In this document: positions 1 through 64,000 of the stretch, in pieces
Numbering within the stretch: the stretch's first letter is position 1
Layout of the letters: each line of letters starts with the position of its first letter
Source: Haloarchaeobius salinus
GTDB taxonomy: Archaea > Halobacteriota > Halobacteria > Halobacteriales > Natrialbaceae
Reading direction: 5' to 3'
Length of the DNA: 64,000 bases
NCBI RefSeq assembly: GCF_024464185.1
Contig: NZ_JANHAU010000002.1
Span: forward strand, 186,001-250,000
The notes under the pieces: model-generated
What the model was told of the DNA's origin: nothing
Seen by the model: only the letters and a program-made list of their open reading frames with translations
The model's database searches: none
Program-made: the position numbers and the translations under genes

Positions 1-763
1 CCGAGGACGCCCCGAGCGACATCGAAGCCACGTCGAAGCCCTGGTCGGCGGCCCACTCGATGCCGGCCGCGATGGCCGAGAGCGACCCCGAGCCACAGCC
101 GTCGAGCACCTTCCCGGCCCAGAGGTTCGCCTGTGTCGAGACGCCGATGACGCCCTCGGTGTTGTTCACCGCGTCGGCGATGCCGGCGCAGTGTGTCCCG
201 TGGTCGTTGTCGTCGTCCCAGGCGTTGGGACAGTCGTTGCTGTTCGTGTCACAGCCGAACGGGCCACCGCCACCGCCGGCCTCGCCACAGCAGTTGTCGG
301 TGAAGCACTTCCCGCCCTGGACGTTGTCGGCCAGGTCTGGATGGTCGCTGTCGATGCCCGTGTCGAGGATGGCGACGTCGACTCCGTCGCCGGTGTCACC
401 GTTGCTGTGTAGTGCGTCGGCGTCGACCCGGTCGACGCCCCACGGAAGCGTCTGAGCGAGCGCGTGGTACTCGCCGTCGTCCTCGACGTACCGGACGTGC
501 GGGTTGTTCCGGAGCCCCTCGATGGCTTCGGCGGGGAACCGTCCCGCGACGGCCTGCCCGATGTCGTCGAAGTCGAACTCGTGTCTGACCGACGACGCCT
601 GCTCTTTCGCCGTCTGGAGCCCGTGATCGTCCGACACGCCCACGATCACGTCCTGTGCACCCTCGCCGGCGACGACCTCGCCCGCCATCGTCGTCGCCGC
701 CAGTCCTGCACCTGCTCCTTTCAGCAATCGCCGTCGGGAAACTCCATTGGTGTCTCTGACCAT
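1..763 (-). CDS. Subtilisin-like serine protease (halolysin type), N-terminal part
   Basis: Secreted S8-family endopeptidase; about 254 N-terminal residues are present and the catalytic Ser lies beyond the window edge. A Tat signal with SRRRLLKGAG lies at residues 9-18, followed by an I9-like propeptide to about residue 105. The catalytic Asp is in ILDTGID (D134) and the catalytic His in DHGTHCAG (H188). Between them is a Gly/Cys-rich insert carrying five cysteines (C153, C158, C159, C171, C178). I chose the ATG at 763 because a TATA box lies 27 nt upstream, as expected for a leaderless transcript; an in-frame ATG at 778 is the alternative. Export by Tat before folding in high salt is established for halolysins and is inferred here. 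Confidence 0.93.
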   Translation of the reverse strand, partial: MVRDTNGVSRRRLLKGAGAGLAATTMAGEVVAGEGAQDVIVGVSDDHGLQTAKEQASSVRHEFDFDDIGQAVAGRFPAEAIEGLRNNPHVRYVEDDGEYHALAQTLPWGVDRVDADALHSNGDTGDGVDVAILDTGIDSDHPDLADNVQGGKCFTDNCCGEAGGGGGPFGCDTNSNDCPNAWDDDNDHGTHCAGIADAVNNTEGVIGVSTQANLWAGKVLDGCGSGSLSAIAAGIEWAADQGFDVASMSLGASS

Positions 764-789
764 GCGGACAGATGTCATGCATCATGGGT

Positions 790-797
790 TATATAAT
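790..797 (-). promoter_or_regulatory. TATA box for the subtilase
   Basis: ATTATATA on the minus strand ends 27 nt before the ATG at 763. This spacing fits a leaderless haloarchaeal promoter and supports 763 rather than 778 as the start. Confidence 0.6.
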
Positions 798-963
798 TAA
801 CTGTTCCTGGACACAATTTTAGATATCTTTGGTGATTCGTCCACGATGCCGGGGTGCTCGCAAGTGAACTCGGCTCAGCGTCCGAACGTCTCGGAACCGT
901 CGCCGCGGCTCGTCACCCCGTCTGACGTAAGAACTAAACGCTCGCCACCGTAGGTAGACACCC

Positions 964-1323
964 ATGGGCCTCATGAGCAAGATCCTCGGCGGGAACAACT
1001 CTCACAGCACCGAGGACTATCTCGAACTCGACCTCGACGACTTCGATACGGTCTCGGGCGACGCGGCGATGGAGGTACACATCGCCGAGGTCGCTGGACA
1101 GGCCGACGCTATCGACATCAAAGACGCCGTCTACGACGGCGACCTCGTCATCGCCGACATCACCCGCCTGCGAACGGAGGACAGGACGGTCGAGCACATC
1201 GTCGACGAGCTCAGACAGGTCGCCCAGGAGGTCGACGGCGACATCGTCCAGAAGGGCGACGACCAGCTCATCGTCACGCCGACCGGCGTGAAGATCAGCC
1301 GCGAGAAGCTCGGCCGCGACTGA
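964..1323 (+). CDS. sepF: Archaeal cell-division protein SepF
   Basis: SepF anchors the FtsZ ring to the membrane and is an essential divisome component in haloarchaea. The protein has 119 residues, the usual length. The N-terminal MGLMSKILGG is the hydrophobic membrane-targeting segment. An acidic linker (about residues 17-35) leads into the SepF fold (about 37-119), which includes DLVIADITRL and ends in KISREKLGRD. It is a single gene with its own short upstream region, convergent with the NifU-like gene. The identification rests on the whole-protein pattern and length. Confidence 0.9.
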   Translation: MGLMSKILGGNNSHSTEDYLELDLDDFDTVSGDAAMEVHIAEVAGQADAIDIKDAVYDGDLVIADITRLRTEDRTVEHIVDELRQVAQEVDGDIVQKGDDQLIVTPTGVKISREKLGRD

Positions 1324-1471
1324 GCGGAACCAGCGTTTATCTCCGAAGCCGCGCCCAGAGCCAGCGTCAGCCACGACTCGGCCGCGCGGTGGTCTGGGCG
1401 GGTGTGCGGTGCGCCCCCGCGCGGGAGCCGACGCACCGCCTGTCCGCCTGAACCGCCAGCGATGCCCTCGT

Positions 1472-1843
1472 TCAGAGGTGGTCCTTCCCGGGGTTCGAGG
1501 AGCCCCAGTCGCCGCGGCCGCCCTCGGTCCGGTCGACCCCCATGATGGACTCCGCCTGCTCGACGCCGAGTGACTCGCCGCTCTCGGGCACCCGAACGGT
1601 CACGTCCTCGATCTCGGGCCACTTCAGCAGCTCCGCCTCGATGTTGCCCGTGGTGATGTCGGCGACGCCACAGCCCGAACAGCCGCCGCCGAGTTCGACG
1701 ACGACCTCGCCGGTCTCCGGGTCTGCCCGCCGGACGGAACTGGTCCCGCCGTGCATCTGGATGATCGGCATCTCGCGCGCCAGCCACTGCTCTACCCGTT
1801 CGGCGAGCGCGTCGTCCGTCTCGGCGGCGTCGGTACTCATCAC
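1472..1843 (-). CDS. NifU C-terminal-domain Fe-S scaffold protein
   Basis: Small NifU-like protein that probably carries or transfers an iron-sulfur cluster. The conserved GGCSGCGVAD segment holds the CxxC cluster ligands and sits in an alpha-beta domain (about residues 15-90) with VELGGGCSGC and the following IEAELLKWPEIEDVTVRV. The C-terminal tail (about residues 95-123) is not part of the core domain and is probably disordered. The second ATG (1840, MSTDAAET) is as likely a start as the first. No Fe-S operon partners lie next to it, so its client proteins cannot be inferred from context. Confidence 0.87.
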   Translation of the reverse strand: MMSTDAAETDDALAERVEQWLAREMPIIQMHGGTSSVRRADPETGEVVVELGGGCSGCGVADITTGNIEAELLKWPEIEDVTVRVPESGESLGVEQAESIMGVDRTEGGRGDWGSSNPGKDHL

Positions 1844-1945
1844 TCGGGAGTAGGCACTCCGACGGTGAGAAAGCTTTGGGTCCGTGTCGCACGGTTCGAC
1901 AGGAACGACCGTGAGGAACCGCGCTGCTGCTCGCTCGGAACGTCC

Positions 1946-3475
1946 CTACTCGTCGTCCCGGTCGCGGAGGAACCGAGCCGCGCCGAGGCCGAGGCCGGCG
2001 AGGGCGGTGAGCGCACCGAAGCCGGGCGAGCCGCCGTCGCCAGCGCTCTCGGTCGCCGTCGGGGTGTCGGTCGGCTCCGACGTTGGTGTGGGTGTCGACG
2101 TCGCCGTCGGAGTCGGCTCCGGTGTGGCCGTCGGCGTCGCCGTGCCGTCGTCGCTCCCGCCGAACGCGCTCGGCAGGTCGACGTAGTGCTCGTTCTCCGC
2201 GCGGACCAGCGGGTCCGCGTCGACGAGACTCGACGGGGCTGCGGACTGCTGCCCGGCCTCGTCCGGGAACAGCACCAGTGCGTCGTTCTCCGCGCCGGGG
2301 ACGCTGCTGTAGCTCGTCGCGGCGTAGAAGTCGAGGTCGGGGGTCGTCACCGCCGTCCAGAAGGCGTACGACGGGTCACGCCACCACGAGAGCTGTTCCG
2401 GGTTCGAGGGGTCGGCGACGTCGAACACCTTCACGCCGCCCTGGTACCAGGAGGTGTAGAGGCGGTCGCCGACGAACTGGAAGTTGTGCGAGGTGGTCCA
2501 CGTCCCCTGGCGAGTGGTATCGCCGTCCGCGGGCATCGGCGGCTCGATCGTCGACAGGTGCGTCGGGCTGGTCGGGTCGGAGATGTCGTACAGGGAGATG
2601 CCGGCCGGTCCACCCTGGCCGTCACCGGTCTGCGTGTCCCACGTCTCGCGCCCGACGCCGAGGACGCTCGCGTCGTCGTCGACCGCGACGTAGTGCGCGT
2701 TCCCCCGTGGTTCCGTGTAGTCGGTGCTGGCACGGGCGTCGCTCCACTCGCGCAGGTCCTCGAACGCGTAGTCGCCGATGCGGACCACGAACTCGGGTTC
2801 CGTCGGGTCGGAGACGTCGACCAGGAAGGTGCCGGCGTCCCAGTACGCACAGTAGGCGATCCCGTCCTGCACGTAGATGTCGTGGAGGACCTTCCCGAGC
2901 ACGTCGCCCCAGCCTGCGTCGAGGTCCTGGCTCGGTGACCAGCGACCGAGCTGCTCGAACTCCCCGCCGGAGACGTCGATCATGTTGAGGTACGTCGAGC
3001 GACCCGCGTTGCCGGTCAGGTACACCACGTCGTCGAGGATGAACGAGTTGTGGTTGCCGTGGGGCGTGTCGTAGAAGTCGCCGATCCGGGTCGGGTTTGC
3101 GGGGTCGGAGACGTCGTAGAGGAAAAAGCCCAGCGGGCCGCCGCCCTGTGCAGCGGTCGGGACGAGGAGCGTGTCCCCGTCGACCTTGATGTCGAGGATC
3201 TGTCGGGCGGAACTCCCACCGCCCGTCTCGATGGCGCGTTCCTCGGCCAACACGGTCGGGTTTGCGGGGTCGGAGACGTCGACGGTCGCGAAGCCGGTGC
3301 TCGCGGCGACGTACGCCGTCGCCCCGTCGGCGGCGAGGACGACCTCGGCAGCGCCGTCGATCCGGAGTTCGCTGGTCGGGTCGTACGCTGTCGTCCCGCT
3401 GGCGGCGGCGGGCCGGCCGAGTGTGGCGAGTGTGAACGCGCCAGCACCGGCGCGAAGGAGGGTTCTCCGTTGCAT
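1946..3475 (-). CDS. LVIVD-repeat surface protein, Tat-exported, PGF-CTERM-like anchor (copy 1)
   Basis: Predicted cell-surface beta-propeller of 509 residues. The N terminus MQRRTLLRAGAG has a twin-arginine pair. The body contains repeated units of the type VDVSDPANPT, YDVSDPANPT, VDVSDPTEPE and YDISDPTSPT, the LVIVD/choice-of-anchor repeat. A Thr-Pro stalk (about residues 440-475) precedes SPGFGALTALAGLGLGAARF and basic residues. This tripartite tail resembles PGF-CTERM, which archaeosortase processes and links to lipid in haloarchaea. Ligand or enzymatic activity is unknown. It lies tandem to a paralogue upstream at 3592-5151, and the two share nearly identical 3' ends. Confidence 0.83.
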   Translation of the reverse strand: MQRRTLLRAGAGAFTLATLGRPAAASGTTAYDPTSELRIDGAAEVVLAADGATAYVAASTGFATVDVSDPANPTVLAEERAIETGGGSSARQILDIKVDGDTLLVPTAAQGGGPLGFFLYDVSDPANPTRIGDFYDTPHGNHNSFILDDVVYLTGNAGRSTYLNMIDVSGGEFEQLGRWSPSQDLDAGWGDVLGKVLHDIYVQDGIAYCAYWDAGTFLVDVSDPTEPEFVVRIGDYAFEDLREWSDARASTDYTEPRGNAHYVAVDDDASVLGVGRETWDTQTGDGQGGPAGISLYDISDPTSPTHLSTIEPPMPADGDTTRQGTWTTSHNFQFVGDRLYTSWYQGGVKVFDVADPSNPEQLSWWRDPSYAFWTAVTTPDLDFYAATSYSSVPGAENDALVLFPDEAGQQSAAPSSLVDADPLVRAENEHYVDLPSAFGGSDDGTATPTATPEPTPTATSTPTPTSEPTDTPTATESAGDGGSPGFGALTALAGLGLGAARFLRDRDDE

Positions 3476-3591
3476 ACGTTGCTCGAGGGGGAGAATCGAA
3501 AAAAGACTGCCGGAATGTTACCCCGGCTACCTATCTGCACTGACACGACCTGCCGCGCTCGCCGACCTGGAGGGTCCCGGTCCGGCTCTCC

Positions 3592-5151
3592 CTACTCCCC
3601 GTCGTCAGCTCGGAGGAACCGAGCCGCGCCGAGACCGAGGCCGGCGAGGGCGGTGAGCGCGCCGAAGCCGGGCGAGCCGCCGTCGTCGCCGCTCTCGGTC
3701 GGCGTCGCGGTGGTGCCGTCCACCGTGCTCGTGCCGGTCTCCGTCGGCGTCGCGGTGGGCGTCTCCGTCGCCGTCGGTGTCTCGGTCGGCGTCGCGGTGG
3801 GGGTCTGGGTCGGCGTCTGCGTGTTCGGGCTCTCGCTCTCGACGTAGTCCGGCCAGTCGACGCTCGTGATCAGGCTGGTCTCCTCCGGCGGGGTGAACAC
3901 GCCCGGGGGCTCGGCCATCTCCCCATCGGTATCGGGGAAGACGTAGAGCCCGCCGGTGTTGCTCTGACCGGGACCCATGTTGCCGGCGACGAAGACGCCG
4001 ACGGCGTCCGGACCGTTGTACCGGGCGTACTTCGCGCCCCAGAACTGCGTGGTGTCGGGGTCGCGCCACCAGGCGATGCGCTCCGGATTGGCGGGGTCCG
4101 AGACGTCGTGGATCATCACGCCCCCGTAGTACCAGGAGGTGTAGAGGCGGTCTCGGTTGAGTGAGAAGTTGTGCGAGGTGGTGAACTGGCCCTGGAAGCC
4201 CTCGTTCTCCGCGCCGGGCGCGCGGATGGTGGTGAGCTTCTCGGGGCTGGTCTTGTCGGAGATGTCCCAGATGTCGATGCCGCTCGCGCCACGGCGGTCG
4301 TCGTCGGGGTTGGTGTCCCACGACTCCGCGCCGACGTACAGCGTCTCCGCGTTCTCGTCGACGGTGACGTAGTGGTCGTTGCCGGGCGGCTGGTAGAAGA
4401 TGTCGACGAGGTCCTGCTGCTGGACCTGTGCGAGCTTCTGCGGGTCCGCGCCGCCGAGTCGACTGACCATCGACGGGTTCGCCCTGTCGGAGATGTCGAC
4501 GATGACGGTGCCGGCGTCCCAGTTCGCGAGGTAGGCGTAGTCGCCCTGCACCCACAGGTCGTGGACGTTCCGGAAGTTGGGGTTGACCTCGCTCCAGATG
4601 TCGGCGGTCTGGTGGATTCCCCACTCCGAGACCGCACTGAACTCGTCGCCCGACGTGTCCATGATGCGGAACCGGTCGCCCTTGGTCAGGTAGGCGTAGC
4701 CGTCCTCGAAGAAGCTGTTGTGGATGGAGTGGTCGACCGTCTGGACAGCCAGCTGCTCTGGGTTCGCGGGGTCGGAGATGTCGTAGAGCAGTGCCGCCTT
4801 GATGACCTCGCCGGCCTGGTTGGGGCCGACCACGAGCAGGCGGTCGCCGTCGACCTTCACGTCCGCGACGGCCTGCATCGGGCCGGCGTCGCGGTCGGCG
4901 AGCAGGTCGCGGTCTTCGAAGGCGATGCTGGGGTTCGCCTCGTCCGAGATGTCGACCGAGACGAAGCCGTCGCTGGCCGCGACGAACGCGAAGTTCCCGT
5001 CCTCGGTCGGGGCGACCTCCATGGTACCCTCGATGTCGACGCTACCGAGTGGCTCGTAGGCTTCCTGTGCTCGTGTTGCGGAGGCTGTCCCTCCAACTGC
5101 ACCCAGTGCGAGCGCGCCTGCACCCGCACGGAGCACATCTCTTCGTTCCAT
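3592..5151 (-). CDS. LVIVD-repeat surface protein, Tat-exported, PGF-CTERM-like anchor (copy 2)
   Basis: Paralogue of the downstream gene, 519 residues, with the same order of parts. It has an RR signal (MERRDVLRAGAG), repeated VDISDEANPS, YDISDPANPE, VDISDRANPS, WDISDKTSPE and HDVSDPANPE units, a long TPTxTPT stalk (about residues 455-490), and SPGFGALTALAGLGLGAARF with a short charged end. It is probably exported folded by Tat and then anchored after archaeosortase cleavage. The 116 bp between the copies shows no gene, and the pair probably arose by tandem duplication. Biological role unknown; the propeller could bind a protein or glycan. Confidence 0.83.
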   Translation of the reverse strand: MERRDVLRAGAGALALGAVGGTASATRAQEAYEPLGSVDIEGTMEVAPTEDGNFAFVAASDGFVSVDISDEANPSIAFEDRDLLADRDAGPMQAVADVKVDGDRLLVVGPNQAGEVIKAALLYDISDPANPEQLAVQTVDHSIHNSFFEDGYAYLTKGDRFRIMDTSGDEFSAVSEWGIHQTADIWSEVNPNFRNVHDLWVQGDYAYLANWDAGTVIVDISDRANPSMVSRLGGADPQKLAQVQQQDLVDIFYQPPGNDHYVTVDENAETLYVGAESWDTNPDDDRRGASGIDIWDISDKTSPEKLTTIRAPGAENEGFQGQFTTSHNFSLNRDRLYTSWYYGGVMIHDVSDPANPERIAWWRDPDTTQFWGAKYARYNGPDAVGVFVAGNMGPGQSNTGGLYVFPDTDGEMAEPPGVFTPPEETSLITSVDWPDYVESESPNTQTPTQTPTATPTETPTATETPTATPTETGTSTVDGTTATPTESGDDGGSPGFGALTALAGLGLGAARFLRADDGE

Positions 5152-5174
5152 ACTGCGATGGAACGGGCGTCTCC

Positions 5175-5183
5175 AACTAAAGC
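5175..5183 (-). promoter_or_regulatory. TATA-like box for the upstream LVIVD gene
   Basis: GCTTTAGTT on the minus strand lies about 24 nt ahead of the ATG at 5151, compatible with a leaderless transcript of the tandem LVIVD genes. Confidence 0.45.
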
Positions 5184-5274
5184 TTCAGGTAGCTCAAAGA
5201 TGTCTTTTTGTTACTGGTTCGCGCGTCGAAACGGCAGACGGGTGTCGGACCGACCGGGGAGATCCCGGCTCGGG

Positions 5275-6252
5275 TCAGCGACGTGTCCGGGTCCTGTCAC
5301 CGGTGCCGCCGGTGAGGGCGCTCGCGAGCGCGCCCTTTACCACCACGTCGTCGCCGAGCGTGGTGAGCTGGATGTCGGGGATGTTCGTCATCACCATCTC
5401 GTCGATGCGCTCCCGGATCGGGTCGAGCACGAGTTCGGCGTTGTTGAGCGCGACCGCGCCGCCGATGTAGATGACGATGGGGGCGAACGAGTGGACGACG
5501 TTGCTCACGCCGATGGTGTTCCAGTGGGCGAGCTGGTCGACGACGTGGTCGGCGAACTCGTCCTCGCCGACGGCGTCGAACACGTCCTTCGCGGTGAACT
5601 CGGGGTTCGCGAGCGGGAGGCTGGTCTCGACCTCGGGGTCGTCCTCGGCGAGCAGGCGGGCGTAGTTCGGGATGTTGTTGCCCGAGCAGTACGCCTCCCA
5701 GTGCCCGTCCTTCCCGCAGCCGCAGGTGAGCCGGCCCTGCGGGTCGACGACGTAGTGACCGACCTCGCCGGCGTTGCCGTCCCAGCCCGCGATGACGTTG
5801 CCATCGACGCAGACGCCGGCCCCGATGCCCGAGGAGATGGTGATGTACGCCATGTCGTCGGGGTTGCGGTCGGCGTGGTAGCGCTCGCCGATGACGCCGG
5901 CGGCGGTGTCGTTGTGCAGGTACACCCGGTCGCTGTCGATGAGCTGCCCGATGGGGCCGGTGAGCGGGATGCGCTCGACGGTGTCGGGGAGGTTCGCCGG
6001 GTCCTCGACGGCACCTTCGGCGAGGTCGAGGGGGCCGATGGAGCCGATGCCGCAGGCACGGACGGCGGTCGGGTCGACCCCGGCGTCCGCACAGGCGTTC
6101 TTGAGCGTGTCGAGCACCGCCTCGGTCACCGAGATGCCGGTCGGACCCTGTGGCGTGCTCGTTCGGTGCGACCCCAGGATGCGGGCGTCGCCGTCGCCGA
6201 CGACCGCCCGGACGTTCGTCGCACCGAGGTCGACGCCCGCGTAGGTGGCCAT
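5275..6252 (-). CDS. glk: ROK-family glucokinase
   Basis: Cytoplasmic ATP-dependent sugar kinase of 325 residues, most likely phosphorylating glucose to glucose 6-phosphate. It opens with the ATP-binding DLGATNVRAVVGD loop (residues 8-20), has the catalytic-region HNDTAAGVIGE and SSGIGAGVCVDG, then the ROK zinc signature GNAGEVGHYVV followed by CGCGKDGHWEAYCSG, and an IYIGGAVALN nucleotide motif near the C terminus. Length and motifs match haloarchaeal glucokinases. Other ROK substrates (fructose, N-acetylated sugars) cannot be excluded from sequence alone. It is transcribed alone, away from the histidine-kinase gene. Confidence 0.85.
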   Translation of the reverse strand: MATYAGVDLGATNVRAVVGDGDARILGSHRTSTPQGPTGISVTEAVLDTLKNACADAGVDPTAVRACGIGSIGPLDLAEGAVEDPANLPDTVERIPLTGPIGQLIDSDRVYLHNDTAAGVIGERYHADRNPDDMAYITISSGIGAGVCVDGNVIAGWDGNAGEVGHYVVDPQGRLTCGCGKDGHWEAYCSGNNIPNYARLLAEDDPEVETSLPLANPEFTAKDVFDAVGEDEFADHVVDQLAHWNTIGVSNVVHSFAPIVIYIGGAVALNNAELVLDPIRERIDEMVMTNIPDIQLTTLGDDVVVKGALASALTGGTGDRTRTRR

Positions 6253-6389
6253 GCTACGAGTGACACGGGCGGGCTGGCACTTAAGCGGTTAGATTTACTC
6301 GCGTTCGAGTACCGCTGACCCCCCGTCGATGGAGAAGGGGAGACAGTTTCATGTAGCCACCTGCCCATCGTCCGAGTGACTTCCCCCGC

Positions 6390-8585
6390 ATGAGCTCGCG
6401 TCCGGTGGTCCTGTCAGTCCGTGGTTCCCACGAGGAGCCGCTCCTGTCGAACCACCCGGACGTCGCCGTCACCGTCGCCGAGGACCACGCCGACGCGGCC
6501 GATCACCTCGCGACCACCCCCGTGGACTGTGTCGTCTGCCCGAACGAGCGCGACGGGCTGTCCGGGCTCGAACTCCTCGACCGCCTGCGCGGCGCGTATC
6601 CGCACGTCCCGGGCATCCTCGTCACCGACGAGCCCAGCGACGAGGTCGCTGCTGCAGTCGCCGACGGTACCGCGTCGGAGTACCTCCCACTCGCCATCTG
6701 GGACGACCCGGCGAGTCGGCTCGCCGAGCGGGTCGCGCTGCTCTCGCGGGCGCAGGATCCCACCCGGCCCGACGAGCGCACGCTCAGCGGCCTGCTGGCG
6801 ACCGCCCGGCAGCTGCTCACCATCCACTCGCCGGACGAGATCGCCGACGTGGTCGTCGACACAGCCGTCGACACCCTCGACTTCGAGTGGACGACGGTCT
6901 GGCTCGTCGACGACCACGAGGAGCGGCTCACGCCCGCGGCGGGCGGTGACGACCCCGCGTACGACGCTGGCGAGCCGCCCGTCGGGCGCGTGTTCGAGAC
7001 GGGCCAGCCGACCGTGCAGCGCCGGGACGAGGACGCCGCGCTCTACTTCCCGCTCGGCGAGCACGGCGTCCTCGCCGTCGGCACCGACAGCGTCACCGAC
7101 ATCGAGGAGTCGGACGTCCAGCTCGCGGAGATACTCACGGCGAACGCCTCGGCCGCGTTCGAACGCGCCGCCCGCGAGGAGACCCTGGAGCTGTACCGGA
7201 CCGTGGTCGACAACGTCCGCGAGATGGTGTACGTCCTCGACGAGAGCGGACGCATCGTCCTCGTCAGTCGACAGATCGTCGAGGCGACCGGCTACGACCG
7301 CGACGAGCTGGTCGGCGAGCACGTCTCGAAGTTCGTCGACGAGGAGGGGTTCCACCGCGGCGGCGAACTCGTCGCCGAACTGTTCGCGGCCGAGGACGAC
7401 GGGAGCCGGACCTACCGGACGACGGGTATCCAGGCCGACGGCACGAACGTCCCCATCGAGATCGAGCTCTCGCTGCTGCCGAGCGACGACGGCGAGTTCC
7501 GGGGCACCATCGGTGCGGTCCGGGACATCTCCGACCTCGTCGAGACGGAGGAGCGCCTCGCCCACGAGCGGGACCGCTTCCGGTCGCTGTTCGAGCACCT
7601 GCCCGACCCCGTCGTGGACACGCGGTTCGAGGGCGACGAGCCAGTGGTCGACACCGTGAACCCGGCGTTCGAGCGCGTCTTCGGCCACGAGACCGGCGAG
7701 GTCGTCGGCAAGTCGGTCAACGACGTGCTCGTCCCGGCCGAGGACGAGGATAGCGGGCGTGAACTCGACCGGCGGACGCTCGCCGAGGACGACGACCCCG
7801 TCTCGGCCGAGGTTCGCCGCGAGACGGCCGACGGCGACCGCTACTTCCTGTTCCGGGGGATCCCGTACCGCACCGACGACCGGGGCACCCACGCCTTCGG
7901 CATCTACACGGACATCTCCGACCAGCGCGACCGGGAGCGCCACCTGCAGGTGCTCCACCGCGTGCTCCGGCACAACCTGCGCACCGACATGGGCGTCGTC
8001 ATCGGCTACCTCGACCAGCTCGACGACCGACTCGACGACGGGGACGACCACGCGCTCATCGAACGGGTCACGGGCCGGGCCGAGGACGTGGCGCGCCTCG
8101 CGGACAAGGTCCACCAGCTCGAGCAGGTCATCCAGCAGGACACCGACCTGACGCCCGGACCGACGGACGTGGTCGAGCGGCTCGAACCGCTCGTCGACGG
8201 GCTCCGCGACCGCTACCCGCGGGCGACCATCGACGTCGACGCACCCGGGACCGCGATGGCCCACGCCGACGAGCGCCTCGACCTCGCCGTCGAGAACCTC
8301 GTCGAGAACGGCATCCAGCACACCCACGCGCCGGCTCCAGCGGTCGGGGTCCGGGTCGAGACCGACGCCGACGGCGTCCACGTCCACGTCACGGACGACG
8401 GGCCGGGTATCCCGGCCCACGAGCGGGCGTTCCTCACGGGTGACCGCGACGTCTCGCAGGTCGAACACGGCGACGGGCTCGGCCTGTGGGTCGTCAACTG
8501 GGTGGTGCGGTCGCTGGGCGGCGAAGTCAGCTTCGGCGACCCGGAGGTCGGCACCGAGGTCGTCGTCCACCTGCGACCGGCGTGA
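6390..8585 (+). CDS. Multi-sensor histidine kinase (receiver-like, GAF, two PAS, HATPase)
   Basis: Soluble sensor kinase of 731 residues. Residues 1-120 look like a degenerate receiver domain (DCVVCPNERDGLSGLELLDRL). A GAF-like domain follows (about 130-260, ending in ASAAFERAAREE), then a PAS domain (about 265-385, with VLDESGRIVLVS) and a second PAS (about 390-510). A phospho-acceptor helix with LHRVLRHNLRTDM comes next, and then the HATPase domain with ENLVENGIQHT and DDGPGIP plus GLGLWVV. There is no transmembrane segment. No response regulator is adjacent, as usual for haloarchaeal orphan kinases. The signal sensed is unknown. Confidence 0.9.
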   Translation: MSSRPVVLSVRGSHEEPLLSNHPDVAVTVAEDHADAADHLATTPVDCVVCPNERDGLSGLELLDRLRGAYPHVPGILVTDEPSDEVAAAVADGTASEYLPLAIWDDPASRLAERVALLSRAQDPTRPDERTLSGLLATARQLLTIHSPDEIADVVVDTAVDTLDFEWTTVWLVDDHEERLTPAAGGDDPAYDAGEPPVGRVFETGQPTVQRRDEDAALYFPLGEHGVLAVGTDSVTDIEESDVQLAEILTANASAAFERAAREETLELYRTVVDNVREMVYVLDESGRIVLVSRQIVEATGYDRDELVGEHVSKFVDEEGFHRGGELVAELFAAEDDGSRTYRTTGIQADGTNVPIEIELSLLPSDDGEFRGTIGAVRDISDLVETEERLAHERDRFRSLFEHLPDPVVDTRFEGDEPVVDTVNPAFERVFGHETGEVVGKSVNDVLVPAEDEDSGRELDRRTLAEDDDPVSAEVRRETADGDRYFLFRGIPYRTDDRGTHAFGIYTDISDQRDRERHLQVLHRVLRHNLRTDMGVVIGYLDQLDDRLDDGDDHALIERVTGRAEDVARLADKVHQLEQVIQQDTDLTPGPTDVVERLEPLVDGLRDRYPRATIDVDAPGTAMAHADERLDLAVENLVENGIQHTHAPAPAVGVRVETDADGVHVHVTDDGPGIPAHERAFLTGDRDVSQVEHGDGLGLWVVNWVVRSLGGEVSFGDPEVGTEVVVHLRPA

Positions 8586-8624
8586 CGCCGGTGTCGGCGG
8601 CGGGCCGGCTCCCCGCGACGGCGC

Positions 8625-9206
8625 TCAGTTGCCCTGGATGGCGTCGATGACCATTGCGGCCGCGACGATGGGTTCTTTCGGTACGGCGCTCGCGTCGTCG
8701 ATGACGATGTCGTACTTGTCCTTGAACGAGAACTGGCCGTCGATCCTGCCGACGTGGTTCCCGTTCGCGTCGGTTATCTCGTACTTGTGCGGGATGAGCT
8801 CGCCGAACGGGATGAAGTTCCGGGCGAGCGTGACCATCGCGCCGCGCGAGTCGATGCGGGCGAGGACCTCCTCGGTGCGGGCGTCCCGGATGCGCCACGT
8901 GTCCTGCAGCAGGGAGAAGTCGTTGTCGAGGACGACGATGTCCTCGCCGGTCCGGGCGTCGGACAGCATGTAGTTGCCCGCCACGTCGATGATGCTCCCG
9001 GCCTTGACCGTGAACACGTCCTCGCCGTTCCCGTCGACGAACGGGAACTCCTCTTTCATCTTGAACATCTTCTGTTTCCCCCGCAGGACGACGTTGCCCG
9101 CGGCGTCCTCCGCCCTGTACTTGTTCCGGATGAGGCTCTGGACCACGGTGTAGCGGTCGTCCGTGAGCTCGATGCCGGAGATGTCGTACTGCGCTGGCGT
9201 GCTCAT
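8625..9206 (-). CDS. LURP-one-related (LOR/scramblase-fold) protein
   Basis: Protein of 193 residues that resembles the LURP-one-related family, a 12-stranded tubby-like barrel related to phospholipid scramblase. Visible family features are repeated beta pairs such as YRAEDAAGNVVLRGKQK, KAGSIIDVAGNYMLSD and DTWRIRDARTEEVLARI, and a hydrophobic C-terminal helix (EPIVAAAMVIDAIQ). The start at 9206 (MSTPAQYDISG) is supported by a TATA box 24 nt upstream; the frame stays open much further upstream but without coding character. Function in archaea is unknown. It is divergent from uvrA. Confidence 0.8.
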   Translation of the reverse strand: MSTPAQYDISGIELTDDRYTVVQSLIRNKYRAEDAAGNVVLRGKQKMFKMKEEFPFVDGNGEDVFTVKAGSIIDVAGNYMLSDARTGEDIVVLDNDFSLLQDTWRIRDARTEEVLARIDSRGAMVTLARNFIPFGELIPHKYEITDANGNHVGRIDGQFSFKDKYDIVIDDASAVPKEPIVAAAMVIDAIQGN

Positions 9207-9229
9207 TACTCTCACTGTGCCCGGTCCCG

Positions 9230-9239
9230 TATTTAAAAC
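9230..9239 (-). promoter_or_regulatory. TATA box for the LURP-one-like gene
   Basis: GTTTTAAATA on the minus strand lies 24 nt before the ATG at 9206, a leaderless-type spacing. Confidence 0.6.
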
Positions 9240-9320
9240 CTCACATCGTCGCCGCCGACTCGACGCGAGTCCACCCGGAACCGACACCCTAAGGGTCGTC
9301 CCGCCCCAGGCTATGACCAG

Positions 9321-12314
<2,994 letters not shown>

Positions 12315-12328
12315 GCACGGCCCGACGG

Positions 12329-12440
12329 TTCAAGTACGAAGCGGGGGCCAGACCCGCCGTGACCTGACCGTCGTCCTCCGACGGGGAGCGAGTGTGCGAC
12401 ACGTCGTCGGGGGCAGCCCCGAGTGTCGCCTGTTCGCCAC
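12329..12440 (+). repeat. Intergenic repeat element, copy A (candidate structured RNA)
   Basis: A 112-bp element starting 15 bp after uvrA. It shares three blocks with the copy at 29754-29868: TTCAAGTACGAAGCGGGGGC at the start, GTGTGCGAC at 12392, and GTCGCCTGTTCGCCAC at the end. Predicted hairpins are GCGGG/CCCGC early, CCGTCG/CGACGG in the middle and GCGACAC/GTGTCGC around the second and third blocks. It may be a small RNA or a mobile-type intergenic repeat. TTCAAGTA could alternatively be a TATA-like box of a promoter. It has no coding character. Confidence 0.6.
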
Positions 12441-12469
12441 ATCCGAGCCGTGCGGGCGCTACATCGTCC

Positions 12470-12477
12470 TATATATA
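12470..12477 (+). promoter_or_regulatory. TATA box for the sulfatase-like gene
   Basis: TATATATA lies 73 nt before the ATG at 12550. A transcript starting about 25 nt downstream would have a leader of roughly 45 nt. Confidence 0.55.
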
Positions 12478-12549
12478 CCGGGCCCGACAGCTATTTTGCA
12501 CCCCATCCGCTACAGATAGGCGAATAGCCGGGGTTCCGGCCAGCCACGC

Positions 12550-13971
12550 ATGTCAGGGGACACACGATCCACCGTTCTGATAACCGTCGATTCGCTGCGA
12601 GCGGACGCACTCGACCTGACATCCGACTCGTCGCACACCCCGGCACTGCGGGACCTCGCCGGACGGGCGACCGTGTTCGAGAACGCCTTCGCGCAGGGGA
12701 ACTGGACGCCCTTTTCCTTCCCGAGCATCCTCGGCGGCGCACCGGTGTTCGCCGACGGGCCACGCATCGGCGTCGGGAACGGCCCGACGCTCGCCGAGAC
12801 CCTCGGCCGGTCCGGCCTCGCAACGGGGGGCTTCAACGCCTCGAACGGCTTCCTCACCGCGTACTGGGGCTACGACCGCGGTTTCGAGGAGTTCGAGACG
12901 TACCACGCGGAGGCGTCCAACCCGGCGAGCAAGTTCCTCTCGGCGCACCCGACCTGGCAGGCGTGGGCGCAGTTCGCCACCCAGCCGTTCCGCGCGGCCT
13001 ACCGCCGACTGCGGGGCCAGGAGAGCTATCCCGCCGAGAACACCTCCCGGATGCGCGACGTGGAGAACGCCGCCATCTCGTTCATCGAGGAGGCCGACGG
13101 CGAGTTCTTCTGCTGGATCCACTACATGGACACCCACACGCCGTACGTCCCCGCGCCGGTGAACGTCCGGGCGGTCACCGACGAGGACTACGGCACCCTC
13201 CGGATGCTCAGCCCGCACCTCCGGACGGGGCTCGGTCGGGAGGTCGGTCCGGAGACGCTCGCCGACCTGCGGACGCTCTACCGCGCCGCCACCCACCAGG
13301 TCGACGGGAGCATCGGCCGGGTGCTCGACGCGCTCGAACGCGAGGGCATCCGCGACGAGACGACGGTCGTCGTCGCGGGCGACCACGGCGAGGAGTTCCT
13401 GGAGCACGGCCACCTCTCGCACTACCCGAAGCTCTACCGCGAGCTGACGCACGTGCCGTTCATCGTCGACGCCCCGGAGACGCCGGGCCGCCGGGTCGAC
13501 GAGCCGGTCGCGCTCGACGCCATCCCGCCGACGCTGTGTGACCTCCACGGCGTCCAGCGTCCCGAGGGGTTCACCGCCGACAGTCTCGTCCCGACCGTTC
13601 GGGACGGCGAGGAACCCGGGGCCGCACCGATCGTCTCCGTGACGGTTCGTGGCGACTCGGTCACCCAGCAGCCCATCCCGCGGAACCTCGGCGACGGCGA
13701 CACCGTCGTGAGTGTCCGCGACGACCGCTGGACGTACATCGAGTGCCCGGCGGCCGACGAGCGCGAGCTGTACGACCGGACCGTCGACCCCGAGGAGCAG
13801 GAGAACCGATGGCCCGAGGCGTCCGACGAGGACGGTGTCGCCGCGCTCTGCCGGGCCGCCGAGCGGCGGCTCGACGCGCTGGCGACCGTCGCCGGCGAGC
13901 GTGACACCGAGGACGACGAGGCCGTCCCCGAGGAGCTGGAGGACCGCCTCAGCGCGCTGGGGTACCGCTAG
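12550..13971 (+). CDS. Sulfatase-fold hydrolase
   Basis: Alkaline-phosphatase/sulfatase superfamily enzyme of 473 residues. The metal-binding start VLITVDSLRADAL (residues 9-21), the mid-protein HYMDTHTPYVP and the GDHGEEFLEHGH motif are all present. The position equivalent to the sulfatase C/S-x-P-S-R nucleophile reads SFPSI (S56-I60), so there is no Cys for formylglycine, and the usual Arg is replaced by Ile. It could be a Ser-type sulfatase or a phosphodiester or phosphoglycerol-type hydrolase. No signal peptide is visible, so it is probably cytoplasmic. Substrate unknown; haloarchaeal relatives often sit in surface-glycan loci, but no glycosyltransferases are nearby here. Confidence 0.83.
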   Translation: MSGDTRSTVLITVDSLRADALDLTSDSSHTPALRDLAGRATVFENAFAQGNWTPFSFPSILGGAPVFADGPRIGVGNGPTLAETLGRSGLATGGFNASNGFLTAYWGYDRGFEEFETYHAEASNPASKFLSAHPTWQAWAQFATQPFRAAYRRLRGQESYPAENTSRMRDVENAAISFIEEADGEFFCWIHYMDTHTPYVPAPVNVRAVTDEDYGTLRMLSPHLRTGLGREVGPETLADLRTLYRAATHQVDGSIGRVLDALEREGIRDETTVVVAGDHGEEFLEHGHLSHYPKLYRELTHVPFIVDAPETPGRRVDEPVALDAIPPTLCDLHGVQRPEGFTADSLVPTVRDGEEPGAAPIVSVTVRGDSVTQQPIPRNLGDGDTVVSVRDDRWTYIECPAADERELYDRTVDPEEQENRWPEASDEDGVAALCRAAERRLDALATVAGERDTEDDEAVPEELEDRLSALGYR

Positions 13972-14023
13972 TCCCCGGCCGCTGGCACCCGAGGTTTTTG
14001 TCCGGGGGCGCGTATCCCGAGCC

Positions 14024-14980
14024 ATGCAGTTCGTCGCACTGGACGATGCGCTCCTGACCGTCGACGACGGGACGGTGACCGCCCGGTACGCCGGCCACGA
14101 GTTCGAGTGCGTGGCCGCCGGCCCGGACCGCGTCTTCGCCGGGACGTTCGATGCCGGCCTGTACCGCCACGAGGTGGGGGACAACGAGGCCGGCTGGCAT
14201 CGCGTCGGCGAGTCACTCCCCGACTCGGTGACGGCGGTCGCCCTCGACCCACACGACCCCGACGGCGTCTGGGTCGGCACGGAGCCGAGCCGGGTGTTCC
14301 ACTCCGGCGACGGCGGCGATTCCTGGACCGAGCGTCCCGGGCTCACGGACCTGCCGTCCGCCGACGAGTGGTACTTCCCGCCGCGGCCCGACACACACCA
14401 CGTCCGCTGGCTCGAACCGGACCCGCACCGCGAGAACCGTCTCTACGTCGGCATCGAGGCGGGCGCGCTGGTCGTCACCGACGACGGCGGCGAGACGTGG
14501 ACCGAACGCCCGGGCGGCAGTCGTCGGGACAACCACCAGCTCGCGACACACCCCGACGCAGCCGGACGGGTGTACAGCGCGGCCGGCGACGGCTACGCCG
14601 AGAGCACCGACCACGGCCGGACGTGGACACAGCCCCAGTCCGGCCTCGACCACCGGTACTGCTGGAGCGTCGCGGTCGACCCGGAGCGACCGGACCTCCG
14701 GGTGGTCTCGGCGGCCACCGGCGCGTCGCAGGCTCACCGCGCGGGGACCGCCGAGAGCTACGTCTACCGGAAGGAGGGCGACGACCCGTGGGAGGTGGCG
14801 ATGGACGGACTGCCAGAGCCCGAGGGGTTCCGGCGGCCGGTGCTCGCGCCGGCAGGTCCGGGGACGTTCCTCGCGGCGGCCGACGACGGGCTCTATCGCA
14901 GTACGGACGCTGGTCGCTCGTGGAGGCAGGCGGTATCGTGGGACGAGACCGGACCGGTGCGCGGACTCGCGGTCCGGTGA
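14024..14980 (+). CDS. Asp-box (BNR) repeat beta-propeller protein
   Basis: Protein of 318 residues with at least four Asp-box motifs: SGDGGDSWTE, TDDGGETWTE, TDHGRTWTQ and TDAGRSWRQ. These mark a sialidase- or photosystem-stability-factor-like propeller. No signal peptide is seen and no sialidase Arg triad can be assigned, so an enzymatic role is not supported. The start at 14024 (MQFVALDDALL) follows a T-rich promoter-like stretch (about 13994-13999) at leaderless distance; the frame is open further upstream only by overlap with the sulfatase gene. It follows that gene closely but probably has its own promoter. Confidence 0.8.
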   Translation: MQFVALDDALLTVDDGTVTARYAGHEFECVAAGPDRVFAGTFDAGLYRHEVGDNEAGWHRVGESLPDSVTAVALDPHDPDGVWVGTEPSRVFHSGDGGDSWTERPGLTDLPSADEWYFPPRPDTHHVRWLEPDPHRENRLYVGIEAGALVVTDDGGETWTERPGGSRRDNHQLATHPDAAGRVYSAAGDGYAESTDHGRTWTQPQSGLDHRYCWSVAVDPERPDLRVVSAATGASQAHRAGTAESYVYRKEGDDPWEVAMDGLPEPEGFRRPVLAPAGPGTFLAAADDGLYRSTDAGRSWRQAVSWDETGPVRGLAVR

Positions 14981-15004
14981 GCACGGCCGCCCAGCGCGGC
15001 TGAC

Positions 15005-15895
15005 TCAGACGGTCGTCCGCTCCTCGTCGAGGACGGTCAGTTCGTCGTCCACGGTGAGCGTCAGCGTCTCGTCGTCCAGCGTGACCGAGACCGAGACGCG
15101 GAGCGGGTCGCGCCCGGTGACGGTCGAAGCCTCGGCGCTCACCCACTCCAGCTCCCACAGCGGCGTCTCTCGCGTGTCGATGGCGTGGTCGTAGTGGAAG
15201 GCGACGACGGCCGGATGCGACATGAGCGCGAGTCCGACGTCGGTGAACCAGCCCGCGCCACAGCGCTCGCAGTCGTACCGGACGAACGCCTCGAACGGCC
15301 CGTCGACGAGCCAGTCCGGGGAGTCGTCGCTCTCGCCGTCGATGACCCAGCGGTCCATCCGGCCGTCGCAGCGCGTACAGAAGCCGAGTTCGGCGGTGCT
15401 GTGGTTCCGTATCGCCCAGCGGTGGGCGACGTCGACGGCCTCCTCGGGTGTGCAGTCGTAGAGTGCACCCGGCGGGACCTCGACCTGCGCGAAGTCCTCC
15501 CCGCAGTCGGGGCAGGTGATGTCGACCCGTGTCTCGTCGAACGTCGCCGTCATCGTCGAGCCGCAGTCGATGCAGGTGGCGTCCATCTCGACCGGGTCGG
15601 CGTCGATGCCCTTCGTGTAGCCGCCGGAGAGGATGGCACCGCCGACCCGTGCGCCCTCGCGGGTGAGCGCGTAGCCGTCGTCGCGCTCCGTGACGAACCG
15701 GTCGGTGAGCTTGCCGAGGTGGTAGTTGAACTGGCCGGTGTCGCGCATTCCGACGCGGTCGTTGAGTTCGCTGAACGACAGCGGTTCGTCGGCCTCGAGC
15801 AGAGCCTCTAGCGTGCGGACCCTGGCCTCGTGGGCCACCAGCCCGAACGCCTCGTCCGGCGGGAGCCGTTCGACGACGATGTCGGAGTCGCTCAT
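15005..15895 (-). CDS. ArsR-type HTH regulator with double zinc ribbon
   Basis: Haloarchaeal transcriptional regulator, 296 residues. The N-terminal winged helix (about residues 12-85) carries EARVRTLEALLEAD and FNYHLGKLTDRFV. Two cysteine pairs follow (CIDCGS, CPDCGED), then a second zinc-binding module (CTRCDGR, CERCGAG) and a C-terminal beta-rich region (VSVSVTLDDETLTLTV). It probably binds DNA through the HTH; the ligand or signal is unknown. The same architecture occurs in a paralogue at 55782-56690. It is convergent with the Asp-box gene and stands alone. Confidence 0.85.
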   Translation of the reverse strand: MSDSDIVVERLPPDEAFGLVAHEARVRTLEALLEADEPLSFSELNDRVGMRDTGQFNYHLGKLTDRFVTERDDGYALTREGARVGGAILSGGYTKGIDADPVEMDATCIDCGSTMTATFDETRVDITCPDCGEDFAQVEVPPGALYDCTPEEAVDVAHRWAIRNHSTAELGFCTRCDGRMDRWVIDGESDDSPDWLVDGPFEAFVRYDCERCGAGWFTDVGLALMSHPAVVAFHYDHAIDTRETPLWELEWVSAEASTVTGRDPLRVSVSVTLDDETLTLTVDDELTVLDEERTTV

Positions 15896-15954
15896 GTGTG
15901 CCAGTTCACGGACCCGGATAAAGAGAGTTGGTGGCTGTCCGGCCTCAGAGACGG

Positions 15955-16614
15955 CTACTCGTCGGCGTCGCCGACCGCACTCGCGAGCACGTCCCGTGCG
16001 CCCTCGATCTCCTCGGGGATGATGGTGTGGCCCATCCCCTCGAAGATCTGCTCGGTCACGTCCGCGCCGAGGTCGGAGAGCACGTCGCGGGTCTCGTGGA
16101 CGCGCTCCTTCGGGATGTGCGGGTCGTTCGAGTCACAGCCGAGGTAGACGGGCGTGCCGTCGAGGTCGCCGTCGTAGTCTCGGGGGGTCCCTTCGGGTCC
16201 GATGAGGCCGCCGCTGAAGGCGACGAGGCCGCCGAACCGGGTCGCGTTCCGGGCGACGTACTCGCTGGCGAGGCAGGCCCCCTGCGAGAAGCCGAGGAGG
16301 ACGACCCGCTCGCGCGGGACACCGGCGTCCACGGCGCGCTCGACCGTCTCGTCCACGAGCTCGAGCGCCGAGGAGAGGTGTGGCTCGTTGTTCGCCATGT
16401 CGGCCATGAACGAGTACGGGTACCAGGTGTTGCCGGCGGCCTGCGGGCCGAGCCACGCCACGTCGGACACGTCGAGCTCGTCCGCGAGGGTGAGCACGCT
16501 CCGGGCCATCGCGCCCCGGCCGTGGAGCGCGACGACGGCGGCGCGGGCATCCTCGAGCGGTGCGCCGGTCGTCAGCACCTGCGGGTCGGCGTGTGGGCCG
16601 TCGACCATCGTCAC
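15955..16614 (-). CDS. Phospholipase/carboxylesterase-like alpha/beta hydrolase (MhqD-like)
   Basis: Serine hydrolase of about 219 residues. The oxyanion region VVALHGRGA, nucleophile elbow GFSQG, acid in the CDSNDPH region and catalytic His in GMGHTI are visible. The first start is a GTG at 16614 that overlaps the stop of the dioxygenase gene by four bases; the ATG at 16608 is an alternative. The overlap implies co-translation with the ring-cleaving dioxygenase. In Bacillus, MhqD (this hydrolase type) and MhqO (the dioxygenase type) are co-regulated in quinone detoxification. The same pathway role is inferred here, not shown. Confidence 0.85.
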   Translation of the reverse strand: MTMVDGPHADPQVLTTGAPLEDARAAVVALHGRGAMARSVLTLADELDVSDVAWLGPQAAGNTWYPYSFMADMANNEPHLSSALELVDETVERAVDAGVPRERVVLLGFSQGACLASEYVARNATRFGGLVAFSGGLIGPEGTPRDYDGDLDGTPVYLGCDSNDPHIPKERVHETRDVLSDLGADVTEQIFEGMGHTIIPEEIEGARDVLASAVGDADE

Positions 16615-17615
16615 CGCTCACCCGGGGTTCGGTCGCCACCGACACCGCCGTCGGTCAGCTGTGTCGCCGCGTCGAGGTCCAGTGGGGGGAGGCTCGCCTC
16701 GATGCGCTCGCGGTCGTCGGCGAGCCACGGCGGGAGCTTCAGCTCGCTGCCGAGGGTCTCGACGTCCTCGTCGGCGGTGAAGCCGGGGCCGTCGGTCGCG
16801 ATCTCGAACAGGATGCCACCGGGCTCGCGGTAGTAGATGGACTGGAAGTACTGGCGGTCCTTCTGCTCGGTGACGCGCTGGCCGGCGTCCTGCAGCGTCT
16901 CCCGCCACGTGAGCTCGGTCTCGGAGTCGGGCGTGCGGAAGGCGACGTGGTGGACGGTGCCCGCACCGGGACGGGCGGCCGGCGCGTCGGGCCGGTCGAG
17001 CACGTCCACGACGCCCGCGCGGTCGGGCACCTCGTAGCGGGTGCGGTCGCCGACGGTGTCCGTGGCCTCGTAGCCCATCGTCGCGAGCACGTCGGCGGTC
17101 GCCTCGGGGTCGGTCGGGAGCAGCGTCACACCGGCGAAACCGCGCAGGGCGTGCTCGGCGGGGACTGGCCCGTCGCCCCACGGCTCGACCGCGCCGTCGT
17201 CGTGCGGGTCCTCGCCGAAGACGAGTTCGAGCGGCTGGCCGTCCGGGTCGCGGAACGGCAGGACGGTCTCGCCGAAGCGTTCGACGGGCTCGGTCACGTC
17301 GGCGTCGGTCTCCGCGAGCCGTCCCTGCCAGTACGACAGCGAGCCCTCGGGGGCGCGGAACGCCGTCGCGCTCGTCATGCCCTTCCCGACGCGGCCCTGT
17401 CGTGTCTCACCGAAGGGGAAGAACGTCATCGCCGTGCCCGGCGTGCCAGTCTCGTCGCCGTAGTAGAGGTGGTACGTGGTCACGTCGTCGAAGTTGACCG
17501 TCTGCTTGACCATGCGGAGGCCGAGGGTGTCGGTGTAGAACGCGACGTTCTCGGCGGGGTCCGCCGCGACGGCCGTCACGTGGTGGATGCCGTGGAGTCT
17601 GTCCGTGTCGGTCAT
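16611..17615 (-). CDS. VOC-family ring-cleaving dioxygenase (MhqO/PcpA-like)
   Basis: Extradiol-type dioxygenase of the vicinal-oxygen-chelate fold, 334 residues, with two tandem VOC modules. Metal ligands are suggested by GIHHVTAVA near the N terminus, VHHVAFRT in the second module and the Glu of GGILFEIATD near the C terminus. The family opens hydroquinone-type rings. The start at 17615 (MTDTDRLHGIHH) is chosen because it gives the family N terminus; a 14-residue upstream extension lacks similarity. It overlaps by four bases with the downstream hydrolase gene, so the pair forms a two-gene operon. Confidence 0.87.
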   Translation of the reverse strand: MTDTDRLHGIHHVTAVAADPAENVAFYTDTLGLRMVKQTVNFDDVTTYHLYYGDETGTPGTAMTFFPFGETRQGRVGKGMTSATAFRAPEGSLSYWQGRLAETDADVTEPVERFGETVLPFRDPDGQPLELVFGEDPHDDGAVEPWGDGPVPAEHALRGFAGVTLLPTDPEATADVLATMGYEATDTVGDRTRYEVPDRAGVVDVLDRPDAPAARPGAGTVHHVAFRTPDSETELTWRETLQDAGQRVTEQKDRQYFQSIYYREPGGILFEIATDGPGFTADEDVETLGSELKLPPWLADDRERIEASLPPLDLDAATQLTDGGVGGDRTPGER

Positions 17616-17728
17616 ACCGAACCGTAGGCGTCCGGCGGGGAAATAGCGTGTGGACAACTGCGTCGGCAGGTTACACCCGTGTCACGTGGGCGCTGGAGCG
17701 ACGGGACGACCGTAGCGCGTGGGCGGAC

Positions 17729-18220
17729 TCACAGGCTGGTCCGCATCTCGACCACGTCGCCCTCGACGCCGTCGGCGAACTCGTGGCGGTGGGTGGTCAC
17801 GCGCTCGTAGCCCCGGTGCTCGTAGAAGCCGGCGGCGTTCGCCGAGGCCCAGCACGCCGCCGCAGTCGTGCCAGCCTCGCGGAGGCGCTCGTGGAGTGCG
17901 TCGAGCAGGGCGGTTCCGACGCCCTCGCCCGCCCGGTCCGGGTCGACGTACAGCGCGGTCACCTCGCCGTCGACGTCGGCGACGAGGTGGTCGCGGCGCT
18001 CCGGGAGGGCGGTGCCGAACCCGACGACGGTGCCGTGGTCGGTCTCCGCGACGAGGAACGTGTCCTCGCCGTCGAACTCGTAGTCGTCGACGCTCCGGCC
18101 GGCGTGCCAGGTGTCGACGACCGCGTCGTCGTACGCACGCGGGCCACGCTCGGCGATTGCGGCCCGGTGGACCGAGAGGACGGCCTCGGCGTCGGCCGGC
18201 GACGCCGGTCTGACGTGCAT
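17729..18220 (-). CDS. GNAT-family N-acetyltransferase
   Basis: Acetyl-CoA-dependent acetyltransferase of 163 residues. The N-terminal VRPASPADAEAVLSVHR, the strand VTALYVDPDRAGEGVGTALL with the acetyl-CoA pyrophosphate loop (RAGEGVG), and the C-terminal ANAAGFYEHRGYERV are classic GNAT elements. The acceptor substrate cannot be predicted. It is flanked by the dioxygenase operon and the copper cluster, with which it has no obvious functional link. Confidence 0.88.
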   Translation of the reverse strand: MHVRPASPADAEAVLSVHRAAIAERGPRAYDDAVVDTWHAGRSVDDYEFDGEDTFLVAETDHGTVVGFGTALPERRDHLVADVDGEVTALYVDPDRAGEGVGTALLDALHERLREAGTTAAACWASANAAGFYEHRGYERVTTHRHEFADGVEGDVVEMRTSL

Positions 18221-18279
18221 GGCTGTCCGTAGAACTGTCCGATGTGATTACCTACCGGTTCCGCAGAAACAGCTGTCCG

Positions 18280-18516
18280 TCAGCGCGGGCGCAGGTTGCC
18301 GTAGTGGCGCATCGCGGCCACGACGAGCACGAGCAGGGCCGTGAACACCAGCGCGACCGGGACGTAGCCGGTCGTGAGCGCGCCGGTGCCGACGGTCGCG
18401 AACACGACGGCGGCCGTCAGCAGGAACGCCACGAGGAGCCCGAGTGCGCCGGCGATCCAGAGGATGCGCTCTTCGGTCGGGAGTCCATCGTTCGTCTGCT
18501 TCGGGTACTGAGTCAT
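18280..18516 (-). CDS. Small two-helix membrane protein at the end of the copper cluster
   Basis: Protein of 78 residues with two predicted membrane helices (about residues 19-42 and 48-68) and a basic C terminus (RHYGNLRPR). The start at 18516 (MTQYPKQTNDG) is preferred over upstream ATGs because the product then begins with a short polar segment. It lies 45 bp downstream of the P-type ATPase on the same strand and could be a fourth member of that operon. I do not recognise the family; a role in oxidase assembly would be a guess from position only. Confidence 0.65.
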   Translation of the reverse strand: MTQYPKQTNDGLPTEERILWIAGALGLLVAFLLTAAVVFATVGTGALTTGYVPVALVFTALLVLVVAAMRHYGNLRPR

Positions 18517-18560
18517 ACCAGTAGATACGCGGTCCACGTATAAACCCGGTCCCGAGATTT

Positions 18561-20975
18561 TCACTCCGTGGGAACGAGCGACCGCGCCGAGTTCAGCACC
18601 ACGAGGGCGCTGCTGGACCCCATCGCCAGCGCGGCGAACAGCGGGTTCAGGAGTCCGGTCGCGGCCAGCGGGATGGCGACCGCGTTGTAGCCGAAGGCCC
18701 AGGTTAGGTTCTCGCGGACGCGTCGTCTGGTCGCGGTGGCCACGTCGAACAGCACGGGGACCGCGTCGAGGCGTCCATCGGTCACGACCGCGTCGGCCGC
18801 CTCGGCCGCCAGTCCGCCGCTCCCCGCGATGGCGACGCCGACGTCGGCCGCGGCGAGCGCGGGTGCGTCGTTGTCGCCGTCGCCGACCATCGCGACGGTG
18901 CCCCGGGAGCGGAGTCGCTGGACTGCGGCGACCTTCCCGTCCGGCGGGACACCGGCGAACACCTCGTCGACGTCCGGGTGGTCGCGGAACCGTTCGGCGG
19001 CGGCACCGTCGTCCCCAGTCAGGACCACCACGGAGCGGCCGTCGGCGGCGAGCGTACGGACCGTCTCGTCCCAGTCGTCGCGCGGCCGGTCGGTGACGGC
19101 GAGGACGCCACGGCAGCGACCGTCCCAGCCGACGAGCACCGGGACACCGCCGTCGGCCGCGACCGCGTCGGCGCGCTCGCGGAACCGGTCGGAGACGGTG
19201 AGTCCCTCCGTTTCCAGCAGGTCGCGGTTGCCGACGACGGTCCGCTCGCCATCGACCTCGCCGACGACGCCCGTGGGACGCACGTCGACGGCCGTGGCGG
19301 GGTCGTCCCAGTCGTCGGTGGCCTCGCCCCGTGCAGGGGGTGCTGGCTCGCCGCCGTCCGCCGCGACGTCGTCGCCCGCGCGCTCCGACCGCACGCCCTC
19401 GCCGGCGGCGAACGCGACGACGGCGTCGGCGACGGGGTGGTTCGAGTAGCGCTCCAGCGCGGCGGCGCGGGCGAGGACAGGGTCGTCGTCGGCCTCGACG
19501 CCGGTGACGGTCATCTCGCCGCTGGTCAGCGTCCCCGTCTTGTCGAGCGCGACCACGTCGACCTCGGGGAGCACCTCGAAGACGGTCTCCGAGGCGACGA
19601 CGACGCCCGACTCGGCGGCGCGCTGGATGCCCGCGGCGACGGCCAGCGGCGTCGCGAGCCCGAGCGCACAGGGACAGGCGACGACGAGCACGGTCAGTCC
19701 GACGAGCAGGGCTCGCGTGAGGGTGCCGCCGAAGACGAGCGTGCCGGCGGCGACCAGCACCGCGAGGGCCGTCACCGTCGGCACGAACACCGTCGCCAGC
19801 CGGTCCGCGAGTCGCTGGACACCCGGGCGGGCGCTCTGGACCTCCCAGAGCAGGCCGACGATGCGGTCGAGCGTGCTCGTCGCGTCCTCGCTCACCGCCA
19901 CGACGAGCGGCGTGTCCGTGACGACCGAACCGCCGACGACCGCGTCGCCCTCGCGCTTCGTCACCGGGAGCGACTCCCCAGTGACGAGCGCCTCGTCGAC
20001 GGCGGCGACGCCCTCGACGACGGTGCCGTCGAGCGGGACGCGCTCGCCCGGCCGGACGAGTAGCTCGGAGCCGGGGGCCACGTCCTCGACCGGGAGCGTG
20101 CGGCCGTCGCGGAGGCGGGCCTCCTCGACCGACGCCGCGGTGAGGTCAGACAGCAGCGAGACGACCGAGCGCTTCACGCGGTCCTCGTAGTAGTTGCCGG
20201 CGCTGACGACGAGCACGATGGCGACGGTCACGTCGAAGTAGACGTCGATGCCGCCGGTGAGCATCACGGCGGTGCTGTAGACGTACGCGCTCGTCGCCGC
20301 GAGCGAGACGAGCAGGTCCATGTTCGGCTGGCCCGCCCGCAGGCTCACGTACGCCCCGCGCAGGAGGGTGAAGCCGCTGTAGAACAGCACGACGCTCGTG
20401 AACAGCCAGATCTGTGCGAGCAGGTAGAGCCGGCCGAACGAGCCGAAGTCGACGACCGGCGCGAAGCCGAAGTGCTGCGGGTAGATGAACAGCACGTACC
20501 ACAGCATCGTCATCATGCCGAAGAAGCCGCCGCCGACGAGGAACGTCGCGGTCGGGGAGTCGGGCTCGCGGTCGTCGTCGAGCCCCCGCTCGCGCGCCTC
20601 GTAGCCCGCCGTCGAGACAGCGTCGGGCAGGTCGCCCGCGTCGACGGTGGCGGGGTCGTAGACGAGCTTCATCGTGTCCGTCGCGTAGCTCGCAGACGCG
20701 CCCTCGACGCCGGGGTGGTCGGTGGCGGTCGCCTCGAGGAACAGCTCGCAGGTCGCACAGTGCATCCCGTCGACCGACAGGTAGCAGACCTCGCCGTCGG
20801 CGTCGTCCTCGCCCGCGTCGAGCAGCTCCTCGGGCGAGCGTTCGTCGATATCGTCGACGTCGTCCAGCGAGCGGGCGACGGCGAGACAGCCACGACAGCA
20901 GAACTTCCCCTCTACCTCGGAGTCGGTCACCGGGTCGGCGGGCAGGTCCAGGTCACAGAGTGTGCAGCCGGTCAT
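18561..20975 (-). CDS. Heavy-metal (copper) translocating P1B-type ATPase, CcoI/FixI-like
   Basis: Copper pump of 804 residues. The N terminus has an extra metal-binding region, CTLCDL (4-9) and FCCRGC (25-30), then an HMA domain with MHCATC (71-76). Eight membrane helices, the intramembrane CPC (434-436), the actuator VTGES, phosphorylation DKTGT (478-482), SNHPVADAV and hinge GDGDNDAPAL complete the family set. The cysteine-rich N terminus resembles ATPases that supply copper to terminal oxidases rather than export pumps. It is downstream of a SafE-like protein and divergent from the cbaDBAE oxidase genes, supporting a role in CuA/CuB assembly (inference). Confidence 0.92.
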   Translation of the reverse strand: MTGCTLCDLDLPADPVTDSEVEGKFCCRGCLAVARSLDDVDDIDERSPEELLDAGEDDADGEVCYLSVDGMHCATCELFLEATATDHPGVEGASASYATDTMKLVYDPATVDAGDLPDAVSTAGYEARERGLDDDREPDSPTATFLVGGGFFGMMTMLWYVLFIYPQHFGFAPVVDFGSFGRLYLLAQIWLFTSVVLFYSGFTLLRGAYVSLRAGQPNMDLLVSLAATSAYVYSTAVMLTGGIDVYFDVTVAIVLVVSAGNYYEDRVKRSVVSLLSDLTAASVEEARLRDGRTLPVEDVAPGSELLVRPGERVPLDGTVVEGVAAVDEALVTGESLPVTKREGDAVVGGSVVTDTPLVVAVSEDATSTLDRIVGLLWEVQSARPGVQRLADRLATVFVPTVTALAVLVAAGTLVFGGTLTRALLVGLTVLVVACPCALGLATPLAVAAGIQRAAESGVVVASETVFEVLPEVDVVALDKTGTLTSGEMTVTGVEADDDPVLARAAALERYSNHPVADAVVAFAAGEGVRSERAGDDVAADGGEPAPPARGEATDDWDDPATAVDVRPTGVVGEVDGERTVVGNRDLLETEGLTVSDRFRERADAVAADGGVPVLVGWDGRCRGVLAVTDRPRDDWDETVRTLAADGRSVVVLTGDDGAAAERFRDHPDVDEVFAGVPPDGKVAAVQRLRSRGTVAMVGDGDNDAPALAAADVGVAIAGSGGLAAEAADAVVTDGRLDAVPVLFDVATATRRRVRENLTWAFGYNAVAIPLAATGLLNPLFAALAMGSSSALVVLNSARSLVPTE

Positions 20976-20982
20976 GGCTCCC

Positions 20983-21807
20983 TCACAGCGGCTGGTAGTA
21001 CGGCACGGGTGGGTGCGGCAGATGGACCCCGAACAGCATGAGGCCGTGGGCGAACGGCAGGTAGCCCAGGCCGAGGAACGCCACGCCCATCACCCGGTGC
21101 AGCAGGGTCCGGTTCCGGACGGACAGCGACCCGATGGCGAGTCCGTACGCGAACAGCGTCGGGATGGTACCGATGCCGAGCAGCGACAGCGCGAGCGCCC
21201 CGCGGACCGGGTCGCCGATGACGAACGCGTACAGGTACGCCGGGTAGGTGATGGGGCAGGGCAGCGCGGCGTGGGCCGCGCCGAGGCCGACGATACCCCT
21301 CGAGTTCGTCGCGCGGTCGAGGTGGCCGGTCAGCACGCCACTGACGCGTCGAGACACCGCCGAGAGCCCGGGGATCGAGTTCCCGACCGCCGCGCCGCCC
21401 GCGGTTCCCCGGAACAGGTAGCCGACGCCCGCGGCGATGATGAACAGCCCGACGACGATGCCGACGCTCCCCCGGACGACCGTCGAGAGCGACGTGACCG
21501 TGCTCACGCCCCCGACGACGATGCTCCCGGCGAGTCCGAGCAGCGCGCCGACGACGGCGTAGCCCGCGGTGCGGCCGAGGTTGAAGAGCCCGTGCTGGCG
21601 GACGTCGGCCGTCGTGAGCTGGTCGCCCCGGCGGTCGTCGCGGCTGGCGGTGATGCGGTCGGCGTACGTCGACACCAGGGGCCCGCACATCCCGAGGCAG
21701 TGCGCGCCGCCGAGCACGCCGATGACGAGGAACAGGAGCAGGTCGGCGTTCGCGCTGACGGTGCCGGTGTGCATCGCCTGCGCGACGGGGTCGACCCACC
21801 CGACCAC
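20983..21807 (-). CDS. SafE/DsbD-type membrane protein (oxidase assembly context)
   Basis: Polytopic membrane protein of 274 residues with about six helices. The first bundle contains GVLGGAHCLGMCGPL, with a Cys pair in the membrane, and the second bundle contains HAALPCPITYPAYLYA. This is the sulfite-exporter/UreH-like (COG2836-type) fold that accompanies cytochrome oxidase assembly genes in bacteria (ccoGHIS). It is seven bases upstream of the copper ATPase and three bases downstream of a small membrane protein, so all are probably one transcript. A role in copper or thiol handling for the oxidase is inferred. Confidence 0.83.
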   Translation of the reverse strand: MVGWVDPVAQAMHTGTVSANADLLLFLVIGVLGGAHCLGMCGPLVSTYADRITASRDDRRGDQLTTADVRQHGLFNLGRTAGYAVVGALLGLAGSIVVGGVSTVTSLSTVVRGSVGIVVGLFIIAAGVGYLFRGTAGGAAVGNSIPGLSAVSRRVSGVLTGHLDRATNSRGIVGLGAAHAALPCPITYPAYLYAFVIGDPVRGALALSLLGIGTIPTLFAYGLAIGSLSVRNRTLLHRVMGVAFLGLGYLPFAHGLMLFGVHLPHPPVPYYQPL

Positions 21808-21810
21808 CTA

Positions 21811-22008
21811 TCACACCCCGTTCGCGCTCGCGTCGTCGTGGTGCTCGCCCTCGTGCGGCGAGAGCGCGAGCGCCAGACAGCCGGTGATGATGAGCACGTT
21901 GAGGAGCGTGACGGCGGCGATGGTCTCGCCCGAGAGCGCCACGAAGACCACCGCGGGCACCAGCGCGGCCAGCGAGATGAGCCCGATCACACGCGGTGTG
22001 ATGTCCAT
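21811..22008 (-). CDS. Small membrane protein, first gene of the copper-assembly operon
   Basis: Protein of 65 residues with two hydrophobic helices (about residues 6-24 and 31-49) and a His/Asp-rich tail containing HEGEHHDD that could bind metal. The start at 22008 (MDITPRVIG) has a TATA box 26 nt upstream. It is divergent from cbaD with about 100 bp between the starts. The gene ends three bases before the next start, indicating tight coupling. It resembles small proteins annotated with haloarchaeal ba3 oxidases, but I cannot name a family with certainty. Confidence 0.72.
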   Translation of the reverse strand: MDITPRVIGLISLAALVPAVVFVALSGETIAAVTLLNVLIITGCLALALSPHEGEHHDDASANGV

Positions 22009-22033
22009 GCTATGGGGTGTACTCGCGCGTGAG

Positions 22034-22040
22034 TATAAAA
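22034..22040 (-). promoter_or_regulatory. TATA box for the copper-assembly operon
   Basis: TTTTATA on the minus strand lies 26 nt before the ATG at 22008. It is one half of the divergent promoter region of the oxidase cluster. Confidence 0.6.
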
Positions 22041-22079
22041 TCTCGTCCGATTCCCGGGGTGTGGTAGCCGACCCGAGAG

Positions 22080-22085
22080 TTAAGT
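22080..22085 (+). promoter_or_regulatory. TATA-like box for cbaDBAE
   Basis: TTAAGT lies 25 nt ahead of the ATG at 22110. It supports that start over the TTG at 22095 and marks the other half of the divergent promoter region. Confidence 0.5.
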
Positions 22086-22109
22086 CGTGGGCCGTTGGAA
22101 CACGTTCGC

Positions 22110-22343
22110 ATGAGCAGGGGTGTACCAGCAGTCGAGGAGGAGGACGGTGAACCGGAAGGGCCGGAACAGAGCGTCTCGGCCCCGGCGATGCAGGAAGGGC
22201 CGGAACGGGAGCTATCTCACGAGGAGTTCGACCCGAAAGGAACACTTGCGCTGATACTGATGTACTTCACAATACTGGTCGTCATGTGGGTGTTCATGTA
22301 CTTCATCGAGTTCCTCGGCAACGATCTCGTCGTGGTGGGGTGA
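22110..22343 (+). CDS. cbaD: Cytochrome ba3-type oxidase small subunit CbaD
   Basis: Small subunit of 77 residues. A polar acidic N terminus (about residues 1-45) is followed by one membrane helix (about 48-70, LALILMYFTILVVMWVFMY). The gene order cbaD-cbaB-cbaA-cbaE is that described for Natronomonas pharaonis, and this gene occupies the cbaD position. The start at 22110 is preferred over an upstream TTG because of the TATA spacing. It probably stabilises the catalytic subunit in the membrane. Confidence 0.82.
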   Translation: MSRGVPAVEEEDGEPEGPEQSVSAPAMQEGPERELSHEEFDPKGTLALILMYFTILVVMWVFMYFIEFLGNDLVVVG

Positions 22344-22349
22344 GCACGG

Positions 22350-22859
22350 GTGCACATCCACCAGTACGAGAAGCTCTGGCTCGGGATGTCGCTGCTGCTC
22401 ATCGTGGGCTTCATCGCGACCATCACCTACGGTGCGGTCGGCGTCGGCGTGTCGATGGTCGACGACAGCGGCGGCAACGTGGACCCGAACAGTCTGGACG
22501 AACACCCCGAGTTCAGCGACCCCGGTGTCGAACAGGTCGGTGAGGACGAGTACGAGGCGTACGTCGTCGCGCGGCAGTTCATCTTCCAGCCCGACCCCAT
22601 CGTCGTGCCCGCCAACAGCACGGTGACGTTCTACGTGACCTCCGCCGACGTCATCCACGGCTTCGCCGTCGTGGGGACGAACGCCAACACGATGGTCATC
22701 CCGGGAGAGGTGGCCGAGATCACCGTCGAGGTGAACGAGGCCGGCGAGTACGGCATCGTCTGCCACGAGTACTGCGGTGACGGCCACCACACCATGGAGG
22801 GGGTCCTCCGTGTCGTGCCGGAGGGCCAGTACAACAGCAGCGACGGGGGTGAGCAATGA
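22350..22859 (+). CDS. cbaB: Cytochrome ba3-type oxidase subunit II (CuA)
   Basis: Electron-entry subunit of 169 residues. One N-terminal membrane helix (about residues 10-34) anchors an external cupredoxin domain. CuA ligands are complete: H103 in DVIHGF, then C138, E140, C142, H146 and M149 in CHEYCGDGHHTM. The start is a GTG at 22350, seven bases after cbaD, and the stop overlaps the cbaA start as ATGA. It accepts electrons from a blue copper protein (halocyanin) in related organisms; no halocyanin gene is in this window. Confidence 0.95.
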   Translation: MHIHQYEKLWLGMSLLLIVGFIATITYGAVGVGVSMVDDSGGNVDPNSLDEHPEFSDPGVEQVGEDEYEAYVVARQFIFQPDPIVVPANSTVTFYVTSADVIHGFAVVGTNANTMVIPGEVAEITVEVNEAGEYGIVCHEYCGDGHHTMEGVLRVVPEGQYNSSDGGEQ

Positions 22860-24610
22860 GCGTCGAACGCGAGACGTTCGCGGACCGGTACCCCGAGGAG
22901 GCCGAGCTCGTCCGGCGGTCGTTCCTGGTCGCGTTCACCGCGCTCGGGCTCGGTGCGCTGTTCGGTATCATCCAGGCGCTCCACCGGACGAACGTCCTGC
23001 GGTTCATCCCCTCGACTGACTACTACACGGTGCTGACGGCCCACGGCGTCCTGCTGGTCATCGTCTTCACCATCTTCTACCTGGTGGGGCTGTACCAGTG
23101 GGCGGTCACCCGCAGCCTGGACCGGTCGCCGACGAACATCAACTTCACCCGGGCGTGGCTCACCCTGATGACCATCGGCTCGGTCATCACGGGCCTCACC
23201 ATCCTGCTCGGGTTCGTCGACCAGATCGGCATCAGTGCCGACGTGCTCTTTACGTTCTACGCGCCACTGCAGGCCCACCCGCTGTTCTACACGGGACTCG
23301 TCGTGTTCATCATCGGGACGTGGCTCGCGGGCGTCGACTGGTTCCGCACCTGGCTGCACTGGAAGCAGGACAACCCGGACGAGCGCATCCCGCTGCAGAC
23401 GTTCATGGTGCTGACGACGATGATCATGTGGTACGTCGCGACCATCGGCGTCGCCATCGCGGTGCTCTTCTTCCTGCTGCCGTGGTCGCTCGGGCTCATC
23501 GAGACGGTGAACCCGCTGCTGACCCGGACGCTGTTCTGGTTCTTCGGTCACCCGGTCGTCTACTTCTGGCTGCTGCCGGCGTACATGCTCTGGTACACCG
23601 TGCTGCCGAAGCTCGCCGGCGGGCGGCTGTTCAGCGATCCCCTCGCACGGGTCGTCTTCGTGCTGTTCGTGCTGCTGTCGACCCCGGTCGGCATCCACCA
23701 CCAGTACGTCGACCCCGGCATCGCGGAGGGGTTCAAGTTCATCGCGATGACGAACACGATGTTCCTGCTGCTGCCGAGCCTGCTGACCGCGTTCACCGTC
23801 GTCGCCAGTATGGAGCACGGGGCGCGCCAGCGTGGCGGCGAGGGGCTGTTCCGGTGGCTCACCGCGCTCCCGTGGCGCGACCCCGCGTTCACCGGGATGG
23901 CGCTCGCCGGCCTGATGTTCGCCGCGGGTGGCTTCTCCGGCATGATCAACGCCGGGATGAACATCAACTACCTCGTCCACAACACCATCTGGGTGCCCGG
24001 CCACTTCCACCTCACCGTCGGCACGGCCGTCGCGCTGACGATGATGGCGGGGACGTACTGGCTGTGGCCACAGCTCACGAACCGGCGGCTCTACTCGCGT
24101 CCCATCGGCCTGCTGCAGGTCGTCATGTGGTTCGGCGGCATGGCGCTGATGTCGAACTCGATGCACGTCGCCGGGCTGTACGGCGTGCCGCGCCGGACCG
24201 CCGAACCCCAGTACGCCGGCTTCGACTTCCAGACCGCGTTCGGGAGCATCGCGGAGCTGAACGTCCAGCTCGCCGTCGGCGGCACGCTGCTGTTCGTCTC
24301 GACGCTGCTGTTCCTCGGGAACCTCGCGCTCTCGCTGGGGAACCCGAAGGTCGATGGACTCGGTCAGACGCTCCCGGAGCCGCTCTCCGGTCCGGACGAC
24401 AGCCCGCGCGTGCTCGACAACATGAAGCTCTGGGCGGGCATCGCGCTGGTGCTCGTCCTGCTCGCGTACGCGCTGCCGCTCGGGGCCATCGTCCAGAACG
24501 GCGGCCTGTTCGGCACCGGCGGTGACGCCTACCCGGTGTCGGTGCTCGGCCGGTTCGACCCCGGCGTCGGACTCGACGCCGTCCGCGAACTCCTGGGGGT
24601 GGGACGATGA
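22856..24610 (+). CDS. cbaA: Cytochrome ba3-type oxidase subunit I
   Basis: Catalytic heme-copper oxidase subunit of 584 residues with about 13 membrane helices. It reduces O2 to water and pumps protons. H63 (TAHG) and H385 fit the low-spin heme ligands, H383 in PGHFHLTVG fits the high-spin heme, and H232, H281 and H282 fit CuB. Y236 in GHPVVYFW is the expected His-Tyr crosslink partner. The sequence and gene order indicate the B-type (ba3) family. It overlaps cbaB and cbaE by four bases each (ATGA), implying translational coupling. Confidence 0.96.
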   Translation: MSVERETFADRYPEEAELVRRSFLVAFTALGLGALFGIIQALHRTNVLRFIPSTDYYTVLTAHGVLLVIVFTIFYLVGLYQWAVTRSLDRSPTNINFTRAWLTLMTIGSVITGLTILLGFVDQIGISADVLFTFYAPLQAHPLFYTGLVVFIIGTWLAGVDWFRTWLHWKQDNPDERIPLQTFMVLTTMIMWYVATIGVAIAVLFFLLPWSLGLIETVNPLLTRTLFWFFGHPVVYFWLLPAYMLWYTVLPKLAGGRLFSDPLARVVFVLFVLLSTPVGIHHQYVDPGIAEGFKFIAMTNTMFLLLPSLLTAFTVVASMEHGARQRGGEGLFRWLTALPWRDPAFTGMALAGLMFAAGGFSGMINAGMNINYLVHNTIWVPGHFHLTVGTAVALTMMAGTYWLWPQLTNRRLYSRPIGLLQVVMWFGGMALMSNSMHVAGLYGVPRRTAEPQYAGFDFQTAFGSIAELNVQLAVGGTLLFVSTLLFLGNLALSLGNPKVDGLGQTLPEPLSGPDDSPRVLDNMKLWAGIALVLVLLAYALPLGAIVQNGGLFGTGGDAYPVSVLGRFDPGVGLDAVRELLGVGR

Positions 24611-24822
24611 GCGACCGCGGTCCCATCGTCCAGACCCGCGGCGGCCTGCTCGTCGCCTGGGCGTTCCTGCTCGTGTTCGGCTTCGAGCTCCGGACGGCGC
24701 TCGGGCTGTTCCTGGGTATCGACGTGCCGGCGGTCCCGTACCTCGGCACGCTGGCCGTCGTGTTGACCCTGTTCGCCGTGCTGGCTGACTTCCAGCGTGC
24801 GTCGGCACAGCAGGAGGCCTGA
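24607..24822 (+). CDS. cbaE: Cytochrome ba3-type oxidase small subunit CbaE
   Basis: Protein of 71 residues with two hydrophobic helices (about residues 14-32 and 38-58) and a short polar tail. It overlaps the cbaA stop by four bases and is followed at once by another membrane-protein gene. It corresponds in position and size to CbaE of the N. pharaonis cbaDBAE operon. No catalytic residues are expected; a structural role is likely. Confidence 0.82.
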   Translation: MSDRGPIVQTRGGLLVAWAFLLVFGFELRTALGLFLGIDVPAVPYLGTLAVVLTLFAVLADFQRASAQQEA

Positions 24823-24823
24823 G

Positions 24824-25453
24824 ATGTCGGTCGTCGAACGGCGTCCCCGGCTCCCGCTGTCGTGGGTCGGGCTCGCGGTCGTCGCCGGCGTGACGCTGGG
24901 CTACTGGCTGGCGGTCGACCCCGTCGTCCGGTCGCCCGCACAGGTCGCCTACCCGCTGCTGTGGCTGGCGGTCAGCGCCGTCGGGGTCGCGGTCGCCGTC
25001 GACGCAGGCGCGCGGTCGCTCTCGCCACTCCCCGCTGTCGTCGGCATCGCGTACGTACTCGTGCTGCTGTGGACCGCGGGGCTGCTCGTGCCGGCAGCGT
25101 CCGCGCCCGAGCTCTCGGTCCATCTGGCGATTCCGGGCTGGGGCCCGGCGGTGCACTACGTCGGCTCGGTCGTCGCGCTCACGGTCGTCCCGTTCCTCGT
25201 CGCCGGCTACGCGACGCTCGGCCTGCTCGCGGCGGTCGCCGTCGACCGGACGTGGGGCGCGTCGATGCCGGGCGCGGTCGGCCTCCTCGCCTGCGTGAGC
25301 TGCACCGCGCCGCTCGTCGCGACGGTCGCCGGCTCGCTCGGGGCCGGCTCGCTGGCCGCCACCCTCAGCACCGCACAGTACCCGGTCGCGACGGCGGCGT
25401 TCCTGCTGTCGGTCGGGGGATTCGTCTTCGTCCTCCGCCGGAGCGCGGACTGA
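24824..25453 (+). CDS. Polytopic membrane protein of the cba operon
   Basis: Membrane protein of 209 residues with about six helices. The start at 24824 (MSVVERRPRLPLS) follows the cbaE stop by one base, so it is part of the operon. Notable is SCTAPLVATVAGSLG near residue 150, a Cys-containing helix segment. The family recurs beside haloarchaeal ba3 oxidases but has no established function to my knowledge. A role in oxidase assembly is an inference from position. Confidence 0.75.
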   Translation: MSVVERRPRLPLSWVGLAVVAGVTLGYWLAVDPVVRSPAQVAYPLLWLAVSAVGVAVAVDAGARSLSPLPAVVGIAYVLVLLWTAGLLVPAASAPELSVHLAIPGWGPAVHYVGSVVALTVVPFLVAGYATLGLLAAVAVDRTWGASMPGAVGLLACVSCTAPLVATVAGSLGAGSLAATLSTAQYPVATAAFLLSVGGFVFVLRRSAD

Positions 25454-25503
25454 GCCGGTCCCGCCGCCGAACCTTTTTAGCCGAGAGCGAGGTAGAGCAG
25501 GGC

Positions 25504-26205
25504 ATGACCGAGCAGTCGCCGGCGACGGATGGGGACGACGCGGAGCCGCCGGCCAGCGAGACGGGCCGGGAGACCGCCCCGTCGACGGAGACACCGGCGG
25601 AGCACGACACGGCCGAATCGCCAGCCGAGGACGACCCGGCGTCGTCGGGAGACGAGCCGACGGACGCCGGCGAGCCCACGCCGGGCGTCCCCGACGAGGA
25701 GACGCTCGACGTGCCCGAGGACGTGGCCACCTACGACCGCTTCAAGAAGATGGACGGCGCGCAGTACGAGCGGGTCAACGAGTTCCTGCGCGACCGCACC
25801 TACATCACGGCCCGCGAGTGGGCCATCGCCCGGCTCTGTTCGGACTTCCGCACCGAGACCGGCGTCGAGATGACGAAGATCGGCGAGAACCTGCCCGAGC
25901 TGGTGCCGTTCATGACGGACACGTACACGCCGCAGGCGGTCAACCAGGCCCGTGCCGCCTTCGAGGACAAGATACGGACCGCGGGCGCGACGTTCCTCTA
26001 CGGCGCGATGTGCGACTTCTTCACCGCCGAGGAGCTGGACGACGTGATGTACGAGTCGACGGAGGTCGCGAAGTTCCTGCTGGAGGTCGAGGGCGTCGAC
26101 CTCTCCGTCGAGGAGGAGCTGGAGGCCGAGGAGCGCATCTCCTCGGTCATGCGGGAGGTGCGCGAGGCGAGCGCGGAGCTGCGCGAGGAGGAGGAGACGG
26201 AGTAG
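25504..26205 (+). CDS. Conserved haloarchaeal protein (DUF5806-like)
   Basis: Protein of 233 residues. The first 75 residues are a disordered Thr/Glu/Asp-rich tail. The conserved domain (about residues 78-233) is helical, with DRFKKMDGAQYERVNEFL, REWAIARLCSDFRTETGVEM and FFTAEELDDVMYESTEVAKF. The C terminus is a charged coiled coil. It resembles a haloarchaeal domain of unknown function (DUF5806, by memory). The start at 25504 has a T-rich promoter-like element about 30 nt upstream. It is separate from the oxidase operon. Confidence 0.78.
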   Translation: MTEQSPATDGDDAEPPASETGRETAPSTETPAEHDTAESPAEDDPASSGDEPTDAGEPTPGVPDEETLDVPEDVATYDRFKKMDGAQYERVNEFLRDRTYITAREWAIARLCSDFRTETGVEMTKIGENLPELVPFMTDTYTPQAVNQARAAFEDKIRTAGATFLYGAMCDFFTAEELDDVMYESTEVAKFLLEVEGVDLSVEEELEAEERISSVMREVREASAELREEEETE

Positions 26206-26206
26206 C

Positions 26207-26686
26207 TCACTCCGTCGGCGGCAGCAGCAGCTCGGGCTCCGACGGCTCGACCGTCACCACGTCCTCGATGGTGAGCGGGCGGATGTGCACCGGGAAGGTG
26301 TCCCGCTCCAGCACGCCCTCGGTCGTCTCCTTGGCGTCCTTGATGCCGTAGTAGACGGGCACGAGGAGCACCTGCTCGCGCGATCCGTCCTCGACGGCGA
26401 CGACGAGGAAGACGTGGCCGGCGTGGACCGCACGGAACACCTCGAACTCGTCGAACGCGGCTCCCGTGTCGGTGACCATCGCGCTGACGGTCTCGTACTC
26501 GTCGCCGGGGACGAGTACATCGAGGCCGAAGCGCTCGTGGTCCGGGGGCAGCGGCGTCACGTCGCCGGGGTGGAGCTCGACGACCTCCCAGCCGTCGTCG
26601 CGGTACTCGGCGGCCGTGGCCTCCAGGTCCTCGACGACGCGCTCCCAGGCTTCGACGGCTGCGTCGTTGACACCGGGCAGTTTCAT
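26207..26686 (-). CDS. Conserved haloarchaeal protein, unknown function
   Basis: Protein of 159 residues, compact alpha-beta. An N-terminal helix (AAVEAWERVVEDLEATAAEY) is followed by strands around GWEVVELHPGDVTPL, HAGHVFLVVAVEDG and EQVLLVPVYYGIKDAKE, and a C-terminal strand segment VHIRPLTIEDVVTVEP. No catalytic motif or membrane segment is visible. I believe it is a family restricted to Halobacteria but cannot name its role. Its stop nearly touches the stop of the convergent upstream gene. Confidence 0.75.
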   Translation of the reverse strand: MKLPGVNDAAVEAWERVVEDLEATAAEYRDDGWEVVELHPGDVTPLPPDHERFGLDVLVPGDEYETVSAMVTDTGAAFDEFEVFRAVHAGHVFLVVAVEDGSREQVLLVPVYYGIKDAKETTEGVLERDTFPVHIRPLTIEDVVTVEPSEPELLLPPTE

Positions 26687-26734
26687 GGGCGTACGTGGGA
26701 GCAGGAGCCGTGAAAAGGGTTCCCGTTCGTCCGG

Positions 26735-28021
26735 TCAGTGCCGGACGTTCTGCCCCGCGTGCTCGCCGAAGCCGTCCCCGTCCCAGACGACCGTTCCCCG
26801 GACCGTCGTCCACTCGGGGAAGATGCCCCGCCAGCCCTCGAACGGCGTCCACCCGCAGTTCGAGTGGAGGGCCTCGCCGCGGACCTCGCGGGTGTCGTCG
26901 AGGTCGTACAGCGCGAGGTCGGCGTCGTAGCCCGCCGCGACCTGGCCCTTCGCGTCGAGCCCGAAGATGTCGGCGGGGTTCGATGCGACGAGGTCGCGGA
27001 CGCGCTCGACGCCGAACGCGCCGTCGTCGCGGGCGGCCTCGGCGAGCAGGAGCGGGACCATCGTCTCGACGCCGGGGACGCCCGACGGCGCGTCCCGGAT
27101 CGTGGCTTCCTTCTCGGCGACGGTGTGGGGCGCGTGGTCGGTCGCGACCACGTCGACGGTGCCGTCGGCGACGCGCTCGAAGACGGCCTCGCGGCGCTCC
27201 GCCGAGCGCAGCGGTGGGTTCATCCGCCCGTACGTGCCGAGTTCGTCGGAGTCGAGGCGCGAGAGGAACAGGTGGTGCGGGGTGACCTCGCAGGTCGCGC
27301 CCGCCTCGGCGGCGGCGTCGATGCCCTCCGGCGTCGACGTGTGGGCGATGTGGAGGTTGGTCCCGGAGTCGGCGGCGACCTCGCAGGCGCGCTCGACCGC
27401 GGCGGCCTCGGCCTCGGGGGTCCGGTAGGCGGACCAGGCGTCGACGTCGGCCTCCCGACCGACGCCGTCGCCCGCGTTCGCGAGGGCGTCCTCGTCGAAC
27501 AGGCCTGCGTCCTCGGCGTGGACGGTGACGGGCACGTCGTTCGCGGCGGCCAGGTCGACGGCGTCGTCGAACAGGTCGGCCTCGATGCCCATGTCGCCCG
27601 TCGAGTCCGCGAGGAACACCTCGCCGAGCGCGAATAGCGACCGGTCGAACAGCGAGTCGGGGTCCCACGACTCCGTGACGCCGCCGTTGATGCCCCAGTC
27701 GACGAGCGAGTCGGCGGCGAGGGCGGCCTTCTCGTCGAACGCGTCCCCGGAGACCGTCGGCGGGTCGGTGTTGGGCTGGTCGACGACGGTCGTCACGCCA
27801 CCCGCGGCGGCGCTCCGCGAGCCGGTCGCCCACGTCTCCTTGTGCGAGAAGCCGGGCTGGCGGAAGTGGACGTGGACGTCGATGGCACCGGGCATGAGCA
27901 GCTTCCCGGTCGCGTCCACGTCGGCCTCGCCGCCGAGATCGCCGACGGCGTCGATGGCCTCGCCGTCGACCCGCACGTCGGCGGTCGTCCCGTCCGGCAG
28001 CGTCGCGTTGCCGATGAGCAT
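26735..28021 (-). CDS. pyrC: Dihydroorotase
   Basis: Third enzyme of pyrimidine biosynthesis, cyclising carbamoyl-aspartate to dihydroorotate. It has 428 residues, as in class I dihydroorotases. The metal-binding DVHVHFRQPG, the mid-domain VHAED, NLHIAHTSTPEG with a zinc-binding His, and the catalytic VVATDHAPH are all present. The start at 28021 (MLIGNATLPDG) matches the family; the longer frame adds 23 unsupported residues. No other pyr genes are nearby. It is on the same strand as the lipoate-ligase-like gene, 69 bp downstream of it. Confidence 0.92.
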   Translation of the reverse strand: MLIGNATLPDGTTADVRVDGEAIDAVGDLGGEADVDATGKLLMPGAIDVHVHFRQPGFSHKETWATGSRSAAAGGVTTVVDQPNTDPPTVSGDAFDEKAALAADSLVDWGINGGVTESWDPDSLFDRSLFALGEVFLADSTGDMGIEADLFDDAVDLAAANDVPVTVHAEDAGLFDEDALANAGDGVGREADVDAWSAYRTPEAEAAAVERACEVAADSGTNLHIAHTSTPEGIDAAAEAGATCEVTPHHLFLSRLDSDELGTYGRMNPPLRSAERREAVFERVADGTVDVVATDHAPHTVAEKEATIRDAPSGVPGVETMVPLLLAEAARDDGAFGVERVRDLVASNPADIFGLDAKGQVAAGYDADLALYDLDDTREVRGEALHSNCGWTPFEGWRGIFPEWTTVRGTVVWDGDGFGEHAGQNVRH

Positions 28022-28090
28022 ACCTCCCTCTCCCGCGGCGGGCGTCCTAAGTCTCTCGAACTCCGGCGCGCCGAGCGACTCGACCGACAC

Positions 28091-28771
28091 TCAGTCGAGC
28101 TGCTCGACGGTCGGCTCCGCCTCGCCGACCAGCTCCGCCTCGATGGTCGCCCGCACCGTCTCGGGATCGCTCGTCCCGTCGGCGCGCCCGATGCTCCCCA
28201 GCGAGTCCGGGTCGAACGGCGCGTCGAGCGCGCCGTAGACCGCGGAGAGCACGTCCGCGAGCTCCCCGTGGTTCCGGACGATGCAGACACCGGAGGTGAT
28301 GGCGGCGTCGGTACGGACGCGCTGGGCGATGCCGACGAGCTTGCCGTCGCGCTGGAGCGAGTGCTGGCCGGGACAGAACGAGTCCGAGGGCTCGCCGCGT
28401 TCGGCCGGCACCCCGAGTCGACGGAGGGCGCGCTGGACGTCGACCGTGAGCGCCTCGTACCGTGCGTCGAGCCCACCGCGGATGTCCTCGACGGGCGTGA
28501 TGCGGGCGAACGCGAGCGTCGTCTCGCCGTCGTAGGCGACCGCCCGGCCGCCGACGCTCCGGGTGACCGGCTCGAAGCCCCGTTCTCCGGCCGCGCTGGC
28601 TGCCGTCTCGTACCCAGCCTCGTTGGCGTCGCGCCGACCGAACGCGACGATGCGATGCGGAGCCCACACCCGGACCGCCGGCTCGCCACTGTCGCCGACC
28701 TCGTCGAGCAGTCGTGCCGTCACCTTGCCGTCGGCCGTCGGGTCCTCCCCGCGGCCGCGAACCACGCGCAT
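28091..28771 (-). CDS. Lipoate-protein ligase A-family protein
   Basis: BPL/LPL-fold protein of 226 residues. Family motifs are VTRSVGGRAVAYDGET (lipoyl or octanoyl binding loop, around residue 70-85) and DGKLVGIAQRVR (about 137-148), where the Lys is the position that contacts the acyl group in ligases. It probably attaches lipoate or octanoate to 2-oxoacid dehydrogenase or glycine-cleavage proteins; ligase versus transferase cannot be decided from sequence. No lipoylated protein gene is adjacent. Confidence 0.83.
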   Translation of the reverse strand: MRVVRGRGEDPTADGKVTARLLDEVGDSGEPAVRVWAPHRIVAFGRRDANEAGYETAASAAGERGFEPVTRSVGGRAVAYDGETTLAFARITPVEDIRGGLDARYEALTVDVQRALRRLGVPAERGEPSDSFCPGQHSLQRDGKLVGIAQRVRTDAAITSGVCIVRNHGELADVLSAVYGALDAPFDPDSLGSIGRADGTSDPETVRATIEAELVGEAEPTVEQLD

Positions 28772-28825
28772 GGCTCCGGGTTGGGGGCGACGCGTCTAAA
28801 CCCATCGGGTCCGAAGCCGTCCCCG

Positions 28826-29725
28826 ATGGAGGTCACGCTCGGCCCGGCCGTCCTCGAGCAGTACGACCGGCTCTCGCTGTACAACTCGCCGTACCCCGCC
28901 CACGATGCGGGCAACGCCGTCGACTGCTACCCCGGCGACGACACCGCCCCGAGCCCCGTCGCCGGGACGGTACGCGGGACGGTCACGGTCAGAGCACCGC
29001 CACGTGACTACGCCGACGAGGAGGACCACCTCCTGCTCGTGGACGTGGACGTCGAGGCGACGCCGGCGCTGTCCGTCGGCGGCGGCGAATCCACCGCCCC
29101 CGAGCTTGTCGCCCGCATCATGCACGTGGACTCCCCGCTCGACCCAGGGACCCGAATCGCGGTCGGCGACGACCTCGGCGACCTCGTCTTCCCCGGCTTC
29201 TTCGGCCCGTGGGTCGATCCGCACCTCCACGTCGGCTTCCGCCGGCCGGAACAGCACCTCCACCGCGCGTCGGGGTCGCTCCCGCTCGTCGCCGACGTGC
29301 CCGTCGAGGCGGTCCCCTGGGACGGGGTCGGCGAGGTCGTCGCGACGGGGGACACGTGGGCGATGCTCGACGCACCCGGTCATCCAGCTCCGGGTCGGTT
29401 CGTCGGCCTCGAAGCGACCGATAGCGAGGGGGCGCAGGTCGTACTCGACGGTGGGTTCAGACACTACGACTGCGGCGGTCTGTTCGACGAGCGCGGCTCC
29501 CGACGCGACGGCGACGGCCCCGTGACGTTCCTCGGCGAACGGGTCGGCGTCGCCGAGGGACGGACCGTCCGCTGGGACGACGTGGCCGTGCGCGCGAACG
29601 GGCAACCGGTCCACGGGCTCTCGCTGTTCCTCGCCCGCGACGCGGGTTTCGGCGCGAAGCTCGTCTGCCCGGACCACGAGTTCGCGGTCGGTGAGCCGGT
29701 CACGGTCACCGTCGACCCGGCGTAG
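28826..29725 (+). CDS. M23 (LytM)-like domain protein
   Basis: Protein of 299 residues. The N-terminal 140 residues follow the M23 metallopeptidase plan: YPAHDAGNAVDCYPG (H26, D33), SPVAGTVRG, a central ARIMHVDSPLDPG with GDDLGDL, and DPHLHVGF giving an HxH pair (H133, H135). The first His-Asp spacing is longer than in true LytM enzymes, so activity is uncertain. No signal peptide is seen, which is odd for a peptidase of cell walls that archaea lack. The C-terminal half is beta-rich. The start at 28826 (MEVTLGPAVL) is the first in-frame ATG after the divergent upstream gene. Confidence 0.72.
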   Translation: MEVTLGPAVLEQYDRLSLYNSPYPAHDAGNAVDCYPGDDTAPSPVAGTVRGTVTVRAPPRDYADEEDHLLLVDVDVEATPALSVGGGESTAPELVARIMHVDSPLDPGTRIAVGDDLGDLVFPGFFGPWVDPHLHVGFRRPEQHLHRASGSLPLVADVPVEAVPWDGVGEVVATGDTWAMLDAPGHPAPGRFVGLEATDSEGAQVVLDGGFRHYDCGGLFDERGSRRDGDGPVTFLGERVGVAEGRTVRWDDVAVRANGQPVHGLSLFLARDAGFGAKLVCPDHEFAVGEPVTVTVDPA

Positions 29726-29753
29726 CCCGGGCCCGGGGCAGCCGCACCGTGGC

Positions 29754-29868
29754 TTCAAGTACGATGCCGGGGCCAACGGCGGCGTGTTCTGACGAACCGC
29801 CACGCGACGGCCGAGGTCGGTGTGCGACGCACCGTCGTGTGTCCCCTGCCGCGTCGCCTGTTCGCCAC
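29754..29868 (+). repeat. Intergenic repeat element, copy B (candidate structured RNA)
   Basis: A 115-bp element in the 191-bp gap between the M23-like gene and the convergent isochorismatase gene. It matches copy A at 12329-12440 in three blocks: TTCAAGTACGATGCCGGGGC, GTGTGCGAC at 29820, and GTCGCCTGTTCGCCAC at the end. Block spacings are 66 and 33 nt here versus 63 and 33 nt in copy A. GCCG/CGGC closes the first hairpin and GCGACGC/GCGTCGC the last, with a paired change relative to copy A. Confidence 0.6.
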
Positions 29869-29916
29869 TCACTCCGGTCACGCCAGCGGCTGCGACGTCG
29901 ATGCCCCGCAGCGTCG

Positions 29917-30498
29917 TCACTTCCCACCGACGAACGTCACGTCGTCGGACCGCGCCACCTCGCCGAACAGCCAGTCCGCGTGGTCCAGCGCGTACTCCCG
30001 GTGGTCGTCCTCGATTGCACCGATACAGTCGTCCACGAGCACCGGTCTGTAGTCCCGCAGCCCGGCGCTCCCGGCGGTGTGGAGCACGCAGACGTTCGCG
30101 AGCGTCCCGCAGATGACGAGGTCGTCGATGCCACGGGTCGTGAGCCAGCCGTCCAGCTCCGTCTCGTGGAACGCGTCGTAGGTGTGCTTCTCGACGACGT
30201 GGTCGCCCTCGCGCACCTCCAGCTCCGCGACCAGCTGTGCCTCCCACGACCCCTCGACGACGTGCTCGCCCCACTGCTCGAACTCGTCGTAGTAGTGCGC
30301 GTCGTCGAACTGTCCCGGCGGGTGGACGTCTCGGGTGAACACCACCCGTGCACCGGCGTCGTGGGCCCGGTCGACCAGCGACGCGACCGGATCGACGACC
30401 GCCTCGCTCCCGGGCGCGTAGAGGCTTCCATCCGGCTTGCAGAAGCCGTTCTGCATGTCTACGACCACCAGCGCGGTGTCGGTCGAGTCGAACTCCAT
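29917..30498 (-). CDS. Isochorismatase-family cysteine hydrolase, probable nicotinamidase
   Basis: Hydrolase of 193 residues. The catalytic Asp is in VVVDMQNGF, the Lys in VVEKHTYDAF, and the Cys in CGTLANVCVLHTAG, preceded by the cis-peptide region. DVHPPGQFDD contributes potential metal-binding residues as in nicotinamidases. It likely converts nicotinamide to nicotinate for NAD salvage. Nicotinate phosphoribosyltransferase, the next enzyme, lies about 3 kb away beyond two lipoprotein genes. Other amide substrates remain possible. Confidence 0.82.
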   Translation of the reverse strand: MEFDSTDTALVVVDMQNGFCKPDGSLYAPGSEAVVDPVASLVDRAHDAGARVVFTRDVHPPGQFDDAHYYDEFEQWGEHVVEGSWEAQLVAELEVREGDHVVEKHTYDAFHETELDGWLTTRGIDDLVICGTLANVCVLHTAGSAGLRDYRPVLVDDCIGAIEDDHREYALDHADWLFGEVARSDDVTFVGGK

Positions 30499-30552
30499 AT
30501 CGGTTCCTTCGGACGGTAGCACAAAGTCCGTTGTGCCGGCAGCACCGGGCGG

Positions 30553-30558
30553 TTTATT
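30553..30558 (+). promoter_or_regulatory. TATA box for the first Hvo_1808-like lipoprotein
   Basis: TTTATT lies 25 nt before the ATG at 30583, giving a leaderless or near-leaderless transcript. Confidence 0.5.
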
Positions 30559-30582
30559 TCCGCGTGGTCCGTCGCTCGACGT

Positions 30583-32130
30583 ATGCGAGCAACGGCGAGC
30601 GTCCTCGTCGCCCTGCTCGTGGTCCTCGCGGGCTGTAGCGCACTCACCGGTTCGAGTGCACCCGAGACCGAGACCACGGCACCGACCGAGGAGATACAGA
30701 CGACGGCAGAACCGACCGACGAACCGACCACGAGCGACGGCTCCAGTGAGTCGTCCGCCCCCGCCGACCCCGAGGAGGACGTCCTGGGCTGGGAGGACGG
30801 CTACTGGTACAACGAGAGCCTCGACGTCGACCGGAGCGACGGCCTGAACGACTCCGAACTCGACGCGGTCGTCGCGCGCTCGATGGCTCGGGTGGAGCAG
30901 GTCCGCGGTCTGGAGTTCGAGGAGCGTGTCCCCGTCGAGATCATCTCGCGCGAGGAGTACCGCGAGGAGGTCGAGTCCGGAAACACGACGCCCGAGAACC
31001 GACTCCACCAGAACGTGAAGTGGGAGGCGATGCTGATGGTCGACGAGTCGACCGACGCCATCGCAGTCCAGAACCGCAACTTCGCAGGGGGTGTCGGTGG
31101 CTACTACTCGCCGAGCCAGGAGCAGATCGTCATCATCTCCGACTCGGAGACGCCGGAGATGAACGAGATCACGCTCTCCCAGGAGCTGTTCCACGGGCTG
31201 CAGGACCAGCGCTTCGACATCAGCTCGTTCAACCAGTCGACCCAGGAGCTCCACAACGCCCGGGACGGCATCATCGAGGGTGACGGCAACCTCGTGGACC
31301 AGCTGTACCAGGAGCGCTGTGAGTCCGACTGGGACTGCCTGATGCCCCAGCAGGGCCAGGGCGGCGGTGGCGCGAGCGACATCCACCTCGGGCTGTACCA
31401 GGTCACCTTCCAGCCGTACAGCGACGGCGTCCTGTTCGTCCAGCAGCTGTACGAGCAGGGCGGCTGGGACGCCGTGAACGCGGTGTACGAGAACCCGCCG
31501 GCGAGCACGGAGCAGACCATCCACCCCGACCGGTACCCCGACGAGGAACCGGACTACCCGACCATCGAGGACCGGAGCTCGGGCGAGTGGCAGGTGCTCG
31601 ACCTCGAGGGTGGCGTCGACTACGCATCCTTCGGCGAGGCCGGGCTGTACGTGATGTTCTGGTACCCGTCGTACGAGACGACCCAGGCGACCGGCCAGCT
31701 GACGGACGTCGTCATCCCGTACCAGGACCACCTGAACTACGACGGCCAGCAGCTCGACCAGACGGACCCGTTCAACTACGACCACCCCATCACCGACGGC
31801 TGGGCGGGTGACCGGCTCCTGCCGTACGTCACCGACGATTCGATGGAGACGAACGAGACGGGCTACGTCTGGCAGACCGAGTGGGACAGCGAGGGCGACG
31901 CGGCCGAGTTCGCCGACGCCTACCGCGACCTGCTCGACCACCACGACGCGCAGGCAGTGAGCGACCGACCGAACACGTACCGCATCGACGACGGTGCGGA
32001 GTACGGCGACGCCTACTACGTCGTCCAGCAGGGGACGACCGTCACCATCGTCAACGCGCCGACGGTCGACGACCTGAGCGGCGTCCGCAGCGGTGCCGGC
32101 ACGACGAACGCGAGCGTCGTCGGGGCCTGA
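30583..32130 (+). CDS. Hvo_1808-family surface lipoprotein with QExxH in place of HExxH
   Basis: Exported lipoprotein of 515 residues. A signal peptide with lipobox LAGC (C18) is followed by a Thr/Glu-rich linker to about residue 65. The conserved body begins with LGWEDGYWYNESLDV and contains TLSQELFHGLQDQRF, where the zincin motif of the family reads Q200-E-L-F-H204. The first metal-binding His is therefore lost, and peptidase activity is doubtful. C-terminal segments YVWQTEWDSEGDAAEFADAY and TVTIVNAPTVDDL match the next gene. It is tandem with a paralogue that keeps HELEH. Confidence 0.87.
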   Translation: MRATASVLVALLVVLAGCSALTGSSAPETETTAPTEEIQTTAEPTDEPTTSDGSSESSAPADPEEDVLGWEDGYWYNESLDVDRSDGLNDSELDAVVARSMARVEQVRGLEFEERVPVEIISREEYREEVESGNTTPENRLHQNVKWEAMLMVDESTDAIAVQNRNFAGGVGGYYSPSQEQIVIISDSETPEMNEITLSQELFHGLQDQRFDISSFNQSTQELHNARDGIIEGDGNLVDQLYQERCESDWDCLMPQQGQGGGGASDIHLGLYQVTFQPYSDGVLFVQQLYEQGGWDAVNAVYENPPASTEQTIHPDRYPDEEPDYPTIEDRSSGEWQVLDLEGGVDYASFGEAGLYVMFWYPSYETTQATGQLTDVVIPYQDHLNYDGQQLDQTDPFNYDHPITDGWAGDRLLPYVTDDSMETNETGYVWQTEWDSEGDAAEFADAYRDLLDHHDAQAVSDRPNTYRIDDGAEYGDAYYVVQQGTTVTIVNAPTVDDLSGVRSGAGTTNASVVGA

Positions 32131-32173
32131 CTGCAGGCCAAACTCCTTTGCCGCCCGAGCCGAACCCACGGCC

Positions 32174-33616
32174 ATGAGACGTATCCTCCCCGTCGCCTGT
32201 CTCGTCGGCCTGCTCCTCCTGTCGGGCTGTCTGGACCTCGGGTTCGGCGAGACGCGCCTCGCCGAGCCGGAGTCGAACCGGCCCGACCCGGACACCGACG
32301 TGCGCGGCTGGGAGGACGGCTACTGGTGGAACGACTCGGTACCGGTCGACGCCAGCGACGGACTGAGCAAGCAGGAGCTCGAGGCGGTCACCGCACGAGC
32401 GATGGCCCGCATCGAGCGCCTCCGCGGCCACGAGTTCGAGGAGTCGGTCTCGGTCGAGATAATCTCCCGGGAGACGTACCGTGAGCAGCGCGGGGGTGGC
32501 GGCTCCTCGCCGGAGTGGCGCGAGCAGTTCTGGGAGGCGCTGTTCGTCGTCGACGAGGACACGACGGTGGACGAGGCGTTCGGCGAGCTGTACGGCTCGT
32601 CGGTGCTCGGCTACTACTCCGCGGGCGACATCGTCATCGTGAGCGACGGGTCCGACCAGCTCCGGCTCTCTCGCGCGACACTGGTGCACGAACTCGAGCA
32701 CGCGCTGCAGGACCAGCAGTTCGGGCTCGCCGCGCGCACGACGACGCGGGACGGCCGGCTGGCCGCGTCGGGGGTCGTCGAGGGCGACGCGAACTACGTC
32801 GAGGGGCTGTACGAGCAGCGCTGCGCGGCGGGGACGTGGGACTGCGTCGAGGTTCCCCAGGAGGACGGTGGCGGCGGCAGTAGCAACGTGAACGTCGGGC
32901 TCTCGGTGGCGACGTACACGCCGTACGCGGCGGGCGAGCGGTTCGTCGCGGCACTGTACGAACGCGGCGGCTGGGACGCCGTCGACGCTGCCTTCGAGAA
33001 CCGCCCGGTCAGCACCGAACAGCTCATCCACCCCGGGACGTACCCCGACGGGCAGCCGGCGACGGTGACGGTGCCGGACCGGTCGAACGACGACTGGCGG
33101 CGGATCACGGTCGGCGGCGAGTCGGTCCGCGAGACGGTCGGCGAGGCCCAGGCGTACTCCATGTTCTGGTACGGCGAGGTCGTCCCCCGCGAGCACTACA
33201 CCAGCGGCGAGGGTGTGAACCGGTACACGTACGAGCACCCGTACTCGGCCGGCTGGGAGGGCGACCGGCTGGTGTTCTACACCGACGGCGACCAGGGTGC
33301 GTACGTCTGGCAGTCCGAGTGGGAGTCGGCCGACGAGGCGCGCGAGTTCGCCGACGCCTACCGCGAACTGCTGGCAGCCAACGGAGCCGAATCCCGCGGT
33401 GGAGGGGTTTACGTCGTGCCGGAGGGTGGGTTCGCCGACGCGTTCCGCGTGGTCAGGGACGGGGACACGGTGCTCGTCGTGAACGCGCCGACGGTGGCAG
33501 AACTCGACGACGTGCACGCGCCCGGTTCACTCGACGTCGTCGCGGCGGACGCCGGAGCGACGGCGTCGTCGCCACTCCCCGGCACGACGACGGCGAACCG
33601 GACCGGAGCCGCCTAG
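32174..33616 (+). CDS. Hvo_1808-family surface lipoprotein with intact HExxH
   Basis: Paralogue of the preceding gene, 480 residues. The lipobox LLSGC (C19) indicates a lipid-anchored surface protein. The shared start of the mature domain is RGWEDGYWWNDSVPV, and the zincin motif VHELEHALQDQQF (HELEH at 172-176) is complete, suggesting a metalloprotease. YVWQSEWESADEAREFADAY and TVLVVNAPTVAEL near the C terminus align with copy 1. The 43-bp gap permits co-transcription. Substrate is unknown; the pair could act as an active enzyme with a regulatory pseudo-enzyme (inference). Confidence 0.88.
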   Translation: MRRILPVACLVGLLLLSGCLDLGFGETRLAEPESNRPDPDTDVRGWEDGYWWNDSVPVDASDGLSKQELEAVTARAMARIERLRGHEFEESVSVEIISRETYREQRGGGGSSPEWREQFWEALFVVDEDTTVDEAFGELYGSSVLGYYSAGDIVIVSDGSDQLRLSRATLVHELEHALQDQQFGLAARTTTRDGRLAASGVVEGDANYVEGLYEQRCAAGTWDCVEVPQEDGGGGSSNVNVGLSVATYTPYAAGERFVAALYERGGWDAVDAAFENRPVSTEQLIHPGTYPDGQPATVTVPDRSNDDWRRITVGGESVRETVGEAQAYSMFWYGEVVPREHYTSGEGVNRYTYEHPYSAGWEGDRLVFYTDGDQGAYVWQSEWESADEAREFADAYRELLAANGAESRGGGVYVVPEGGFADAFRVVRDGDTVLVVNAPTVAELDDVHAPGSLDVVAADAGATASSPLPGTTTANRTGAA

Positions 33617-33646
33617 GTTTTTGCCCGGGGGCGAGAACCGCCGGGT

Positions 33647-34792
33647 ATGGACGACCCGTTCGACGTGATTCCCGCCGAGGCGATCCGCGACGGTACCGCG
33701 ACGGACGCCTACTTCGAGCGCACGGAAGGGGCGATGGAGCACGCCGGGGTGAACCCGCGTGTCGTGGCGGAGGTGACCGCCGATCAGTTCCCGTCCGGCG
33801 AGTTCGAGCTACTGGCCGGCGTCAGGAGTGTCGCCGGACTGCTGGAGGACCGCCCCGTCGACGTCGATGCAGTCCCGGAGGGGGGGCTGTTCGACGGCGG
33901 GCCGGTGATGCGAATCGAGGGGACGTACCTCGAGTTCGCCAGACTGGAGACCTCCATCCTGGGGTTCCTCTCGCAGGCCTCGGGCTTCGCGACGGCCGCA
34001 CTGGAGGCGCGACTGGCCGCGCCGGAGTCCCAGGTGCTCTCGTTCGGCGCGCGCCACGTCCACCCCGCCATCGCCGCCGTCGTCGAACGGAGCGCGCTCG
34101 TCGGCGGGCTGGACGGCTTCTCGCACGTCGCCGCGGGCGAGCTGCTCGGCCGGGAGGCCGGCGGGACGATGCCCCACGCGCTCGTCATCTGCATGGGTCG
34201 CGGCCACCAGGAGGAGGCGTGGCGGGCGTTCCACGAGGCCGCACCGCCCGAGGTGCCCCGCATCGCGCTCTGTGACACCTACACCGACGAGGTCGACGAG
34301 ACGCTGCGCGCGGTCGAGGAGCTGGGCGACGAGTTAGACGGCGTGCGCCTCGACACGACCGGCTCCCGTCGGGGCGACTTCGCGCACATCATCCGCGAGG
34401 TGCGCTGGGAGCTCGACGTCCGGGGCCACGACGACGTGGACATCTTCGTCAGCGGCGGGCTCACCCCCGAGCGCATCCGCGAACTGCGCGACCTCGCGGA
34501 CGGCTTCGGCGTCGGGAGCCACATCACGAACGCCGACCCCGTGGACTTCGCGCTCGACATCGTGAGCGTGGACGGCGAACCGGCGGCCAAGCGCGGGAAG
34601 CTCTCCGGGACGAAGCAGGTGTACCGGACCGCGGACGGCGCGCACGCGGTCGGGCTGGCGGACCGTGAGGGTCCCGAAGACGCTGAACCGCTGCTCGAGC
34701 CGCTGCTACGGGATGGGGAGATAGTCGGTGAGTTCGACGTCGACGCGGCGGCAGAACGGGCGCTCCGCGACGCCGAGCGGGTCGGGTTCTAG
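33647..34792 (+). CDS. pncB: Nicotinate phosphoribosyltransferase
   Basis: NAD salvage enzyme of 381 residues that makes nicotinate mononucleotide from nicotinate and PRPP. Visible elements are DAYFERTEGAM near the N terminus, FLSQASGFATAALEAR, SFGARHVHPAI, and the phosphate-binding barrel end with VDIFVSGGLTPERIREL and GVGSHI. KRGKLSGTKQVYRT near residue 315-330 is typical of the family. Its stop codon overlaps that of the convergent AMMECR1 gene by four bases. With the nicotinamidase-like gene at 29917-30498 it forms a two-step salvage route. Confidence 0.92.
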   Translation: MDDPFDVIPAEAIRDGTATDAYFERTEGAMEHAGVNPRVVAEVTADQFPSGEFELLAGVRSVAGLLEDRPVDVDAVPEGGLFDGGPVMRIEGTYLEFARLETSILGFLSQASGFATAALEARLAAPESQVLSFGARHVHPAIAAVVERSALVGGLDGFSHVAAGELLGREAGGTMPHALVICMGRGHQEEAWRAFHEAAPPEVPRIALCDTYTDEVDETLRAVEELGDELDGVRLDTTGSRRGDFAHIIREVRWELDVRGHDDVDIFVSGGLTPERIRELRDLADGFGVGSHITNADPVDFALDIVSVDGEPAAKRGKLSGTKQVYRTADGAHAVGLADREGPEDAEPLLEPLLRDGEIVGEFDVDAAAERALRDAERVGF

Positions 34793-35397
34793 TTCGTCAG
34801 CTCCTCGATGCTGCCCTCGGGGTCGCGCTCGCGGAAGATCTGGCCCTCGAACAGCGTCACCATCACGTCCTCCTGCTGCCACGCCATTGGCGGCAGGCCG
34901 GCCTTCCGGCAGACACGGCCGAGGTACTCGGCCTCGGACCAGCCGTGCTCGACCGGGACGGTCGGGTAGAGCCAGCCGCGCTCGCTACCCGTGTCGATGG
35001 CGACCCCGTGGGTTCCGAGCTCCATGTCGGCGACCGGGTCGTCCGTGAGGACGACGTTGCAGACACAGCAGACGGAGACGGTGAGACTCGAGAGCTCCGT
35101 CGGTGTGACCTCCGAGCCACACGAGTCCTCGCTGGCGGCCTCGATGGCGGCGTCGACGATGACGTGGCCGAGCTGGTCGTTCGACTCGTAGCCACCGGCA
35201 CAGCCCCGGAGGCTCCCGCGCCCACGGGTCGATTCGAGCCGGACGAACGCACCGGTCCGGTTGTAGAAGGCGTCGATCATGCTGCCTGGCTGCTCACGTC
35301 GACCGTTCACGACGAAGCCCTCCACCGCTTCTCGCGCAAGTTCGACGGCGCGCGCCCCGTCATCGTACGTCAACTGGACGCCTTTTGCCTGCGACAT
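34789..35397 (-). CDS. AMMECR1/TIGR00296-family protein
   Basis: Protein of 202 residues in the AMMECR1 domain family, widely conserved in archaea and eukaryotes but with no firm biochemical role. The family core motif appears as RGSLRGCAGGYE (near residue 65), followed by IEAASEDSCGSEVTPTELSSL and a C-terminal segment ending in the WQQEDVMVTLFEGQIF region. The start at 35397 (MSQAKGVQLTYDDG) gives the family length. Archaeal relatives are sometimes linked to radical chemistry or RNA metabolism by neighbourhood; here it adjoins the RNase P RNA gene, which is suggestive only. Confidence 0.87.
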   Translation of the reverse strand: MSQAKGVQLTYDDGARAVELAREAVEGFVVNGRREQPGSMIDAFYNRTGAFVRLESTRGRGSLRGCAGGYESNDQLGHVIVDAAIEAASEDSCGSEVTPTELSSLTVSVCCVCNVVLTDDPVADMELGTHGVAIDTGSERGWLYPTVPVEHGWSEAEYLGRVCRKAGLPPMAWQQEDVMVTLFEGQIFRERDPEGSIEELTN

Positions 35398-35485
35398 AGA
35401 CAGTATATGGGGGGACACGCTCTTGAACGCTTTCGTTTCGTCTCGCCGGGAGTAGGCTCCTCCTACCGCCCCTGTGACCGAGGGG

Positions 35486-35491
35486 TTTAAA
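35486..35491 (+). promoter_or_regulatory. TATA box of the RNase P RNA gene
   Basis: TTTAAA lies about 25 nt upstream of the predicted RNA 5' end (35516), the normal archaeal TATA-to-start distance. Confidence 0.65.
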
Positions 35492-35515
35492 CGCGGAACG
35501 GGGCTACGTTCCGAC

Positions 35516-35938
35516 GGTAGAGAGAGCCCGGCCGCCGCGACGTGGCACCGCCACGACGTGAGGAAAGTCCCCCCACCGTCCGGACAGGTGGCCGGATGCA
35601 AGTCCGGAGCGGGAGACCGCTGGCTCTGGAACAGAAACGAGACCCCTCGCCCCGAGCGATGAGGCGCGAGCGGTGACGCGAGTCACCGCCCGGCGCGAAC
35701 GGCGCGAGCCGCGAGCGCGCGAACCGACCCGCAAGGGAAGGGAGCTGACCCGCCGAGCGCGCGTGGTCGCACCCGCGACCACGTCCGGGCACGCGGTCCG
35801 CCGCGTGTCGACGGGCGAGAACGGATGGAACGGCGAATCCCCACCGGTGCAAGTCCGCGCCGTCAGGTAGTCCGGACGAGGCGACGGACGCTCAGCCGAA
35901 TGCCGGGACGAACAGAAGGGGGCTTACTCCTCTCAACC
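35516..35938 (+). ncRNA. rnpB: RNase P RNA (archaeal type A)
   Basis: Catalytic RNA that removes tRNA 5' leaders. The conserved region I appears as GAGGAAAGTCC near 35561-35571 and conserved region V as ACAGAAGGGGGCTTA near 35912-35926; together they form the P4 helix. GGTAGAGAG at 35516 pairs with CTCTCAACC at 35930-35938 as P1, which sets both ends at about 423 nt, the size expected in haloarchaea. GATGCAAGTCCGG (35595-35607) and GTGCAAGTCCGCG (35847-35859) are other family elements. Reading frames here are not coding. Confidence 0.93.
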
Positions 35939-35940
35939 AC

Positions 35941-35994
35941 CACCTTTTATCGAGCGAGCCGCCGGCTCGCTCGTAAAAGCTGGGCCAAAAGGTG
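35941..35994 (+). terminator. Nested inverted repeats after RNase P RNA, probable terminator
   Basis: The arms 35945-35960 and 35964-35978 form a long hairpin with a three-base loop (CGAGCGAGCC with GGCTCGCTCG, extended by TTTTA with TAAAA and one bulged T). CACCTTTT at 35941 can alternatively pair with AAAAGGTG at 35987-35994. The T-rich stretch directly after the RNase P 3' end fits archaeal termination. The next gene is convergent, so it could act in both directions. The remaining bases to 36104 show no gene. Confidence 0.55.
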
Positions 35995-36104
35995 ACTGCG
36001 AAAGCGATGGGACAGCCCGTTTGGCTCGGCTCGCCTGACTGATTCCATCGGTGCTCGCTGGCGAGCGGTCCACGGTTCTGAGAGCGCGCCGGAGGAGAAC
36101 CGCC

Positions 36105-37199
36105 CTATCCCTCGAACCCGTCCTCCCACCGGAAGACGCCGTTGCGCTGGACGACCTCGCCGTCGACCTCCATGCGCGAGTCCTCGCTCACGTCGGTGAT
36201 CATGTCCACGTGGACCGCGGAGTCGTTCCCCGCTTCGCCTTCGGGGAGGTTCGCGTCGTAGGCGCGCCCGACGGCCATGTGGACGGTGTCGCCCATCTTC
36301 TCGTCGAACAGGATGCTGTCGGTGAAGCGGTCGATGCCGCGGTTCATGCCGATGCCGAGCTCGCCGAGGCGGCGCGCGCCCTCGTCGGTATCGAGGATCT
36401 CGCCGAGGACGTCCTCGCCCTGGTCGGCGCTGTACTCGACGACCTCGCCGTCCGCGAACGTGAGATGGACGTTCTGGACCCGCGTCCCGCGGAGCGTCAT
36501 CGGCACGTCGAAGAACACCTCGCCCTCGGTGTCGTACGGCGCGGTGAACACCTCGCCGCTGGGGAGGTTGTGGCTGTCGTAGGCGACGCTCGCGGCGGAG
36601 TTGACGGCGGTCCGGCCCTCGATGGACATCGTGATGTCGGTGTCCTCCTTGACCAACCGGACTTCGCTGCCCTCGTCGAGGATCGCCTTCATCTCCGCCA
36701 TCTCGTCCGCGAGTTCCTGCCAGTCGCGGAGGACGGCGTCGTAGACGAACTCCTGGTACTCCTCGTAGGCCATCCCGGCCTGCTGGGCGAGCGAGCGCGT
36801 CGGGTGGACCGTCGACACCCAGTCGGTGGCCATCACGGCCTCGCGCACGCCCTGGGCCGCCTGCATGGACGCCTGTCGCGTCTCCGCTGGCACGTCGGCG
36901 TCCGCACTCGTGTTGCGCCCGCCGCCGAGGCGGAGCACCACGTCGGCCGCCTCGTACAGTGCCAGCTCGTGACTGCTCTCCTCGAACTCGCCGTCGTGGG
37001 CCTTCGTGTACGCGCGGCCGACCTCGCTGGAGCCGTACTGCACCGACATGTTCGCGCCGACGTCACCGAGCTCTGCGGCGACCGCGACGGCGAGGTCGTG
37101 TGCGCCCTCGTCGACGCTGACGACGACGTTGTCCCCCTCGCTCACGCGGGCGCTCCAGTTCACGAGCACTGCGGCGTGCTCGTGGATGCGTTCGTCCAT
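36105..37199 (-). CDS. M29-family aminopeptidase (AmpS/thermophilic metallopeptidase type)
   Basis: Metal-dependent aminopeptidase of 364 residues. M29 landmarks are NLPSGEVFTAP, the GELGIGMNRGI block with nearby Glu ligands, LFDEKMGDTVHMAVGRAYD and VHVDMITDV, which provide the Glu, His, Tyr and Asp metal ligands. It probably acts on peptides in the cytoplasm, since no signal peptide is visible. The start at 37199 (MDERIHEHA) matches the family; the ORF opens 16 codons earlier without support. It is convergent with the RNase P gene. Confidence 0.88.
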   Translation of the reverse strand: MDERIHEHAAVLVNWSARVSEGDNVVVSVDEGAHDLAVAVAAELGDVGANMSVQYGSSEVGRAYTKAHDGEFEESSHELALYEAADVVLRLGGGRNTSADADVPAETRQASMQAAQGVREAVMATDWVSTVHPTRSLAQQAGMAYEEYQEFVYDAVLRDWQELADEMAEMKAILDEGSEVRLVKEDTDITMSIEGRTAVNSAASVAYDSHNLPSGEVFTAPYDTEGEVFFDVPMTLRGTRVQNVHLTFADGEVVEYSADQGEDVLGEILDTDEGARRLGELGIGMNRGIDRFTDSILFDEKMGDTVHMAVGRAYDANLPEGEAGNDSAVHVDMITDVSEDSRMEVDGEVVQRNGVFRWEDGFEG

Positions 37200-37254
37200 G
37201 TTCCAGCCGACGCCCCTCCGACACAAAACTGCCGCGGAGTCGGTCACCCGGCCG

Positions 37255-37389
37255 CTACTTCGACGCGACGCGGTACCGCCCGCCGACCTCGTTCGTGTTC
37301 AGCTCGTCCGCCCGCTTCTTCGCCGACTTCCGGTTCTCGAACGGCCCCTCGAACTCGTGCCCATCCACCACGACGTAGTACTCTGCCAT
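37255..37389 (-). CDS. Very small conserved-looking protein (44 aa)
   Basis: Short basic protein, MAEYYVVVDG at the start and GGRYRVASK at the end, with FENRKSAKKRADELN in the middle. Two beta strands flank one charged helix, a small alpha-beta fold like those of other tiny haloarchaeal proteins. A TATA-like CTTTAC lies about 27 nt upstream of the ATG at 37389, supporting a leaderless gene. Function unknown. The codon bias matches its neighbours. Confidence 0.65.
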   Translation of the reverse strand: MAEYYVVVDGHEFEGPFENRKSAKKRADELNTNEVGGRYRVASK

Positions 37390-37593
37390 CGTCGCCGTCA
37401 CTACTGGGTGGGGGGTAAAGTGTGTGACGGCCTGGCGTGAGGAAGCCTGCCCAGCCTGATGGCGCGCGGCTGGCGAGACTGTGCGAGTGAAACCAGATGG
37501 TTGGAGGGCGAAAAGGGGCTTTCGAGGTAGTTCACAGCCGAACGAGCGAGCCTCTCCAGACGAGTTGTCGTACACCCGTCCGAAAACGATCAG
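37390..37593. other. Intergenic region without a recognised gene
   Basis: About 200 bp between the 44-aa gene and tRNA-Val. It has short reading frames with no coding character and no hairpin that I can defend; only the TATA-like box for the small gene (about 37416-37421) stands out. Confidence 0.5.
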
Positions 37594-37667
37594 TGGGGTG
37601 GGCCAGGTTCGAACTGGCGACCTTCTCCTTGTAAGGGAGATGTCATAACCGGCTAGACCACCACCCC
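37594..37667 (-). tRNA. tRNA-Val (anticodon UAC)
   Basis: A 74-nt cloverleaf on the minus strand. The acceptor stem GGGGTGG pairs perfectly with CCACCCC. The D arm contains CTAGCCGGTTATG, the anticodon arm is CTCCCTTACAAGGAG with anticodon TAC, and the T arm is CCAGTTCGAACCTGG. The discriminator is A and no CCA is encoded, as usual in archaea. No intron is present. Confidence 0.97.
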
Positions 37668-37714
37668 GCGTTCGGCGGTAACCGACCCGGCGGAATAACG
37701 CTTCCCTTTTTCTG

Positions 37715-38242
37715 ATGCGGGTCCCATCGTCAGGTGTGAACCGAGAACGCCTCTTTCAGTTCGCCCTGTTGGGGTTCGCGGCGGTCCTCCTCGTCGCCAT
37801 GTTCTGGTACCTGGGGGTGATCGAGCTGCCGGGCGAGAGTCAGTACGAGGGCGGGACCGTCGTGGTCTCCGACGAGAACGGCACGGAGAAGGCTGTCATC
37901 GACGTCGAGGTCGCGGACACCCGCCAGGAGCGATTCACCGGGCTGAGCGACCACGAGAGCCTCGCTGACGGCGACGGGATGTGGTTCGTCTACGACGGCG
38001 AGAGCCAGCACACGTACGTGATGCGTCGGATGGACTTCCCGCTTGACATCATTTTCGTCGGCGCGGACGGCCGCATCAACAGCATCCACCACCGGCGCGC
38101 ACCCGGCCCGAACGAGGACGGCAACGAGATCACCGCGACCGGTACGGGCCAGTACGTGCTGGAGGTCCCCCGCGGCTACGCCAACGAGACCGGCATCGAG
38201 GTCGGTGACTACGTCGAACCGTACTACAACGACTCGTCCTGA
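37715..38242 (+). CDS. DUF192-family membrane-anchored protein
   Basis: Protein of 175 residues with one N-terminal membrane helix (about residues 14-34) and an external DUF192 beta domain. Family signatures are RQERFTGLSDHESLADGDGMWFVY, split as RFTGL and GMWFVYDGE, then RRMDFPLDIIFVGADG and YVLEVPRGYANETGIEVGD. A GTG at 37736 (NRERLFQF) is a plausible alternative start that shortens the product by seven residues. Function unknown. The gene is divergent from tRNA-Val. Confidence 0.85.
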   Translation: MRVPSSGVNRERLFQFALLGFAAVLLVAMFWYLGVIELPGESQYEGGTVVVSDENGTEKAVIDVEVADTRQERFTGLSDHESLADGDGMWFVYDGESQHTYVMRRMDFPLDIIFVGADGRINSIHHRRAPGPNEDGNEITATGTGQYVLEVPRGYANETGIEVGDYVEPYYNDSS

Positions 38243-38287
38243 GCCGCGACCGGAACGCCTACCCTCCCGTCGGCCCCACTCCCCGCT

Positions 38288-38557
38288 ATGACCGACGCCG
38301 TTGCCGCGCTGGCCGACCGCGACGGCTGGCGCGCCGAGGGGTTCGCCGCCCGCGTCCACTACGAGGGCGCGGGCGACCGCTACAGCATCGAGTTCTACGC
38401 GCCGAGTGAGTGCGTGATCTACTGGAAGGTGAAAGGCGACGGCGAGGTCGCCGTGCCCGTCGGCCGGGACACCGTCCCGGACCCGCTCCGGGCGCGAATC
38501 CGGGAGGATTTAGCCGAGGCGGGTATCGACCCCGAGATCGAGCAACGACGGCTCTGA
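38288..38557 (+). CDS. Small conserved haloarchaeal protein (89 aa)
   Basis: Compact alpha-beta protein. The N-terminal helix VAALADRDGW is followed by strands YSIEFYAPSECVIYWKVKG and EVAVPVGRDTVPDPL, and a C-terminal helix RARIREDLAEAGIDPEIEQ. It has no cysteine motif or membrane segment. It lies 45 bp after the DUF192 gene on the same strand and may share its transcript. Family known to me only as a haloarchaeal conserved protein; no function can be given. Confidence 0.72.
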   Translation: MTDAVAALADRDGWRAEGFAARVHYEGAGDRYSIEFYAPSECVIYWKVKGDGEVAVPVGRDTVPDPLRARIREDLAEAGIDPEIEQRRL

Positions 38558-38720
38558 CCCGGTTCGACACCCGGCCCTGTCCCCTGTTGCCACACCTCGA
38601 TAGTCCCTTTACGTACCGCGATTCAGTTCCGAATCCATGCTGCCCCAACAGCTCCAGCCGTCGCTGTCGGTTCCGGCAACCGTTTCGATTCGTAACAAGC
38701 CTTTTCAGTTCGAGACACCA

Positions 38721-38724
38721 GGAG
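38721..38724 (+). promoter_or_regulatory. Shine-Dalgarno site of the ABC transporter gene
   Basis: GGAG lies seven bases before the ATG at 38732. Most genes in the window look leaderless, so this gene, with about 170 bp of upstream region, is an exception that likely has a 5' leader. Confidence 0.55.
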
Positions 38725-38731
38725 ATTCACA

Positions 38732-40657
<1,926 letters not shown>

Positions 40658-40722
40658 CCGGCCCGTAGGCTAAAGCCCCCGTCGTCCTTATCTATTTGTA
40701 CGGACAGATCGAGGTCCCAACA

Positions 40723-42438
40723 GTGCCCTACGAACTGACACCACTCGCCATCCCATACGTCGTCGCGTTCGCCCTCACAGTGGGGCTCTGGGTGCTGCTG
40801 TGGCGACACCGTGACAGACGGGCGGCGAAGGGATTCCTGCTCGACGTGACCGGCGTCGTCCTCCTCTCGGCGGTCGTCGCGCTGAAGGTGAGTGCGACGG
40901 ACCCCGCGACGAAGCTGTTCTGGTGGAACTGGCGGTTCCTCGCGGTGTCGTTCATGTCGATCGGCTACATGCTGATGGCGGTCCAGTACACCGACAACGA
41001 GCACCTGCTGACCCGCCGTGTCGTGGCCGCACTCGTCGTCCTCGTCGCCCTCGTCCAGGTCGCGGCGTGGACGAACGGGTCCGACGGGCTGTTCTACACC
41101 GCGGGTGAACTCCAGAACGGCCTGCTCGTCCCTTCGTTCGGCCCGCTGTACTGGGTCTACGCCACCGTCATGGTCGGCCTCCTCGTCGTCGGCGTCGCGC
41201 TACTGCTCGGTCTGTTCCGGGCCCGGAGCGGGTTCGCTCTCCAGACCGGCGTCCTCGTCGGTACCATCACGCTCGTGATGGTCGGGGTGACCGTCTGGTG
41301 GCTCCGCCTCGTCCCACTCGACACGCTCGCGCTCACGAGCGCCGTCAAGGTGCTCGCGTTCTACGTCGCTGTCGAGCGGTTCCAGCTGCTGGATACGCTC
41401 CCGGTCGCACGGACGACCGTCCTCAAGAACATGGACGAGGCGGTGTTCGTGCTCACCGATACGGGCCACATCGTCGACGTGAACCCCGCCGCGGAGGAGC
41501 TCGTCGGCGACCGGAGCGTCGTCCACGAGGTCATCGACGACGTGCTCGACGTGGAGCTTGCGGACGTCGTGGCGGCTGGCGACGCCGGGGCTGGAGAGCA
41601 ACTCGCCAGCCGGGAACTCACCATGGACTGCGACGGCGAGACGCGTTTCTACGACCTGAAGCTCTCGCGGTTCCCCGACGGCACCGGTGCGGTCGCCGTC
41701 TTCCACGACATCACCGAACGCCGGAACCGCGAGCAGGAGATAACCATCCTGAACCGTATCGTCCGCCACGACATCCGCAACGAGATGAACGTGCTCCACG
41801 GGCGTGGGCAGCTCCTCGAACCGCACGTCGACCCGGCGGGCGAGGACGACTACCGCCTCGCCATGGAGAGCGCGGAGCACGTCATCGAGATCACCGAGAC
41901 GGTCCGCGAGCTGATGGAGACCATCACCAGCGACGGCTCGCTCACGCTCAGTCCGGTGGCGCTCGACCACGTCCTCGCGACGGAGGTCGAGAAGGCGCGC
42001 TCGAACTTCCCGCACGCGAGCTTCCACCTCGACGAGGTGCCCGCGGTCCGCGTCGCCGGGAACGAGATGCTCACCTCCGTGTTCACGAACCTGCTGAACA
42101 ACGCGGTCGTCCACAACAGCGGCGACGAGCCCGGTGTCTGGGTCGACTGCACCGTGGCGGACGATGCGGTCCGTATCGCGATCGCGGACGACGGCCCCGG
42201 CGTCCCGCCGGACCAGCGCGAGGAGATCTTCGGGCGCGGCGAGAAGGGGATCGAGAGCGAGGGCACGGGCGTCGGGCTCTACCTCGTGGACACGCTCACG
42301 GACGCCTTCGGTGGCGACGTCTGGGTCGAGGAGAGCGAGCGGGGCGGTGCCGTGTTCGTCGTCGAGCTCCGGGTCGTCGACGCGGCGGGCGGGACGGCAC
42401 AGCGACGGGCCGAGTCCGCGACCGCCGACAGAAATTAA
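40723..42438 (+). CDS. 7TM-sensor histidine kinase with PAS domain
   Basis: Membrane histidine kinase of 571 residues. The N-terminal seven-helix sensor (about residues 5-225) is the histidine-kinase N-terminal 7TM type. A PAS domain follows (about 235-345, MDEAVFVLTDTGHIVDVNPA), then the H-box INRIVRHDIRNEMNVLHG (residue positions about 352-368) and an HATPase domain with NLLNNAVVHN, DDGPGVPPDQ and GTGVGLYLV. The GTG at 40723 (PYELTPLAIPY) is preferred because family members begin with this motif; a TTG at 40696 is upstream in frame. No response regulator is adjacent. Confidence 0.9.
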   Translation: MPYELTPLAIPYVVAFALTVGLWVLLWRHRDRRAAKGFLLDVTGVVLLSAVVALKVSATDPATKLFWWNWRFLAVSFMSIGYMLMAVQYTDNEHLLTRRVVAALVVLVALVQVAAWTNGSDGLFYTAGELQNGLLVPSFGPLYWVYATVMVGLLVVGVALLLGLFRARSGFALQTGVLVGTITLVMVGVTVWWLRLVPLDTLALTSAVKVLAFYVAVERFQLLDTLPVARTTVLKNMDEAVFVLTDTGHIVDVNPAAEELVGDRSVVHEVIDDVLDVELADVVAAGDAGAGEQLASRELTMDCDGETRFYDLKLSRFPDGTGAVAVFHDITERRNREQEITILNRIVRHDIRNEMNVLHGRGQLLEPHVDPAGEDDYRLAMESAEHVIEITETVRELMETITSDGSLTLSPVALDHVLATEVEKARSNFPHASFHLDEVPAVRVAGNEMLTSVFTNLLNNAVVHNSGDEPGVWVDCTVADDAVRIAIADDGPGVPPDQREEIFGRGEKGIESEGTGVGLYLVDTLTDAFGGDVWVEESERGGAVFVVELRVVDAAGGTAQRRAESATADRN

Positions 42439-42515
42439 AGGGTGTTTAACCACCACTAATGTATCCTATTACTTTGTAGGCGGGGTTCATACGTGATGCG
42501 CGAGAACACTGTTGT

Positions 42516-42692
42516 ATGTCAGTCGGCACGCCCACCGCGAACTGGACCGACGAGAACACCTGCCCGTTCTGCGACGCCACGCTCCCGAACCCGGGTGCAG
42601 GGTTCATGGACCACCTGAAGACCAGCCCCGAGTGCAGCTCGGGGTTCGACGCCTGGCGGTTCCACCTCACCGACGACTTCGGCGGGGCGTGA
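42516..42692 (+). CDS. Small zinc-finger protein (58 aa)
   Basis: Short haloarchaeal protein with CPFCDATLPNPG, HLKTSPECSSGFDAW and a C-terminal FGGA. The Cys pair plus the later His and Cys suggest one zinc site (CxxC...HxxxxxxC). Small zinc-finger proteins are abundant in haloarchaea and some affect swarming or biofilm formation; for this one no role is known to me. TTCATAC about 24 nt upstream of the ATG could be a TATA-like box, and the preceding 75 bp are AT-rich. Confidence 0.72.
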   Translation: MSVGTPTANWTDENTCPFCDATLPNPGAGFMDHLKTSPECSSGFDAWRFHLTDDFGGA

Positions 42693-42853
42693 GCCGGTCG
42701 CGGGACGGACACCGGGCGGCCGGTCGCCAGAGCAGTCTGAGAGAATCCTTTTTGTCGGTCCCTCGTTAATCTCTCACGTGATGCGTCTCACTCTCGAGGA
42801 GACTTGGCGGCCGGACGACCCGGTCAGCACCTCCCATCGACGTCCAACCGGCA

Positions 42854-43555
42854 ATGCCCCCCGCGATGGGCGGAGCCCCGAGTCGTCCTCCCTCCCCCAT
42901 GGTCCCGACCGATGAGGGACAGGGGCCGGAGACGTTCGAGTCGGTGGTCGATAGTGTCAGGTCCTGGGCCGACCGCGGCAGTCTCCCGGACGGCGACCCG
43001 GTCAGACGACTCCGGGAGCACATCGAGCGGGATCTCAACACCGGAACCGAGACGGAGTGGGAGGAGGACGTCGTCGCCCTCGGCACCCAGTCGAGTGGCT
43101 GTGAAATCGTCGTCAACGGCGCGATTGGCATCCGGTTCGTGACCGACTTCAACCGGGGCCGGATGCAGCGGTTCGACCACCGGCTCCCGTCCCAGAGCGA
43201 TCGATACAACTACGTCCTGGTGTACCTCCACGAGCTGCCGCCGCAGTACCAGGACGGCTGGCGGATCAGACAGCGGAAGTTCTCGGCAGCGCGTCTCGGA
43301 CTCCGCGACTTCACGTTCGTCGTCCGCCCACGGACGGTCGACGACGACGGCGTCCAGGTCGACGTCGGGACGATACGGGAGGTCGTGAAGACGCTCGGGT
43401 TCCTCCGGATGGTGCTCCTGGCCCTCCTCCTCGCGGCGGTCGTCGGCTCGGCCGCCGTCGCGGAGCAGTTCGAGGTCCTGTTCCTCCTGTTCGGGTCGGC
43501 GATCGTCTGGTTCGTCGGCGTCGCGCTCTACCTCCGGCGAGTCTCACCCGAGTGA
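42854..43555 (+). CDS. Hypothetical protein with two C-terminal membrane helices
   Basis: Protein of 233 residues (219 if the ATG at 42899, MVPTDEGQ, is used). The N-terminal part is soluble and acidic, with ESVVDSVRSWADRG, IVVNGAIGIRFVTDF and NYVLVYLHELPPQYQDGWRIR. Two helices lie near the end (about 183-202 and 206-226), leaving a short basic tail. I do not recognise the family. A 44-codon reading frame at 42781-42915 overlaps its start. Function unknown. Confidence 0.7.
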   Translation: MPPAMGGAPSRPPSPMVPTDEGQGPETFESVVDSVRSWADRGSLPDGDPVRRLREHIERDLNTGTETEWEEDVVALGTQSSGCEIVVNGAIGIRFVTDFNRGRMQRFDHRLPSQSDRYNYVLVYLHELPPQYQDGWRIRQRKFSAARLGLRDFTFVVRPRTVDDDGVQVDVGTIREVVKTLGFLRMVLLALLLAAVVGSAAVAEQFEVLFLLFGSAIVWFVGVALYLRRVSPE

Positions 43556-43639
43556 GCGACGGGTGGTCGCCGGCCCGCAGCCGACGACGCCCGACACGGA
43601 GACGGCGGATACAAGACCCGACCGTCCGTCGGTCCCGGT

Positions 43640-44362
43640 ATGCAGCTCACCGACGCCACGTGGACTGACGTTCGCGACGCCGACGCCGACGTCGCCTTCC
43701 TCCCTGTCGGCAGCACCGAACAGCACGGGCCACACGCACCGCTGGGAACCGACGCGATGAGCGCCGCCGAGATCGCGGCACGAGCGGCCGACGCCGCCGC
43801 CGATGACCCGCTCGTCGCCCCGGTCGTCCCCGTGGGGATCGCCGAGGAGCACCGCCAGTTCGACGGCACGCTCTGGGTCAGCGAGGACACGTTCCGGGCG
43901 TACGTTCGCGAGACCATCGAGAGCCTCGCCCACCACGGCGTCGAGTACGTCGTCGTCGTCAACGGTCACGGCGGGAACACCGCCGCGGTGCGGGAGGTCT
44001 GTGCGCGGGTCACCCGTGACGGGACGGCCTACGCGGTGCCGTTCACGTGGTTCGACACCGTCGACGACGACCTGCTCGACGGGCTGGGCCACGGCGGCCC
44101 CGTCGAGACGAGCGTCGTCGCAGCCATCGACAGCGACCTCGTGCACGCGGACCGGTTCGACGAGGCCGCAGCGGGCGCTGGCGACGGCTTCGGCGACTGG
44201 ATTGCAGGCGTGAACGTCGCCTACGACTTCAGCGAGTTCGCCGAGAGTGGCAACGTCGGCGACCCGAGCGCGGCCAGCGCCGAGCGTGGCGAGGCCGTGT
44301 TGGACGACGCCGCGGAGAAACTGCTGGCGCTGGTCGACGGCATCAAGCAGCGGTCGGTGTAG
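43640..44362 (+). CDS. Creatininase-superfamily amidohydrolase
   Basis: Metal-dependent amidohydrolase of 240 residues. Metal ligands fit GSTEQHGPH (E27, H29) and LGTDA (D38), with IAEEHRQF, VVVNGHGGN and a late Glu in ETSVVAAIDSD. Family members hydrolyse cyclic amides. In methanogens a creatininase-fold protein (ArfB) deformylates the riboflavin and F420 precursor, so this could be ArfB; riboflavin synthase lies 15 kb away, not adjacent. Creatininase activity itself is unlikely in a haloarchaeon. Confidence 0.87.
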   Translation: MQLTDATWTDVRDADADVAFLPVGSTEQHGPHAPLGTDAMSAAEIAARAADAAADDPLVAPVVPVGIAEEHRQFDGTLWVSEDTFRAYVRETIESLAHHGVEYVVVVNGHGGNTAAVREVCARVTRDGTAYAVPFTWFDTVDDDLLDGLGHGGPVETSVVAAIDSDLVHADRFDEAAAGAGDGFGDWIAGVNVAYDFSEFAESGNVGDPSAASAERGEAVLDDAAEKLLALVDGIKQRSV

Positions 44363-44365
44363 GGA

Positions 44366-44788
44366 CTACTCCTCGTCTTCGTCGTCTTCGTCGTCGTCAC
44401 CGGCGGCCTCCTCCAGCGTGCTCCGGAGGCCCGGAATCGTGGAGGTGAGGTCGCCGACCTGGTCGCCGGCGGCGGCGATGTCCTCGATGACGCCCTCCAG
44501 CTCCTCGATCTCCTCCTCGAGGTCGTCGGCGTCGTCGAAGGCGTCGGCGCGCTGGCCCATCGTGAACCACTTCTTCGCGTCTCGCAGGTGGTCCTCGGCG
44601 TCGCCCACGTCCAGCGCGGAGCGCAGGCCGTTTAGCACGCCCAGCACGTTGTCGGCGTCCGTCTCCCAGATATCGTCCGGGTCGGGCAGTTCGTCCCACG
44701 CCTCCGCGAGCGACTCCTCGACGTCCTCGCGCATCTCGCTGGCCGCCTCGCCGAACAGTTCGTCGTCGTTCAGGGTGGACTGGCTCAT
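44366..44788 (-). CDS. Conserved haloarchaeal protein (DUF5790-like)
   Basis: Acidic helical protein of 140 residues. The conserved core DELFGEAASEMREDVEESL, ETDADNVLGVLNGLRSALD, HLRDAKKWFTMGQRADAF and a coiled-coil ELEGVIEDI segment recall DUF5790, a family of Halobacteria with no known function. The C-terminal tail is almost wholly Asp/Glu. A TATA-like TTAA element lies 25 nt before the start codon. It converges on the creatininase-like gene with only a few bases between the stops. Confidence 0.83.
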   Translation of the reverse strand: MSQSTLNDDELFGEAASEMREDVEESLAEAWDELPDPDDIWETDADNVLGVLNGLRSALDVGDAEDHLRDAKKWFTMGQRADAFDDADDLEEEIEELEGVIEDIAAAGDQVGDLTSTIPGLRSTLEEAAGDDDEDDEDEE

Positions 44789-44812
44789 GGCTCACGGTTC
44801 GAGCGGGAGGTG

Positions 44813-44818
44813 GTTAAG
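44813..44818 (-). promoter_or_regulatory. TATA-like box of the DUF5790-like gene
   Basis: CTTAAC on the minus strand lies 25 nt ahead of the ATG at 44788, suggesting a leaderless transcript. Confidence 0.45.
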
Positions 44819-44908
44819 TACCTGCCTGAAAGTGAAAGTGAAACCGGCGGCCTCGGGCTCCCTCGCGGCCGGATAGCTCAGCGGAACCGGAACGCTATAC
44901 TCCGTCCG

Positions 44909-45355
44909 TCAGTCCTCGCGCCGGCGCACCAGCCCGACGCTGTCGTAGGTCAGCACCGGCTCCCGGCCGTCCTCGCCCTCGCGGGTGACCCGCACCCGCT
45001 CCCGGATGACGCCGGTCCCGGGCCGCCCCGCCGAGGCGCGTTTCTCCGCGAGTTCGAGCTCGACCGCCAGCTCCTCGTCCGGATAGACGGGCGCGTGCCA
45101 GCGGTGGTTCTCGATGCTCATCCCCGCGATCCCTGCGACCGCCGACCGGAACTCGTCGACGACCACCCGGTTCGCCGCCGCCAGCGTGTGGTAGCCGCTC
45201 GCCACCAGCCCGCCGAACGGCTCCTCGGCCTCGGGGTCGGTGTGCATCGCCATCGGGTCGAACTCCTCGGCGAACGCGCGTATCTCGTCGGCGGTGAGCG
45301 AGAACGTCCCGAGGTCGTGGGTCTCGCCCGATTCGAGGTCCTCCAGGTACCTCAT
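44909..45355 (-). CDS. MaoC-like (hot-dog) dehydratase
   Basis: Hot-dog-fold protein of 148 residues of the (R)-specific enoyl-CoA hydratase type. The hydratase region is FAEEFDPMAMHTDPEAEEPFGG, with D33/H37-like catalytic Asp and His, and GLVASGYHT as the following helix. It would add water to trans-2-enoyl-CoA, for example in fatty-acid degradation or polyhydroxyalkanoate precursor supply; the true substrate is unknown. The start overlaps the stop of the MptD gene by four bases (ATGA), so they are co-translated. Confidence 0.87.
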   Translation of the reverse strand: MRYLEDLESGETHDLGTFSLTADEIRAFAEEFDPMAMHTDPEAEEPFGGLVASGYHTLAAANRVVVDEFRSAVAGIAGMSIENHRWHAPVYPDEELAVELELAEKRASAGRPGTGVIRERVRVTREGEDGREPVLTYDSVGLVRRRED

Positions 45356-45696
45356 TTGACGCTGTCCACCCGCATCATCGGGTAGTCACCCTCCATCGAC
45401 ATGCTCGTCTCCACACGGGTGCCCTCGTACTCGACGACCATCTCGACCTCCATGAACCGCCCCGTCAGTTCGAGGTAGTCCGCCGACTGCTCCGCGAGCG
45501 CCGCGGCGATCTCGTCCGCCAGCACGTCCACCGTCACGTCCACGCAGTGGGGCTGGTTCTCGATGGCCTCCGCCATCGCCGTCTCCAGGCTCGCCGCCGA
45601 ATCCGGCGAGACCGGCGTCCCCGCGAACTGGTGGTACAGCGTCCCGAACTTGATGCCCGACTCGAAACAGGCCGTCTCCGCCTCCGTCGCGTCCAT
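45352..45696 (-). CDS. mptD: Archaeal dihydroneopterin aldolase MptD
   Basis: Protein of 114 residues matching the archaeal MptD family (DUF381), which cleaves dihydroneopterin to 6-hydroxymethyl-dihydropterin in pterin and folate synthesis. The diagnostic N-terminal stretch is FESGIKFGTLYHQFAGTPVS (residues 11-30), including E12 and H22. The start at 45696 (MDATEAETACFESG) gives family length; the open frame upstream shows no similarity. It is the first gene of a two-gene unit with the MaoC-like gene. Confidence 0.87.
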   Translation of the reverse strand: MDATEAETACFESGIKFGTLYHQFAGTPVSPDSAASLETAMAEAIENQPHCVDVTVDVLADEIAAALAEQSADYLELTGRFMEVEMVVEYEGTRVETSMSMEGDYPMMRVDSVK

Positions 45697-45844
45697 GGTC
45701 GTGGGTCGGGCGGATTCGCGAAGTTCGTTGTGGTCCCGGAACGGGCCGGGGATGTGGACGCGGTGCGGTGTTCGGTAGCAGCTCCGCGCTCCTCGGCCCA
45801 CTGCTTGCCGATCCTCCCGTCGCGAACAGCCAGCGAGCCTGCCC

Positions 45845-46741
45845 TCACTCGTTCTCGATGTCCACCAGCTCCTCGACGTCGGGGATCGGGACGTCCTCGT
45901 CGATGATCTGGGTCATGCGTTCGCTGTGTTTCGTCGCGGCGTACTCGGCGAGTTCGTCGGGGCCGATGCCGGTCCGGTCCTCGCTCGCGGCGTCGGAGAC
46001 GGCCTGCTGGGTGAGCATCGCCAGTTCCGTCGTCAGCTCGGTGATGTGATCGGGGTCGACCGCGCCGGACTCGACGAGCTCCTCGAGTTTGGCCATGCCG
46101 AAGCCGACGTGGCGGCCCTCGTCGGCGCGGATCTTCCCGAATCCCTCGACGAGGCCGGGGAGCTCGGGGACACCGGGGACGCTGCCGTCGAAGGAGGTCT
46201 GGATGCCGTAGTAGCCCGTCTGGGCGAGGATGCCCTCGATGGTGAGGTGGTAGTGGCAGTACGCCTCGGCTCGGGTCCGGGGCGTGTCCTCGGTCAGCAG
46301 CCGGTGCATGGCGGCCTCGGTGCGGTCGAACAGCTCGACGTAGGCGTCGGAGTACCAGTTCGGGTCGCGGGGGTTCGTCCGTGTGTTGCCGCGGCTGTCC
46401 TCCTCCGGCCTGATGACGGTCGACCAGTAGCGGTTGAAGAAGTCGGCGTGCTTGGCCTCCTCGTAGAGCTGGGTGGTGACGAACAGCTGGTCGTTCAGGT
46501 CCGAGAGGACGACCCCGAGCGGGGCGAGGTCCTCGGTGACGGCCTCCTCGCCCGCGCCGAACAGCGCGAGCACCCCCTTGAGCTGGTCGAACGTGTCGTC
46601 GTCGAGGGCCGCGATGTGCACGCGGTCCTGCGAGAGGTCGACATCGGCGGGGTCCCAGTGGCGTTCGACCGCGTTTCGGTAGTAGCGGTACGACCGTGCG
46701 TGGGTGTCGATGCGGTCGGCACCGTCGAAGGCGTCCGTCAT
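45845..46741 (-). CDS. R2-like ligand-binding oxidase (R2lox type), di-metal protein
   Basis: Ferritin-like di-metal oxidase of 298 residues, often annotated as ribonucleotide reductase beta subunit. Metal ligands fit E65 (GEEAVTEDL), E95 and H98 (LYEEAKHADFF), E169 (LTIEGIL), and E208 and H211 (DEGRHVGF). V68 and Y164 occupy the positions of the Val-Tyr ether crosslink known in Mn/Fe R2lox proteins, with the same spacing to the ligands (+3 from E65, -5 from E169). No R1 subunit gene is adjacent. Physiological substrate is unknown for the family; a fatty acid binds in bacterial structures. Confidence 0.87.
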   Translation of the reverse strand: MTDAFDGADRIDTHARSYRYYRNAVERHWDPADVDLSQDRVHIAALDDDTFDQLKGVLALFGAGEEAVTEDLAPLGVVLSDLNDQLFVTTQLYEEAKHADFFNRYWSTVIRPEEDSRGNTRTNPRDPNWYSDAYVELFDRTEAAMHRLLTEDTPRTRAEAYCHYHLTIEGILAQTGYYGIQTSFDGSVPGVPELPGLVEGFGKIRADEGRHVGFGMAKLEELVESGAVDPDHITELTTELAMLTQQAVSDAASEDRTGIGPDELAEYAATKHSERMTQIIDEDVPIPDVEELVDIENE

Positions 46742-46798
46742 GCCTCGGGCTACGTGGGGCGCGGAAAAAACCGTACCGGCGTTGTCGGTTGTCGGTGG

Positions 46799-48739
46799 CT
46801 ACCGGGACCGGGCCGAGGCGTAGCCGACGTAGTACCGGTCGTCGTACATGAGCGAGACGTACTCGACCGTCTCGACGTCGAGTGCGACGGTGTCGCCCGA
46901 CTCGAACGCGCCGTCGACCGCGTCGGCGAGGGGGACCACGGTGCGGTCGCCGTTCCAGACGTGCACGGCGAGCTCCTCGGCCGGGACGGCGTCGCCGCCG
47001 GCGTGTCGGAGCTCGATCTCGTCGCCGACGTCGAGTTCGAGTTCGATCTCCGGGACGGCCCGTTCGGACGCGATGACGGCGTCGTTCTCGCCCCAGACGA
47101 CGGCGACCGTCGTCCCGACGGCCACGTCTTCGACGGTCACGCTGTCCCCGGTCTCGACGGTGTCGTTCCAGCCCGACTCGACGGGCTCGTCGTCGACGAG
47201 CACGCTGTACTCCGCCGCCGGCCGGGGTTCCGAGAGGTCGAGCGTGACGGTCATCGAGCGGGCCTCGAAGTCGTACTCGACGGTCGCCTCGCCCGGCGGG
47301 TCGGGCCGGAAGTACGCGATGCCGTCCTGGGGTTCGGTACCGCCGTAGGTGACGACGACCGTCTCGCCCGGGTCGACGTCGGCGAGCGACGCCGTGTCGC
47401 CCTCGGTGACGGTCTCGTCGGTCCAGGGGCTCTCGGTCCGCGTCTCGTCGTCCGCGTCGTGACGCCACCACTGCTGTCCCTCGAAGACGACCACGGAGAG
47501 CTCGTCGCCGTCGATGTCGAACGTATCGGCGTACTCGACGTCGAGGCGGCGGTCGTCGAACGCGTAGCCGAAGTCGAACTCGAGCGACCCGAGCACGTGC
47601 GTGGTGCTCGAACTCGTGCCGTACTCGCGCTCGTGGGTGATGGTGACCTCGAGGTTCGGCTCGACGTCGGCCGCCCGGAAGCGGATGGTGTCGCCCCCGG
47701 CGATGGTCTCCTGGTCGCCGGCCCAGACGGCCCGGTCGTACGTCTCGCCGCCGACCTCGAGGGTGAGCTCGTCGACCGGAGTCGGGTCGCCGTCGGTCAC
47801 CTCCACCGTGACGTACTCGTCGTCGCTCTGGAGGTCCTCCCGGTCGACCCGGAGACCGCCCGGGCTGTCGTGCTCGCGCGCTCGACGGCGGGCGGCCAGG
47901 TCGATGACCGTCGTCACGGTGACGACCGCGCCGTCGGTCTCGACGGTGGTGTCCTCGCCGTCGCCGAAGAAGCCGTCTTCCTCGAGACTGTCGGCGAGCT
48001 GTTCGGTGTCGGACTCGTCCTCGAGGCCGAACAGGAAGGTGCGTTCCAGCGTATCGGGGTCGCGGACGGTCGTCGCGTAGCCCGAGAACCGGAGCTCGAC
48101 GTCGAACGCCTGGCCGTAGCCGATCTCGTCGCCGACCATGACGGCGCGCGTGTCGGCGTCGCCGAAGGCGTCGATGCCGTCCGAGACGCCCTCGTTGGCG
48201 TCGAGCAGTCGGTCACGTTCGCCGGCCTTCGCCGCGAGCGCGTCGGTCAGCAGGTCGTCGGACGCGGCGACGACGAGGCGGTCGTCGACGGCCGCGACGA
48301 CGTTCTCGTCGCGCTCGTAGCGTTCGTACTCCGTGCCGGTCGGACCTTCGACCGTCTCGCCCTCGCCGTCGAGGGACACGTCGCCGGTGAGGACCAGCAG
48401 CTCGACCGAGCCGCCGTACTGGCCGTTCTGGAGCACGACACCCTTCGAGAGCGCGTCCGTCTCTATCTCGAGGCCCGCGACGGGGACCGAGGTCGTCGCC
48501 TGGCGGTTCGCCTCGCGCATCGCCGCGTAGTCGATGGCACCGAACGCGAACTGGTCATCGCTGGCCGACGCGGGGACGTACTCGAAGAGCTCGCCGAACT
48601 CGGCGGCGTCGCGCCACGTGCGGTCGAGGACGGTCGACCGGGGGGCGTCAGTCGCGGCGGCGGGGACCGACGCGAGGGCACCGATGGAGAGCGTTGTACC
48701 GATACTGCGGAGGACTGCTCTGCGGGAACTGTCCTGCAT
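46799..48739 (-). CDS. Large Tat-exported protein, unknown function
   Basis: Exported protein of 646 residues. The N terminus MQDSSRRAVLRSIGTTLSIG is a Tat signal with an RR pair, probably cleaved after PAAA. The first half (about residues 45-300) resembles haloarchaeal proteins with VVAAVDDRLVVAASDDLLTDAL. The second half consists of four beta-sandwich-like modules with repeated patterns such as ISGWNDTVETGDSVTVEDV-type turns (ETGDSVTVEDV, VTEGDTASLADV, IAGGDTIRFRAADV, ESGDTVALDVETV). No anchor is visible. The start at 48739 has a TATA box 25 nt upstream. Confidence 0.78.
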   Translation of the reverse strand: MQDSSRRAVLRSIGTTLSIGALASVPAAATDAPRSTVLDRTWRDAAEFGELFEYVPASASDDQFAFGAIDYAAMREANRQATTSVPVAGLEIETDALSKGVVLQNGQYGGSVELLVLTGDVSLDGEGETVEGPTGTEYERYERDENVVAAVDDRLVVAASDDLLTDALAAKAGERDRLLDANEGVSDGIDAFGDADTRAVMVGDEIGYGQAFDVELRFSGYATTVRDPDTLERTFLFGLEDESDTEQLADSLEEDGFFGDGEDTTVETDGAVVTVTTVIDLAARRRAREHDSPGGLRVDREDLQSDDEYVTVEVTDGDPTPVDELTLEVGGETYDRAVWAGDQETIAGGDTIRFRAADVEPNLEVTITHEREYGTSSSTTHVLGSLEFDFGYAFDDRRLDVEYADTFDIDGDELSVVVFEGQQWWRHDADDETRTESPWTDETVTEGDTASLADVDPGETVVVTYGGTEPQDGIAYFRPDPPGEATVEYDFEARSMTVTLDLSEPRPAAEYSVLVDDEPVESGWNDTVETGDSVTVEDVAVGTTVAVVWGENDAVIASERAVPEIELELDVGDEIELRHAGGDAVPAEELAVHVWNGDRTVVPLADAVDGAFESGDTVALDVETVEYVSLMYDDRYYVGYASARSR

Positions 48740-48764
48740 ACATCGGACGTCTGACTGGTAAACA

Positions 48765-48771
48765 GATAAAG
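48765..48771 (-). promoter_or_regulatory. TATA box for the large Tat-exported protein
   Basis: CTTTATC on the minus strand lies 25 nt before the ATG at 48739 and decides that start over upstream in-frame starts at 48955 and later. The rest of the 48740-49004 gap holds no recognised gene. Confidence 0.55.
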
Positions 48772-49004
48772 CAACCGACACAGTTTCACGCTCTGAAAGT
48801 CGGATACGGTGGCGTTTTCCTCGACAGGTATCCCTCGAGTTCACCGATATTTTAAGCGATTCCGGTTCGCTGGCCGAGATTTCACGGTCCTCGCTCCCGT
48901 TGCGCTGGCAGAATCGGGGCGTGTTCCCCTCGCGGGGCCGGACGACGACGCTCACTCCGGCCGCTTCGGATAACCTCTTGGGGGAGGGGGCCCTGCCGGC
49001 AGGT

Positions 49005-50747
49005 ATGCGACTCGAAGACTACTGGGGCGTCGGGCCGAAGACCCGGGAGCTGCTCGTCGCGGAACTCGGCGTCGAGCGTAGCGTCTCGGCCATCGAGTCG
49101 GCGGACGTGCGGACGCTGGCCGAGGCGGGGCTCTCGCGCGGTCGGGCGACGCGCATCCTCCGGCGTGCCGGCGGCGGCGAGGGCATGGGCATCCTCGCGA
49201 CCGGCGACACGCGCTCGGTGTACAAGCAGTGCATCGAGCTCGCGCGCCGGCACGCCGTCACGCAGGACGCCGCCGACAGCATCCGCGTGCTGACGCCGCT
49301 GGCGCACCGCGAGGCGATGGCGGAGAGACTCGACGACGTGACCACCGCACGGGAGTCCTGGGAGGCCGTCACCGAGGACGACCGCGAGGCCATCCTCGAC
49401 GCGTTCGCCGACTACGACGCGGCCGGCGGCGGCGAGCTCGCGGCCGTCGAGACCGCGCTCGCGCTGCTCGAACTGGAGCTGACCGAGGGGACGTTCGCGC
49501 CGCTCGCGGACCTCGACCGCGAGGGCCTCGCCGACGCCGCGGACGCGCTCGGCGCGCTCGAGGATGGCCGTGTCGCCCCCGGCGCGGACGAGCGCCTCGA
49601 CCGGCTGCGCGACGCTCGTGCCGCCGTGGAGACGATGGACGCGAACGCGGTGGACGTCATCGAGGCGGTGCGGGACGCCGGCGCACGCTCGCCCGACGAG
49701 TTCCGGAGCGCGTTCGTCGACCACGTCCGCGGCCAGGCCGAGGTCGACGCCGAACGCATCAGAGACGCGGTTCCGGCGGACGCCCGCGACGCGACGGACT
49801 TCGTGGGTTCCGCACTGCGCTCGCTGACCCAGGAGCTCGCCACCGCCGTCGACGAGCGCGAGCGCGAGGTCCGGGTCGACCTCCAGCACGCCATCAGCGA
49901 CGCCCGCGAGGACATCGACCGCGCCGTCTCGGCGGTGGACGACATCGCGCTCGACCTCTCGCTGGCGCGGTTCGCCGCCGCCTACGACCTCGCCCGCCCC
50001 CAGTTCGTGGAGGGCGAGGCCACCGTCGCCGTCGAGGGAGCCCGCAACCTGGACCTGCTCGCCGGCGACGCCGACGTCCAGCCGGTGCGCTACGCGCTGG
50101 GCGAGCACGGCCTCACGCCGCCGCCGGGCGACGAGCGCGTCGCGGTCCTCACCGGGGCGAACTCCGGCGGGAAGACGACGCTGCTGGAGACGGTCTGCCA
50201 GGTCGTCGTCCTCGCGCACATGGGCCTGCCCGTCCCCGCCGAGTCGGCCGAGCTCACCACCTTCGACGACGTGGTGTTCCACCGGCGGCACGCCTCGTTC
50301 AACGCCGGCGTGCTCGAATCCACGCTCAAGTCGGTCGTCCCGCCGCTGACCGGCGAGGGCCGGACGCTGATGCTCGTCGACGAGTTCGAGGCCATCACCG
50401 AGCCCGGGAGCGCCGCCGACCTGCTCCACGGGCTCGTCACGCTCACCGTCGACCGCGACGCCGTCGGCGCGTTCGTCACCCACCTCGCCGACGACCTCGA
50501 ACCGCTCCCCGAGGAGGCCCGCGTCGACGGCATCTTCGCCGAGGGGCTCACGCCGGACCTCGAACTCGAGGTCGACTACCAGCCCCGGTTCGACCAGCTC
50601 GGCCGCTCCACGCCGGAGTTCATCGTCTCCCGGCTGGTCGCGGACGCCGACGACCGCGTCGAGCGCGCCGGCTTCGAGACCCTCGCGGCGGCCGTCGGCG
50701 AGGAGACGGTGCAGAAGACGCTCGCCGACGCCGAGTGGGCCGAGTAG
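49005..50747 (+). CDS. MutS-related ATPase with N-terminal helix-hairpin-helix
   Basis: DNA mismatch-repair-related protein of 580 residues. The N terminus has a helix-hairpin-helix (LEDYWGVGPKTRELLVAELG), then helical core and clamp-like regions, and the MutS ATPase domain with Walker A TGANSGGKTTLLE (about residue 384), FHRRHASFNAGVLESTLKSV, Walker B LMLVDEFEAIT and GAFVTHLADDLEPL. It lacks the mismatch-binding domain of MutS1 and resembles the archaeal MutS5/MutS2-like group. A role in recombination or DNA structure recognition is likely. No endonuclease (Smr) tail is present. Confidence 0.88.
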   Translation: MRLEDYWGVGPKTRELLVAELGVERSVSAIESADVRTLAEAGLSRGRATRILRRAGGGEGMGILATGDTRSVYKQCIELARRHAVTQDAADSIRVLTPLAHREAMAERLDDVTTARESWEAVTEDDREAILDAFADYDAAGGGELAAVETALALLELELTEGTFAPLADLDREGLADAADALGALEDGRVAPGADERLDRLRDARAAVETMDANAVDVIEAVRDAGARSPDEFRSAFVDHVRGQAEVDAERIRDAVPADARDATDFVGSALRSLTQELATAVDEREREVRVDLQHAISDAREDIDRAVSAVDDIALDLSLARFAAAYDLARPQFVEGEATVAVEGARNLDLLAGDADVQPVRYALGEHGLTPPPGDERVAVLTGANSGGKTTLLETVCQVVVLAHMGLPVPAESAELTTFDDVVFHRRHASFNAGVLESTLKSVVPPLTGEGRTLMLVDEFEAITEPGSAADLLHGLVTLTVDRDAVGAFVTHLADDLEPLPEEARVDGIFAEGLTPDLELEVDYQPRFDQLGRSTPEFIVSRLVADADDRVERAGFETLAAAVGEETVQKTLADAEWAE

Positions 50748-50990
50748 TCAGCCCCCGTACGTCGTCTCCAGGTACTCGACGATGTTCGCCGACTCGTTCA
50801 TCGTCACGCCGTGCTCGTCGTCGACCAGCACCGGCACCGCCCGCTGCCCGGAGACGCGCTTGACCTCGTCCCGCTCCGAGTGCAGCGCCTCCACCCAGAT
50901 GCTCTCGTAGTCGAGGCCCTGCTCGTCGAGCTCGTCGGCGACCTTCTCGCACCACGGACAGCCCTCCAGCTGGTACAGTGTCAGGCTCAT
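50748..50990 (-). CDS. Glutaredoxin/GST N-terminal-like thioredoxin-fold protein
   Basis: Thiol-redox protein of 80 residues. LYQLEGCPWCEKVADEL gives the CPWC active site (residues 11-14), and RAVPVLVDDEHGVTMNES includes the cis-Pro loop (VPVL) and the Glu-Ser glutathione-type motif, followed by ANIVEYLETTYG. Haloarchaea use gamma-glutamylcysteine rather than glutathione, so that is the likely thiol partner. The start at 50990 (MSLTLYQLEG) gives the domain length exactly. It converges on the MutS-like gene. Confidence 0.88.
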   Translation of the reverse strand: MSLTLYQLEGCPWCEKVADELDEQGLDYESIWVEALHSERDEVKRVSGQRAVPVLVDDEHGVTMNESANIVEYLETTYGG

Positions 50991-51182
50991 ACCTCCGGCT
51001 TGGGCGCGGAGGGACTTGGTGGCACCGGCGTTTCGGGTCCGACGGCGGTGGTCCCGGACCAGTCGGGTGGCGCGCGGCCGTCTCGGAACCGCTCCGCGGT
51101 TCCGATGGCCCACCGAAAACAAACCCACGAACGTTCCCCGACGAAAACGCTCATTGCCGCCGAAGGCCCTAGAGGCACCAAA

Positions 51183-51737
51183 ATGATGGCGACCACGCAC
51201 GCGTTCGTCGGGCTCGCACTGGCGACCGTCGTCGCGTTCGTCGCACCCGAGTTCGGCGTCGCCGCGGCCACGGGTGCACTCGCGGGCGGCATCTTCCCGG
51301 ACCTGGACCTCGCGGCAGCCCACCGCAAGACGCTGCACTTCCCGGTGTACTACAGCGTCGCGGCCGTTCCAGCGGCCCTCCTCGCGCTGGTGGACTCGAC
51401 CACCACGACCGTCGCCGTCGCGCTCTTCCTGATCGCGGCGGCGGTCCACTCCGCGAGCGACGTGCTCGGCGGGGGACTGGAACTGCGGCCGTGGGAGGCG
51501 ACCGGCGAGAAGGCCGTGTACGTCCACCCGAAGCGGCGGTGGCTCCGGCCGAGACGGCTGGTCAGGTACGACGGCGCGCCGGAGGACTTCGTCGTCGGGG
51601 CGGCGTTCGCGCTGCCGGGGCTGGTCGTCTTCGACGGCTGGATCGAGCAGGCGGTGCTGGCGGGGCTGGTGGTCTCGCTGGCGTACACGGTGGTCCGGAA
51701 GCGCCTGCCGGACATCACGCCGGAGCGGTTCCAGTAG
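51183..51737 (+). CDS. Metal-dependent membrane hydrolase (YdjM/LexA-regulated type)
   Basis: Membrane protein of 184 residues with four or five helices. The N-terminal MATTHAFVGLALA, GGIFPDLDLAAAHRKTLHFPVYY and VHSASDVLGGGLELRPW place His and Asp residues as in the YdjM family of putative metal-dependent hydrolases. Enzymatic activity is not proven for the family. Two adjacent ATGs (51183, 51186) serve as possible starts. It converges on the ABC-2-like permease gene with a one-base stop spacing. Confidence 0.8.
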   Translation: MMATTHAFVGLALATVVAFVAPEFGVAAATGALAGGIFPDLDLAAAHRKTLHFPVYYSVAAVPAALLALVDSTTTTVAVALFLIAAAVHSASDVLGGGLELRPWEATGEKAVYVHPKRRWLRPRRLVRYDGAPEDFVVGAAFALPGLVVFDGWIEQAVLAGLVVSLAYTVVRKRLPDITPERFQ

Positions 51738-53420
51738 TCAGGAGAGGGTGAACCGCTCGAACCGATTGACTGCGTAGACGTACGACAGCAGCGGCGCGGC
51801 GATTCCGGCGGCGACGACGACGCCGCTCACCGGGAGGAGCCACGCGGGATCGAGCCCGAGCGTCCACGGCGTGAGGAAGCCGACGAGGCCGTTGACGAGC
51901 CCGGCGAGCAGCTGGCGGGTGCCGGCGTCGGTCGCGAGCGCGACGTTGCCGGCGATGGTGACGAGCGCGACCGAGAACGCGGCGAGGGCGGTCTTGCTCG
52001 GCACGACGGCGTTCTTGTTGGCGGCGACCTGCACGCTGCCGAAGCGGGGGAACGTCATGCCGACGCCGATGGCGAGCAGTGGCGTGAGCAGGCTCCCGAG
52101 GATGGCGACGCCGACGGCCGCCGCGGCCTCGATGGGGGGGAGTGGGCTGAGGAACGCGACGGGGCCGACGACGACGACGGCGGCTGGTATCCCGACGACC
52201 GCGCCGGCGAGGACGTGGCCGACGACGTACTGCCGGCCGGAGATCGGTGCGGTGAGTGTGGCCTCGAGGGCGGGGCCGTCGTCGCCCAGCGGGTTGAGCG
52301 CGAACGCGAGCGCGACGGCCCAGGCGACGTAGAGGCCGAGGAGCCAGGGGAGATGGGTGGGGATGGTCCCCGTCCGGACGATGGTCTGGACGTCGGAGAT
52401 GAGGAAGAACAGCGGGTAGAGCGCGTAGATGAGTTTGATCGGAGCGCGGCGGGTCCGGGTCCAGGCCACGCGGACGACGCTCCGGGTGGGTCGGTCGACG
52501 AGCGCGAGGAGGCGGTCGCCGACGGCGAGCCCGGAGTCGTCCTCGACGCGCTCGTGTTCGGTCTCGGTCGCGGGGTCGGAGAACCAGTGGTAGTTCGCCA
52601 GGCGCACCGCGAGGGCGTGCCCGACGAGGACGACGCCGACGGTGGTCGCGAGCGCGCCGCCGGCCCACAGGGGCGAGGTGTCGACGTTCGGCGCGCCGAG
52701 CAACAGCAGGTCCGCGTAGCCCGACAGCGGCGTCGACTGCAGGGGCTCGAACAGCGCCTCGGTGAGCACGGCGAAGCCGTTGCCGAAGATGAGCCCCATG
52801 TAGGCGAGGAAGGCGAGCAGTCCGATGGCGGTCCGGTTGCGCGCGATGGGCTCGTACCGGGTGACGAGGTGGCGGCCGACGAGCCCCAGACAGAAGCCGA
52901 GCCAGATGGCGGGCAGGAGGACGCCGACGAACACGACGGGCAGTGCGAGGAGGACGAGCGGGGCGCGGGCACCGTAGACGAAGCCGCCGACGGCGAAGCT
53001 GACCGGGACGGCCAGCCACGCGATGTAGCTCGCCGACTCCGCGACGAGGATGCCGGCGACCACGTCGCGGACGCGGGCGGCCAGCAGGAGCGTCTCGGGT
53101 TCGTCGATGCCGCCGCGCTGGGCGATGGTCCGGAACGTCGCCAGCGCGAGCAGACCGACGGCGGCGAGGCCGACCGCGCCGCGGACGCCGGCGACGAGTC
53201 CACCCTCGATAGGGAGGTCGCCGAGGTCGCCGGTGCGGAGGTCGCGGCCGAGGATGGCGAACAGGGACGCGCCGAGCAGCGATATCCCGCTGAACATGAG
53301 GCCGGCGAACGCCAGCGCGACGACCTGCACGGTGCTGTCGCCGAGCTTGCGGAGGGTTCGACGGAACTCCATCCGGGCGATGCGACGGACGTGTCGGAGG
53401 TCGACTACCACCGGGACCAC
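51738..53420 (-). CDS. Polytopic membrane protein, ABC-2 permease-like
   Basis: Membrane protein of 560 residues with about 12 hydrophobic segments in two halves separated by a polar loop (about residues 290-330, with DRPTRSVVRVAWTRTRRAPIK). The N-terminal VRRIARMEFRRTLRKLGDS is a typical cytoplasmic amphipathic start of ABC-2-type permeases, and LGDDGPALEATLTAPISGRQYVVG is another such interface. No ATPase gene is adjacent, so the partner is unknown or elsewhere. Other transport roles cannot be excluded. Confidence 0.75.
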   Translation of the reverse strand: MVPVVVDLRHVRRIARMEFRRTLRKLGDSTVQVVALAFAGLMFSGISLLGASLFAILGRDLRTGDLGDLPIEGGLVAGVRGAVGLAAVGLLALATFRTIAQRGGIDEPETLLLAARVRDVVAGILVAESASYIAWLAVPVSFAVGGFVYGARAPLVLLALPVVFVGVLLPAIWLGFCLGLVGRHLVTRYEPIARNRTAIGLLAFLAYMGLIFGNGFAVLTEALFEPLQSTPLSGYADLLLLGAPNVDTSPLWAGGALATTVGVVLVGHALAVRLANYHWFSDPATETEHERVEDDSGLAVGDRLLALVDRPTRSVVRVAWTRTRRAPIKLIYALYPLFFLISDVQTIVRTGTIPTHLPWLLGLYVAWAVALAFALNPLGDDGPALEATLTAPISGRQYVVGHVLAGAVVGIPAAVVVVGPVAFLSPLPPIEAAAAVGVAILGSLLTPLLAIGVGMTFPRFGSVQVAANKNAVVPSKTALAAFSVALVTIAGNVALATDAGTRQLLAGLVNGLVGFLTPWTLGLDPAWLLPVSGVVVAAGIAAPLLSYVYAVNRFERFTLS

Positions 53421-53570
53421 GACGGAGCGTGCCGTCTGGCGAGCCGGCCGGGGCGTTCCGGGGGACGCACGGACTGGTGCATGCCCGGAACGTCGCCCGC
53501 GACCCAGTTAAATCGCTCCGACGACTGCTGGGACAGAAAACGCGGACGGGACGCCGGGAACCGAAACGGC

Positions 53571-54773
53571 TCAGACGTAGTGGGCCGCGACGACGAGCCC
53601 GTACCAGAGCAGGCCGCCGGCGACGAGCGACCGGCGCAGCTCGAAGTCACGGAACGAGCTCGCGCCGGCTGCGACGAGCCCGACGCCGACCGCGAGGCCG
53701 ACGCGGTGGAGGACGATCTCGATGGGGAGCACGCGGATGCCGATGAAACCGTAGTCGATGACGACGCCCGTGCCGAAGCCGAGCGTGCCGAAGATGAAGC
53801 CGTCGACGGGGTCGAGGTTCCGGCCGGCGACGTAGGCGACGGCCGGCGTGGCGAAGACGAGGACGGGGTAGAGCGCGGCGACGACGGCGTTGGGGTCGAC
53901 CGACATCGCGTTCTCGATGGCGATGCCGGCGAAGCGCACCCCGAGCAGGACCGCGGCCGGGCCGACGAACACCGCGACCCGGAGCCGGGTCCGGTGGGTC
54001 CAGACGCCGTCGAAGATGGTCCGCGCCGTCGACTGTGCCGACCCGAGCGAGACGCTGCCGAGCAGCGGGAGCGCGAGCAGGTAGACGATGGTCGTCCAGC
54101 CGTCGTGGTCGTGGGTGTCGCCGTTGTCGTGGTACACCCGCTGGACGTCGCCGGGCGGCATGGAGTCGATGAAGTCGCGTTCGATGTCGATCCGGGCCTC
54201 CTCCAGGCTGTCGACGGTGTGGGTCAGCGTGAACCAGTCGAAGTGCTCGGCGTGGGCCTGCACCGCGGTCCAGTTGCCGCTTCCGCTCTCGATCTGGTAC
54301 GCCCGGATGTGGTACTGGCCGCCGAAGTAGTCGCCCCGGTGGAGCTGGTAGGACTGCGGCGTCCACGTGCCCTCGCCGTCCGCGTGTTCGTAGTAGACGT
54401 AGCGCTTCGCCCCGACGGCGTCGGCCCAGACGATGCGTGTGTCGTTGCCGAACTGCGGGTTCTCGTCCTCTCCCTCGGTGAACACCGGCTCCGTCTCGTT
54501 CCAGCCGTCGCCGCCGGCCTGGAGCCGTGCTTTCACCTGTTCGGGGTTGCCTCGGACGAGCAGGTTGAGTGCGCTGGCGCGGCCACGGAAGTCCTGCCGG
54601 CTGCTGACGTAGGGCCAGACGTCGGTCCCGGTCTCCCCGAGTGTGACGAGCGCCTCGTCGTCGTCCGCGGGGCCGCCGGGTGGCGTCTGGACCGACGGCG
54701 AGACGAACGTCGTGCCGAGCAGCAGGATGGTCACCGCGAACACCAGCACGAGCACCCGGTTTCGTGTCCACAT
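53571..54773 (-). CDS. Membrane protein with large external domain, unknown function
   Basis: Protein of 400 residues. One N-terminal helix (about residues 7-27) is followed by an external domain to about residue 225 (NLLVRGNPEQVKARLQAG, RYVYYEHADGEGTWTPQSY). Then six helices end the protein (TIVYLLALPLLGSV, AVFVGPAAVLLGVRFAG, LYPVLVFATPAVAYVAG, FIFGTLGFGTGVVIDY, and two more). HDNGDTHDHDGW in the loop is His/Asp-rich. I recognise no family. It lies 150 bp from the permease-like gene on the same strand. Confidence 0.72.
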   Translation of the reverse strand: MWTRNRVLVLVFAVTILLLGTTFVSPSVQTPPGGPADDDEALVTLGETGTDVWPYVSSRQDFRGRASALNLLVRGNPEQVKARLQAGGDGWNETEPVFTEGEDENPQFGNDTRIVWADAVGAKRYVYYEHADGEGTWTPQSYQLHRGDYFGGQYHIRAYQIESGSGNWTAVQAHAEHFDWFTLTHTVDSLEEARIDIERDFIDSMPPGDVQRVYHDNGDTHDHDGWTTIVYLLALPLLGSVSLGSAQSTARTIFDGVWTHRTRLRVAVFVGPAAVLLGVRFAGIAIENAMSVDPNAVVAALYPVLVFATPAVAYVAGRNLDPVDGFIFGTLGFGTGVVIDYGFIGIRVLPIEIVLHRVGLAVGVGLVAAGASSFRDFELRRSLVAGGLLWYGLVVAAHYV

Positions 54774-54945
54774 GGTTCCGATGCTGCATCCTCCTAGCAG
54801 ACGACGCGTGATAACAGTACCCGTCGCTCCACCCCCACACCTCGTCGACCACCTTCACGGACCGCCGGCGACTTCTGTCGCTCACCGCTACCAATAGCCG
54901 CTAGCAACTCACTGCGGCCAATCCCCACGACCAGCTTCAGTGAAA

Positions 54946-54951
54946 TTTATA
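54946..54951 (+). promoter_or_regulatory. TATA box with BRE-like purines for the zinc-ribbon protein gene
   Basis: TTTATA preceded by TGAAA lies 25 nt before the ATG at 54977, a strong leaderless-type promoter. The rest of the 54774-54976 gap shows nothing else. Confidence 0.6.
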
Positions 54952-54976
54952 GGTCTCGGGGGCAAGACGATGGACG

Positions 54977-55774
54977 ATGGAACAGCGCGACGACCGCGAC
55001 GGCGAGGCCGTCGAGGTCGAGATACCCGCGGCGCTGGCCGACCGCATCGACCGCATCTTCGTCGACTGCCGTGGCTACGAGCCCGCGTCGTCACAGGAGA
55101 GCCTCAGCGTGCTCTGTGACCTTGCCGACGGCCGACTCGACCCGGCACCGGGCAGCGCGGACCGGACCGCGAGCGCGGACACCGAGTCGACCGCCGACGC
55201 GGCGGCCCCCGCCCCCGCTGGGCCGACGAGCGAGCTCGTCGAGCGCATCGACGAGGCGTTCCCGGCCCGCTGGGACGCCGACGCGACGGTCCGACGACGG
55301 CTGCACGCGGTCGTCGACCGCTACGTCCACAACCCGAACGAGTACACCGGCCACGACGAGCGCGAGGCCGACGCCATCGCCGCCGTCGCCCGGCGCGAGG
55401 GCGTCTCGCCCGAGGACCTCCGGACGGACCTCGTCTCGACGCTGTACGGCAACGCCGGGCTCCCGGACGACCTCGCCGGCGAGTTCTTCGGCGAGGCGAT
55501 GCGCTCGGTCGTCGACGAGGAGCCCGACGAGCCGGACGAGCTCGAGCCGGACGAGGACGCGCTCCTGCGCGGTGGCTCGGCGGACGACCTCGATGCGGAC
55601 CTCGGCGACGACGCCTTCGACGTGGAGAACCTCCTCGGCGAGGTGTCCCAGCCGACCGCCGACTGCGAGCGCTGTGGCGACAGTCACCCGGTCAACGACC
55701 TCGAGACGGTCATCGGCTCGAAGACCGCGACCATCGAGCTGCTCTGTGCCGGCTGTGCCGCCGACACGGAGTGA
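54977..55774 (+). CDS. Acidic protein with C-terminal zinc ribbon, unknown function
   Basis: Protein of 265 residues. The N terminus (about 1-50) has EVEIPAALADRIDRIFVDCRG, followed by an Ala/Thr-rich linker. A helical central domain (about 80-180) includes WDADATVRRRLHAVVDRYVHN and READAIAAVARREGVSPEDLR. The C terminus has CERCGDSHPVNDLETVIGSK and LLCAGC, a probable single zinc site. It is followed within seven bases by a zinc-ribbon ArsR-like regulator, so the two are probably co-transcribed. Function unknown. Confidence 0.75.
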   Translation: MEQRDDRDGEAVEVEIPAALADRIDRIFVDCRGYEPASSQESLSVLCDLADGRLDPAPGSADRTASADTESTADAAAPAPAGPTSELVERIDEAFPARWDADATVRRRLHAVVDRYVHNPNEYTGHDEREADAIAAVARREGVSPEDLRTDLVSTLYGNAGLPDDLAGEFFGEAMRSVVDEEPDEPDELEPDEDALLRGGSADDLDADLGDDAFDVENLLGEVSQPTADCERCGDSHPVNDLETVIGSKTATIELLCAGCAADTE

Positions 55775-55781
55775 GGACGCG

Positions 55782-56690
55782 ATGGCCGACACCGGCGACA
55801 CCGGCGACACCGGCGACACCGACGACACCGGCGACACCGACGACACCGACGACGAGTCAGCGCCCTCCGACGCCTTCGCCGCGCTGAGCGACCCGGTCCG
55901 CCTGGACATCCTCGACGCGCTGACCGACCACCACCGGACCGAGGGCCACGCCCCCATCGGCTTCGCGGCGCTGCGCCGGCGGGTCGGGGTCCGTGACTCG
56001 GGACGCTTCCGCTACCACCTCAACCAGCTGCGTGACCGGTTCGTCGAGCGGACCGTCGACGGCTACCGGCTGACCGCAACCGGTGCGCGCGTCGCCGGGG
56101 CCATCCTCGCGGGCACCTACACCGAGTCGGTCTCGCTCGGGCCGGCCGAACTCGACAGCACGTGCCCGTTCTGTGGCAGTCCCGCGGTCGCGACGGTCCG
56201 CGAGGGGCAGTGCGTCGTCTCCTGCGCCGGGGAGCATCCGCTGTTCTCGTGGCACGTGCCCGCGAACGCGGCCACCGACGCGAGCCTGTCCGAGGTGGTC
56301 GACCTCGCCGAACTGCTCGCGTTCCAGGCCATCGAGCAGGCGCTCGCCGGCGTCTGCACCCAGTGCTACGACGGCGTCGAGACCAGCGTGGGTACCCCCG
56401 ACGAGCCGGGCTTCCGCGCCGTCTGTGACACCTGCCCCGCTCGGCTCGTCGGCCCGATCAGCTTCCCGCTGCTCGTCGACCCCGACGTGGCCGGCTGGTG
56501 CCGCGACCACGGCTACACGCTCCGCGAGGACCACGTCTGGGAGTTCCCGTTCGTCGGCGAGGACGCGAGCGTCGAACCCGCCGGGGACGACGCCGACGGC
56601 GAGCTCGTCGTCACCGTCGCCATCGACGACGACAGCCTGACCGCCACGCTCGATGGAGACGGACGCGTCGTCGCGGTCGACGGGAACTGA
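55782..56690 (+). CDS. ArsR-type HTH regulator with zinc ribbons (second copy)
   Basis: Regulator of 302 residues with the same design as the gene at 15005-15895. A low-complexity Gly-Asp-Thr N terminus (residues 3-24) precedes the winged helix (about 27-110, with LSDPVRLDILDALTD and FRYHLNQLRDRFV). Cysteine motifs are CPFCGSP, then CTQCYDG and CDTCPAR. The C-terminal strand region VTVAIDDDSLTATLD matches the paralogue. The start at 55782 is seven bases after the previous stop, indicating co-transcription. Target genes and signal unknown. Confidence 0.84.
   Translation: MADTGDTGDTGDTDDTGDTDDTDDESAPSDAFAALSDPVRLDILDALTDHHRTEGHAPIGFAALRRRVGVRDSGRFRYHLNQLRDRFVERTVDGYRLTATGARVAGAILAGTYTESVSLGPAELDSTCPFCGSPAVATVREGQCVVSCAGEHPLFSWHVPANAATDASLSEVVDLAELLAFQAIEQALAGVCTQCYDGVETSVGTPDEPGFRAVCDTCPARLVGPISFPLLVDPDVAGWCRDHGYTLREDHVWEFPFVGEDASVEPAGDDADGELVVTVAIDDDSLTATLDGDGRVVAVDGN
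55788..55853 (+). repeat. GACACCGGC tandem repeat inside the regulator gene
   Basis: Imperfect nine-base units (GACACCGGC or GACACCGAC) repeat about seven times and encode a Gly-Asp-Thr / Asp-Asp-Thr tract. Such tracts can change length by slippage without breaking the frame. Confidence 0.75.
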
Positions 56691-56754
56691 CAGCCGTCCT
56701 ATAGAAGTTCTGTTCGCCGAGCGCCCAAGTGGGCAGCCGTCGTACGGGTGTCCG

Positions 56755-57033
56755 ATGACGCGACGTGACGCCGACACCGGCCGCCGCTCGCTGTACAGGT
56801 CCGCCCGAAGTATGGTCGCCTCCCCGCTGCTGTACATCGGTGCCGTCACGGTCGTCGCCGGGAACGAACTCGCCGAACTACTCGTCGAGGGTGGCTACCT
56901 CTCCGAGACGCTCGGGGCGTTGGCGCTGTTCCCCATCGCGCTGGCGCTGCTGTACGGCCAGCTCCTCGCGCTGGCGTACTACCGACGGGAGCGCGGTCGG
57001 GACCCCGGCCGCACCTGTGGCGTCGACGCGTGA
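56755..57033 (+). CDS. Small membrane protein (92 aa)
   Basis: Protein with two predicted helices (about residues 22-36 and 53-75) and basic ends (RRDADTGRRSLYRSARS and YYRRERGRDPGR). The ATG at 56755 is chosen over an upstream in-frame TTG or ATG lying inside the regulator gene. There is no recognised family. It precedes a putative membrane metalloprotease gene on the same strand and may belong to its transcript. Confidence 0.62.
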   Translation: MTRRDADTGRRSLYRSARSMVASPLLYIGAVTVVAGNELAELLVEGGYLSETLGALALFPIALALLYGQLLALAYYRRERGRDPGRTCGVDA

Positions 57034-57077
57034 CCGTGCCCGGGCGTTCAAGCCACCGGCTGGACAACTCCCTGGGT

Positions 57078-57617
57078 ATGTACGTCGACCCGGACCCCGA
57101 ATGCCACGAGGACGGCTGGGGGACGGCCCGCTCGACTGCCGTCGGCGCGACCGTCGCCCTCGCCGTCGGCGGCGCGTACGTCGCCACGTACGGTCTCGAC
57201 CAGTACCTCACCTACGCCGACGTGCTGCCCGCGGGCGAACTCCTCCAGTTCGCCGTCATCGCCGCCGTGTTCGTCGTCCACGAGGCCGTCCACGCCGCCG
57301 CCTACGCGACGGTCGGGCGCTGCTCGTGGGACGAGATACGGGTCGAGGCCGGCATCGACTTCGGCGACGGGTTCGACCCGGTCCACGGCTCGGTGCATCC
57401 GACGCGGCCGGTCCGCCGCACGGCGTACTGGCTCTGCCTCGCCGCGCCCACACTGCTGCTCGGCGTCGTCCCGGCCGCGGTCGGACTCACCACCGGGAGC
57501 GCGCTGGCGACGTTCGTCGGCATCGTCGGGCTCCTGCTCGTCTCGACCGACGTCGGCCCCGCCGTCACGGCGTGGCGACACCCCGAGCGGGTCGCGGTGC
57601 CCGCCCCGTCGGGATGA
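57078..57617 (+). CDS. Putative membrane zinc metalloprotease (DUF3267-like)
   Basis: Membrane protein of 179 residues with about four helices. The second helix carries VVHEAVHAAAYATVG, an HExxH zinc motif at residues 68-72 inside the membrane, as in DUF3267 and site-2-like families. A third ligand may be in the FDPVHGSVHP segment. The start at 57078 (MYVDPDPECHEDGW) is chosen for its acidic N terminus; a 16-residue extension upstream is unsupported. Substrate unknown. Confidence 0.78.
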   Translation: MYVDPDPECHEDGWGTARSTAVGATVALAVGGAYVATYGLDQYLTYADVLPAGELLQFAVIAAVFVVHEAVHAAAYATVGRCSWDEIRVEAGIDFGDGFDPVHGSVHPTRPVRRTAYWLCLAAPTLLLGVVPAAVGLTTGSALATFVGIVGLLLVSTDVGPAVTAWRHPERVAVPAPSG

Positions 57618-57695
57618 GGGGGTGACGGTCCGCCTGTTGCCGCCCGCCTGCCGACTTCGGCAACCCTTTTGTCCCGTGCTTCGTCACCGACGAGC

Positions 57696-58160
57696 ATGTC
57701 CACCATCGACGTCGTCGTCCGGATGATCCACAGCATCACCGCGGCCGCCTGGGTCGGGAGCGTGCTGTTCGTCGCGTTCGGGCTGCTCCCCTCCGCGCTC
57801 GACGGGTCGCTCAACGCCAGTCCCTCGCAGGCAATCGTCTCGCGGTTCCGCTGGCTCTCGCGTGGCTGCTCCGCGCTGCTGTTCGTGACCGGCGGCCACC
57901 TCGCCGGCACGCTCTACACCGTCGACTCGCTCACCGGGAGCGCGCGCGGTCACCTCGTGCTCGCGATGCTCGCGCTCTGGTTCGTCCTCACCGGCCTCGT
58001 CGAGGTCGCCGCCGGCAAGCTCGACCGCGGCTTCGACGACCAGAAGGTCCGCTCGCCCGCCCGCCAGGCGAAGCCCTTCCTCTACGCCGCCAGCGTCGTC
58101 GCCGTGCTCCTGCTCGTCGACGCGACGCTCATCGTCTACGGCTCCGGTCTCGTCTACTGA
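57696..58160 (+). CDS. CopD-like four-helix membrane protein
   Basis: Membrane protein of 154 residues with four helices. The N-terminal VVVRMIHSITAAAWVGSVLF with its His and Trp, the RFRWLSRGCSALLFVTGGHLAG segment (positions about 50-71) and the final YAASVVAVLLLVDATLIVYG resemble the CopD domain, associated with copper uptake or quinone binding in bacteria. It is immediately upstream of an Lrp-type regulator that carries a TRASH metal-binding domain. A metal-related role is therefore plausible but not proven. Confidence 0.78.
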   Translation: MSTIDVVVRMIHSITAAAWVGSVLFVAFGLLPSALDGSLNASPSQAIVSRFRWLSRGCSALLFVTGGHLAGTLYTVDSLTGSARGHLVLAMLALWFVLTGLVEVAAGKLDRGFDDQKVRSPARQAKPFLYAASVVAVLLLVDATLIVYGSGLVY

Positions 58161-58252
58161 CGTTCGATTCCGGGGCTCTGCCGCCACCGACCATTCGATT
58201 CCAAAGTCGGACCCGCACAACGCTTTTCGCCGTCGGGCCCGTCGTCCCGTCC

Positions 58253-58843
58253 ATGCGCGACCTCGACGACACCGACATCGAGATCCTCCGCCTGCTCGCC
58301 GCCGACGCCCGCCGCTCGTTCGCCAGCATCGGCGACGAGGTCGGCCTCTCCGGCCCCGCCGTCTCCGACCGCGTCTCGCGGCTCGAGGAGGTCGGCGTCG
58401 TCCGCCGGTTCACCGTCGACGTCGACCGCTCGCAGCTCCGCGACGGCACGCCCGTCCTCGCCCGCCTCGCCCTCGAACCCGGGGCAAGCGGCGAGGTCGC
58501 CGCCGCGCTCCGCGCCGCCGACGCCACCGAGCACGTGTTCACGACCGCCGACGGCGACGTGACCGTCCACGCCCGCGTCCCCGACGCGGCCGTCCACCGC
58601 TGGCTCGACGGTATCGTGGACGTCTCGCAGGTGCGGGGTCTCGAGGTCGAACTCGTCGCCGACTCCGAGTGGTCGCCGAGCGTGGGCGGGGTGGACTTCG
58701 CGCTCTCCTGTGCGGAGTGCGACAACACCGTGACGAGCGAGGGCACCTCGGCCCGCATCGGCGACGACGTCTACCAGTTCTGCTGTGGCTCCTGCGAGGC
58801 GCGGTTCCGGGACCGGTACGAGGAGCTGGACGCTGGCGTGTAG
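58253..58843 (+). CDS. Lrp/AsnC-type regulator with C-terminal TRASH metal-binding domain
   Basis: Transcriptional regulator of 196 residues. The N-terminal HTH (about 1-55) has LDDTDIEILRLLAADARRSF and GLSGPAVSDRVSRLEEVGVV. A RAM-like ligand domain follows (about 60-140). The C terminus (about 155-190) is a TRASH domain with CAECDN and FCCGSCEARFRDRY, whose cysteines bind copper or another soft metal in archaeal CopT/CopR-type regulators. Together with the CopD-like gene 92 bp upstream this suggests metal-responsive control. Confidence 0.9.
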   Translation: MRDLDDTDIEILRLLAADARRSFASIGDEVGLSGPAVSDRVSRLEEVGVVRRFTVDVDRSQLRDGTPVLARLALEPGASGEVAAALRAADATEHVFTTADGDVTVHARVPDAAVHRWLDGIVDVSQVRGLEVELVADSEWSPSVGGVDFALSCAECDNTVTSEGTSARIGDDVYQFCCGSCEARFRDRYEELDAGV

Positions 58844-58903
58844 GTGTGGCCTCGGTCTCGCGAGAACGGGAGCGTTTTGGGTGCCCGACCCCAAGCACCG
58901 CCA

Positions 58904-59509
58904 ATGTTCACGGGAATCGTCGAGGAGACGGGCGAGATCGTCGGGGTCACGGACGCCGACGACGGTCGTCGCCTCCGTATCGCGGGCGACGTGGTGCTCT
59001 CGGACGTGGGCCACGGCGCGAGCATCAGCGTCAGCGGCGTCTGCCTGACCGTCGAGGCGTACGACGAGGAGACGTTCGAGGTGTTCCTGGCCGAGGAGAC
59101 CGTCGCGAAGACGTACCTCGGGGACGTGGCGGTCGGCGACCCCGTCAATCTGGAGCGGGCGATGCCGGCGGACGGGCGGTTCGACGGCCACGTGGTGCAG
59201 GGCCACGTCGACACGACGGCGACGGTGCGGGCGGTGGAGTCGGTCGGCGAGGACTGGCGGTTCGCGTTCGACCTGCCCGACGGCTACGGGCGGTACGTGG
59301 TCGAGAAGGGCTCGGTGACGCTGGACGGCATCAGCCTCACGGTCGCGGAGCGGGACGCCGAGGGGTTCTCCGTCGCCATCGTGCCGACGACGTACGAGCT
59401 GACGAACCTGTCGACGAAGGAGCCCGGCGACCCGGTCCACCTGGAGGTCGACGTCGTCGCCAAGTACGTCGAGAACATGCTGGGCGAGCGGGCGACGGCT
59501 GGCGAGTAG
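58904..59509 (+). CDS. ribE: Riboflavin synthase, bacterial type (lumazine-binding)
   Basis: Last step of riboflavin synthesis, converting two 6,7-dimethyl-8-ribityllumazine to riboflavin plus a pyrimidine. It has 201 residues and two lumazine-binding repeats: MFTGIVEETGEI at the N terminus with SVSGVCLTV, then GHVVQGHVDTTATV and SVTLDGISLTVAE. This is the bacterial-eukaryotic type rather than the archaeal RibC of methanogens. The start at 58904 (MFTGIVEE) is the invariant family start. The gene is 60 bp after the metal regulator. Confidence 0.96.
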   Translation: MFTGIVEETGEIVGVTDADDGRRLRIAGDVVLSDVGHGASISVSGVCLTVEAYDEETFEVFLAEETVAKTYLGDVAVGDPVNLERAMPADGRFDGHVVQGHVDTTATVRAVESVGEDWRFAFDLPDGYGRYVVEKGSVTLDGISLTVAERDAEGFSVAIVPTTYELTNLSTKEPGDPVHLEVDVVAKYVENMLGERATAGE

Positions 59510-59515
59510 CCGGCT

Positions 59516-60553
59516 TCAGCGACGGGGTGGGCTGTCGAACTCGGCGAGCTCGGGGTCGTCAGCCCGGTTCCGGTGTTCGAGCACGCCGGTCTCCCGGTAG
59601 GCGCGTTTGTAGTTCCGGAGCTTCCGGTAGAGGAACAGCCCGATGACGGTGTCGTAGGCGACGATGTAGACGATGCTGGCGGCGAAGCCGTCCAGCGGCG
59701 AGACGAGGGAGATGATGCCGGGGACGTAGCCGACGGTGATGTTGTAGACGGCGTGGAACAGCGCGGCCAGCAGGAGCCCCTTGACGACGATGGGGCCGTA
59801 GTGCTCGCGGTTGAACTTCGCGAGGCCCAGATAGAAGCCGGCGATGCCGGAGTAGATGACGTGGCCGGGGCCGGCGAGCGCGCGCAGGGCGGCGATGTTC
59901 GACCCGGCCTCGACGATGGAGACGCTGGTGCCGGTCGCCTCGATGAACTGGGTGATGTAGAAGGCGTTCTCGATGGTGGCGAAGCCGAGGCCGGCGACGG
60001 CACCGTACACCGCGCCGTCGATGACCGCGTCGAACTCGGCACGCCGGAAGGCGTAGATGCGGACCGCGAGCCACTTCACGAACTCCTCGCCCGGGCCGAC
60101 GATGAACAGGAAGAAGAGCACGCCGCCGACGAACCCCTGCGTCGAGAGGCCGACGCTCGCGAAGACGGCGCTCGTGAACGTGTTGACGATGCTCGCGAAC
60201 GTCGAGAACACGACGGCGAGGAGGAACGTACCGGCGAGCATCGGCAGGGGCTCGCGCGTGGTCACGTCGCTCCGGTAGACGTAGCCGGCGAGCAGCAGCG
60301 CGGGGACGAGCGAGAGGAGGACGAACGTGCCGACGATGGGGTTCGAGACGGTGGCGAGGCCGCCGAAGGCAAAGAGCGCGAGCGTGATGATCGTCGCGAC
60401 GCCGATGACGACCCAGCGCGCGGCCGGTCGGAGTCCCTCGTAGATCGCGACGGCGATCCCGTCGAACTCGCTGCGCTGGTCCCAGGTCGCGACCTCGTAC
60501 AGGTCCCGCCCGCGGTCGGCGGCGCGCTCTATCGGGTCCCGTCGTGGACTCAT
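59516..60553 (-). CDS. PrsW-family intramembrane metalloprotease
   Basis: Membrane protein of 345 residues with about eight helices. The PrsW signature is complete: IVGPGEEFVKW (E156, E157), TIENAFYI, GHVIYSGIAGFYLG and LFHAVYNIT, which hold the Glu and His metal ligands. In Bacillus, PrsW cleaves an anti-sigma factor; archaea lack that system, so the substrate is unknown here. N- and C-terminal tails are charged and cytoplasmic. It converges on the riboflavin synthase gene with six bases between stops. Confidence 0.9.
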   Translation of the reverse strand: MSPRRDPIERAADRGRDLYEVATWDQRSEFDGIAVAIYEGLRPAARWVVIGVATIITLALFAFGGLATVSNPIVGTFVLLSLVPALLLAGYVYRSDVTTREPLPMLAGTFLLAVVFSTFASIVNTFTSAVFASVGLSTQGFVGGVLFFLFIVGPGEEFVKWLAVRIYAFRRAEFDAVIDGAVYGAVAGLGFATIENAFYITQFIEATGTSVSIVEAGSNIAALRALAGPGHVIYSGIAGFYLGLAKFNREHYGPIVVKGLLLAALFHAVYNITVGYVPGIISLVSPLDGFAASIVYIVAYDTVIGLFLYRKLRNYKRAYRETGVLEHRNRADDPELAEFDSPPRR

Positions 60554-60704
60554 TGGCTCCGGGTTGGGGTAACGGCCCCGTAATGGTTCCCCCTACGGCA
60601 GTCGGCACCTACCTTAAGGATTGCTGGTCCATCTTAGTATGACATTGATTCACAGTATCCGTATTAGGGGTAGCTTATCAACCAGAAACCCTGTGTACGT
60701 TGTA
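60554..60704. other. AT-richer intergenic region
   Basis: About 150 bp upstream of the PrsW gene and a small open frame. AT-rich patches such as CCTTAAGG (60612-60619) and GTAATGACA stand out from the GC-rich surroundings. It may contain divergent promoters; no RNA gene or repeat can be assigned. Confidence 0.4.
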
Positions 60705-60911
60705 ATGACAGACCAGAACAGCCGGAGAATGCTCTACACCCCCCTCCCAACCGAGGAGGACGGTTTTAGAAAACCAGTACCGACACTAACACGACCGACA
60801 GACGCCCCATCCCCCACGACCGACGCACCGACCACCGAACCACCACGCACTTCTCGTCCGACTTCCACCGAATCTCCCAGTTCCTGGCAGGGCACCCCCG
60901 CGGACGACTGA
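60705..60911 (+). CDS. Possible small disordered protein (68 aa)
   Basis: Reading frame beginning MTDQNSRRMLYTPLPTEED and then almost wholly Thr, Pro and Ser with a few charged residues. It looks disordered. Its codon use and lower GC differ from neighbours, so it may be a young or transferred gene, or non-coding sequence. There is no recognised family and no clear ribosome site; an upstream in-frame start at 60621 exists. It is 49 bp ahead of the next gene. Confidence 0.3.
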   Translation: MTDQNSRRMLYTPLPTEEDGFRKPVPTLTRPTDAPSPTTDAPTTEPPRTSRPTSTESPSSWQGTPADD

Positions 60912-60960
60912 CCGGCCGGCGGAGGCCAGGTTCAAGACGCTGCTGCGAGTAGCGGCGGGT

Positions 60961-61335
60961 ATGCACTTCGACCAGCGGACGCAGGCCGCCCTGCGCGAGG
61001 TCGGCCTGACGACCGAGGAGCTACAGGCCGCCTCCGAGGGCGTCGTCGAACGCGTCGCCGACACGGCCGCCGCGCTCGAGGAGTTCTTCGAGACGAACGA
61101 CGTGGTCTACTCGGACATGGACCAGGCGCACTCGACGGCCGAGTTCCCCGAGCACACCGTCGAGTACTGCGACGTGACGACCCACGCCGCCGAGATGCGC
61201 GGTTGGCTTCGCTTTTCCACCTGGGGCGTCTACATCGAGGACGGTCGACTGCTCGACGACGGCACCGTCGAGCTGACGCTGGGGCCGAGCGTCCACGACC
61301 GGGTGCGGTTCGCGCCGACCCGCGACGCACTATGA
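60961..61335 (+). CDS. Conserved haloarchaeal protein upstream of FAU-1
   Basis: Protein of 124 residues. An N-terminal helical half (FDQRTQAALREVGLTTEEL, AALEEFFETND) precedes a beta-rich half (HTVEYCDVTTHAAEMRGWL, WGVYIEDGRLLDDGTVEL). No cofactor motif or membrane segment is visible. Its stop overlaps the start of the FAU-1-like gene by four bases (ATGA), so the two are translationally coupled and probably functionally linked. Family role unknown. Confidence 0.78.
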   Translation: MHFDQRTQAALREVGLTTEELQAASEGVVERVADTAAALEEFFETNDVVYSDMDQAHSTAEFPEHTVEYCDVTTHAAEMRGWLRFSTWGVYIEDGRLLDDGTVELTLGPSVHDRVRFAPTRDAL

Positions 61336-62765
61336 CGGTCCGGCTCCGGGGCATCTACACGACCGCGCTGACCCAGCTCCTGCTCGATGCCGGCGTGGAC
61401 GTGGTGCAGGCGTCGCCGCCGATCCAGCGTCGGTTCGCCGACCACGACGCCGACCTCGCGGCGGTCCCCGACGCCGCCGCGGTCGAGACGACCGACGACA
61501 GGCAGGGTGTCGGCATCCACGGGGACGCCGGGGTCGTCACGACGGTCCGCGAGGTCTGCACCGGCGTCGGCCGTGACGCGCTCTCGTGGCCCGACCCGGC
61601 GGGCCGCGGTGCGGTCGTCGACGGCGTCGTCACGGAGACGCTGGGCTCCGGCGCGGTCGTCGACTGCGGCGACTTCGAGGGCTTCCTCCCGTTCGGCGCG
61701 ACCGACGGCTACGTCGAGGACGGCGACGCGCTCCGCGTGCAGGTGACCGACCCGACGCCGCCCTGGGGCGACGACCGCGCCGAGCTGACGACCGAGCTGA
61801 CGGTGCAGACCGGGCTCGTCGAGCTCTCGCGCGGGCGCTCCGGCGCGTCCGCGAACGTGCCCGGCGACCGTGCCACCGAGCTCGTCCGGACGGTCGAGCT
61901 GCTCTCGGCCGACGTCCCCGACGGCTGGGGGCTCCGCTGGCAGCGTGCCGCCGAGGACGCCGAGATGGATGCACTGGGCGACGCACTCGCGGGGGCCGTC
62001 GAACGCGCCGAGGCCCTCGACGCGGCGGTCGCCGACGCGCCACCCATCGAGGACAACGTCGGGAGCGACGACCCGGTGGTCGCCGACGGCGAGGCGACGG
62101 TCTGGGTCTGGTTCGGCCGCGAGAGCCGGTTCGGGCTGGACGAGGCCCGGCGCGAGGTCGAGTCGACGATGATCGGCCACCACCGCGTGAAGACGGCGGC
62201 CCGGTCGGCCAACACCGCCGTCGACTTCGTGGAGGCCGTCTGCGACGACCCCGGCGAGGGTGAGTTCCCGTTCCGCGCCGTCAGCGAGGGCTTCGGGCCG
62301 CGGCTGGGCGACCGTCTCGGCATCCACCACGGCAAGCCCGAGGGTCGGGCGTTCACGCTCGGCCGGGGCGAGGTCACCGAGTTCGACCCGGACGCGGGCA
62401 CGCTCACCGTCGAGCGGTCGATGACCGGCGGCGGCACCTACGACGCGCTCGGCACGCCACGCGAGTCCGGCGACACAGCCGTCACGAAGCTGAAGGAGGG
62501 TCGCTGGTGGTACCCGACGGTGTACCGCGATTCGGAGGGGGAATCGAAGGGCACCTACGTCAACATCTGCACGCCCGTCGAGCTGTTCCCCGACGTGGCC
62601 CGGTACGTCGACCTGCACGTCGACGTGGTGAGACACGGGGACGGCACCGTCGAACGGGTCGACGACGACGAGCTCGACGATGCGGTCGCGGCCGGTCACG
62701 TCCCCGAGCCGCTCGCCGAGAGGGCCCGGCAGGTCGCGACCGCCGTCGAGCGGGCGCTCGACTAG
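61332..62765 (+). CDS. FAU-1-like RNA-binding protein / probable ribonuclease (DUF402 domain)
   Basis: Protein of 477 residues resembling archaeal FAU-1, an AU-rich RNA-binding protein with RNase E/G-like features implicated in rRNA processing. It begins VRLRGIYTTALTQLLLDAG, has an S1/OB-like region with GVVTETLGSGAVVDCGDFEGFLP (about residues 95-117), and a C-terminal DUF402 domain with HHRVKTAARSANTAVDFVEAV, VERSMTGGGTYDALG and YPTVYRDSEGESKGTYVNI. The stop overlaps that of the convergent DUF6432-like gene. RNA substrate here is not known. Confidence 0.87.
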   Translation: MTVRLRGIYTTALTQLLLDAGVDVVQASPPIQRRFADHDADLAAVPDAAAVETTDDRQGVGIHGDAGVVTTVREVCTGVGRDALSWPDPAGRGAVVDGVVTETLGSGAVVDCGDFEGFLPFGATDGYVEDGDALRVQVTDPTPPWGDDRAELTTELTVQTGLVELSRGRSGASANVPGDRATELVRTVELLSADVPDGWGLRWQRAAEDAEMDALGDALAGAVERAEALDAAVADAPPIEDNVGSDDPVVADGEATVWVWFGRESRFGLDEARREVESTMIGHHRVKTAARSANTAVDFVEAVCDDPGEGEFPFRAVSEGFGPRLGDRLGIHHGKPEGRAFTLGRGEVTEFDPDAGTLTVERSMTGGGTYDALGTPRESGDTAVTKLKEGRWWYPTVYRDSEGESKGTYVNICTPVELFPDVARYVDLHVDVVRHGDGTVERVDDDELDDAVAAGHVPEPLAERARQVATAVERALD

Positions 62766-63061
62766 AACGGCAGCCGACGACGGAGCTCGTCGACGAGGGA
62801 GGGGTCGTCTTCCAGGTCCTCGGGATCGGGGACGACCCTCTCGGCAGGCTTGATGACGGTCCGCGAGGCCGACGGCTGTTCGACGACGATGAGGCCGTCG
62901 TCCTTCAGCCCGGCCAGGGCGTCCTCGAGGGCGTCGATCTCGACCTCGACGTGCGACCGCAGTTCGAAGACGGTCATCCCGTCGTGCTGGCGGTCGACGA
63001 GGGCGTCGAGCACCGAAACGTCGATCTCGTCCCGGTCCCGGTACTCCCGCTTTGCCTTCAT
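62762..63061 (-). CDS. Small winged-helix protein (DUF6432-like)
   Basis: Protein of 99 residues. MKAKREYRDRDEIDVSVLDAL, GMTVFELRSHVEVEIDALEDAL and LKDDGLIVVEQPSASRTVIKP form a winged-helix-like fold, followed by an acidic tail ending in DELRRRLPF. It recalls DUF6432, a haloarchaeal family possibly involved in DNA binding. The start at 63061 is the first ATG after a non-similar upstream frame. It is convergent with the FAU-1 gene and divergent from the last gene. Confidence 0.8.
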   Translation of the reverse strand: MKAKREYRDRDEIDVSVLDALVDRQHDGMTVFELRSHVEVEIDALEDALAGLKDDGLIVVEQPSASRTVIKPAERVVPDPEDLEDDPSLVDELRRRLPF

Positions 63062-63187
63062 CACCCCACACTTCGCGTGGATACGATTTGATGTTTGTCC
63101 CTGCTTGACGGGTTCGCGTCGGACGCGTGTCAGACGCCGACTGCCGCGGCAGTAGCCTTTTAGGCACGGACAGGGTAGGCGCTCACA

Positions 63188-64000
63188 ATGGGTCTGATGT
63201 GTTCGCTCCGTGGTCACGACTGGAGCGAGAGGGAACTGGAGGACGAGCGCGACGAGCGCGGGAACGAGGTCGTGCTGACGGTCCGGGAGTACGAGGTCTG
63301 CTCTCGCTGCGACGCCCGGAACCTCGTCAGCGAGAACACGGAGGTCACGTCGGTCGCGAGCACCGAGGACGAGGCGGACGAGGCGGACGAGGCGGACGAG
63401 ACGGCTGCGGACGGGACGACCGCGGACACTGGACAGCACGCCGACACCGAGGGCGGCGACGACACCACGGTCGACGATGCGGCGACAGAGGTGGTGGAGG
63501 GCGGCGTCGGCGAGGACGGTATCGGCGAGGACGGCGTCGGCGAGGACGGCGTCGGCGAGGACGCCGCCGACGCGGTCGTCGAGGGTGACGACGCCGCCAT
63601 CATCGTCGACGCCGAGGACGGCGATGAGGCCGACACGGCTGCGGCCGACGCCACCGAGGAACCGGCGGCGGCGACCGACGAGCCGGCAGTCGACCCCGCG
63701 GAGGAGGATGCGATGGTCATGACGGACGACGACGACGAACCGAGCGGGGCTGGCACGGACGCCGATGCGACCGAGGCCACTCCCGACGCGTCGGCGTCCT
63801 CGGCCGACCCCCACGAGGACCCCACGACGGACGACGGCGTCATCCTCCCCGGCGAGACGGAGTCGTCGACCGACGACGAGCGTGGCCACGGCGAGTGGCC
63901 GGAGCACGAGCAGGCGGCCGCCCCGGAGTCCGGCGAGGCCACGGCGTGGCCCGAGCACGAGACCGACGACGACGGCTACGACGCACAGGTCCCCGACGAC
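63188..64000 (+). CDS. Acidic protein with N-terminal zinc-ribbon-like region, C-terminally cut
   Basis: At least 271 residues; the gene runs past the window end. The N terminus MGLMCSLRGHDWSERELEDER with CSRCDARNLV forms a possible zinc site (C5, H10, then the CxxC). The rest is highly acidic and disordered, with four VGEDG-type repeats (about residues 106-125) and two WPEHE motifs near the end (GEWPEHEQ and AWPEHETD). It resembles a haloarchaeal family of unknown function (I recall the name DUF7093, not certain). Confidence 0.75.
   Translation, partial: MGLMCSLRGHDWSERELEDERDERGNEVVLTVREYEVCSRCDARNLVSENTEVTSVASTEDEADEADEADETAADGTTADTGQHADTEGGDDTTVDDAATEVVEGGVGEDGIGEDGVGEDGVGEDAADAVVEGDDAAIIVDAEDGDEADTAAADATEEPAAATDEPAVDPAEEDAMVMTDDDDEPSGAGTDADATEATPDASASSADPHEDPTTDDGVILPGETESSTDDERGHGEWPEHEQAAAPESGEATAWPEHETDDDGYDAQVPDD
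63503..63562 (+). repeat. Four tandem 15-bp repeats in the acidic gene
   Basis: Four copies of GGCGTCGGCGAGGAC (one with GGTATCGGCGAGGAC) encode GVGED/GIGED units. It is an in-frame tandem repeat that may vary in number between strains. Confidence 0.85.

Follow-up and report, generated by a model that had tools for sequence, protein, structure and literature searches.

The interval between the stop of an M23-like gene (position 29725) and the end of a convergent isochorismatase-like gene (29917) contains a conserved unit at 29746-29868, here called copy B. Positions are those of the window, by which we mean the whole 64-kb stretch of DNA that was analyzed. An earlier note had recognized at 29754-29868 the second copy of an intergenic element. 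The copy is real: in a comparison within the window it aligns with copy A (12321-12440) at E = 2e-6 and 71% identity, and the proposed ends fall almost exactly on those of the conserved unit, a TATA box at one side and the final conserved base at the other. The window holds three copies (A, B and C), with the following features.

29746-29868, plus strand: copy B, whole conserved unit of putative promoter and RNA gene (match to covariance model R1, E = 3.4e-25)
29754-29761, plus strand: copy B, TATA box TTCAAGTA (position of the AT peak; box swapped in orthologues)
29768-29776, plus strand: copy B, CG.G.CCA stretch in the interval from TATA box to start (class-wide conservation)
29784, plus strand: copy B, predicted transcription start at base 1 of GTG (30 nt past the initial T of the box; all 170 copies have a purine here)
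29784-29792, plus strand: copy B, two-codon mini-ORF GTG TTC TGA (RTG-NNN-stop in 155 of 170 copies)
29801-29810, plus strand: copy B, 5' strand of P2 CACGCGACGG (covariation)
29824-29830, plus strand: copy B, 5' strand of P3 GCGACGC, inside the P2 loop (covariation)
29832-29841, plus strand: copy B, 3' strand of P2 CCGTCGTGTG (covariation)
29851-29857, plus strand: copy B, 3' strand of P3 GCGTCGC (covariation)
29858-29867, plus strand: copy B, conserved 3' tail CTGTTCGCCA (alignment)
12321-12440, plus strand: copy A, whole unit (match to copy B; covariance model)
12329-12336, plus strand: copy A, TATA box
12359-12367, plus strand: copy A, mini-ORF GTG ACC TGA
12375-12384 and 12404-12413, plus strand: copy A, P2
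12396-12402 and 12423-12429, plus strand: copy A, P3
12430-12439, plus strand: copy A, tail
1328-1450 (contig 187328-187450), plus strand: copy C, whole unit (covariance model match, E = 2.2e-12)
1336-1343, plus strand: copy C, TATA box TTTATCTC
Mini-ORF site of copy C, plus strand: GTC AGC CAC (ORF lost)
1406-1412 and 1433-1439, plus strand: copy C, P3, GCGGTGC with GCACCGC
1440-1448, plus strand: copy C, tail

Copy C, which went unmentioned in the earlier note, is more diverged, with the mini-ORF lost and the pseudoknot intact. The window also carries an archaeal RNase P RNA gene at 35516-35938 on the plus strand (Rfam RF00373, 133 bits) and, at 30583-32130 and 32093-33616 on the same strand, a pair of similar lipoprotein-like ORFs that resembles a tandem duplication (DGYWYNESL/DGYWWNDSV).

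The genome to which the window belongs (3.85 Mb in 17 contigs) yielded 12 copies to blastn at E <= 3.3e-5 and 30 copies, at E <= 2e-5, to a covariance model built from 14 copies; species of the same genus have 31 to 40 copies each. Within the class Halobacteria, 72 of the 116 genomes searched had matches at E <= 1e-4, which represent 26 of 46 genera. Outside the class, none of the 85 sampled genomes of the phylum gave a match, a result that doubles as a negative control. Genera of Halobacteria that have the element carry 1 to 40 copies per genome, and each genus has its typical copy number: about 30 in several genera, 5 in every sampled member of one genus, and 2 strong copies in most members of another. 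In the class sample, most members of the window's own family are without the element. Copies are present in Halobaculum gomorrense, Halobellus rufus, Halomarina halobia, Halorientalis pallida and a Salinirussus MAG, and Haloarcula hispanica, a genetically tractable species, probably has about 5. Collections of plasmids and phages contained no convincing copy. A weak match to the element model (26 bits) at 4625-4723 of an IMG/VR viral contig may be due to chance. None of the Rfam 15 covariance models matched at the elements at gathering score, and in ten loci none did so even with the limit raised to E = 5. No description of the family was found in the open-access literature; the family seems not to have been described before. 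Judging from these sequence comparisons, the copies almost certainly constitute a real multigene RNA family.

The upstream part of the unit has the hallmarks of a promoter. When 155 copies were anchored on RTG, the AT fraction peaked at -30 to -24, and in 268 genes called at these loci the peak was at -29 to -26, which is the leaderless pattern. The first T of the TATA box lies at -31 to -29 in 153 of the 155 copies, and the predicted start is a purine in all 170 copies in which it was scored. With a TATA box at leaderless distance and a purine start, the element appears to be a leaderless transcription unit, and it is highly likely that each copy has its own promoter. Orthologous copies swap the TATA box TTCAAGTA for TTTATGAA, TTTATATC, TTCATATC and others, indicating that AT-richness of the box, and not any single sequence, is maintained. 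For haloarchaea, TTWT has been proposed as the TATA-box motif and CGAAA as the BRE, and in Haloferax leaderless transcripts make up 72% of the protein-coding ones (PMC4983044). Unlike in ordinary genes, the stretch CG.G.CCA between TATA box and start is conserved in nearly all copies class-wide, which suggests a candidate operator through which one common regulator may switch all copies. The promoter also accounts for the peptide LAPASYL, which the earlier note had read on the reverse strand. The peptide is indeed present in copies A and B, but it occurs in only 4 of 170 copies overall and was rejected as a conserved product. It arises when the TATA box and the bases that follow (TTCAAGTACGANGCNGGNGCNAG), a promoter stretch, are read as their reverse complement, and it vanishes wherever the TATA box sequence differs.

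Downstream of the start, the RNA is predicted to form an H-type pseudoknot with a P2 of 10 bp, an L1 of usually 11 or 13 nt, a P3 of 7 bp and an L3 of mostly 7-11 nt, P3 being the pairing of the P2 loop with the 3' side. In 14 copies from the window's genome, 91.6% of the P2/P3 cells were paired and 32 were doubly changed, where shuffles gave 10.7; slid versions of the pairing collapsed. Furthermore, P2 and P3 pairs ranked top in a mutual-information scan of 89 copies with background correction, the top ten covarying column pairs including a single non-complementary one. With 27 species pairs taken together, the pair positions of orthologous sites show 26 double changes and 17 single changes that stay paired, and 26 changes accompanied by a non-pair in at least one species. 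On this covariation, the pseudoknot is very probable. The P2 cells of 170 copies comprise 1506 Watson-Crick pairs, 95 G-U, 19 A-C and 56 others; since G-U far exceeds A-C, the RNA corresponds to the plus strand. Unpaired bases in the loops and tail are nearly invariant (GCGG..G and CUG...GC). The conserved 3' tail CUGUUCGCCA is 11 nt in 135 of 156 copies, and sequence conservation stops past it.

Two other pairings were considered and rejected. An outer helix chosen by RNAalifold, in which the 5' GGCGUG pairs with the 3' strand of P3, showed one-sided changes only, with no double change, and would consume promoter bases. A hairpin GCCGG..CCGGC ahead of the start showed no covariation in the mutual-information scan and is taken as promoter or operator sequence. 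No 8-mer of 23S rRNA was complementary to the consensus segments of the element. In the same sense, the element has the 8-mer TGTTCGCC in common with the apparent 23S A-loop (locus L262, rRNA position ~2588), the stretch shared by the tail being UGUUCGCC; this likeness is compatible with chance.

The predicted start coincides with a two-codon reading frame, A/GTG-NNN-stop, in 155 of 170 distinct copies. The start triplet is GTG in 139 copies and ATG in 22; RTG is lost in the remaining 9 (ATC 4, GTC 3, GTA 1, ACG 1), a constraint weaker than that at the stop, which is TGA in 156 copies, TAG in 4, TAA in 3, TGC in 1, and an indel or other triplet in 6. TAG and TAA stops come from several genomes (loci L115, L189/L192 and L213; L210, L216 and L236). 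Codon 2 is free, specifying 12 amino acids across copies and changing between orthologues, and the spacer from stop to P2 measures 7-8 nt in 145 of 155 copies. The base before the stop is C in 136 of 155 copies, more than coding requires, and most of the seven UAG/UAA copies carry G there. About 9% of copies, including copy C, are without the mini-ORF; most of them retain the pseudoknot, and translation may therefore be dispensable at some copies. GUG makes up 6% of Haloferax leaderless starts and is associated with low coverage (PMC4983044); this codon, with which 139 of the 170 copies begin, is a weak start codon. The pattern of triplets suggests that the two-codon ORF is likely to be translated. 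A structural motif nevertheless retains some standing as a reading, because the UAG/UAA copies mostly also change C to G before the stop.

The genomic setting of the copies was scored with our own trained codon-score gene caller. Among 181 copies, 63 lie between convergent genes, 57 are antisense to both neighbors, 37 are sense to both, and 24 lie between divergent genes; an ORF call overlapped 4 copies. The earlier note had held that the element is the promoter of neither neighboring gene, which is borne out, and that it keeps a common orientation to the preceding gene, which is true of copies A and B but not of the mixed family. From that orientation it had suggested a 3'-end or free-standing RNA role. 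Intergenic copies in all four gene arrangements point to free-standing genes rather than 3' ends, so that the second half of this suggestion survives and the first does not. The note had named location inside coding genes, ends without conservation and random orientation as signs against the element. The copies are intergenic and their ends are fixed, and the mixed orientation speaks for a stand-alone gene, not against the element being real. It is consequently very improbable that the element works in cis on neighbor genes as a 3' end, an insulator or a processing element. Such a role would suit the short gap after a stop codon that copies usually occupy and the prevalence of convergent over divergent settings (the commonest and the rarest, respectively), but not the mixed orientation to neighbors, nor an own TATA box at a fixed distance from the start.

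All 21 scored copies of the nearest sister species have an orthologue at the same site in the window's genome, and the loci are thus stable. Paralogous copies, in turn, differ strongly in sequence. Copy B (locus L031) and its sister-species orthologue L094 lie in loci that are ~89% identical, yet their RNA parts are only 70% identical, and the RNA part of copy B resembles copies L034 and L035 of its own genome. Divergence so far above that of the flanks hints at gene conversion between copies as a possible process. Loci L059 and L060 are decayed copies; L059 is degenerate, and its sister-species orthologue L103 scores intact. Two elements from different families, L047 and L130, sit on opposite strands beside an alignable flank that matches the rfcS gene region, and the spread of the entire RNA family must accordingly date far back. 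This shared flank, the interspersed intergenic distribution, and copy numbers that range from 0 to 40 across genera would fit a dispersed mobile repeat (MITE or REP-like) with a chance promoter and fold, most copies of which are relics. We regard such a repeat as improbable, given that the sister-species copies are orthologous at the same sites, that structure and TATA box are kept by compensatory change at fixed sites, and that no convincing copy was found on plasmids or phages. Terminal inverted repeats did not show up in a non-systematic inspection, and in place of recent near-identical copies or insertion polymorphism between close species the paralogues are strongly divergent.

The arrangement of start, stop and pseudoknot suggests how the RNA could work. 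An RNA of ~85 nt, leaderless and with transcription starting on A/GUG, would let the ribosome start directly on its 5' end and read one sense codon. The stop would be reached just as the pseudoknot meets the mRNA entry channel, and termination or recycling would be slowed there. The RNA would in this way capture and park ribosomes, or make them drop dipeptidyl-tRNA, and act as a dosage-dependent translation brake fed by dozens of loci. We give roughly even chances to the idea that the family consists of leaderless 'minigene' RNAs, each of which engages ribosomes and keeps them held up at its pseudoknot; a ribosome-directed function, suggested by layout and precedents, is likewise an evenly balanced proposition. 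More tentatively, the dozens of dispersed, co-regulated RNAs could set translation capacity class-wide, as ribosome traps or hibernation factors.

Other functions have been weighed against this proposal. A free-standing structured RNA that binds protein as a sponge or scaffold, its 5' RUGNNCUGAC serving as protein/RNA contact or transcription-start context, is rather unlikely, though it would explain why unpaired bases of the loops and tail are nearly invariant, why copies without the ORF mostly keep the fold, and why the C before the stop is conserved beyond coding need. What it explains poorly is the mini-ORF itself: a structural TGA would not favor TAG and TAA among the variants over TGC and the few indels, the G/A exchange at the first base preserves the start codon, and the spacer is fixed. 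It is also very doubtful that the pseudoknot drives readthrough or frameshifting at the stop with translation onward. A stop, a spacer of 7-8 nt and an H-type pseudoknot are indeed arranged as in the readthrough and frameshift signals of viruses (PMC5009743). However, the lengths of loops and linkers differ by amounts not divisible by three and conservation does not extend past the tail, both of which make a longer product unlikely. Overall, the family probably acts on translation. It adds to a well-studied archaeal class a large family of structured RNA genes that has no entry in Rfam and reaches ~40 loci in a genome. Should the two-codon ORF be read, the family would offer a natural and massively repeated test case for leaderless initiation, for termination beside a pseudoknot, and for RNA control of the archaeal ribosome.

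Several known systems share parts of this design. Haloferax has ribosome-bound sRNAs without a protein product (PMC12482152), and those of Haloferax volcanii, such as rancRNA_s194, resemble the element as intergenic haloarchaeal RNAs of ~100 nt (PMC6104027; PMC12482152). As described, however, rancRNA_s194 is a single gene whose RNA binds the large subunit (PMC6104027), whereas the element is multigene. In readthrough and frameshift stimulators, too, a stop or shift site is followed after a few nucleotides by an H-type pseudoknot, with a range of spacers that includes 7-8 nt (PMC5009743). The element differs from them in having no slippery site and, probably, no conserved reading frame downstream.

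The ORF of start, one codon and stop is shared with bacterial two-codon minigenes, among them phage lambda bar. Another is mg2 of axe-txe; such ORFs release peptidyl-tRNA, and their toxic codons include Thr (PMC8708949). The bacterial minigenes have a Shine-Dalgarno sequence and lie in leaders or antitoxin genes, whereas the element is predicted to be leaderless, stands alone and continues into a pseudoknot. The CreT RNA of Halobacterium hubeiense combines a leaderless mini-ORF with a stem-loop, and CreT of the haloarchaeal CreTA system, which has an efficient start codon, traps a rare tRNA by means of two consecutive rare codons (AGA or AUA), under repression by CreA and CRISPR-Cas (PMC8501985). 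Like CreT, the element would be a small haloarchaeal RNA with a start codon at its predicted leaderless 5' end, a mini-ORF of few codons and a stable fold downstream; CreT works through translation, as we infer for the element. The element differs in that its single sense codon is not conserved and is AGA or AUA in none of 155 copies, that a pseudoknot takes the place of the stem-loop, and that a genome holds tens of copies. Given these tens of scattered copies between unrelated genes, a creA neighbor with degenerate CRISPR repeats is unlikely. The family is thus nearest to the CreT RNA toxins by analogy but, with its tens of copies and without a pair of rare codons, is not a member of CreT.
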